From Dehalococcoidales bacterium (lineage in GTDB: Bacteria; Chloroflexota; Dehalococcoidia; Dehalococcoidales; JAFGLR01), in assembly GCA_016927955.1 (NCBI GenBank), contig JAFGLR010000024.1, forward strand, positions 1 through 35,377: 35,377 nucleotides of DNA, in the 5' to 3' direction. The notes beneath the pieces are model-generated. The model worked only from the letters and a program-made list of their open reading frames with translations. It had not been told where the DNA came from and did not search any database. Below are positions 1 through 35,377 of this stretch, piece by piece. Position 1 is the stretch's first letter, and the number at the start of each line of letters is the position of its first letter. The translations under genes and the position numbers were made by a program.

Positions 1-85
1 AAATGATTTCCCTTTCGGCATAAAAAAATACACCCCCAAAGTTTTTTCAGTATATCATACTGTCCAACTTTAGGGGTGCAGTTCA
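1..85 (-). mobile_element. Possible terminal end of an IS3/IS150-like insertion sequence (outer end at 85), or alternatively an intrinsic terminator for the CoA-transferase operon
   Basis: Minus strand reads TGAACTGCACCCCTAAAGTTGGACAG..., resembling IS150-type ends (TGTACTGCACCC...GTTGGAC). The same segment folds as CACCCC-c-AAAGTT / AACTTT-a-GGGGTG with inner CAGTAT-ATC-ATACTG, followed on the minus strand by TATTTTTTT. No transposase ORF is inside the window. Confidence 0.4.
31..78 (-). terminator. Extended stem-loop followed by a T-tract (minus strand), 3' of the CoA-transferase genes
   Basis: Inverted repeat CACCCCcAAAGTT...AACTTTaGGGGTG with nested CAGTAT/ATACTG; T7 tract on the minus strand from the AAAAAAA near 22-28. 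Confidence 0.5.
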
Positions 86-122
86 TAATAATACCCCTCT
101 TTTTTATTAGGAATTCCGCATA

Positions 123-899
123 TTATTTACTGAGTACAATAGCGGCCGGGTCTATTTCAGTGCGTAATATCATTAGCTCTTCGTCAGTTGGTTCCGGACT
201 CTGAGGAACATTATCCGGAATAATGATATCGAAACTGGAATTTTCCTTTATTTGAGCTACGGTAACGCCCGGATGTATAGATAAGAGCTTCAATTTCTTT
301 GTCTCATCATCAAATCCGTATACACCTAGCTGAGTAATGACCCGATAAGGCCCGCAATCGCGTGGCAAGCCGGCCTTCTCACGGGCACCGGGACCATCCA
401 GATAACCGGGGGTCGTTAGAAAATCCACTTTCTTAACAAAGGTTCTGGCGGACTGGTTGGCGATGATTAAAATCAATTGTTTTGAGAAAGAACTTACATC
501 ATTGGCTCCACCGCTGCCCGGTAAACGAGTTTTTTGTAAATGCCAGTCACCGATTACAGTAGTGTTTATGTTACCGTAAATATCCATCTGTGCCGCACCC
601 AGGAAACCATAATCGATATAGCCGGCCTGAGCCATCGACATTACGTCGTGCATACTGGTGGCGGCGATACCTTCCCAATAAGTCCGGGATTCACCTACGG
701 AAATTGCCAGTTCCGGCATTCGCGGCCCGATTCCGCCCGCCTCGAAAACCATCACCAGATTCGGGGCATGAGTTTTTTGAGCTAACATACAGGCAATAAT
801 GGGCAAGCCGGTGCCAACAAATACGGTTTTGTTATCTTCAAGGACTTTGGACCCCATATAAGCCAGGTATTCCCTTACATTATATCTGTTCTCTGCCAT
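123..899 (-). CDS. CoA-transferase beta subunit (glutaconate CoA-transferase B / IpdB-like)
   Basis: 258-aa ORF; class I CoA-transferase features (VFEAGGIGPRMPELAISVGESRT, GAAQMDIYGNINTT, GSGGANDV); next to an alpha subunit. Confidence 0.88.
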   Translation of the reverse strand: MAENRYNVREYLAYMGSKVLEDNKTVFVGTGLPIIACMLAQKTHAPNLVMVFEAGGIGPRMPELAISVGESRTYWEGIAATSMHDVMSMAQAGYIDYGFLGAAQMDIYGNINTTVIGDWHLQKTRLPGSGGANDVSSFSKQLILIIANQSARTFVKKVDFLTTPGYLDGPGAREKAGLPRDCGPYRVITQLGVYGFDDETKKLKLLSIHPGVTVAQIKENSSFDIIIPDNVPQSPEPTDEELMILRTEIDPAAIVLSK

Positions 900-920
900 A
901 TCATCTGCTCCTGTCTATAT

Positions 921-1952
921 TTAGCCTACTTTTCGCCAGGGGGCTGTCATTGGTTCCCTGAGGAATTCGCGGCGTTTTAGGTAGTTCATCTTCTTAATCC
1001 CGCCGCATAATTCCAGATACTCTTCGAAATCTTTAACACCGAAGACATATTTATCCAGGTATTGCTGAACGCCCTCTTCGGTTTTAGAAAGGCTTAACCA
1101 TTCTGAAATATGGTCTTCATCATAATAATACATGTAAGGCATTTCGCCGGGGTGTGACCCATATGGGACTTCGCAAACGGCATCGACAACAAAGTAAGGA
1201 ATAATAGTTTTCCAGGGTTCCTTGCGGATGACTTCATTATCGATAATCTCTTCTGTGGTGATTATCAACCGTCTGGCGGCACGGGACAATTCGATATCTT
1301 CGGTTGGTGCTCCATCTATCTGGCAGTTACCGTATTTATCACAGCGGGTAACGTGGATGAAAGCGCAATCAGGATATGCTGCCGGAATAAGAGTAATCGG
1401 CCGTCCGGTATAAGGGTCTTTGACGACTTTAGCCGAGCTGTATTTGCCGGTATCGGTGCCGAGCATATTACGGGAAGGAATAAATGGTAAACCCATCATG
1501 GCAGCGAGGAAACGCCATTGATAAGCGGCGTTACTTAGTTCGGAAATTACCTTGGTTTTTCCAGTCTGTACCATACGGCGTGATGCAGGGGAGAGACCCC
1601 TTAATTCATGTCCGAAAGAATAAGCCGGTTCAACCTTGGCGATACAACCACAGCCTATCAACAAATCAAGGTCATGGACTGAAGTCTTACCGGCGAGTAG
1701 CATATTTCGTCTTTTCTGTCTGATAATTTCGTAGACGACAGCCATTGAAATCCGGATATGACCGAAACCACCGCTAGCGATGTAATCGCCGTCTTTGATA
1801 TATTTAGATACCGCTTCCGCTACGGGCATCGTTTTATCAACAAGAGCCCTGGTTTTATTTTTCTGTACCCACTCTCTGGCTTCATCCGGGTCGTGCCAGC
1901 CGATAAGTTCTCCTTCACCTTCGCTTAATATTTCCATTTCCGGAACGTCCAT
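921..1952 (-). CDS. CoA-transferase alpha subunit (GctA / IpdA-like)
   Basis: 343-aa ORF; SKYIKDGDYIASGGFGHIRISMAVVYEIIRQKRRNMLLAGKTSVHDLDLLIGCG; RBS AGGAGG upstream of the ATG. Confidence 0.88.
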   Translation of the reverse strand: MDVPEMEILSEGEGELIGWHDPDEAREWVQKNKTRALVDKTMPVAEAVSKYIKDGDYIASGGFGHIRISMAVVYEIIRQKRRNMLLAGKTSVHDLDLLIGCGCIAKVEPAYSFGHELRGLSPASRRMVQTGKTKVISELSNAAYQWRFLAAMMGLPFIPSRNMLGTDTGKYSSAKVVKDPYTGRPITLIPAAYPDCAFIHVTRCDKYGNCQIDGAPTEDIELSRAARRLIITTEEIIDNEVIRKEPWKTIIPYFVVDAVCEVPYGSHPGEMPYMYYYDEDHISEWLSLSKTEEGVQQYLDKYVFGVKDFEEYLELCGGIKKMNYLKRREFLREPMTAPWRKVG

Positions 1953-1998
1953 AAAAGCCTCCTGATTAATCGGTGTTTACAATTAAAATATCGTTATT

Positions 1999-2028
1999 AT
2001 TCTAACATCGTTTACGCTGGCTATTCAA
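1999..2028 (-). promoter_or_regulatory. Putative sigma70-like promoter of the CoA-transferase operon
   Basis: Minus strand TTGAAT (2028-2023), 18-bp spacer, TAGAAT (2004-1999). Confidence 0.4.
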
Positions 2029-2042
2029 AAGCACACTTTAGC

Positions 2043-2076
2043 GTAGAATATGTGATTATATAATCACATATTCTAC
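2043..2076. promoter_or_regulatory. 34-bp perfect palindrome, candidate operator in the divergent intergenic region
   Basis: GTAGAATATGTGATTATATAATCACATATTCTAC equals its own reverse complement. Confidence 0.7.
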
Positions 2077-2273
2077 ATATAATTTTGCACTCTGGTGAAC
2101 TCGGATATTATACTTAGGATAGGTTTCGGCATGGTTATAAAAGAATTATGAAATACATTAATTATTGATAAAGCCCCCTGTTTTTTAATTTGCCGGAAAT
2201 CGGCAACTTGCGAATATCGTAACCTTTGATAATTTTATAATTGCATTTAGTTCTATTAAATAACTATAATATT

Positions 2274-2305
2274 TACCACTACATTATTTTTATATAATAG
2301 TGGTA
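2274..2305. promoter_or_regulatory. Inverted repeat surrounding the putative -10 of the DUF35/thiolase genes
   Basis: TACCACTA-N16-TAGTGGTA (perfect 8-bp arms) with TATAAT at 2293-2298 inside; RBS TTGGAGG follows. Confidence 0.55.
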
Positions 2306-2334
2306 TATAAAGTTGATTGGAGGCTTGTTTCTTC

Positions 2335-2772
2335 ATGCCCGGAGTAAAAAGCCCGGAAACAAAACAAATTCCTGTCCGAGAACATTTATTTACTCTGCCT
2401 GAATTGTCTGGTGAGTCTCCCAAACTAATTGGTATTAAATGTAACAAATGCGGCGAAGTAGTCTTTCCCCGTAAAACCATTTGTCCTAATTGTTGTTCCA
2501 ATGACGTTAAAGAAATGTTAATCGGGCCCCAGGGTAAACTCTACAGTTACACGGTTATTTATCAGCCGGCTCCCATCGGTTATAAAGGGCCGGTACCTTA
2601 CAGTATTGTTAAAGTTGAGATGCCGGAGGGACTGAGAATTACCGGTCATGCTACGGTTAATAGCCCTGCCGAACTTAAAATCGGTATGAAAATGGAACTT
2701 ATCATCGATAAAATGTTTTCCGATACTAATGGCAATGATATTATTGGTTTTAAATTCAAACCTGTAAAGTAG
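2335..2772 (+). CDS. Zn-ribbon OB-fold protein (DUF35 / acyl-CoA-associated OB-fold family)
   Basis: CNKCGEVVFPRKTICPNCCS Zn ribbon followed by an OB-fold; the ORF track starts at TTG 2317, but ATG 2335 has a better-placed RBS (TTGGAGG). Confidence 0.85.
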   Translation: MPGVKSPETKQIPVREHLFTLPELSGESPKLIGIKCNKCGEVVFPRKTICPNCCSNDVKEMLIGPQGKLYSYTVIYQPAPIGYKGPVPYSIVKVEMPEGLRITGHATVNSPAELKIGMKMELIIDKMFSDTNGNDIIGFKFKPVK

Positions 2773-2819
2773 TTAATGGAAAACGATAAATCATTTCATT
2801 TTTTTAAAAGGAATATTTT

Positions 2820-3974
2820 GTGACTGAAGCAACTATAGTCGGCGTAGGCATGCATAAATTTGGGAGGTTTCCCTACGAAACTATCGAAGAAATAGGTCAG
2901 GATGCCATAATCAAAGCTCTCCATGACGCCGGTAATATCGATTTCAAAAAGATACAAATTGCCTTCTGCGGAAGTATGCACGGCGGTACAGCTATCGGGA
3001 ACCGCATTCTCTCTCGTGTGGGTTTAACCGGTATTCCCTGCGTCAATGTCGAGAATGCTTGTTCGAGCGGTGGGGCAGTTATTAAGCTGGCTGTCCAGGC
3101 TATCCTTTCCGGTGAATATGATACTGTACTGGTATTCGGTATCGAGAAACCCGGCCGGGGATTTCTACCTCTTAATTCATATCCGATGTGGGAACATCTA
3201 AGCGGATTAGGTATGCCGCCGGTACAACTCGCTCTCCGGGCGACCCGTTACATGTACGAATATGGTGCTACAATAGAAGATTTTGCTAAAGTTGTGGTGA
3301 AAAGCCGGAATAACGCTGCTTTGAATCCTAATGCGATGTATCATAAGCGGTTAACTATTGATGAAGTAATCAAAGACCGTCCTGTAAGTTATCCGCTGAC
3401 TATTTCTATGCTGGCACCGCCCTGCGAAGGGGCGGCTGCTGCTATCATCACCAGTAAAAATATTGCCCGACAATTTAACGCTCAACCGATTAATATTGCG
3501 GCTGCCGTTACCGGTGTGGCACAGTATGGTACGGTATTCTGCGGTATGAGCGCCGGTTTTGAGACTGACAGCACTAAAATTAAAAACCCTGAGGTAACTA
3601 CCGTACTCTCCGCTTTAGCCTATGAGAAGGCCGGTATCAGCCCTAAAGACCTTGACCTGATTGAATTGAATGATAATACGGCTGCTTCTGAGTTGATGTT
3701 CTTGGAAGAAATGGGTATTTGCGGACCCGGTGAAGCTATTAAACTCGTCGCAGATAATAATACAAATATTGATGGTGATATTCCTGTAAATCCCAGCGGC
3801 GGTCTGCTTTCGTTAGGTGAACCGGTCGGTGCGACAGGAGTGGCTCAAGCGGCTGAAATAGTATGGCAATTACGCGGTCAGGCCGGCCAACGCCAGGTAA
3901 AAGACGCTAAAATCGGATTATGTGAAACCGCCGGCGCGGGCGGAAATTGTGCTGTTGTCATCCTGAAACGATAA
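2820..3974 (+). CDS. Thiolase-fold (SCP2-type) acyl-CoA enzyme; conserved His motifs substituted
   Basis: 384 aa, GTG start; NVENACSSGGA nucleophilic-Cys motif, NPSGGLLSLGEPVGATG, GLCETAGAGGNCAVVIL. Confidence 0.85.
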   Translation: MTEATIVGVGMHKFGRFPYETIEEIGQDAIIKALHDAGNIDFKKIQIAFCGSMHGGTAIGNRILSRVGLTGIPCVNVENACSSGGAVIKLAVQAILSGEYDTVLVFGIEKPGRGFLPLNSYPMWEHLSGLGMPPVQLALRATRYMYEYGATIEDFAKVVVKSRNNAALNPNAMYHKRLTIDEVIKDRPVSYPLTISMLAPPCEGAAAAIITSKNIARQFNAQPINIAAAVTGVAQYGTVFCGMSAGFETDSTKIKNPEVTTVLSALAYEKAGISPKDLDLIELNDNTAASELMFLEEMGICGPGEAIKLVADNNTNIDGDIPVNPSGGLLSLGEPVGATGVAQAAEIVWQLRGQAGQRQVKDAKIGLCETAGAGGNCAVVILKR

Positions 3975-4005
3975 ACAAGAATATATCCCGAAGATATAAT
4001 TTTGG

Positions 4006-4019
4006 TAGCGCATACCGGA
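4006..4019 (-). repeat. 14-bp exact direct copy of the tRNA-Glu 3' end (putative att-like repeat)
   Basis: TAGCGCATACCGGA at 4006-4019 is identical, same orientation, to 16667-16680, and starts exactly at the tRNA discriminator base. Confidence 0.5.
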
Positions 4020-4235
4020 CTAGCTTAAACTACACTAACATGCACAACATTATGTCTTTACGTATAAACTGATTTGCCCGTAGCTAAATTTCCTTGCCAT
4101 TTCATTCTCTTTAAAATGCGAATAATGAATTCCATCGAGAACTCTTTTATATTAGGCAAATAATATCACTTACTATTACTTATAAACTATTTATTATCCG
4201 TTGCTTATAGAAATTTTACGGCTTTTTAACGGTCT

Positions 4236-4616
4236 CTATATTTCGTTGTCAGCTTTTTGTAATGTATCGCAGATAACTTTTTCGAGTTCATCCGGGGCGA
4301 TAGGCTTAATGAGGTAGTCGATAGCTCCAAGTTTCTTCGCCTCGGCTGTGGTCTCTTCGGAGGGATAGGCGGTGATGATGATGGACTTTATCCCCGGCTT
4401 TAGCGCTTTTACCTCTTTCAAGACCTCAAGGCCGGTTTTCCCCGGCAGTCTGATATCGAGAATAACAACGCCAAAGTCCTGTTTACTCATCATTTCCTGA
4501 GCTTCCTCGCCGGTTTCAGTAGTAGTCACCTCGTAACCGGCATCCGTGAGCCAGTCCTTTATCGATTCTCTAACAATAGCTTCATCATCAACAATCAATA
4601 TTCTACTTTTAGGCAT
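4236..4616 (-). CDS. Receiver-domain-only response regulator
   Basis: MPKSRILIVDDEAIVRESIKDWL...VVILDIRLPGKTGLEV...IITAYPS...DYLIKPI; start set at 4616 with RBS GGGGAGGTTC (ORF track over-extends to 4709). Confidence 0.9.
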   Translation of the reverse strand: MPKSRILIVDDEAIVRESIKDWLTDAGYEVTTTETGEEAQEMMSKQDFGVVILDIRLPGKTGLEVLKEVKALKPGIKSIIITAYPSEETTAEAKKLGAIDYLIKPIAPDELEKVICDTLQKADNEI

Positions 4617-4639
4617 TTTAGAACCTCCCCATTTTTCTT

Positions 4640-5128
4640 TCAGGGTTTTACTGTAATATTCGATGGGTCTAACCATAAACCAAGTTCCCTGGCTATCATA
4701 CTTAAGCAAACCGGTATAGCATCTGCGACTTCGGGAGTCAGTGCTTCGCTAAATGTACTCACATCCGCTGCTTCAATAGCAAAGATATCTATTTGTTGCG
4801 GTAGGTTGAGACCAAGTTGTTTCCCAAGTTGGACTATATCTACTAGACTGGCACTATGGCAGTGGGTAATATGTTCACTTGCTTTGAGTTCATCGGGTTT
4901 CAGATGATAAATATAGCCTGCTTTACCTTCCTTGGTTTGTATTGCATCGATGATGACGGCTCTATCATAGTCAAGCAGCAATTGAAGTAAATTGAGTCCT
5001 GAGGAACTGGATTCGATTATCGTAACTCCTTTATCATTAATTATATCCTGTAACTCACAGGCAATTTTTATCCCTATGCTATCATCACTGAGGATAGGAT
5101 TACCGAGACCTAGTATAAGAGTATTCAT
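4640..5128 (-). CDS. Hydrogenase maturation protease (M52 / HycI-HoxM family)
   Basis: MNTLILGLGNPILSDDSIGIKIACEL...AVIIDAIQTKEGKAGYIY typical of [NiFe] maturation endopeptidases. Confidence 0.87.
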   Translation of the reverse strand: MNTLILGLGNPILSDDSIGIKIACELQDIINDKGVTIIESSSSGLNLLQLLLDYDRAVIIDAIQTKEGKAGYIYHLKPDELKASEHITHCHSASLVDIVQLGKQLGLNLPQQIDIFAIEAADVSTFSEALTPEVADAIPVCLSMIARELGLWLDPSNITVKP

Positions 5129-5202
5129 TTCTACAGATTTTCCTTCATGCTATAGTTAGCTTTTTCCGGCTTTATCCACCTTTATATTGCTTGACAATCT
5201 GA

Positions 5203-7272
5203 CTATTTTTCGTCTATTTCGATATGCAGTGGTAGGTAAATTGTAAAAGTTGTACCATCGCCTATCTTACTTCGCACTTCTATTTTACCCTTATGGCGCT
5301 GTACTATTCCGTAGGCTATCGCGAGGCCTAAGCCTACACCCTTTACTTCCAGTTTGGTGGTAAAGAAGGGGGTAAACAACTTATTCATATTTTCCGGAGG
5401 AATTCCGATGCCAGTGTCCGAAACTTCAATCTTTATTTGGTTTGCACTTGCTGAAGAACGAAGAGTTAATTTCCCGCCTTGTGGCATTGCTTGGATGGCA
5501 TTTAAAATTAGATTGGTAAATACCTGCTGCAGTTGATCTGCGTCTGCCGTTATATCAGGTAATGCGGGGTCGAGTTCTTTTATTACCCGCACATGCTGCA
5601 ACTCCGCGGAATGAGAAGCAATGTCATAAGCCCGGTTCATAATCATATTAAGATTAGCTTGCTGGAATTTAGGCGATGACTGACGTGCGAAATCCAGTAA
5701 ATTTTTAATTAACTTAGTACTACGAATAAGTTCAAACTCCATCTTGGATAAATATTCGAGGGTAGTATTATTATCAATTTTACTTTCTTTTATTTTCTTG
5801 GCTATAAGCTGAGTATAAATAAGAACTCCGGACAGGGGATTATTTACTTCATGAGCAATAGATGCCGCCAGTTGGCCTAAAGATGTTAATTTCTCAGCCT
5901 GGATAAGCTGCTGTTGGCTGTTTTTCAACTGCTGAATTGATTCGCTGAGCTCCTGGTAAGCTTTACTCAGCTGTAATTGCATTTCTTTTTCTTTAGTTAC
6001 ATCCCTAGCAATACAAAGAAAACCAATGAGTTTCCCATCCTCTCTTATTAAGTTGGTAGTTAACATTAAAATCCATTCCGTTCCGTCTTTTCTAACCAGC
6101 CGCTGTTCATATGGTTGCTCATCTGTACTTCCATCTAATAACTTGTTTCTTATTTGACCGGCTAGTTGGAGGCTTTCCTCAGTTAAAAAAGTCCTCACAT
6201 TCATACCGATTAATTCTTCTAAACTGTAACCGCTAAGTGTCTCCGTAGCTTTATTCACCGTAGTCAAATAACCTTCCATATCGTGTACCCAGATTGCATC
6301 CTGAGCACTTTCAAATAGCTCGCGGTATCGTTGTTCTGATATACGCAGCTTCTCGGCGACCTCTATCTCCCTTTGGAATAACATCGCGTTTTCCGTCGCC
6401 GCACTAATCTGGTTGCCTATTACTGCCAATAGCTCAACTTCCTCATTATCAAAATACCGCCGGCTTTTTGACTGTACGCCTAACGTGCCTATCGGCTTCC
6501 CTTTAACACTCAGCGGAACTACAATTCTCGTCTCTTTAGATACATCCTCAACTAGCATAGGCTGCCCGGTATTGACCACTTTTTTATTGATACCAGACTC
6601 AGCCTCAACTCTAATAAGGTCTTGATAATTCCCTCCGTATGCTGCCAATGTTAGCCCTGAATTATCCCTGCCCAGCAAGTATATCCACGCGGCATCAACC
6701 CGTAATAAACCGATAATACTGCTAACAGCATTATCTAAAATCTGGCTCATTTCCTGTGATTGGGAGACTGTAGTGGAAATGCGGCTTATCGTCACCAGCT
6801 GTCTTTCTATTCTCTCGGAAGCTATAGCTTGAGATTGTAATTCTTCATGAGTCTTCTCAATAGTCGATAGTATTCTCCGTTGCTTCTCTTTTTCGCTTCT
6901 GTAGCTGTGAAACCACAGGTTTATCATCCAACCGATAAAAACTATTACAATAGTTTCAAACAAAGCGTCTGAAAAAAAATTCGAGATTAAGAAAACGCGG
7001 GGTAGCATGATGATCGTAGCAACGGCTAAACTGACTAAGCCCACCCTAATGCCGAAAAAAAAGCCGGCATAACCGATAGGCAGCAAAAGAAAAATTCTTT
7101 CTACAGCATGACGGCTTAAACCCAAAAAAGAAAACAGCGATGGTGAATCCAAGGAGAGAAGCTGCTGTGGATAATGCAGGATAACACCAACTATGAATAG
7201 TATCACTACCACCCAGAGGTGAAAATGAGGTATTGTTGCGGGTATATTTTTTATTCTATCTACGATATTCAT
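5203..7272 (-). CDS. Membrane sensor histidine kinase (N-terminal TM segment, GAF, PAS, HisKA, HATPase_c)
   Basis: Hydrophobic N-terminus; GAF-like region; PAS (RYRELFESAQDAIWVHDMEGYLTTVNKA); SLGQLAASIAHEVNNPLSGVL H-box; DTGIGIPPENMNKLFTPFFTTK and GVGLGLAIAYGIV ATPase boxes. Confidence 0.92.
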   Translation of the reverse strand: MNIVDRIKNIPATIPHFHLWVVVILFIVGVILHYPQQLLSLDSPSLFSFLGLSRHAVERIFLLLPIGYAGFFFGIRVGLVSLAVATIIMLPRVFLISNFFSDALFETIVIVFIGWMINLWFHSYRSEKEKQRRILSTIEKTHEELQSQAIASERIERQLVTISRISTTVSQSQEMSQILDNAVSSIIGLLRVDAAWIYLLGRDNSGLTLAAYGGNYQDLIRVEAESGINKKVVNTGQPMLVEDVSKETRIVVPLSVKGKPIGTLGVQSKSRRYFDNEEVELLAVIGNQISAATENAMLFQREIEVAEKLRISEQRYRELFESAQDAIWVHDMEGYLTTVNKATETLSGYSLEELIGMNVRTFLTEESLQLAGQIRNKLLDGSTDEQPYEQRLVRKDGTEWILMLTTNLIREDGKLIGFLCIARDVTKEKEMQLQLSKAYQELSESIQQLKNSQQQLIQAEKLTSLGQLAASIAHEVNNPLSGVLIYTQLIAKKIKESKIDNNTTLEYLSKMEFELIRSTKLIKNLLDFARQSSPKFQQANLNMIMNRAYDIASHSAELQHVRVIKELDPALPDITADADQLQQVFTNLILNAIQAMPQGGKLTLRSSASANQIKIEVSDTGIGIPPENMNKLFTPFFTTKLEVKGVGLGLAIAYGIVQRHKGKIEVRSKIGDGTTFTIYLPLHIEIDEK

Positions 7273-7423
7273 CCCGCTCTTACTTACATACTATATTATG
7301 CTGATATAATTATATATCACAAAACTGCCGAAGTGGAATCATCGCTATAAGGACTATTTCCCGTATCGGTACTAGTAGCAAATTATTAATACGTTAATAA
7401 GACGAATACCGGTAAGGACAGGA

Positions 7424-7882
7424 TCATTCGTTATCAAATGTCTTATCGAAATTGATAATATTACTGCGGTGGAACTTGTGAAACTCTACAAATTCACGCA
7501 ATTCCTTATTAAATTCCGGCACCAGTGCCCGTATAGTATTAATTTTTTTGCTTCGGCAATTCTCAAAAAGCCTTTCTATTAGCTGACTGCCTGTACCGCG
7601 GCCTTGATAGGCCGGGTCGATAATCATTCCCTGTAAAAGGCATACTTCTGTAAAAGGTATCATCAGGTACGTCAGGCGAGTCAGGATAAATCCGACAACT
7701 TTGCCATCAATTTCGGCGACTATGCTCAAATCAGCCGGGCCTCCCGGATTGGTGCTATCCATATCGGTATAGCTTAAAGAGCTCCTTCCATCACCGATTT
7801 TCCGGTCCAGTGCCAGAACGGCGTTAATGTCATTACGTGTCATCGGCCGGATTAATACTTTCTCTTTTTCACCTGTGCTCAT
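7424..7882 (-). CDS. GNAT family N-acetyltransferase
   Basis: VLIRPMTRNDINAVLALDR...LLQGMIIDPAYQGRGTGSQLIERLFE. Confidence 0.85.
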   Translation of the reverse strand: MSTGEKEKVLIRPMTRNDINAVLALDRKIGDGRSSLSYTDMDSTNPGGPADLSIVAEIDGKVVGFILTRLTYLMIPFTEVCLLQGMIIDPAYQGRGTGSQLIERLFENCRSKKINTIRALVPEFNKELREFVEFHKFHRSNIINFDKTFDNE

Positions 7883-8053
7883 ATTACCACCTCCCTGAAC
7901 GGGTATTTAACGGAAGATTTATATTTCTCCCGCTTCGAACTCACCGATAGTATATCTACTTAATAATAAGAAGATGACTATACCTAGAAAGTTCTAACTC
8001 TTTCTAAACTAGTACCAGGCTAGGGAGGTGGAGGCACAACTTTATTCCGGCTT

Positions 8054-9511
8054 TCACCCGAGCTTTCTTAAAAGGTTGCCTCGAGAGTTATAAACATATA
8101 TAGGTACCGGTGAACTACCATTAAGACTATGGGTCGCACAGGCGAGACAGAGGTCATACGGACGCCAGGCCATTTCCACCAGGTTCAATATTCCTTCGGT
8201 AATTTCCTTACCCGGTTGTATAACATACTTGGCAGCTTTGCCTACGGACATGTTTACGGCAGCTGCATTATGAACCGTAGCTACGATAAGATTTGTCTTT
8301 TTAATAACTCCCTTCTCATCGGTAATATAATGGTGTATAAGCGTTCCGCGCGGTGCTTCGAGAACGCCTATTCCTTCATCCGGTTTGGCGGTCGGTATCC
8401 TACGAATGTCCGGACTGGTAATCTCGGGGTCTCGGCTCAATTCCAGAAGCCGCTCAGCAGCTTGGAGAAGTTCAATAAGACGTGCCCAATGCGTTGCCAA
8501 AGTATGATGAACAGGCTTTCCTCCTAATGTTGCGAAGTATTTTTCGTAGTGTTCCTGAGCCAGTGGCGTTGCCATACCATCTGCAGCATTTAGTCTGGCC
8601 AGCGGAGCCACACGGAACACACCGCTATCAATCCCATCGACAAACCCTTTCCACCCCACTTTTTTCAAGAAGGGGAATTTTATATATGACCAGGGCTCTA
8701 CATGCTCCGCAATATGGTCGAGGTAATCTTTTGGAGCGAATTTGGCAAACTCTTTGCCGGTAGGATCAACTACTCTAAGCATTCCGTCATAGAAATTAAC
8801 CTTATTATTTGCATCTACCAATCCCATATAATAAGTGTTATGAGTGTATCCATCGCTAAGTATTAAATCTACATAAGCTTTGTTCTTCAAAACTATGTCA
8901 TCGAATACCTTTAGTGATAACTTGGCAAATTCTACTGATTCCAGGGCGATCTCTTCGATTTCTTTTCTTTCATCTTCTTTAAGTGCCTTACTGACACCTC
9001 CGGGAAGACCGAAAACCGGGTGGACGCCACGTCCGCCGATCTTTTCAATGATATGGTGATTCCTCATTCTGGTTTTTATTACAGCGCCCCCTAGTTCAAG
9101 CCCGACTTTCGCTATAACACCAATAATGTTACGTTCGGCTACCGGTGCATCGGGCCCCATTACAAAGTCAGGACCACCCAGAATGTAGAAATGGGTCGTG
9201 TGGTCGGTAACGTAAAAAGCATTGTACAGAAGTTCACGTAACTTCTTCGCCGGGCTGGGTGGGTCAACATGAAACAGGGCATCAAGAGTCTTTGTCGAAG
9301 CCAGATGATGTGCTTCTGGACAGACTCCGCAGATTCTCTGGGTAATCTGGGGCATATCTTCAGCCAGGCGGCCTTCAGTGAACTTTTCAAAGCCCCTTAG
9401 TTCAGGTACCTGAAAATACGTATTTGCGACTTCTCCGTTATCATTGAGGAAAATCTCTATTTTCCCGTGGCCTTCTAGACGAGTTATCGGATCGATGCTT
9501 ATCTTTCTCAT
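8054..9511 (-). CDS. mvhA: F420-non-reducing-type (group 3c) [NiFe] hydrogenase large subunit MvhA-like
   Basis: N-terminal RICGVCPEAHH, C-terminal DLCLACATHS plus a cleavable tail; beside MvhG/MvhD/Hdr homologs. Confidence 0.92.
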   Translation of the reverse strand: MRKISIDPITRLEGHGKIEIFLNDNGEVANTYFQVPELRGFEKFTEGRLAEDMPQITQRICGVCPEAHHLASTKTLDALFHVDPPSPAKKLRELLYNAFYVTDHTTHFYILGGPDFVMGPDAPVAERNIIGVIAKVGLELGGAVIKTRMRNHHIIEKIGGRGVHPVFGLPGGVSKALKEDERKEIEEIALESVEFAKLSLKVFDDIVLKNKAYVDLILSDGYTHNTYYMGLVDANNKVNFYDGMLRVVDPTGKEFAKFAPKDYLDHIAEHVEPWSYIKFPFLKKVGWKGFVDGIDSGVFRVAPLARLNAADGMATPLAQEHYEKYFATLGGKPVHHTLATHWARLIELLQAAERLLELSRDPEITSPDIRRIPTAKPDEGIGVLEAPRGTLIHHYITDEKGVIKKTNLIVATVHNAAAVNMSVGKAAKYVIQPGKEITEGILNLVEMAWRPYDLCLACATHSLNGSSPVPIYVYNSRGNLLRKLG

Positions 9512-10467
9512 TTAATTTTAGCCCTCCTCAATAATGACTCCGGAACAGAATACCTGTAAAAAGTTCCGGCCGGGTCGGCAATATCTTCGATTATTTTATT
9601 TATCTCATCCGGGTCGGTCGAATCGATAACCGAGGCTACAGCATTCATAAAATGGCTTCCTTGATCGATTACCCCGCTCACCGGTCCATAACAACCTGTA
9701 CATGGCATATTCGACTGGGGGCAGGGAGCACCGCAACCACCCCGTGTTGCCATACCGGCACAAAGAAGCCCTTGCTCCAACAAGCAAATTTCCGGGTCGG
9801 GAATAATCTGAAAAGGCCGGTAGAACCTGGTGACTTTTTTTACATCCTTTTTCCGTGGACAATCATCACAGACGGCTTTTACATTATCCGTAATTACGGT
9901 TCCCTTAGGCGGTAACTTGTTTTGAATCAATGCCTCCAGGGCAAGCCACGTCGTTTTTGCTTCCGGCGGACAGCCGGGAATTATATAATCGACTTCCACA
10001 GTCTGCGGTAGAGTTTTCACAGTATCATAAAATTCAGGTAGAGTAAGCGTCCCTTCGGGAACTTTGTAGCTTGTTTGAGGTATCGTTTTTGCTTCGTTAG
10101 CTGTCGATTGTGTTTCCAAATATGCCCGCTCAAAAATCATATCGCGGTTAAAAAAATTACCCAATCCGGGAATACCGCCGTTTTGAGCACAGGCTCCGTA
10201 AGATATCATCACCTTGGACTTTTCCCGCAGCATTTTAGCCATATGTTCCTGTTCGGAAGTCCGGATAGCCCCGTTAAACAGGCAGACATCGACACTTTTT
10301 TCCGGCATTGCCTCAATATCTTTATATTTTACATCTATAGCTACCGGCCAAAATACTATGTCCGCCACCTCAATTAGTTTTAATAGTTTCTCCCCAATTT
10401 GAAGCTGAGCAATTTCACAGCCGCCGCAACTGGAAGCCCAATATAGAGCCAATTTAATTTTTGCCAT
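9508..10467 (-). CDS. mvhG: [NiFe] hydrogenase small subunit MvhG-like
   Basis: WASSCGGCEIAQLQIGEKLL; IPGCPPEAKTTWLALEAL; CGAPCPQSNMPCTGCYGP FeS ligands; overlaps mvhA start by 4 bp. Confidence 0.9.
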   Translation of the reverse strand: MAKIKLALYWASSCGGCEIAQLQIGEKLLKLIEVADIVFWPVAIDVKYKDIEAMPEKSVDVCLFNGAIRTSEQEHMAKMLREKSKVMISYGACAQNGGIPGLGNFFNRDMIFERAYLETQSTANEAKTIPQTSYKVPEGTLTLPEFYDTVKTLPQTVEVDYIIPGCPPEAKTTWLALEALIQNKLPPKGTVITDNVKAVCDDCPRKKDVKKVTRFYRPFQIIPDPEICLLEQGLLCAGMATRGGCGAPCPQSNMPCTGCYGPVSGVIDQGSHFMNAVASVIDSTDPDEINKIIEDIADPAGTFYRYSVPESLLRRAKIK

Positions 10468-10885
10468 GATTACCCTCCGTGTTATTAGTTGCGAAAGGTC
10501 CCAGAGCCCTGACTTCCTCGGTCATCTCATTGACAACTTGAGCGTATTTTTCCCCTTCCGACGCTGAAACCCAATCCAGCCGAACCCTGCCTTCTTCTAT
10601 ACCGAATTGGGCTAACATCTTTTTGAGCAATGGTATTCGGCGCATTGTTTTATAATTTCCCTCGACATAATGGCAATCACCCGGATGACAACCTAAAATA
10701 AGGACTCCATCAGCTCCGGACTTAAAGGCCTTCAAAATAAAGTCCGGCTCTACCCTCGTACTACAGGGGACTCTGATTATTTTTACATTCGGCGCGAATT
10801 TCAACCTGCTCGTCCCTGCTAAATCAGCACCGCGGTAAGAACACCAGTTACATAAGAAGCCAACGATTTTCGGTTCCCAACTCAT
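10454..10885 (-). CDS. mvhD: MvhD-like electron-transfer [2Fe-2S] subunit
   Basis: PKIVGFLCNWCSYRGADLAGTSRLKF...RVPCSTRVEPDFILKAFKSGADGVLILGCHPGDCHY. Confidence 0.92.
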   Translation of the reverse strand: MSWEPKIVGFLCNWCSYRGADLAGTSRLKFAPNVKIIRVPCSTRVEPDFILKAFKSGADGVLILGCHPGDCHYVEGNYKTMRRIPLLKKMLAQFGIEEGRVRLDWVSASEGEKYAQVVNEMTEEVRALGPFATNNTEGNHGKN

Positions 10886-10896
10886 GGTTTTACCTC

Positions 10897-11775
10897 CTAA
10901 ACTCGTACCTGTAAATAAGGTTCTATGGCTTTTCGTACCGGAGATATATTTTTATCCAGTCCTAATTCAACCGGGTTAATTCCGAAAGCAATGCCCATTA
11001 GCTGGGTAAGAGCCATAATTGGCATCTTAAAATTAGTTCCGTTCCGGCTTTTAATACGGCCCTGGTTGGCGTCTAAATTGGTAAAACATAGCGGGCATAA
11101 TGTTGTCGATATGCACTCACCGCCATGCCGCTGTACATCATCGAGTATTTTATAAAGCAATTTGTAGACCATATCTTTCTGGCTGAAAAGCTGGGCTCCA
11201 CCACAGCACTGGGCTTTTAGCGGGAAGAAAACAGATTCTGCTCCTAATCTTTCGGCTATCTGGTCCTGCCAAACGGGAAACTCGAAATCATCCGGACCGA
11301 ACGGTCTTGACTGATGACACCCGTAATAACTGGACACCTTGAGACCTTTGAGAGGGTAGCGTACTTTCGCGGCGATAACATCCAGACCGATATCGTTAAC
11401 GAAAACGTCTACCAGGTTACGTATGCGTGCCGTTCCTTCATAACGAAGGTCGGATGCTGCTAGAGCTTTCTTGACCTGATCCCTTACTCTCGGGTCGCTG
11501 GTGAAAGCTACATGAGCGCTCATTAGGTTCCGGTAGCAGCAACTGCACGGTACTACGATATCAAGACCGAGTTTTTCTGCCAGTACCAGGTTACGACTAG
11601 CCATTGCCACTGCTGCGAGTTCATTAATTGATTCACCGGGACACCCGCAACAGGTCCAATCAGGTAATTCTATAAGCTCAATGTCCAATACCTTAGCTAT
11701 TGCATCGATAGATGATTGAATAGGTTTACCGGTGGTCTCCATCGCACAGCCGGGGTAATAAGTATACCGCTTCAT
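10897..11775 (-). CDS. hdrB: Heterodisulfide reductase subunit B-like (two CCG domains)
   Basis: YYPGCAMETTGK...WTCCGCPGES...CSCCYRN and YYGCHQSRPF...QCCGGAQ...CPLCFTNLD. Confidence 0.92.
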   Translation of the reverse strand: MKRYTYYPGCAMETTGKPIQSSIDAIAKVLDIELIELPDWTCCGCPGESINELAAVAMASRNLVLAEKLGLDIVVPCSCCYRNLMSAHVAFTSDPRVRDQVKKALAASDLRYEGTARIRNLVDVFVNDIGLDVIAAKVRYPLKGLKVSSYYGCHQSRPFGPDDFEFPVWQDQIAERLGAESVFFPLKAQCCGGAQLFSQKDMVYKLLYKILDDVQRHGGECISTTLCPLCFTNLDANQGRIKSRNGTNFKMPIMALTQLMGIAFGINPVELGLDKNISPVRKAIEPYLQVRV

Positions 11776-12344
11776 TATTTACCTCCTGCCTTTTGCATTT
11801 CATGCACTCTATTCATAATGGCAGCAACTTCTTTGCCGCCTTTGACTTTACGAGGCGGTAATATCGGCATGAGTCCGCGGGTAACCAAAGACCATGCCAG
11901 CCCTATATTTTTAAAGCCCAAGAGAATATTCGAGGGTAAATAAAACCGCAGTGCCATCCCTAATTCCCAGACCCGTCCCTGCTTCATCGCTTCACGGAGA
12001 CTCCGGAATAGTTTTAACGTCGGCGTCTTAGGCCGGTACCCTTCGCGTTCTGCAATCGCCTCTACAGCGTGAATCAGTTGTGTAGGGTTAATTCCCCTTG
12101 GACACCTTACCGTACACAGATAGCAGGTAACGCAATTGAATACAGAGCTGCTTGAAAGAACCTCTTCTCTTTTACCTGCACGAATCATAGCGATGATTTT
12201 GCGCGGCGGGTATTGCCACCACTCAACGGTGGTACAGGAACCGCTGCAAACGCCGCACTGAATACACTCATTAATTTTCTCGCCCCCCGGTTCAGCGGCA
12301 ACTTCATCTACGAATGTCTTGGCTCCCCTGATTGTCGTCGGCAT
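11775..12344 (-). CDS. hdrC: Heterodisulfide reductase subunit C-like
   Basis: CIQCGVCSGSC and CVTCYLCTVRCPRGINP 4Fe-4S motifs; start set at 12344 (MPTTIRGAK) with upstream AAAGGAG. Confidence 0.9.
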   Translation of the reverse strand: MPTTIRGAKTFVDEVAAEPGGEKINECIQCGVCSGSCTTVEWWQYPPRKIIAMIRAGKREEVLSSSSVFNCVTCYLCTVRCPRGINPTQLIHAVEAIAEREGYRPKTPTLKLFRSLREAMKQGRVWELGMALRFYLPSNILLGFKNIGLAWSLVTRGLMPILPPRKVKGGKEVAAIMNRVHEMQKAGGK

Positions 12345-12383
12345 CCATACACTCTCCTTTCGTAGTTTATTATTTCGCATTAA

Positions 12384-15300
12384 CTACGCCAGTATTCCTT
12401 CAATTTCGGCCATGATTTCTTCCGTGGTATAGTGCTTATGCTTAATTGCACTACTCGGGCAAGCGGATACGCACGCACCGCAACCTTTACAAAGGGCCTC
12501 GTTAATCCGCGATACTTTCTTGTCCTCGATGAAGGAAATCGCCGTGTAGGGACAAAGGGCATTACAGATACGGCAGCCGGAGCATTTATCTTCATCGATT
12601 TCGGCTGTGGTAGCTTCCGTTTCTACCTTCCCCTTACTGATTAACGCCAGTACTCTGGCGGCGGCTGCTGATGCCTGGGCCACGGTATCCGGAATATCTT
12701 TAGGCCCCTGGCAGCAACCAACCACAAATACGCCATCGGTCATCGTAGCTACCGGGTCCAATTTCGGATGCCTTTCAATGAAGAAGCCGCCGCTGCCGCA
12801 ACTAATATTGAACATCCGGGCAATATCCAGTGCATCCTTTTGCGGTTCCAGGGCCGTGCTGAGAATGACCATATCAACCGGTAGTCGTTCTCTCTCACCG
12901 ATTAAACTGTTCTCAAACTTGACGATTAATTTACCCTCTTCGTCAGCGTTTTCGGCAACATCGGTGATTTCACCGGGACGACCGCGATAAAAGATAGTCC
13001 CTTCTTTTAATACACGGTTGTAAAATTCCTCGAAGTTTTTGCCCGGACTCCTGATGTCAATGTAAAATTCGTATATTTCCGCATCGGGCAAATGCTCGCG
13101 AAGCAGGTGGGAAAACTTTAAGGAATACATACAGCAAACGCGGGAGCAATATTCGTGATGGTTAACATCCCGACTACCTACACAGTGTACTATAGCAACT
13201 TTATCCGGATGTTTCCCGTTTTTCAGTAATATATCCCCGCCTGTTGGACCGGTGGCACTCACCATACGCTCGAACTCAAGACTGGTAATAACATTATCCA
13301 GGCGTCCGTACCCGTATTGGGGAATAACCGAAGGGTCGAACTCCTTATAACCGGTCGACAGGATAATATTTCCTACATCGATTTCGACAATCTCCTCTTT
13401 CATTTCGTGGTGTACCGCTTTACGTTCGCAGGCTTTGACACATTCCATACACTCGGAGCAGACCGCACAATTTAAGCAGCGGTTAGCTTCTTCAACCGCC
13501 ATTACTTCATCAAACCCCGATTCTACCTCTTTAAAAGATTTAACTCTTTCGGGTACGGCTAAGGCTGGCATAGCAGCTCTTTTCTTTGTAACCGGATTCT
13601 TTCCGGGAATATCTTTCATACGCTGACGGTCGACCGGTCTTCCTTCTTTCATGTTCTTACCATGGAGGTACCTGCCAATAGAAATCGCTGCTTCTTTCCC
13701 GGCAGTAACCGCATCTATAACTGTTGCCGGCCCGGTAACCACATCACCGCCGGCAAAAATACCCTTAACCGAAGTTTCGAAGGTAATCGGGTCGGCAGTC
13801 ACGGTGCCGTTCTTAGCCAAACCGATTTCACCTGGTAATGACGTTTTATCCACGGTCTGCCCGGTAGCCATAATAACGGTATCTACATCAAGTTCGAATT
13901 CCGAACCCGGTACCGGTACCGGACTGCGGCGTCCGGAGCTATCTACTTTACCCAGTTCCATCTTGATACATCTGACCTTTGCCAGTTTCCCATTACGGGC
14001 AATCAACTCGGTAGGCGTTGCCAGGAATATTATCTTAACGCCCTCATGTATCATTTCATCTATTTCGCTGGGGATAGCCGGCATTTCAGCCCGGGTTCTT
14101 CGGTAAATTACGTTAACCTCCTTCGCTCCTAGCCGTAAAGAAGTCCGGGCTGCGTCAACTGCTGCATTACCTCCGCCGATGACCGCTACTTTATTCCCGA
14201 TATCTACTTTATTTCCGGTATTTACCTGCTTTAACAAATCGATAGCGTGCAAGACACCTTTAGTATCTTCTCCGGGGATATTCATTTTCTGGCTCATCCA
14301 GGCACCCGTAGCCATAAATACAGCTTTAAATCCCTGACTGAAGAGAGAATTAATGTCTTTGATAGGTGAATTTGTTAATACCTCAACCCCAAGTTCTTTG
14401 ATGTAATTAATTTCGTTATCCAGTACATCTTTCGGCAAACGGTAGGCTGGAATCCCGTATCTTAACATGCCGCCTGTTTCAGGGGCTGACTCAAAAACGG
14501 TAACCGGATAGCCTTCTTTAACCAGGTCATAGGCACAAGCAATACCTGCCGGCCCCGAACCGATAATTGCTACTTTTTCCTTCTTTGTCTTAGCTATTGG
14601 CTCAGCTTTTTCCCGGCCGTTTTTCAATTCGTAATCCGCCATGAACCTTTTCAAAGCTCTAATGGCAATAGGTTCATCGACTTTACCCCGTTCGCATTCG
14701 GTTTCACAGGGATGGGTACAGACTCTTCCGCAAACACCTGCAAAAGGCATTGTCCGGCGCAATACCTCGATGGCTTCTTTAAATTTGCCCTGCGAAATAA
14801 GTGCAATATACCCGTGAGCGTTAACGCCTGCCGGACAGGTTACCGAACATGGTGATTTACCTAATTTCTCTATTACATAGGCGCCTGGGACAGCCTGGGC
14901 AAACGGCCGGTAAACCGCTTTCCTCATGCTCAAATTCATATTGTATTCTGAGGGGACCGATACCGGGCATACCTTTTCACAATCCGAACAGCCGTTACAT
15001 TCTTTGAGGTCGATATACCTTGGTTTCTGGCGTATTTTTACCTTGAAATTACCGATAAAACCTGAAACCTGGGCTACTTCACTATAGCTCATTAATTTTA
15101 TATACGGATGTGAGCCTATCAGTGACATTTTGGGGGTGAGAATACAGGCTGAACAGTCCAGGGTGGGGAAGGTCTTATCAAGTTGAATCATATGTCCGCC
15201 GATACTCGGTTCTTTCTCAACGAGGTAGACCTGGTGTTCCGAATCGGCAATTTCCAGAGCTGCCTGAATACCGGCAACTCCTCCCCCGATAACCAGTGTG

Positions 15301-15728
15301 TTTGGATTAACCGGAACTTCTTTCGTTTCCAGGGGTTCCTGGAAATAAACACGTCTCACTGCGGCACTTATAAGGGCTTTTGCCTTTTCGGTCGCTTCAT
15401 CATGGTCAAGGGTAACCCAGGAAGCGTGCTCCCGTATGTTGGCCATCTCGAACAGGTACGGATTTAATCCGGCATCCTTTACGGCGCGGCGAAAGGTAGG
15501 TTCATGCATTTGGGGCGAGCAGGACGCTACTACGACGCGGTTGACGCCAAGATTTTTGATGTCATCTTTTATCATCCCCTGTCCCTGGTCGGAACACATG
15601 AACTTGTACTCGCGGGCGGCAACTACTGAATCGAGCCCTCCAGCATATTCGACTACTTTTGCTACGTCCACAACACCGCCGATATTGGTCCCGCAGTGGC
15701 ATACATATACGCCGATTTTCTGCTCCAT
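12384..15728 (-). CDS. hdrA: Heterodisulfide reductase subunit A-like with an internal GltD-like NAD(P)H:FAD module
   Basis: HdrA N-terminus VCHCGTNIGGVVD, GGGVAGIQAA, LDCSACILTPKM; insert with IIGSGPAGIACAYDLVKEGYPVTVFE, VIGGGNAAVDAARTSLRLGAKEVNVIYRRTRAEMPA, GIFAGGDVVTGPATVIDAVTAGKEAA; HdrA C-terminus HCVGSRDVNHHEYCSRVCC and two 4Fe-4S motifs. Confidence 0.92.
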   Translation of the reverse strand: MEQKIGVYVCHCGTNIGGVVDVAKVVEYAGGLDSVVAAREYKFMCSDQGQGMIKDDIKNLGVNRVVVASCSPQMHEPTFRRAVKDAGLNPYLFEMANIREHASWVTLDHDEATEKAKALISAAVRRVYFQEPLETKEVPVNPNTLVIGGGVAGIQAALEIADSEHQVYLVEKEPSIGGHMIQLDKTFPTLDCSACILTPKMSLIGSHPYIKLMSYSEVAQVSGFIGNFKVKIRQKPRYIDLKECNGCSDCEKVCPVSVPSEYNMNLSMRKAVYRPFAQAVPGAYVIEKLGKSPCSVTCPAGVNAHGYIALISQGKFKEAIEVLRRTMPFAGVCGRVCTHPCETECERGKVDEPIAIRALKRFMADYELKNGREKAEPIAKTKKEKVAIIGSGPAGIACAYDLVKEGYPVTVFESAPETGGMLRYGIPAYRLPKDVLDNEINYIKELGVEVLTNSPIKDINSLFSQGFKAVFMATGAWMSQKMNIPGEDTKGVLHAIDLLKQVNTGNKVDIGNKVAVIGGGNAAVDAARTSLRLGAKEVNVIYRRTRAEMPAIPSEIDEMIHEGVKIIFLATPTELIARNGKLAKVRCIKMELGKVDSSGRRSPVPVPGSEFELDVDTVIMATGQTVDKTSLPGEIGLAKNGTVTADPITFETSVKGIFAGGDVVTGPATVIDAVTAGKEAAISIGRYLHGKNMKEGRPVDRQRMKDIPGKNPVTKKRAAMPALAVPERVKSFKEVESGFDEVMAVEEANRCLNCAVCSECMECVKACERKAVHHEMKEEIVEIDVGNIILSTGYKEFDPSVIPQYGYGRLDNVITSLEFERMVSATGPTGGDILLKNGKHPDKVAIVHCVGSRDVNHHEYCSRVCCMYSLKFSHLLREHLPDAEIYEFYIDIRSPGKNFEEFYNRVLKEGTIFYRGRPGEITDVAENADEEGKLIVKFENSLIGERERLPVDMVILSTALEPQKDALDIARMFNISCGSGGFFIERHPKLDPVATMTDGVFVVGCCQGPKDIPDTVAQASAAAARVLALISKGKVETEATTAEIDEDKCSGCRICNALCPYTAISFIEDKKVSRINEALCKGCGACVSACPSSAIKHKHYTTEEIMAEIEGILA
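13430..14880 (-). other. GltD/NfnB-like domain insertion inside HdrA (approximate boundaries)
   Basis: Codons about 285-765: CxxTCPAGVNAHGYIALISQGKFKEAIEVLRRTMPFAGVCGRVCTHPCETECERG... to ...EEANRCLNCAVCSECMECVKAC. Confidence 0.8.
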
Positions 15729-15790
15729 CTATTCCCTCCTGAATCAGTTTAAGAGAAACTTAATAAATAAATTATCGCCTAACTCGGCGC

Positions 15791-16270
15791 TTACATAAGT
15801 TTTTCAAGCTGGTCTGGGGAGAAAGGTTTAACCAAATAATCGGCAGCCCCGGCTTTCATTGCCTTGACCGCCAAGTCTATAGAAGGATAGGCAGTGATAA
15901 TAATAGATTTAATATGTGGTTTTAATTCTTTAACTTCTTTTAATACTTGAAGCCCGCTTTTCCCGGTGAGCTTAACATCTATAACCATTACATCAAAATC
16001 TTGTTTTTTAATCATGTCCAGTGCTTTCTCACCGGACTCAACGGCAGTTACTTCATAACCATCCTTTAACCAGTCTGTTAAGGAATCACGCATTATTTTT
16101 TCATCATCAACAATAAGGACGGACTGTTTCCTACCAGGCCGTCCTTCGATATTATCATTTACTAATTTGGTAATATATTCCTGCATCGAAATACCTTCGT
16201 AAGCACACTTAACCTTCAACTTGGTATAGAGCTCTAAGGGTATTTTTATATGTATGTCTCTCAGGTCCAT
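15791..16270 (-). CDS. Ribbon-helix-helix - receiver (RHH-REC) fusion response regulator
   Basis: N-terminus MDLRDIHIKIPLELYTKLKVKCAYEGISMQEYITKLVNDNIE fits an Arc/CopG/MetJ-type RHH; then SVLIVDDEKIMRDSL...VMVIDVKLTGKSGL...IITAYPS...DYLVKPFSPDQLEKLM*. Confidence 0.85.
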   Translation of the reverse strand: MDLRDIHIKIPLELYTKLKVKCAYEGISMQEYITKLVNDNIEGRPGRKQSVLIVDDEKIMRDSLTDWLKDGYEVTAVESGEKALDMIKKQDFDVMVIDVKLTGKSGLQVLKEVKELKPHIKSIIITAYPSIDLAVKAMKAGAADYLVKPFSPDQLEKLM

Positions 16271-16283
16271 ATTACTTACCTAA

Positions 16284-16315
16284 GTGTACATTTGTACTAA
16301 GGTACTAATGTACAC
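16284..16315. promoter_or_regulatory. Candidate RHH operator: four tandem 8-bp GTAC boxes in a 32-bp near-palindrome
   Basis: GTGTACAT|TTGTACTA|AGGTACTA|ATGTACAC; GTAC cores at 16286, 16294, 16302 and 16310 (exact 8-bp period); outer arms GTGTACATT/AATGTACAC; 14 bp upstream of the RHH-REC start codon. Confidence 0.75.
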
Positions 16316-16320
16316 GCATA

Positions 16321-16348
16321 ATTTTATAGTATATTATCATTAAGTCAA
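16321..16348 (-). promoter_or_regulatory. Putative sigma70-like promoter for the RHH-REC/hdr/mvh operon
   Basis: Minus strand TTGACT (16348-16343), 16-bp spacer, TAAAAT (16326-16321), immediately upstream of the GTAC array. Confidence 0.5.
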
Positions 16349-16666
16349 AGAAAAATCAAGGGGTTTAAGAAAATATTTTTAGGGATTTTCGTAAAAGATT
16401 TTTACCTAGGAAATAATATTATGAATATATTTCGTAGAATAAAAGGGGAAGAATTTAAGTATAGTAAGCATGGGATTATTGACGTACTCTTGAAAGTTAA
16501 AAATTCTTAAACTAACCTAACCATGGTGTTTAAGCTCTTGTAAGTCCGAGATGAATTTTTACCTATGCACTGATATATCGCCACCTTGAAAGAGACGCTG
16601 TATACATAGACTGACTATAAATTTATCCAATAGATAAATTAAACAAAGATAAAAATAAAGTGGAAC

Positions 16667-16740
16667 TAGCGCATACCGGATTCGAACCGGTGATCTCGTC
16701 CTTGAGAGGGACGCGTCCTAGGCCGCTAGACGAATGCGCC
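16667..16740 (-). tRNA. tRNA-Glu (anticodon CTC)
   Basis: Minus strand GGCGCAT...CGTCC-CTCTCAA-GGACG anticodon arm, ACCGG-TTCGAAT-CCGGT T-arm, ATGCGCT + A discriminator; CCA not encoded. Confidence 0.93.
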
Positions 16741-16869
16741 ACATTTGAAAATACGGTTATTTAGCCCGTTGGGAAATCGGCTCTTTACTCACCAGCCGAT
16801 ATTGTTTATTATATCAGTAAGCCTGTAGTGGGGCAAACGGTCTTATTATTTACCGCGTCTGGAGATAAT

Positions 16870-18591
16870 ATGAGTCCAGCTGATGGGCACTTGATTTCAG
16901 TTGCCAGAGGTTTCCAATCTGCCGACCTTATTTTTAATAATGCCAGCATCGTTAATGTATTTTCCGGGGAAATCGAATACGGCAATGTGGCTGTTTTTAA
17001 CGGCCGGATTGTCGGTATCGGCGACTACCGTGACGCTAAAGAGGTAATCGACTTAAAAGGCAAATACCTGGTTCCCGGTCTGATTGACGGTCACGTGCAC
17101 CTGGAAAGCTCGATGCTGGATGTAGGGCAATATGCCCGTGCGGTAGTTTCTCACGGGACACTTGCCATTATCACCGACCTGCATGAAATTAGTAATGTCA
17201 GCGGGCTGGCTGGTATTCGCTATATTTTAAACGCGGCGCTTAATTTACCACTGGCTATCTATTTAATGGCGCCTTCCTGCGTCCCGGCGACCAATCTTGA
17301 GACATCGGGAGCGGTTATCGGTCCTGCCGAAATCCGAAAAATCCTCAAACTTAAGCAATGTATCGGTCTGGGTGAAATGATGAACTATCCCGGCGTACTT
17401 TTCAGGGATGCCGGTGTTCTGGAAAAAATTAATTCAGCTTCAGGTAAAGTCGTTGACGGGCATTCTCCGGGAGTCAAAGGTAAAGACTTAAATGCATATA
17501 TCGGAGCCGGTATTGCATCCGACCATGAGTCGGTATTGTTGGAAGAAGCCCGTGAAAAGTTAATGCGTGGTATGCACGTGATGATTCGGGAAGGGTCCTC
17601 AGAGAAAAATCTGGATACTCTTTTACCGTTGGTTACGGAAAGAACTTACCCCCGGTGTTTGTTTGTCGTTGACGACCGTAATTGTGTTGACTTACTTAAA
17701 GACGGTGATATGGATGCCGTCATTCGTAAAGCCATCCGAGGCGGTCTGGACCCTATACGGGCTGTACAATTAGCCACGATTAATGCGGCACAATATTTCC
17801 GTCTTAACTCGCTGGGGGCTATTGCTCCGGGTTATCTGGCTAACATGCTCGTCCTGGATGATTTAAAGAGTTTTAAAATTAACTCTGTCTATTATCGGGG
17901 TAATCTAGTCGCTAAACAGGGAAAAGCTCTTTTTGACGTTAATCAAAAGGCAGGCCGTGTTTTACGCCATACGGTAAAAGTGAAGCCATTTAACCTTAAA
18001 GCACTGGCACTTACGGCTTCAGGAGAACAAGAACCTGTTATCGAAGTCATACCCGGTCAGATTGTAACAAAAAAGACCTATGTATCAATGAAGCCAGTCG
18101 GAGGATTCATCCAGCCGGATATCGAACGTGATATACTTAAACTTGCGGTTATAGAACGCCATCAGGCTACCGGTAATATCGGTGTCGGTCTGGTAAAAGG
18201 CTTCGGATTAAAAAGAGGTGCGTTAGCTTCTTCCGTAGCCCATGATTCTCATAATATTGTTGTCGTCGGTACTAACGATATGGATATATCTCTTGCCGTT
18301 AAAGAAATCGAAAAGCTACAGGGCGGGCTGGTAGTAGTAGCCGATGGCAAAGTATTAGGGTCTTTGGCTCTCCCCGTTGCCGGATTACTATCCGACCAGC
18401 CGTTGGAGGAAGTTGTTAGTAATTTAAGTAAATTAGAGCAACAAGCCCTAGATTTGGGTTGTTCTTTACCGTCACCTTTCTCCACGTTATCGTTTTTAGC
18501 TTTACCGGTGATTCCGGAATTAAGGCTAACCGATTTGGGATTGGTGGATGTGATTGAATTTAAATTAATCAAACGCAGTAAGGAGTCTTAA
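16870..18591 (+). CDS. ade: Adenine deaminase
   Basis: GKYLVPGLIDGHVHLESSML, TDLHEISNVSG, GEMMNYPGV, VDGHSPGVKG, GIASDHESV, HDSHNIVVVGTND; ATG 16870 preceded by GGAGATA (ORF track starts at 16828). Confidence 0.9.
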   Translation: MSPADGHLISVARGFQSADLIFNNASIVNVFSGEIEYGNVAVFNGRIVGIGDYRDAKEVIDLKGKYLVPGLIDGHVHLESSMLDVGQYARAVVSHGTLAIITDLHEISNVSGLAGIRYILNAALNLPLAIYLMAPSCVPATNLETSGAVIGPAEIRKILKLKQCIGLGEMMNYPGVLFRDAGVLEKINSASGKVVDGHSPGVKGKDLNAYIGAGIASDHESVLLEEAREKLMRGMHVMIREGSSEKNLDTLLPLVTERTYPRCLFVVDDRNCVDLLKDGDMDAVIRKAIRGGLDPIRAVQLATINAAQYFRLNSLGAIAPGYLANMLVLDDLKSFKINSVYYRGNLVAKQGKALFDVNQKAGRVLRHTVKVKPFNLKALALTASGEQEPVIEVIPGQIVTKKTYVSMKPVGGFIQPDIERDILKLAVIERHQATGNIGVGLVKGFGLKRGALASSVAHDSHNIVVVGTNDMDISLAVKEIEKLQGGLVVVADGKVLGSLALPVAGLLSDQPLEEVVSNLSKLEQQALDLGCSLPSPFSTLSFLALPVIPELRLTDLGLVDVIEFKLIKRSKES

Positions 18592-18597
18592 TATTTA

Positions 18598-19263
18598 ATG
18601 AAACCTGATATAATCTTCGATAACCGGCATGATGCGGGTAGAAAACTCGCTGAGGTATTGAGCCAATATCAGGGCAAGCCGGTGGTGGTCTTAGCTATTC
18701 CAAATGGCGGAGTACCGATAGGGTTGGAAGTGGCGAAAGCCATTAATGCCGAGTTCGATGTCGTCATTACACGGAAAATTCCGATGCCCCTCAGTCCGGA
18801 AGGCGGCTTTGGCGCTATTGCCGATGACGGTACGATGATTCTTAACGAAAACATCGTGAAAAAAATTAACCTGACGATGCCCCAAATCGATTATGAGGCA
18901 AATAAAGTCCGCTCGGTAATTAAGAAACGTACGCTACTTTACCGCGGCAATCGTCCATTGACTAGAGTCCTCGGTAAATCGGTTATCGTTATCGATGACG
19001 GTCTGGCTTCCGGTATTACAATGAAAGCCGCCGTTACATCTATCCGGCATCGCCGGCCTAAAGAAATTATCGTAGCGGTTCCTACTGCTTCAACAACCGC
19101 CTTGCCTCTGGTGAGGCCGGTGGCTGACAGGGTTATCACCTGTATCACGGGGGCACCGCCTTATGCGGTATCCGATTATTACCGCCACTGGTATGATGTC
19201 CCAGATGACGAAGTCGTAAAAGTACTGGAAAACTGGCGGGCCCAACATATAATGCGGGTCTAG
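18598..19263 (+). CDS. Type I phosphoribosyltransferase
   Basis: VIVIDDGLASGITMKAAVTSIR PRPP-binding motif. Confidence 0.88.
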   Translation: MKPDIIFDNRHDAGRKLAEVLSQYQGKPVVVLAIPNGGVPIGLEVAKAINAEFDVVITRKIPMPLSPEGGFGAIADDGTMILNENIVKKINLTMPQIDYEANKVRSVIKKRTLLYRGNRPLTRVLGKSVIVIDDGLASGITMKAAVTSIRHRRPKEIIVAVPTASTTALPLVRPVADRVITCITGAPPYAVSDYYRHWYDVPDDEVVKVLENWRAQHIMRV

Positions 19264-19386
19264 TTCATCAGCCTAATCGTTGCCCGGCTTCTATATTAAT
19301 ATGTAGAACTGAAACGATTGAGTATTCCGGGTGCTATTATTTTGTTTCATTCACTACCTTTCCGATATAATGAAATTGGAGGGACT

Positions 19387-20049
19387 ATGAAGCTAACCGA
19401 TAATATTTATTTTTATCCGGAAACCGGGATGCTGGATGCCAATACTTATGTTATCAAAGATGAAATGAATATTCTCGTTGACCCCGGAGCATCACGCAAA
19501 ACACCATCTTTAGTCCGGGCGATGCAAAAAGACGGTATAAAACCAGAAGATATTAAAATTATTCTCAATACCCACTTACATCTAGACCATTACGAAGGAT
19601 GCCAGGATTTCAAAAAATTGTCCGGCGCCCGTATTCTGATTCATCCCAAACAAGAAGAGTTTTACGATTATTCGGTAAATCAAGTAGCCCAATTTTTCGG
19701 CATGCCGGTCCTTGAGTTTAAGGCAGACGCTCAAATCGAAGCTGACATTTTTAAAAATAGCCCGCTGGGTTTAGAGATTGTCTATGCTCCCGGCCACTCA
19801 TCGGATAGTATTTGTTTCTATTCGAAAAAGGAGAAATTCCTGGTCTGCGGTGATGTGATATTTCAAGCGAATACAGGCAGGGTTGACTTTCCGGGTGGCA
19901 GCGCCGCCCGTTTAAAACAGTCTATCGAAGAGTTGTCTAAGATGGATATCGAATACCTGCTGCCCGGACATATGGATATAATAGCCGGTGCAGATAACGT
20001 AAAGAAAAATTTCCAATACGTTAAAAATAATGTTTTTGAGTGGTTATAG
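19387..20049 (+). CDS. MBL-fold metallo-hydrolase (glyoxalase II-like)
   Basis: NTHLHLDHYEGC, YAPGHSSDSICFY, CGDVIF, LLPGHMD; ATG 19387 preceded by GGAGGG. Confidence 0.88.
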   Translation: MKLTDNIYFYPETGMLDANTYVIKDEMNILVDPGASRKTPSLVRAMQKDGIKPEDIKIILNTHLHLDHYEGCQDFKKLSGARILIHPKQEEFYDYSVNQVAQFFGMPVLEFKADAQIEADIFKNSPLGLEIVYAPGHSSDSICFYSKKEKFLVCGDVIFQANTGRVDFPGGSAARLKQSIEELSKMDIEYLLPGHMDIIAGADNVKKNFQYVKNNVFEWL

Positions 20050-20053
20050 AGTT

Positions 20054-21196
20054 ATGGCAGATTTAGTTACTAATACATTTGAAATCGGGCCGATTCGGCC
20101 GCCAAGCGAAGCCTATTCTTTACTGTTACGGATTACCCGTAACTGTCCGTGGAACCGTTGCCGGTTTTGTGATATTTACAAGGGTAAGAAGTTTGAACTC
20201 CGGCCGGTAGCCGATATTGAGCAGGAAATCGATACTACCCGACAAATGGTAGACCAGATAAAAGAAATTGCCAAGAGTAATTCCTGTAGTATTCAAGAAG
20301 CCGCAGCGATGATCTTAAACAACCCGCCGAGCGAAGCGTTTTATAGTGTTGCCTTATGGCAGTATAGCGGCGGAGAAAGCGTCTTTTTACAGGACGCCAA
20401 CACTTTGATCATGCCGACCGACCAGTTAGTCGAAGTACTGCAATATCTTAAGGCGACTTTTTCCGATATTAAGCGTATTACCAGCTACGGCCGGTCTCAT
20501 ACTGCCGCAAGAAAAACAGTCGAAGACCTGGTTCGATTAAAGGAAGCCGGACTTTCCCGGCTGCATATTGGTTTGGAATCGGGCCATAATCCGGTATTAG
20601 AGTATGTTGACAAGGGAATAACCGCAGACGACCATATTAAGGGCGGCCGGAATATTAAGGCCTCCGGTATCGAGCTTAGTGAATATCTGTTGCTGGGTCT
20701 TGGCGGAAAAGCAATGACCCGCGAGCATGCTTTGGAATCGGCTCGTGTATTGAGTGCAATCGACCCTGATTTTATTCGTATCAGGACTCTTACCGTGAAA
20801 ACAGGAATGCTAATGTATCCGGATGTTGCCGCTGGAAAATTTGTCCGTTTGACGGATGACGAATTAGCCGCAGAAGAACGGCTGTTTATCGAAAATCTTA
20901 ATTGTACCTCGTATTTAGCCAGTGACCATGCCACTAATCTTTTCCAGGAAATCGAAGGCAGGCTGCCGGAAAGCAAGCCGCATTTTCTGGAGATTATCGA
21001 CCGTTTTCTGGCTCTCGAACCGGAGGAGCGGATGAATTATAAACTCGGCCGGCGGATGAACGTTTATTTAAGTCTCGATGATTTGGATAATGAAGATAAA
21101 CGCAATACTGTAGAAAGGTTTAAGCAGGGTCTGATTTCATCCGGACGTGGTGTAAATGATGATGCCATTTTTTGGCTGATGGAGAGATTTGTTTAG
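20054..21196 (+). CDS. Radical SAM protein with CX4CX2C motif
   Basis: RITRNCPWNRCRFCDIYKGKKF; SGGES; GLSRLHIGLESG. Confidence 0.85.
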   Translation: MADLVTNTFEIGPIRPPSEAYSLLLRITRNCPWNRCRFCDIYKGKKFELRPVADIEQEIDTTRQMVDQIKEIAKSNSCSIQEAAAMILNNPPSEAFYSVALWQYSGGESVFLQDANTLIMPTDQLVEVLQYLKATFSDIKRITSYGRSHTAARKTVEDLVRLKEAGLSRLHIGLESGHNPVLEYVDKGITADDHIKGGRNIKASGIELSEYLLLGLGGKAMTREHALESARVLSAIDPDFIRIRTLTVKTGMLMYPDVAAGKFVRLTDDELAAEERLFIENLNCTSYLASDHATNLFQEIEGRLPESKPHFLEIIDRFLALEPEERMNYKLGRRMNVYLSLDDLDNEDKRNTVERFKQGLISSGRGVNDDAIFWLMERFV

Positions 21197-21675
21197 TGCC
21201 GCAAATTGCCGCCGAAATAGGTAAATTGCTGCTTCGGAAAAAACTCACTCTAGGCACGGTAGAATCGGCTACCGGCGGCTTAATTTCACATACTATTACT
21301 AATGTTCCCGGAAGTTCGGATTATTACGCGGGTTCGATAATATCTTATAGTAACGAAGCCAAAATTAAAATCGTGGGCGTTAAGGCGGCTACTTTAAAAA
21401 AATACGGTGCCGTCAGTTCTCAGGTTGCCGAGCAAATGGCCTCAGGCGGACGTAATTTACTAAAGGTGGATATCTGTCTGTCCGATACCGGTATTGCCGG
21501 CCCGGCCGGTGCCACGCTGGATAAACCGGTCGGCCTTTTCTACCTCGGCTTGGCCGGACCCACCGGCACGTTTAGCTGCAAGCATGTTTTCGAGGGTAAC
21601 CGGACGCAGAATAAACAAGCCGCCGCGCAAACTGCCTTAAAATGGCTGAAAGAATATCTCGATAACCTTAAATAA
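21196..21675 (+). CDS. pncC: CinA C-terminal domain / nicotinamide-nucleotide amidase family (start approximate)
   Basis: LGTVESATGGLISHTITNVPGSSDYYAGSIISYSNEAK...DTGIAGPAGAT..KPVGLFYLGL; GTG 21196 overlaps the preceding stop. Confidence 0.87.
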   Translation: MPQIAAEIGKLLLRKKLTLGTVESATGGLISHTITNVPGSSDYYAGSIISYSNEAKIKIVGVKAATLKKYGAVSSQVAEQMASGGRNLLKVDICLSDTGIAGPAGATLDKPVGLFYLGLAGPTGTFSCKHVFEGNRTQNKQAAAQTALKWLKEYLDNLK

Positions 21676-21676
21676 A

Positions 21677-22015
21677 ATGAAACAATTTCGTGATGTTACC
21701 GGACGTGACTACATTAAGATGGCCTTATGGGTTGTTCTTTATATTGCAGTTATCACAGTCGGTTCAATTTATCTCTTGGTGTATTACCCGCCATATGGAG
21801 CAATGCTCTGGGTATTAATTATAATAATCGGTCTATATTTACTGGTTCGGTGGACTGCCCGTAATTTTGGATATCATTGTCCCAATTGTGAATATGATTT
21901 TGAATTATCGCCTTTCCGTGATTTCATAAGTATACATGCGGGTAGTCAAAAACTGCTTGTATGTCCGCGGTGCCGTCATAAGTCCTGGATGGCACCCGGA
22001 AAAATAATCCGATAG
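21677..22015 (+). CDS. Small membrane protein with two N-terminal TM segments and a C-terminal Zn-ribbon-like region
   Basis: ALWVVLYIAVITVGSIYLLVYY..AMLWVLIIIIGLYLLV then HCPNCEYDFEL...LVCPRCRHKSWM. Confidence 0.6.
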   Translation: MKQFRDVTGRDYIKMALWVVLYIAVITVGSIYLLVYYPPYGAMLWVLIIIIGLYLLVRWTARNFGYHCPNCEYDFELSPFRDFISIHAGSQKLLVCPRCRHKSWMAPGKIIR

Positions 22016-22088
22016 TGTAAAAATATTGCCCGATAACGGTTTTCAATGATATACTTTGTCATTACTTTCTAGAAGGGATATATAATTT

Positions 22089-22817
22089 ATGAAAAGAGCA
22101 GACGGTCGTGCCTGGGACGGACTAAGACCGGTCAATTTCACTTTAAACTACCAGAGTTTTGCGGAAGGTTCGGTTCTGATTGAGCTTGGTAAGACCCGCG
22201 TGATTTGTGCGGTCAGTGTCGAAGACAGAGTGCCCTCATTCTTGAAAGGCAGCGGTACCGGTTGGGTAACCGCCGAATACTCGATGTTACCCCGTTCTAC
22301 CGTAACGCGTACGCAGCGTGATTCGGAAAAAGGACGCGTGGCCGGCAGAAGCCAGGAAATTCAACGCCTTATCGGACGCTCATTACGGGCGGTGGTGGAT
22401 ATGAAATCGCTCGGCGAGCGCACGCTCACCGTCGATTGTGACGTAATTCAGGCGGACGGCGGCACAAGAACGGCCTCTATCACCGGAGCTTACGTAGCCC
22501 TGTATCATGCCCTGAATAATCTGGCTAATATGGGTATTATCTCTACCGTTCCTTTGAAATCTGCGGTAGCTGCCACCAGTGTCGGCATCGTTCATAACAA
22601 TATGCTATTAGACCTGTGCTACGACGAAGACAGCAGTGCCGCGGTGGACTTCAATGTCATCATGACCGACCGCAACGAGTACGTTGAAATCCAGGGCACG
22701 GCGGAAGGTAAACCGTTTACGAAACAGAATTCCGACGAACTGCTGGCATTAGCAGAAAAAGGTATCAAGCAGCTTTTCGAGGCTCAAAACGCCGTGCTGA
22801 ATACGCTGAGAAAGTAA
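22089..22817 (+). CDS. rph: Ribonuclease PH
   Basis: [72 protein letters not shown]. Confidence 0.95.
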
Positions 22818-22837
22818 TGTATCTACTACAAATTAAC

Positions 22838-22876
22838 ATAACCCGTCATTCTGTGTTAGACAGAATGACGGGTTAT
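22838..22876. terminator. 16-bp perfect stem-loop between convergent rph and proA
   Basis: ATAACCCGTCATTCTG-TGTTAGA-CAGAATGACGGGTTAT; lacks a clear T-tract. Confidence 0.6.
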
Positions 22877-22916
22877 AAATGTTCCGATTTCGTTATTCGT
22901 TCTTTTAGTTTGTTTA

Positions 22917-24197
22917 TTACGGCCTTACCTGTCCGTTGCCGTAGATAATCCATTTATAGCTGGTCAACTCTTTCAGTCCCATCGGGCCGCGGGCGTGCAT
23001 CTTCTGAGTGCTGATACCCACTTCCGCACCCAGTCCGAACTGACCGCCGTCGGTGTAACGGGTGCTGGCGTTTACGTAAACCGCCGCTGCGTCCACCTCA
23101 TTCAGGAATCGCTGTCCCGAAGTGTAATCTTCGGTGACAATAGCTTCAGAATGACCGGAGCCGTAACGCTCGATATGAGCCAGGGCCTCGTCCAGAGAAT
23201 CAACGGTTTTTACTGCTGCCACTAGAGATAAATATTCCTTGCCCCAATCGGATGCGACTGCGGGAATAGCTTTGATACCGCTCTCCTTGACGAGTTTCAG
23301 CGATTTTTGGTCGCAGTGCAGTTCGACCTTAGCCTTAGCTAGTTCCGCCGCCATAAGAGGCAGGAATTCCTTAGCTATGTCTTTATGCAAGATGATAGTA
23401 TCCAGCGCATTGCATACGGTTGGCCGTTGCACTTTGGCATTAAAGACAATAGCCACCGCCTTATTAATATCGGCGGTCTTATCTACATAGGTATGGCAGA
23501 CCCCGATACCACCGGTAAGCACTGGCATCGAGGCATTTTCCGCTACGAAGCTGATTAATTGAGCTCCGCCGCGGGGTACTATCATATCGATGGTTTTCAT
23601 TTTCAGAATATGGCCGACCAGTGACCGGTCGGTATTATCGACAAATTGTACGGCATCTTCCGGTAAACCGGCACGTTTTACGGCATTGCGTATCAGCTTA
23701 ACCAGAGCGGTATTTGAATGAATCGTTTCACTGCCGCCGCGTAAAAATACAGCATTACCGGATTTTAAGCAAAGCACGGAGATATCGATAGTAACGTTCG
23801 GGCGGCTTTCGTAAATCGCTCCGATAACCCCAATGGGCACTCGCTTCTTCCCGATTTGCAGTCCGTTAGGCATTGTTCGCATTTCGAAGACTTCCCCTAC
23901 CGGGTCGGCTAACGCCGCTACCGCTAAAACATCTTTAGACATACCTTCAAGTCTGGCAACGTTCAACATCAGTCGGTCGAGCATTGCCGAATTCATACCG
24001 GATTTTCTGGCTGCATCATAGTCCTTTTTGTTTGCTTTAAGTATTTCATCCTGTTTGCTAATCAAATCATCGGCAATATTATGTAAAGCTTTGTTCTTGA
24101 TTTCCGTAGAAATATAGGCCATTTTCCGGGAGGCTTCTTTAGCTGCCCGGCCTTTGGCTTCCAGTTCCTGTTCGGCGGATATTTTCTTAGTCTTCAT
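22917..24197 (-). CDS. proA: Glutamate-5-semialdehyde dehydrogenase (gamma-glutamyl phosphate reductase)
   Basis: KKRVPIGVIGAIYESRPNVTIDISVLCLKSGNAVFLRGGSE; VQRPTVCNALDTIILH; QKMHARGPMGLKELTSYKW. Confidence 0.95.
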   Translation of the reverse strand: MKTKKISAEQELEAKGRAAKEASRKMAYISTEIKNKALHNIADDLISKQDEILKANKKDYDAARKSGMNSAMLDRLMLNVARLEGMSKDVLAVAALADPVGEVFEMRTMPNGLQIGKKRVPIGVIGAIYESRPNVTIDISVLCLKSGNAVFLRGGSETIHSNTALVKLIRNAVKRAGLPEDAVQFVDNTDRSLVGHILKMKTIDMIVPRGGAQLISFVAENASMPVLTGGIGVCHTYVDKTADINKAVAIVFNAKVQRPTVCNALDTIILHKDIAKEFLPLMAAELAKAKVELHCDQKSLKLVKESGIKAIPAVASDWGKEYLSLVAAVKTVDSLDEALAHIERYGSGHSEAIVTEDYTSGQRFLNEVDAAAVYVNASTRYTDGGQFGLGAEVGISTQKMHARGPMGLKELTSYKWIIYGNGQVRP

Positions 24198-24228
24198 TTT
24201 TAGTCTCCGTTACATTAGTAATAACATC

Positions 24229-24807
24229 TTACTTCAATTGAACCGGTCTGGCAATAATCAGGTAGTTATAAGGCGGAATGTCCTCTATACTCTCGGTGAT
24301 AAACCCTGCCCTTTCGATGAGTTCTTTTGCTTTGGCTTCACTGAATCTGATTTCGTAAGGCGGACCGAACTCCATGTGAATTTTCTTGAAATCTAGGTCG
24401 CCCAGTTTCCCGTTTGCTTTGAGCATCCGGTGTGCATTCTGTAACACAATAGAGGGTTCAACAAAATCATGTAAATCGATACCGAAGAACACAATATCGG
24501 CAAAAGCTTCCCCGAAGCAAGTCGTAGCGGCATCGCTGGCCGTAATTATTAAATTCTTCAGGTCAGCCGATTTGGCTCTTTCATTAAGCTCTGCGATAGC
24601 TTCCTCGTTGACATCAAGGCCGTAAATAGTTCCTTTTTCGCCGACAATTTTAGCGGCCGGGATGGCGAAATATCCGTTTCCGCAGCCGATATCAACAAAT
24701 ATATCACCTTGTTTCAGTCCGATTTTATTCAGTATAATTTCCGGGTTTTGCCACTGCCGTCTGAAATCATCCGGCATATAGCGGCAACCGTGATGATAGT
24801 GTGTCAT
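24229..24807 (-). CDS. Class I SAM-dependent methyltransferase
   Basis: GDIFVDIGCGNGYFAIPAAKIVGEKGTIYGLDVNEEAI. Confidence 0.85.
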   Translation of the reverse strand: MTHYHHGCRYMPDDFRRQWQNPEIILNKIGLKQGDIFVDIGCGNGYFAIPAAKIVGEKGTIYGLDVNEEAIAELNERAKSADLKNLIITASDAATTCFGEAFADIVFFGIDLHDFVEPSIVLQNAHRMLKANGKLGDLDFKKIHMEFGPPYEIRFSEAKAKELIERAGFITESIEDIPPYNYLIIARPVQLK

Positions 24808-24852
24808 TCGTTTTTCTCACTCCGGTTAACGGTCTCTCCGTGGAACAGTTGC

Positions 24853-25992
24853 TTAGAGGATAACGAGATTGTTACGGTGGATTACCTCTGCTCCGTAGTC
24901 GCATCCCAGCATCGTGGCGATTTTTTGAGACTGCATTCCCTTGATGATATTAATATCCTGGGCACTGTAATTCGTAATGCCTGCACCGAGGGTAGCTCCG
25001 GTCTCGTTTTGTATATTAATGATATCGCCGCGCTGGAATTTACCGTCAACCTTTTTAATACCGGCGGCCAGTAAACTTCTTTTTTGTTTTTTTAGTGCCT
25101 CTGCGGCACCATCATCGATGATAATCTTACCTTTGGTGCTTAAGCCGCTTAACATCCAGCGGTCACGGCTGTCCAGCTTGCTGGTAACCGGTTTAAAAAG
25201 CGTGCCGAGTTTTTCGCCGGAGATTACTTCGGGTAATATATCGGGGATTCTGCCGTTAGCTATGATTACGGCCACTCCCGAATCGGTAGCTAACCGTGCT
25301 GCTTCGATTTTGGTAATCATGCCGCCCATACCCAATTTGCTGGTCGTACCTTTTGCCAGCCGTTCTATGCCGGAATCTATATGTTCGACTTCCGGAATCA
25401 GTTTGGCATCGGCATTCGTGTGCGGGTCGGCGGTAAACAGACCGTCCACTTCGGTCAGTATCAAAAGGAGATCGGCATCAACCATATTGGCAACCATAGC
25501 CGAAAGGTTGTCGTTATCCCCGAATTTCGCCTCTTTAATTTCATCTACCGCCACCATATCGTTTTCATTAATGATGCTGATTACACCCAATTCCATCAAT
25601 GCCAACAGGGTATTGCGGGTGTTCAAGTAGCCCGAACGGTCCTTTAGATTGGTTTTGGTGAGAAGCCCCTGGGCAATTGTAATATTGTAAGGATCGAAAA
25701 GCTGCTCGTACGTGTTCATCAAGCGGCTCTGTCCCACACTAGAACATACCTGTTTGTAAGGAATGCCGTTTACTTTTTTCGGCAGGCCTAGTTTATCTTT
25801 CCCGGACGCAATTGCTCCCGAACTGACTATAATTATTTCACAACCCTGCCGGTGCAGCCGGGCTATTTGTGCCACCAGCTTTGCCATCATATCATGGTTC
25901 AGATGACTGGTATCGTTGGTCAGGAGACTGGTGCCCAGTTTTATTACAATGCGGTTGTAAACCGTTTTCGTCTTTTTCTTATCTTTAACCAT
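24853..25992 (-). CDS. proB: Glutamate 5-kinase with C-terminal PUA domain
   Basis: [43 protein letters not shown]-like C-terminus; start 25992 (MVKDKKK) preferred over 26052. Confidence 0.93.
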
Positions 25993-26085
25993 AACGATAT
26001 TATAGCAAGCAGAAATAAAAACATAAACAGGGTATGCCTGTAAACCTCGCAATAATTAAGGCAGGCATGTTAAAATCATTGTGGA

Positions 26086-26110
26086 GGGCTAGTCCGTTTA
26101 CGGCTAGCCC
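26086..26110 (+). promoter_or_regulatory. 5'-UTR hairpin upstream of mfd
   Basis: GGGCTAG-t-CCG-TTTA-CGG-CTAGCCC. Confidence 0.45.
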
Positions 26111-26128
26111 CGATGGTATTTGGGGAAA

Positions 26129-29100
26129 ATGAGTTTCATACTGACAGCACTATTAAAGTTAATCGATAGAAACCCGGCTATTGCTAATTTAGTCGATACA
26201 CTGAAACACGTTGGTACGACCTCACGGATAGAGGTACCGGATGCGGTAAAGCCGTACCTTATTGCGGCGGTGCATCATCATATAAAGCGTCCGGTACTGG
26301 TGGTTACTTCACAACCGGAAGAAGCCAAAAACCTGTTCGAACAGATAACCTGCTGGACCGGGACAGACGCTGTCCGGTTATTTCCCGAACCTGATGCCTT
26401 GCCTTACCAGAGGGTAGTCACTAACTCGACTACTGAAGCAGAGCGGCTTGAAGCCCTGGCATTGCTGGCGAAACCGTATGGTAATATCCCGTTAGTGGTT
26501 ACTTCTATTCCGGCCGTATTACACAAGACTCCGTCTGCCGGCGAATTTATTAACGCCTGTCACCATATCAAATCCGGGGAAAAAACCGACCTTTTGTATT
26601 TGTTACGCCGCTGGGAACAGATTGGTTACCGCAGCGATACGCTGGTGGAAATCCCGGGCACTATGAGCCGCCGCGGCGGTATCCTGGACATCTTTCCACC
26701 TGCGAGCGATATGCCGTTCCGTCTTGAATTCCTCGGCAATACTATCGAAAGTATCCGCACTTTTGACCCTGTCAGCCAGCGTTCTTTAAGTAAAGTAAAC
26801 TCAATTTCCATTTGTCCTGCCACCGAGGTGTTTTTACCTTTGAAAATGGATCCATTACAGCTTAACCGGGTAATTGAGAAGTTAGATTACAAAGGCTGTT
26901 CGGCTGAGATATGCCGGCAGTTTGAGCAAGAATTGGAAATGCTGTCGGACCGGCAGCGACCGCGTAACTTACCCTTTTATGCTCCCTTGTTTAATAACGA
27001 TACGATACTGCAATATTTACCACCGAATGGACTGCTTATACTGGATGAACCGGATTTGCAGAAGCAGACCGCAGAAATATTCGACCGGGAAATGAGCGAT
27101 TTGCGGGCCCAGAGAATACAATCCGGTGAGTTACCGGAAAGTTACCCCAGGCCGTATTTCGGCTGGGGAGAAATCAGCCCGGTAATTGATGGTAAATCAC
27201 GTTTAATTCTTGCTGCCTTCGGGATTAGTGAAACTGAAACGGTACCGTCAGGCTTTTCTGTTTTCCCCGGTTTCGGCGGTCAGTTGCCTCAATTTATTGA
27301 AAAAGTTAAACAGCTACTGAAGCAGAAACGGCGTCTTGTTATTACCAGCTATCAGGCCGGCCGTTTAGAAGAATTATTCGATGAAGCCGGTCTTACGGTT
27401 ACACCGACTACTGAAATAAAGCAGCTTCCTTTACCGGGTTCGATAACCCTTGTACAGGGTTCTCTGTCTGCCGGTTGGTCGCTAAACAATGAGACATATG
27501 TTTTCACCGATGCGGAAATATTTGGCTTTGTTAAGCGAAACCGCCTGGTGCATAAACATCCGGTTGCCCGGCATAAAATGTATACCGATTTCGTTCCCGG
27601 TGACTTCGTCGTTCATATTGAGCATGGTATCGGGAAATTTGCCGGTGTCATCAATATGGGCAATAACGGCAAACAGCGGGAGTATCTCGTTTTAAAATAT
27701 GCTGCCGGTGACAAGCTTTATGTCCCGACCGATCAGATTGACCGCGTTACTAGATACATCGGGGCCGGAGAAAAGCCGCCGGTTTTGACGCGTTTGGGGA
27801 CGCAGGAGTGGTCGCAGACTAAAAAACGGGTCAAGGAATCGGTTGAGAATGTGGCTAAAGATTTGTTGGCTCTGTATGCAGCCCGTGAAGCCCTGCCTGG
27901 CTTTGCTTTTACTCCGGATAATCTCTGGCAGCAGGAATTCGAGGCTTCATTCCCTTACATCGAAACGCCGGATCAGATTGACGCCGTGAACCGGGTAAAA
28001 GAGGATATGGAAAAACCGAAACCGATGGACCGTCTGGTGTGCGGTGACGTAGGTTACGGCAAGACGGAAATTGCGGTCAGAGCAGCCTTTAAGGCTGTTA
28101 TGGACGGTAAACAGGTTGCGGTGTTAGTCCCGACAACCATTCTGGCCCAACAGCATTACAACACTTTCCGCGAGCGTATGGAAGCCTTTCCGGTGCAAAT
28201 CGATATGTTAAGCCGTTTCCGGACGAATAAAGAACAGAAAGCAGCTTTAGCGGGTCTGGCTGACGGCAACGTCGATATCTGTATCGGTACTCACCGTCTT
28301 ATTCAAAAGGATGTCGAGTTTAAGAACCTGGGGTTATTGATTATCGATGAAGAGCAGCGTTTTGGCGTTGCTCACAAGGAATACCTTAAAAAACTACGCA
28401 GGGACGTTCATGTTCTGACACTCAGTGCGACACCAATTCCGCGCACCCTGCATATGGCACTGGTCGGCGTCCGTGATATGAGCACGATAGAGACACCTCC
28501 GGAAGCCCGTTTGCCCATTAAAACCTACATTGCCGAATATGATGACCGACTGGTACGTGAGGCTATTCTAAAAGAAATGGAGCGTAACGGACAGGTCTTT
28601 TTCGTCCATAACCGCGTCCAGTCCATTTATCAAATGGCAGCTAAGCTTCAGATACTCGTACCGGAAGCCCGTGTCTCCGTCGCTCACGGTCGGATGCGGG
28701 AGGGCGAACTGGAAAAAGTAATGACGGAATTTATCGCAGGTAAGACCGATGTATTAGTTTGCAGCACTATTATCGAATCGGGTTTGGACATGCCGAATGT
28801 GAATACGATGATTGTGAACCGGGCTGACAAATTCGGGCTGACGCAATTATACCAGCTAAGAGGCAGGATTGGCCGCGGCACCAATCTGGCTTACGCCTAT
28901 TTTCTTTATGATAAAGGTAAAAATATATCACCGACTGCCGAAAAACGTCTTAAAACTATTTACGAGGCTACAGAGTTGGGGGCCGGTTTCGGTATTGCAT
29001 TGAAAGACCTGGAGATACGGGGTGCCGGTACTTTACTGGGTATTCGGCAGAGCGGTTATATCAGCTCGGTCGGTTTTGAACTTTATTTACGGTTGTTAGG

Positions 29101-29587
29101 ACAGGCAGTCGAAGAGTTAAAAAGCAAACGGGCCGGTACGGATGGAGAAAAAGTAAAGCAGCTCGAATTACCGGAAACAACTATAGATTTACCGTTACCC
29201 GCCTATATACCCGGTGATTATATCGCGGACGTGGATACCCGTATTGCTCTTTACCAAAGCCTGTCCAAGGCCGACGCACGGCAAATCGAACGGCTGGCCG
29301 GTGATTTCAAAGACCGGTTCGGGGCACCTCCGGCAGAAGTGAATAATCTGTTGTATGCCGTCAGGTTGAAAGCCTTAGCTGCAAATGCCGTCATCGAATC
29401 TATTTCTACGGAAGACGGACGGATAGTCATCAGACGTTTTAGAGGAATGCCCTTTAACCGGTATAAACTACGTGATTTCATGAGAGAAGGTATAGATATC
29501 GGTATCACACATCTGTATATCGATCCAAAACTGGTTGGAGACTGGCCGGTAGTACTGGAAGAGGTAGTAAGGAGAGTAATTTCATAA
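26129..29587 (+). CDS. mfd: Transcription-repair coupling factor
   Basis: UvrB-like N-terminus; [83 protein letters not shown]. Confidence 0.96.
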
Positions 29588-29644
29588 AGAAAATTAATCT
29601 CCCATTATAATAAAACAGGGTAACTCCAGTATGCCTGTCTTGAA

Positions 29645-29941
29645 TTAAGTACGTCTGGTTCTGATTATAATGAGAATAACGACGGCAATTACTAATAGGA
29701 CACCAACGATAATACCGGCGATAAGCGCAATATTAAACGTAGGCTGTGGCAGAGGTGGAGCAGTCACTGTGTAAGTCGTCGGGGTAGTAGAGGTAACAGT
29801 GACAGTTGTTGTCGGCGATCCGGTTACCGTAACAGTTATCGGTGTATCAGCAGATACCGGTACTGCTGCGATGATACTGATGAGCGGCAATAATATTAAA
29901 ATAAGGAAGATGGCGAGAACTTTTCTATTCATAGAAGTCAC
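29645..29941 (-). CDS. Small secreted/membrane-anchored protein with Thr/Val-rich segment
   Basis: N-terminal signal-like helix, TVTVTGSPTTTVTVTSTTPTTYTVTAPPLPQPT, C-terminal TM followed by RTRRT. Confidence 0.55.
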   Translation of the reverse strand: MTSMNRKVLAIFLILILLPLISIIAAVPVSADTPITVTVTGSPTTTVTVTSTTPTTYTVTAPPLPQPTFNIALIAGIIVGVLLVIAVVILIIIRTRRT

Positions 29942-30018
29942 TCCTAAACTATTCTATCCTATATAAGAAGCTAAACATCGCTAGGTTAAATATTATAGCA
30001 CGATAATATAAATATGCA

Positions 30019-30042
30019 ATAGCCTTTTAGTTTTAAGGCTAT
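30019..30042. repeat. Inverted repeat in divergent intergenic region
   Basis: ATAGCCTT-TTAGTTTT-AAGGCTAT. Confidence 0.4.
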
Positions 30043-30171
30043 GAAAAATACCCGGATAAAAGAAATAAGTGGACTATTATAATATTCTTCATATTCTTTT
30101 AAACTTTGTGAAGTATATTAATAATGGAGTATAATTATATAAATATAGTCCGATTTTATTAAGGAGAAATT

Positions 30172-31698
30172 TTGAAAATACTTTTAGTATATCCAGCATA
30201 TCCTGATACATTCTGGAGCTTTAAATATGCCCTGAAAGTCATCCGTAAAAAGGCCGCCTATCCGCCGCTAGGTCTACTTACTGTGGCTTCGATGATGCCC
30301 TATCAATGGGAAAAGAAACTGGTAGATTTGAATGTATCGCCTTTGACCGATACCCAAATTAAATGGGCTGACTACGTATTTATTAGCGGTATGGTAGTAC
30401 AGCGTGATTCCGCCAGAGAAGTTATTGCCCGATGCAATAAACTGCAAGCTAAGGTAATCGCCGGCGGCCCTCTATTTACAACAGAGTTCGATGAATTTAC
30501 CGGTGTTGACCATTTTGTGTTGAATGAGGCTGAAGTAACGCTTAAAGCCTTTTTGTCTGATTTAGCACAAGGCACACCCAAACCCATTTATACTTCTGAT
30601 GAACGTCCCGATATTACCCAAACCCCTGTGCCGATGTGGTCGCTAATAAATAGAAGTAAATATTCTGCGATGAATATCCAATATTCCCGTGGATGTCCTT
30701 TCAATTGTGAATTTTGTGATATTGTCATTCTGAACGGACATACCCCGCGTACCAAGACTCCCCAACAAGTTATTGCCGAACTCGAAGCTCTTTATCACAG
30801 CGGTTGGCGGGAAAGTATACTCATTGTTGATGACAACTTTATTGGCAATAAAAAGAAGCTAAAGGAAGAGATTTTACCGGCAATTACTGTTTGGATGAAA
30901 CAGCACGGTTACCCGTTTACTTTCCAGACCGAGGCCTCCGTTAACCTTTCGGATGACGAAGAGCTGATGAATCTGATGGTAGAAGCCGGTTTCAATAAAG
31001 TATTCGTCGGCATCGAGTCACCGAATGAAGATAGTCTCGTAGAATGCAGTAAGGCACAGAACACCAAACGCGACCTAGTAGCGGCAGTCCAGACATTACA
31101 CCGCCACGGCCTCGAGGTAATGGGCGGATTTATTGTTGGGTTCGATAATGACCCGGTTAGCATCTTCAAGAACCAGATTAACTTCATTCAAAAAAGCGGT
31201 GTAGTAACGGCAATGGTCGGTTTATTAAATGCTCCCCGCGGCACCCGTCTCTACCAGCGTTTGGGTAAAGAAAACCGGCTGATTAAGAACTTTTCCGGTG
31301 ATAATACCGATTTGTCCCTGAATTTTACACCGAAAATGGATCCGACTAAACTGATAAACGGATATAAAAATATTTTACATACTATTTATAACCAGAAGTA
31401 CTATTATGAAAGAATAATGACTTTTATCAAGGAATATAAACCGATTAATAAGAGGAAAGTGCCGATGGTGCACTGGTATCAAGTACGCGCATTTTTTAGT
31501 ATTGTCTGGCTACTGGGTATTGTCGATAAAGGCCGTAATCATTTCTGGAAACTGATTGGTTCTACACTGATTAAAAAACCGAAATCAATCGCGCTCGCTT
31601 TTGGTTATGCCCTTTACGGGTTACACTTCCGTAAAGTATTCCAGAAATATATCGAAAACGCTCCGGTAAAAATTCCGGTTTCCGAAACCGAAATCTAG
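30172..31698 (+). CDS. B12-binding-domain radical SAM protein (DUF4070-like C-terminus)
   Basis: MKILLVYPAYPDTFWSF; PPLGLLTVASMMP; YSRGCPFNCEFCDI (CX3CX2C); KVFVGIESPNEDSL; TTG start. Confidence 0.88.
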   Translation: MKILLVYPAYPDTFWSFKYALKVIRKKAAYPPLGLLTVASMMPYQWEKKLVDLNVSPLTDTQIKWADYVFISGMVVQRDSAREVIARCNKLQAKVIAGGPLFTTEFDEFTGVDHFVLNEAEVTLKAFLSDLAQGTPKPIYTSDERPDITQTPVPMWSLINRSKYSAMNIQYSRGCPFNCEFCDIVILNGHTPRTKTPQQVIAELEALYHSGWRESILIVDDNFIGNKKKLKEEILPAITVWMKQHGYPFTFQTEASVNLSDDEELMNLMVEAGFNKVFVGIESPNEDSLVECSKAQNTKRDLVAAVQTLHRHGLEVMGGFIVGFDNDPVSIFKNQINFIQKSGVVTAMVGLLNAPRGTRLYQRLGKENRLIKNFSGDNTDLSLNFTPKMDPTKLINGYKNILHTIYNQKYYYERIMTFIKEYKPINKRKVPMVHWYQVRAFFSIVWLLGIVDKGRNHFWKLIGSTLIKKPKSIALAFGYALYGLHFRKVFQKYIENAPVKIPVSETEI

Positions 31699-31713
31699 AT
31701 AAAAGTAAAAACA

Positions 31714-31758
31714 ATAATCAAGGCCGCCTTTAGGATAACTAAAGGCGGCCTTGATTAT
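31714..31758. terminator. Bidirectional intrinsic terminator, 20-bp perfect stem
   Basis: ATAATCAAGGCCGCCTTTAG-GATAA-CTAAAGGCGGCCTTGATTAT between convergent genes. Confidence 0.8.
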
Positions 31759-31792
31759 ATTTCTAACCAGACCAAAAAAACGATGGTTAACT

Positions 31793-32632
31793 TTATGCTT
31801 CACTTCTCAGTGCAACGAATAAAATATTCGGTCCACCGTGTACGCCTAGTGCCGGTCCAAGTCTGGCAATCCTAATACGTTCTCTTGGGAATAGATTACC
31901 CAATCGGGCGGCTAAAGCGGTTGCATCGTCTAAGGTTGTATTATAAATTACAGACAATTCTTGAATATTGGTTGTGTTCTTAACAAATTCGAATAATTTA
32001 TCGATACCCTGGACTCGGTTGCGAACCCGGCCACTGGGTACTAATACGCCATCTTTAATAGATAACATTGGTTTTACACTTAATATCGAGCCTAGTAGTG
32101 CCTGGACTTTACCGATGCGTCCGCCTAAAGCTAAATATTTCAGAGTATCAAGGAGACCAAGTAAGTGAATCTTTGGAATATAGTGTTTTATTTCTTCTAC
32201 TATTTGCCGGATATCATCAACTGATTTAGCTAAGTTAGCAGCAGCGATAACCAATAGACCCAATCCCATTGTAACCAGTTGGGAGTCAACTACCTCAATC
32301 TGGCATTTTCCCCCTACAGATTCTTTTGCTTGTAAAGCTGAGTCATAGGTACCGCTTAATCTACTGGTGAGATGAATAGAAATAATTCCGTCAGCTTCTT
32401 GGGAAAGATTATGATATACTTCTATAAAATCCTGCGGGGGAATCTGGGTAGTACTTGGATGAATCGGATCGTGTATTAATCTATCGTAAAACTCATCTCC
32501 GGTGATATCAATATGATCACGATACACTTGGTTCCCGAAACGAAGGTATAGCGGAAGGACGGTAATTCCCAGTTCTTTAATTGTTTCAGGTGGTAGGTCG
32601 GCAGTACTATCAGTGACTATCTTAATCGTCAT
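31793..32632 (-). CDS. DegV family fatty-acid-binding protein
   Basis: MTIKIVTDSTADLPPETIKELGITVLPLYLRFG; TSRLSGTYDSA. Confidence 0.92.
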   Translation of the reverse strand: MTIKIVTDSTADLPPETIKELGITVLPLYLRFGNQVYRDHIDITGDEFYDRLIHDPIHPSTTQIPPQDFIEVYHNLSQEADGIISIHLTSRLSGTYDSALQAKESVGGKCQIEVVDSQLVTMGLGLLVIAAANLAKSVDDIRQIVEEIKHYIPKIHLLGLLDTLKYLALGGRIGKVQALLGSILSVKPMLSIKDGVLVPSGRVRNRVQGIDKLFEFVKNTTNIQELSVIYNTTLDDATALAARLGNLFPRERIRIARLGPALGVHGGPNILFVALRSEA

Positions 32633-32696
32633 TTAATTAATCTCTCTGCCTATACTACGCTGGGGTACTCTTGCCCTTTGATAATTATAATTATTA

Positions 32697-33404
32697 TTAC
32701 AAATATGTGTCTAACTCCAATAGGCTCATCATGCGCGGGCAATCCGTAATTTCCGGAGACAGGCTGTAACGGTCGATCATTAAAGCTATTTTAATTCCTG
32801 CATTACGTGCGCCGACAATATCCACTTTATATTGGTCACCTACGTATATAGCTTCGTCAGCGGTAACGCCGGCTTGTTTCAGAGCGAACCGAAAAATACC
32901 CGGGTCCGGTTTATCCGAACCTGCATCATACGGCGTAACTACGAAATCAATATATTTTTCGAGTCCCAATCTATTAATAAGAGGATTCATATCTTTAGCG
33001 TAGTTGGTAAGTAAGCCGATAGTCAGTTTTTTCTCTCTCAAATTCTTCATTACAGGCAGGACTTCGTCAAACAGGACAAAATCCAGTGTGTCCCCGAACA
33101 ATTCTTTGCCACGGAGGTATACTTTCGGAGGTAAGTCCACTTCGAATTTTAAACCGGCCTCGGTCATTAATACTTGTTCATAAAGAAAAAGTATCTTTTC
33201 CTGTTCTGCTGCACTCCTATTTCTAATGGGTTCTTTTATATTTTCCTCAAAATAATATTTGTCGGCGACAAGCAAAGGTTTAATCAGTTTGACCGGATCC
33301 ATATTGATTCCGAATTCCCGAAGAGCCCTGCTGTGCACCAGTTCGCGAGGCGGTTCATACCGGGCAAGCGTATTGAACCAATCGAAAATAACCGATTTAA
33401 TCAA
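32697..33404 (-). CDS. HAD family hydrolase
   Basis: VIFDWFNTLARYE; LGLLTNYAKD; KPDPGIFRFAL; YVGDQYKVDIVGARNAG. Confidence 0.88.
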   Translation of the reverse strand: MIKSVIFDWFNTLARYEPPRELVHSRALREFGINMDPVKLIKPLLVADKYYFEENIKEPIRNRSAAEQEKILFLYEQVLMTEAGLKFEVDLPPKVYLRGKELFGDTLDFVLFDEVLPVMKNLREKKLTIGLLTNYAKDMNPLINRLGLEKYIDFVVTPYDAGSDKPDPGIFRFALKQAGVTADEAIYVGDQYKVDIVGARNAGIKIALMIDRYSLSPEITDCPRMMSLLELDTYL

Positions 33405-33412
33405 GATATCAC

Positions 33413-33673
33413 CTACGAGTCTTTGATGCCATGTTCTTTAAGATAGTTTATGGCATCCTGAACGGTTACCAGTTTTTCAGTATCCTCATCAGGAATTTCC
33501 AGTTTTTTCCCATCCTTGCTGAATTCTTCTTCAAGTGACATTACCAGTTCTACAAGGTCGAGAGAGTCCGCTCCCAGATCCTCAACGAAACTGGCGGTGG
33601 GAACTACTTCATTTTCATTAACCCCTAATTGCTCAGCGGTTATATTTTTTACTCTTTCTAAAATTGAAGCCAC
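33413..33673 (-). CDS. acpP: Acyl carrier protein
   Basis: [23 protein letters not shown] phosphopantetheine site. Confidence 0.95.
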
Positions 33674-33693
33674 AATTACCTCCTAATTATTTA

Positions 33694-34110
33694 CTATTTT
33701 TCGCGAGCTAAGTTACTAATTGACCCAAGCACGCCATTAATAAACTTGGATGAATGGTCACTACCAAATTCTTTAGCCAGTTCCACTGCCTCATCGATGG
33801 CGACTTTTACTGGTGTCTTATTATCAAGTAAAACTTCAAATATTGCAAGTCTGAGTATATTTCGGTCAACTAGCGAAATCTGGTCGAGAGGCCATGCCGG
33901 TGCGTATATTTTTATCTTTTCATCGATTATATTCCGGTTATTTAATACCTCAGCGACTAGCATCCGGGCAAATTGAGCATTCTCCTCCTGGAGTTTAGTC
34001 TCTTTAACCATACGGTTAGTTACCGATTCCGGTATATGCTTTGAAGCATCTATTTCATATAACGCCTGCAAAGCTGCTATCCTGGCTTTACGGCGTGAAC
34101 TTTTTACCAT
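33694..34110 (-). CDS. nusB: Transcription antitermination factor NusB
   Basis: [16 protein letters not shown]...[20 protein letters not shown]...[30 protein letters not shown]. Confidence 0.93.
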
Positions 34111-34173
34111 AATTATATAGTACTCCATCATATATACGGCTTGCTTGAGAATAAAATGTCCGGGTTATTCCAT

Positions 34174-34917
34174 CTAAAGCCCGCCGATACCACCGTCTAT
34201 ATTTAGTACCTGGCCAGTAATATATCCGGCTTCATCTGAAGCGAAGAAAGCCACTGCTTCCGCAACATCACGTGGTGAACCGAATGTCCCGCTGGGAATA
34301 CGTTTTTTTAATTCATCTTTATATTTGTCATCCAGCTTCTGTGTCATGTCGGTATCGATAAAGCCGGGGGCTACGGCATTCACGGTAATATTCCGTGAGG
34401 CAATTTCTTTAGCCAGCGATTTGGTGAAACCGATAAGCCCGGCTTTTGCCGAGGCGTAATTCGCCTGCCCAGCATTTCCGACCACTCCGGCCAGACTGGA
34501 AATATTAATAATGCGGCCCCAGCGTTGTTTTACCATATATCGTAAAACTGCCCGGGAGCATAAAAAGGCACTCTTTAAGCTGATATTTAAAACCTTATCC
34601 CAATCTTCATCAGACATTACCATAACCAATTTATCCCGCGAAATTCCTGCATTATTTACCAGAATATCGATTTTCCCATAAGTTCTTTTAATTGTTTCAA
34701 CCATCCGGTTAATATCGTCGGCAGAACTAACGTCTGCTGCTATCGCCAGGCTCTGGTGTTGCTGGGACTTTATTAATTCGGCAGCTTGATTTGCGGCGGC
34801 TTCATCGACATCATTAATAACGACGGTAGCACCAACTTCGGATAGCTTCATCCCAATTGCCTGTCCGATGCCGCGGCCGCTACCTGTTACCAGTGCAACT
34901 TTATTCGTTAAGTCCAT
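34174..34917 (-). CDS. fabG: 3-oxoacyl-[ACP] reductase
   Basis: ALVTGSGRGIGQAIG; NNAGISRDKLV; INISSLAGVVGNAGQANYASAKAGLIGFTKSLA; GYITGQVLNIDGG. Confidence 0.95.
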   Translation of the reverse strand: MDLTNKVALVTGSGRGIGQAIGMKLSEVGATVVINDVDEAAANQAAELIKSQQHQSLAIAADVSSADDINRMVETIKRTYGKIDILVNNAGISRDKLVMVMSDEDWDKVLNISLKSAFLCSRAVLRYMVKQRWGRIINISSLAGVVGNAGQANYASAKAGLIGFTKSLAKEIASRNITVNAVAPGFIDTDMTQKLDDKYKDELKKRIPSGTFGSPRDVAEAVAFFASDEAGYITGQVLNIDGGIGGL

Positions 34918-34918
34918 C

Positions 34919-35377
34919 TTATATCTTTAAATATTCCTTAATACTGGCGACGTCGTTGATATTGATATTTATGATATCGGCATTAATCCTCTTGTTAAGA
35001 CCGGAAAGTACTTTTCCCGGCCCGATTTCGATAAACATTTTCACGCCGTGATTAACCATATATTCTATCGAGTGTTGCCATTGTACGCCGGTGCATAATT
35101 GGTCTACGAGTTCACTTTTAATTTGTTCCACAGTCGTGATTGGCTGTGCCGTAACATTAGCTACTATTGGTATGGTTGGAGATATAAATCCGGTATGCTT
35201 GATAATTTCGCTAAGACCGTCGGCCGCCGGTTTCATCAAAGGAGAATGAAATGCGCCGCTGACCTGTAGTAACCGGACACGTGCCCCTCTGGTCTTAGCC
35301 ATGTCCGAGGCTTTTGTGATATCGCTCTCGGTTCCGCTAATGACATATTGCCCCGGGCAATTAACGTTAGCGATAAT
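34919..35377 (-). CDS. fabD: Malonyl-CoA-ACP transacylase, C-terminal part (5' end outside window)
   Basis: The frame stays open to the window edge (IIANVNCPGQYVISGTESDI...VSGAFHSPLMKPAADGL...FIEIGPGKVLSGLNKRI). Confidence 0.92.
   Translation of the reverse strand: MIANVNCPGQYVISGTESDITKASDMAKTRGARVRLLQVSGAFHSPLMKPAADGLSEIIKHTGFISPTIPIVANVTAQPITTVEQIKSELVDQLCTGVQWQHSIEYMVNHGVKMFIEIGPGKVLSGLNKRINADIINININDVASIKEYLKI

Follow-up and report, generated by a model that had tools for sequence, protein, structure and literature searches.

A ribbon-helix-helix receiver fusion linked to tandem 8-bp boxes and a hydrogenase operon in Dehalococcoidia

DNA-binding response regulators mostly use helix-turn-helix (HTH) outputs. 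A gene on contig JAFGLR010000024.1 of a Dehalococcoidales bacterium (35,377 nt, analysed in full and referred to below as the window) encodes a protein in which a ribbon-helix-helix (RHH) domain stands ahead of the receiver (REC) domain, and raises the question of what DNA such a protein would recognise and which genes it would control. The initial annotation had described it as an RHH-REC fusion, and this description is upheld by Pfam, by PDB sequence matches and by a model of residues 1–49. The gene lies on the minus strand, its reading frame is open throughout, and the two domains are separated by a linker of 8–9 residues (Table 1).

The receiver is complete in all its catalytic residues. 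Pfam Response_reg matches residues 51–157 (E=1e-29), the full-length AlphaFold2 model matches REC structures, and the acidic pair (D55/D56), the phospho-acceptor (D98), T126 and K148 are all present, so that the PF00072 fold is found together with the acidic pair, Asp, Thr/Ser and Lys. D56, D98, T126 and K148 are invariant across the aligned homologs, while D55 can be E. The early stop reported previously is confirmed, as the C-terminus (...SPDQLEKLM, then stop) falls inside alpha5. The shortening of this helix is real, but it is confined to one subclade and is not a defining feature of the family. The proteins of L040 and L044 share this end point in the alignment (...LERLI, then stop), indicating that the shortening is old in this subclade, whereas the remaining RHH-RECs, including a paralog in the same genome, have a longer alpha5, with about 11 or more extra residues. 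Being subclade-specific, the shortening cannot be a general mechanism. Because the protein ends inside alpha5 it does not belong to the OmpR, NarL, NtrC, LytR or ActR classes; NCBIfam models of regulators of these types match the REC only, far below their cut-offs.

Several lines of evidence identify the N-terminus as an RHH domain. The Pfam family RHH_10 matches the window protein at E=4e-4, under the family cut-off, and is matched by 7 of 9 homologous N-termini; the N-terminus of the same-genome paralog, taken in isolation, passes the ParG cut-off (26.7 bits vs 21.4). A profile of the 9 N-termini, compared with PDB sequences, gave only three matches, all to RHH proteins (ParG, Mnt, SvtR). 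Structure prediction, which had been proposed as the check on this domain, gave an RHH-like fold: modelled by AlphaFold2 as a single chain, residues 1–49 form an extended segment (1–11), a helix (12–25), a turn and a second helix (29–42), with a pLDDT of about 87 in the helices. With this model Foldseek placed ParG first (prob 0.98), further matches being MatP, SvtR, VapB, CopG, Arc and AmrZ; none of the E-values was below 0.1, as is to be expected of a chain of only 49 residues. In the AlphaFold2 model of the whole protein, made with 5 sequences, residues 1–26 were of low confidence, while residues 1–49 alone gave clear helices. The segment therefore shows the arrangement of the RHH superfamily, a beta-strand, helix A and helix B within about 45 aa, and has RHH proteins as its relatives. 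Conservation within the strand is highest at His7, which is invariant, and at residue 9, which is always Lys or Arg (9 homologs). On a strand spanning about residues 5–11, D5, H7 and K9 would be expected to face outward, and the conservation of the last two is suggestive of a dimer beta-ribbon inserted in the DNA major groove.

Judged by gene order, RHH-REC is apparently the first gene of an hdrACB-mvhDGA operon that also holds a histidine kinase. The genes that follow it, down to a REC-only gene, have the same orientation and are separated by short gaps. The Hdr and Mvh subunits are named by similarity, several of the NCBIfam matches being below curated cut-offs. The REC-only ORF, as listed, has a TTG start inside the HycI gene; its true start is probably an internal methionine (MPKSR...) at about 4619.

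Table 1. Features of the window, with the REC-sulfhydrogenase fusions of other loci
Feature	Coordinates	Strand	Basis or remark
REC-only paralog	4236..4709	-	57% identity to RHH-REC, residues 30-158; tree
HycI-type hydrogenase maturation protease	4640..5128	-	Pfam 8e-15; NCBIfam hydrog_prot above cut-off
GAF-PAS histidine kinase, 689 aa, hydrophobic N-terminus	5203..7272	-	Pfam HisKA, HATPase_c
GNAT-family acetyltransferase	7424..7882	-	Pfam Acetyltransf_1 8e-12
MvhA/VhuA-like [NiFe]-hydrogenase large subunit	8054..9511	-	Pfam NiFeSe_Hases 9e-32
MvhG/VhuG-like [NiFe]-hydrogenase small subunit	9508..10467	-	NCBIfam below curated cut-offs; synteny
MvhD/VhuD-like subunit	10454..10885	-	NCBIfam below curated cut-offs; synteny
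HdrB-like subunit	10897..11775	-	NCBIfam below curated cut-offs; synteny
HdrC-like subunit	11775..12380	-	NCBIfam below curated cut-offs; synteny
HdrA-like FAD/Fe-S subunit, 1114 aa	12384..15728	-	62 nt downstream of RHH-REC; synteny L040/L044/L071
RHH-REC response regulator	15791..16270 (stop codon included)	-	159 aa; ATG at 16270, stop at 15791
REC domain, residues 50-159	15794..16123	-	D55/D56, D98, T126, K148; alpha5 shortened
RHH domain, residues 1-41 (RHH ~5-41)	16148..16270	-	Profile, PDB sequence and model evidence
Predicted operator, four perfect GTAC boxes at exact 8-bp spacing	16286..16313	none	
Predicted sigma-70 promoter, TTGACT-16-TAAAAT	16321..16348	-	Consensus match; geometry common to orthologs
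REC-sulfhydrogenase fusions	L053 1814-4153; L055 3213-5588; L056 7573-9909	all -	

The hydrogenase neighbourhood is conserved. Hdr/Mvh genes adjoin 8 of the 11 listed RHH-REC genes, in two gene orders. The order RHH-REC, hdrACB, mvhDGA, kinase is kept in genomes G382 and G460. In the second arrangement (L045, L046, L047, L042 and L049) RHH-REC and HdrA-like genes are divergently oriented, and in several cases RHH-REC is followed by mvhG/mvhA or mvhD. The other three genes, the same-genome paralog among them, have no adjacent Hdr/Mvh genes. A homolog of the window kinase lies after mvhA in L044 and L071, and this linkage makes the kinase a good candidate for the partner of RHH-REC, the REC-only protein being another possible target. 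A second kinase of the same genome (L070, nt 454–2019, plus strand), with 63% identity to the window kinase over the catalytic part, also follows the end of an MvhA-like gene, indicating that this kinase family tracks hydrogenase clusters. At three other loci (Table 1) a REC is fused ahead of an electron-transfer protein of the sulfhydrogenase/anaerobic sulfite reductase beta+gamma type (780–792 aa). These fusions adjoin MvhG/MvhA-like genes and, at two of the three, HycI as well; here phosphorylation could control an enzyme subunit directly.

A systematic search within the Chloroflexota recovered at least 11 RHH-REC genes in at least 10 Dehalococcoidia/Chloroflexota genomes, both from the same taxonomic order (G382, G460) and from other families of the class (G326, G275, G341, G178, G369, G135), as well as from named Dehalococcoidia or Chloroflexi genomes. 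Loci L040, L041 and L043 are apparently contigs of G460, G369 and G135, and each was counted once. No further example was found among 400 sampled genomes of the phylum. In a tree of REC domains all 11 listed RHH-RECs form one clade (support 91/90), with a single label change compared to 9.3 when labels were shuffled; the simplest reading is that the fusion arose once. The nearest kin of the clade are hydrogenase-linked RECs, namely the REC-only protein of the window and the RECs fused to sulfhydrogenase subunits. The same-genome paralog (L002, nt 1459–2013, minus strand) lies near a MetF-like gene. Outside the phylum, tblastn matches on Rhizobium and Haladaptatus plasmids that appeared to include the N-terminus were rejected as RHH-RECs because the match begins upstream of the annotated start; a match over the N-terminus on a Sinorhizobium plasmid has no annotated start for comparison.

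Tandem boxes had been noted, and four exact GTACNNNN units do occupy the predicted operator. With 3 mismatches allowed, the box pattern gave 2 overlapping matches in the window compared to 0.05 expected, and in a genome-wide pattern search the three-box GTAC pattern occurred nowhere else in the source genome. In the promoter of the paralog, two GTAT boxes and two ATAC boxes, spaced by 8 bp, surround a 12-bp centre, and this arrangement too occurs only once in the genome. Arrays of (G/A)TA(C/T) at this spacing are found upstream of 10 of the 11 listed RHH-REC genes, the one without being L050 (G135). The upstream region of L048 has a single 8-bp pair, and that of L049 has no pair within 200 nt, four boxes spaced by 8 bp lying slightly farther up, toward the divergent HdrA gene. 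Across 12 regions upstream of RHH or RHH-REC genes, 25 pairs of GTAC, GTAT or ATAC at 8 bp were counted compared to 0.6 expected (largest count in 500 shuffles, 4), and neighbouring spacings of 4–11 bp showed no comparable excess; secondary peaks at 20, 24 and 28 bp arise from the same arrays. When only one region of 100 nt was taken per lineage, there were 11 pairs, distributed over all 7 regions, compared to 0.29 expected (largest count in 2000 shuffles, 3). Two or more pairs preceded only 5 of 140 other genes of the same loci, and all five have an intergenic region in common with an RHH or RHH-REC gene.

Homologs of the RHH domain that have no REC (L051, nt 9747–10208, and L072, nt 9683–9994, both minus strand) carry the same 8-bp arrays, which indicates that the boxes go with the RHH domain and either existed before the REC fusion or are independent of it. 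Some of these homologs have a methyltransferase-like or SbcC-like neighbour gene. The bare GTAC pattern is unspecific without regard to position: an exact three-box scan of 393 genomes of the class gave matches in 17, a reversed control gave a similar number of genomes, and six of the arrays, when read, had no RHH gene nearby. The comparison across genomes strongly supports an association of the RHH domain with tandem boxes, which are constant in spacing (within the 7–8 bp of such operators) and placed at the promoter of the presumed target. RHH-REC probably binds the 8-base repeats at its own operon promoter.

In the window the operator starts 7 nt past the predicted -10 element, over the expected transcription start. 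Between the best or second-best -10 and the first box there are 7–10 nt in L040, L044, L045, L046 and L047 (in the first two of these loci a GTTC variant was counted as the initial box); in L048, L051 and L072 the -10 is overlapped by the boxes. The promoters are consensus matches, and promoter-like sites are about as numerous as in shuffled sequence. Most loci have their boxes on the -10 or no farther than about 10 nt downstream, the usual place of a repressor, and this position favours repression. The reading preferred here, and a probable one, is that RHH-REC is a kinase-controlled, autoregulating repressor of the hydrogenase operon that occupies MetJ-like box arrays.

A less likely reading, with a modest share of the probability, is that RHH-REC activates or toggles, either because its phosphorylated form recruits polymerase to the hydrogenase operon or because separate arrays activate the divergent HdrA genes and repress RHH-REC. 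RHH proteins of the AmrZ type both activate and repress (PMC3325190), and L045–L047, L042 and L049 each have an array located toward the divergent HdrA genes, over 100 nt upstream of RHH-REC; it is the arrays nearest to RHH-REC, with the position just described, that speak against activation. It is improbable that the RHH acts alone as an unregulated autorepressor, with the REC serving chiefly as a sink for phosphate or as a module for protein-protein contact with the kinase. The arrays before REC-less homologs would suit such an arrangement, as would the REC-only and REC-enzyme paralogs of the neighbourhood and the short alpha5 of one subclade, but the fusion has been kept across divergent families with every REC catalytic residue intact. 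Very improbable is a role of the RHH solely as a dimerization module or antitoxin-like remnant, the boxes being bound by another factor. Many RHH domains do come from antitoxins or partition proteins, and the matches to RHH_10 and ParG are weak; against this, the arrays are confined to promoters of RHH and RHH-REC genes and follow the RHH even where the REC is absent, and no toxin gene is adjacent to RHH-REC in the window. Although the source assembly is fragmented (177 contigs, 6% contamination), an assembly or gene-calling artefact is refuted by the open frame and by orthologs of the same architecture in nine other genomes.

MetJ, the methionine repressor of E. coli, binds as RHH dimers side by side on tandem 8-bp palindromic met boxes, and in its combination of RHH and tandem 8-bp boxes RHH-REC resembles it. 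The two differ in that MetJ has no REC and uses S-adenosylmethionine (SAM) as its co-repressor, and the core of the MetJ box is AGACGTCT while that of the boxes ahead of RHH-REC is GTAC. Since no MetJ model is among the Pfam and NCBIfam matches listed, and a REC replaces the SAM-binding C-terminal part, the protein is not a member of the MetJ family. The closest matches in sequence and fold are ParG, Mnt, CopG and omega, with ParG the top PDB match in both searches; omega recognises repeats of 7 bp, with one dimer on each (PMC4803016). These proteins have no receiver, are mostly plasmid or phage regulators, and have no tie to a histidine kinase. A DNA-binding domain ahead of the REC is not unique to RHH-REC, being found in HTH-REC regulators such as archaeal LtrR, but there the domain is HTH rather than RHH and the proteins come from haloarchaea and Methanosarcina (PMC5847659). 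A literature search for an RHH-REC response regulator found only the RHH-HisKA-REC protein of Lokiarchaeum, which unites RHH and two-component domains in one chain but is a hybrid with HisKA rather than a simple response regulator, and for which no operator or operon is given (PMC5847659); the output-domain surveys of Galperin (2006, 2010), where a prior listing is possible, were outside the scope of that search.

In the proposed mechanism, RHH dimers would read the 8-bp GTAC-type boxes through the beta-ribbon, with His7 and Lys/Arg9 directed toward the bases, and adjacent dimers would fill the four-box array over the -10/+1 of the shared promoter. The filled array would block transcription of RHH-REC together with the hdrACB-mvhDGA operon. 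The histidine kinase of the operon would phosphorylate Asp98 of the REC, and this would alter the loading of dimers on the array; that phosphorylation controls cooperative loading, as had been suggested, is plausible. A more specific version is put forward tentatively, as somewhat less than an even prospect: a MetJ-style array switch in which aspartyl phosphate takes the place of the small-molecule co-repressor, the phosphorylated receivers of adjacent RHH dimers pairing along successive 8-bp boxes, so that the kinase would set the cooperative filling of the array and, through it, the expression of the hydrogenase.

To our knowledge, the regulation of Hdr/Mvh in the little-studied Chloroflexota is largely unknown. 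The RHH-REC family has few members, a single apparent origin and an operator code that can be read, and it is found at an Hdr/Mvh electron-transfer (hydrogen-oxidising) operon; since a short piece of synthetic DNA and a protein of 159 aa suffice, the system is directly testable. The joining of a REC to an RHH domain offers a way of linking phosphorylation to the occupancy of a box array and, if the array switch operated by a phosphorylated REC proves true, it would represent a separate class of DNA-binding response regulators.

Follow-up and report, generated by a model that had tools for sequence, protein, structure and literature searches.

What is the function of four GTAC boxes, set at exact 8-bp intervals, at the head of a putative hdr/mvh operon? 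The window analysed here is a stretch of 35,377 nucleotides from a Dehalococcoidales bacterium, and the boxes occupy positions 16284 to 16315, immediately upstream of a gene whose product joins a ribbon-helix-helix (RHH) domain to a receiver (REC) domain. To judge from comparative sequence analysis, this array is very probably the operator of the adjacent RHH-REC regulator, and its role is most likely autorepression together with repression of the hdr/mvh genes. The features concerned are collected in Table 1.

The array (GTGTACATTTGTACTAAGGTACTAATGTACAC) has GTAC cores at 16286, 16294, 16302 and 16310 (steps 8-8-8), and 13 bp separate it from the ATG of the RHH-REC gene at 16270. Both the four evenly spaced boxes and the near-palindrome of the original prediction were found again at exactly the same positions: the dyad is broken at 6 of 32 positions (10, 15-18 and 23), and an inverted repeat pairs 16284-16297 with 16302-16315 (93% complementary). 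When up to three mismatches are allowed, four tandem copies of GTACN4 match nowhere else in the window (0.05 matches expected); with up to two, the array is the sole match in the genome (2.29 Mb searched, approximately 92% complete), and the reversed-pattern control gives none. Among 393 genomes of the class, the fourfold GTAC pattern has other matches with up to one mismatch; these lie at other places and differ in composition (tandem repeats, for example), and a link to RHH genes was established for none. By these searches, the exact GTAC quadruplet and its near-palindrome are private to this genome.

Table 1. Coordinates of the candidate operator, the promoter-like site and the neighbouring genes in the window.
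Feature	Positions	Strand	Basis or remark
Candidate operator array, four 8-bp boxes, GTAC cores, near-dyad	16284..16315	.	same phase upstream of other RHH genes
Promoter-like site TTGACT-16-TAAAAT	16321..16348	-	consensus match only
RHH-REC response regulator (RHH ~residues 4-42, REC ~50-157)	15791..16270	-	Pfam, ParG profile, alignments, AlphaFold
hdrA (1114 aa, inserted GltD-like pyridine-nucleotide oxidoreductase region)	12384..15728	-	next gene of the putative operon
hdrC	11775..12380	-	TIGR03290 4.8e-21, below cut-off; synteny
hdrB	10897..11775	-	CCG domains; TIGR03288 3.8e-54, below cut-off
mvhD (FlpD)	10454..10885	-	PF02662 5e-55
mvhG, [NiFe] hydrogenase small subunit	9508..10467	-	annotation
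mvhA, [NiFe] hydrogenase large subunit	8054..9511	-	annotation
Sensor histidine kinase, candidate RHH-REC partner	5203..7272	-	kinase after mvhA also in two relatives
Stand-alone REC protein	4236..4709	-	57% identity to RHH-REC residues 30-158

The protein encoded next to the array combines two recognizable domains. The receiver domain matches Response_reg of Pfam (1e-29) and retains the acidic pocket, the phosphoacceptor Asp, the Thr/Ser and the Lys: D56, D98, T126 and K148 are invariant in an alignment of 25 sequences. The N-terminal part shows the beta-helix-helix pattern of about 45 residues and the family matches of a ribbon-helix-helix domain, as had been predicted: the family profile matches the ParG structure 1p94 (E 7e-4) and, at E up to 0.1, Pfam recognizes RHH_10 in 9 of 10 members and ParG in 8 of 10. 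RHH families are weakly matched by a single sequence, and the RHH_10 and ParG matches of the window protein itself lie below the cut-off. In the AlphaFold model (pLDDT 88.8; REC confident), the RHH helices span residues 12-25 and 29-41, and the monomer has no formed beta-ribbon, as expected for a dimeric fold. A fold search with the full model had REC domains alone among the matches listed; with the RHH part alone there was no significant match, and most of the better matches were RHH proteins. At the ribbon positions, the alignments show D, Q or K at 5, an invariant H7, and K or R at 9; we take these three positions to be comparable to the Q-N-R triad of Arc.

Downstream of the regulator gene, 62 bp separate it from hdrA and no terminator-like site was found between the two; co-transcription is putative, and control of the hdr/mvh genes of the window would rest on it. 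The order RHH-REC, hdrA, hdrC, hdrB, mvhD, mvhG, mvhA, kinase is kept in two other genomes (G410 and G466). There, the kinase gene that follows mvhA is shorter (about 400 aa; L176 494-1693 and L200 18383-19582), and its product matches solely the N-terminal and C-terminal parts of the window kinase. In a further family (f51), the RHH-REC gene is divergent from hdrA, and mvhG and mvhA follow RHH-REC in most members, within the reach of the contigs. G321, G363, G377 and G846 have phased boxes on the hdrA side as well as near RHH-REC; in G232 the array is on the hdrA side alone.

Several observations concern the neighbouring genes themselves. The HdrA of the window carries its GltD/NfnB-like insert at about residues 291-690, which suggests NAD(P)H as electron partner. 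Two loci have a tandem pair of hdrA genes with very similar N-termini (L179 7024-12371; L202 1971-7297), the shorter one first (about 650 aa, without the GltD-like insert) and then the long one. The gene of the stand-alone REC protein overlaps, in another frame, the 3' end of a hydrogenase maturation protease gene (4640-5128, minus strand); this REC protein is a possible competing phosphoacceptor. Upstream of the array, and in the same orientation, is a tRNA-Glu gene (CTC; 16666-16741, minus strand), some 320 bp ahead of the promoter-like site.

That promoter-like site, read from 16348 to 16321, is the best such match on the strand of the RHH-REC gene. It agrees with the predicted placement of the array at or just downstream of the transcription start: this consensus match, as distinct from a mapped start, puts the start at about 16314, near the promoter-side edge of the array, which would then extend from about +1 to +32. 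The boxes closest to the RHH gene overlap, in the window and in most relatives, the -10/start region of TTGAC-type promoter-like matches, and the hdrA-side boxes of G232 overlap a promoter-like site that faces hdrA. Such overlap fits steric repression of the regulator gene and of the hdr/mvh genes.

The relatives used for comparison were gathered with a profile of the RHH domain by itself, which returned 13 more genes of this RHH type: one paralog in the same genome and, in other genomes of the class (probably Dehalococcoidia), 12 genes. With the window gene included, the set comprises 11 RHH-REC genes and three RHH-only genes (G086, G083 and G421). Among 400 sampled genomes of the phylum, the profile has no match outside the class; a search of genome contigs returned REC-only relatives and apparently no RHH-REC protein. 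The paralog (L185, G000:C22; 13807-14358 of its locus, minus strand) has a GTAT/ATAC array with steps 8-12-8. It is divergent from a metallo-beta-lactamase-like gene and lies near MTHFR-like and NuoE/NuoF-HdrA-like genes; possibly, it is a second regulator of this kind, for carbon/redox genes. The class also contains a second RHH family of small stand-alone proteins (HIRLPE..HK..R..AAE...IQDWV; L164, L166-L168, L190 and L191).

Upstream of 12 of these 13 genes, boxes of the types GTAC, GTAT or ATAC occur in 8-bp phase. The four-box arrays anticipated for related genomes thus divide into an exact GTAC form, found in this genome only, and the 8-bp phase, which is shared; orthologous loci do carry the phased array, once GTAC is relaxed to GTAC/GTAT/ATAC. 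With the window left out, 29 box pairs have a lag of 8 (1.04 expected), a number reached in none of 2000 shuffles (largest 6); an earlier run of this test covered 11 genes, the window included. Several relatives are closely related among themselves (G321/G363/G377; G410/G466), and the pairs were therefore also counted with a single gene from each clade, which gives 21 where 0.64 are expected, again a number reached in none of 2000 shuffles. The box set was chosen after some upstream regions had been viewed, a bias guarded against by a scan of all tetramers without a preset motif, in which ATAC/GTAT and GGTA rank first at lag 8.

The arrays vary in length, order and step. The steps are 8-8-8 in G232, 8-8 in G083 and G421, 8-8-12-8 in G363, and 8-16-8 in G086, where a degenerate TTAC stands at the omitted step; the order is GTAT-GTAT-ATAC-ATAC in the paralog and GTAT-ATAC-GTAT in G421. 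The RHH-proximal boxes of G410 and G466 consist of a GTAC/ATAC pair alone, G400 has a single phased pair, and the upstream region of G191, whose RHH domain is diverged, has no phased boxes. Further strong lags are 16, 20, 24, 28 and 32. Box distances of 12, 16, 20, 24, 28 and 32, all multiples of 4, were seen in several loci (L153, L176-L183 and L200-L202); 12-bp steps occur inside otherwise 8-bp arrays, and the spacing is sometimes 12 or 20, not 8.

Of 238 upstream regions in these loci, only those before an RHH gene, or before a divergent gene that shares its intergenic region, have at least two phased pairs. Arrays accompany the three RHH-only genes; none is found at 27 hdrA orthologs without a detected adjacent RHH gene (one of the 27 has a single pair), and inspection of the second RHH family, in which helix 2 has W instead of Y, revealed no phased GTAY array. 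Taken together, these results indicate that the array belongs to the RHH type of the window gene.

Across 55 phased boxes, the consensus is approximately WWWGGTAY followed by AT-rich bases, with 35 boxes of the GTAT/ATAC type versus 20 of GTAC. The family box is asymmetric (about GGTATATT), with a bias in its GG/CC side, and both orientations are in use. As far as these alignments go, what is conserved is the spacing of asymmetric GGTAY boxes in 8-bp phase, not the palindrome. A scan of the same genome with four RTAY boxes gave one extra match, of ATAT type, equal to the control count, and GGTAT x3 in 12 genomes stayed near control levels outside the RHH loci; consequently, no broad regulon is detected in these two scans or in that of the genome with GTAC x4.

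The preferred reading, to which we give a probability of about 83%, is that the array is the operator of the RHH-REC regulator, that its cooperative filling blocks RNA polymerase, so that the regulator gene and hdrACB-mvhDGA are repressed, and that phosphorylation of REC sets its occupancy. In such a mechanism, each 8-bp GTAY box would hold one dimer of RHH domains, with the beta-ribbons inserted in successive major grooves, and binding would be cooperative along the array. Since the array covers the predicted start region, once filled it would block RNA polymerase, leading to autorepression, and hdrACB-mvhDGA would be repressed through co-transcription with RHH-REC. Phosphorylation at D98, probably by the kinase encoded in the same window, would change dimer pairing or cooperativity. 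Binding itself, one dimer per box, repression as against activation, the kinase partner and the signal are all inferred.

A different sign of regulation is the alternative that deserves most attention: on the same operator, RHH-REC might act mainly as an activator, or its sign might be switched by phosphorylation. In G410, G466 and the paralog, some phased boxes are indeed remote from the gene, at positions of about -145 to -93 relative to its start, and the RHH protein AmrZ is described as both activator and repressor (PMC3325190). Nevertheless, in the window and in most relatives the RHH-proximal boxes lie over the -10/start region, where a bound protein is expected to block initiation, and we regard activation as unlikely. 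Considerably less probable is that another regulator binds the array and controls hdr/mvh, the RHH gene being near by coincidence. Binding of the array by RHH-REC is a prediction, which leaves room for such a protein; yet phased boxes also accompany RHH genes with no hdr/mvh neighbour found (G086, G083, G421 and G400), and no array is present at the 27 hdrA orthologs without a detected RHH neighbour.

The near-palindrome could also form a hairpin in the leader RNA and control translation or attenuation of RHH-REC, and the leader of the window indeed folds strongly (-15.4 kcal/mol, z -3.15). The leaders of the relatives, however, are mostly unremarkable (of 13, two have z <= -2.5 and two others about -2 to -2.4), many arrays are direct repeats, and Rfam over 15600-17000 shows a tRNA alone. 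The phase is kept without pairing; a spacing of 8 bp finds its explanation in the binding of a protein and not in a stem. A conserved RNA hairpin was accordingly rejected, being present in the window and not conserved in relatives, and this explanation is highly improbable. Finally, a chance cluster of GTAC, in favour of which the AT-richness of the intergenic DNA is the sole argument, has practically no probability and is refuted by the low expectation in the window, the uniqueness in the genome and the phase conserved across genomes.

To return to the predicted operator of a repressing RHH-REC protein, the usual terminal output of a response regulator is of the helix-turn-helix type or enzymatic. 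A ribbon-helix-helix domain placed directly on REC, with a phased operator across genomes, would add a type of output to this repertoire, and the number and spacing of boxes could then be compared with regulation. In characterised systems, Hdr-Mvh is electron-bifurcating; a candidate regulator and operator are here provided for such a hydrogenase operon in a lineage of largely uncultured bacteria. A more general proposal, that RHH-on-REC proteins constitute a distinct class of response regulators within one bacterial class, with 8-bp-phased GTAY arrays whose phosphorylation-tuned filling controls the Hdr-Mvh hydrogenase, has in our opinion slightly better than even odds. The novelty of a REC-RHH regulator is provisional: in the portion of the open-access literature consulted (subscription papers fall outside this scope), the one precedent is the RHH-HisKA-REC proteins of Lokiarchaeum (PMC5847659). 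The Lokiarchaeum proteins likewise have an Arc-type RHH in a REC-containing two-component protein, but their architecture is RHH-HisKA-REC, whereas in the window protein RHH is joined straight to REC; the passage that describes them names no operator.

Regarding the mode of DNA recognition, the original prediction took MetJ as its model. MetJ is an RHH repressor that binds cooperatively to tandem 8-bp palindromic boxes. The tandem 8-bp arrangement is indeed present, as 8-8-8 in the window and as a dominant lag of 8 in the relatives. Palindromic boxes and membership in the MetJ family did not hold: the family boxes are asymmetric for the most part (GTAT/ATAC in 35 of 55), and neither the Pfam nor the PDB comparisons of the RHH domain gave a MetJ match. 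The window looks MetJ-like because its GTAC boxes happen to be self-palindromic. The met box is quoted as GAGACGTCTC in PMC13379313. The input would differ too, being phosphorylation for RHH-REC and not S-adenosylmethionine.

Plasmid-encoded RHH proteins offer a closer parallel. The omega repressor of pSM19035 binds as one dimer per short repeat, with high affinity requiring at least two direct or inverted repeats, and its repeats overlap promoters (PMC9499535). Omega differs in its contiguous 7-bp WATCACW repeats, as compared to the 8-bp period and GTAY cores of the RHH-REC arrays. Among solved structures, ParG (plasmid TP228; parH, operator OF) is the nearest to the RHH family. ParG acts in plasmid partition with ParF as partner and has a flexible tail at its N-terminus, whereas RHH-REC has its RHH N-terminal to REC, a GTAY box and no ParF-like gene seen nearby (inspection of the window and of the sibling loci looked at recognised no ParA/ParF-like partner gene). 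The parH site of ParG is made up of tetramer boxes separated by AT-rich spacers (PMC7308502), and for omega as for ParG, direct and inverted repeats are equivalent as binding sites (PMC5016525). The RHH-REC arrays, in turn, consist of direct and inverted repeats that mostly overlap the promoter-like site of their own gene. Because the box is asymmetric, both orientations are used and ParG is closest to the RHH domain, the ParG/omega type is, on present comparisons, a better model than MetJ for the predicted operator.
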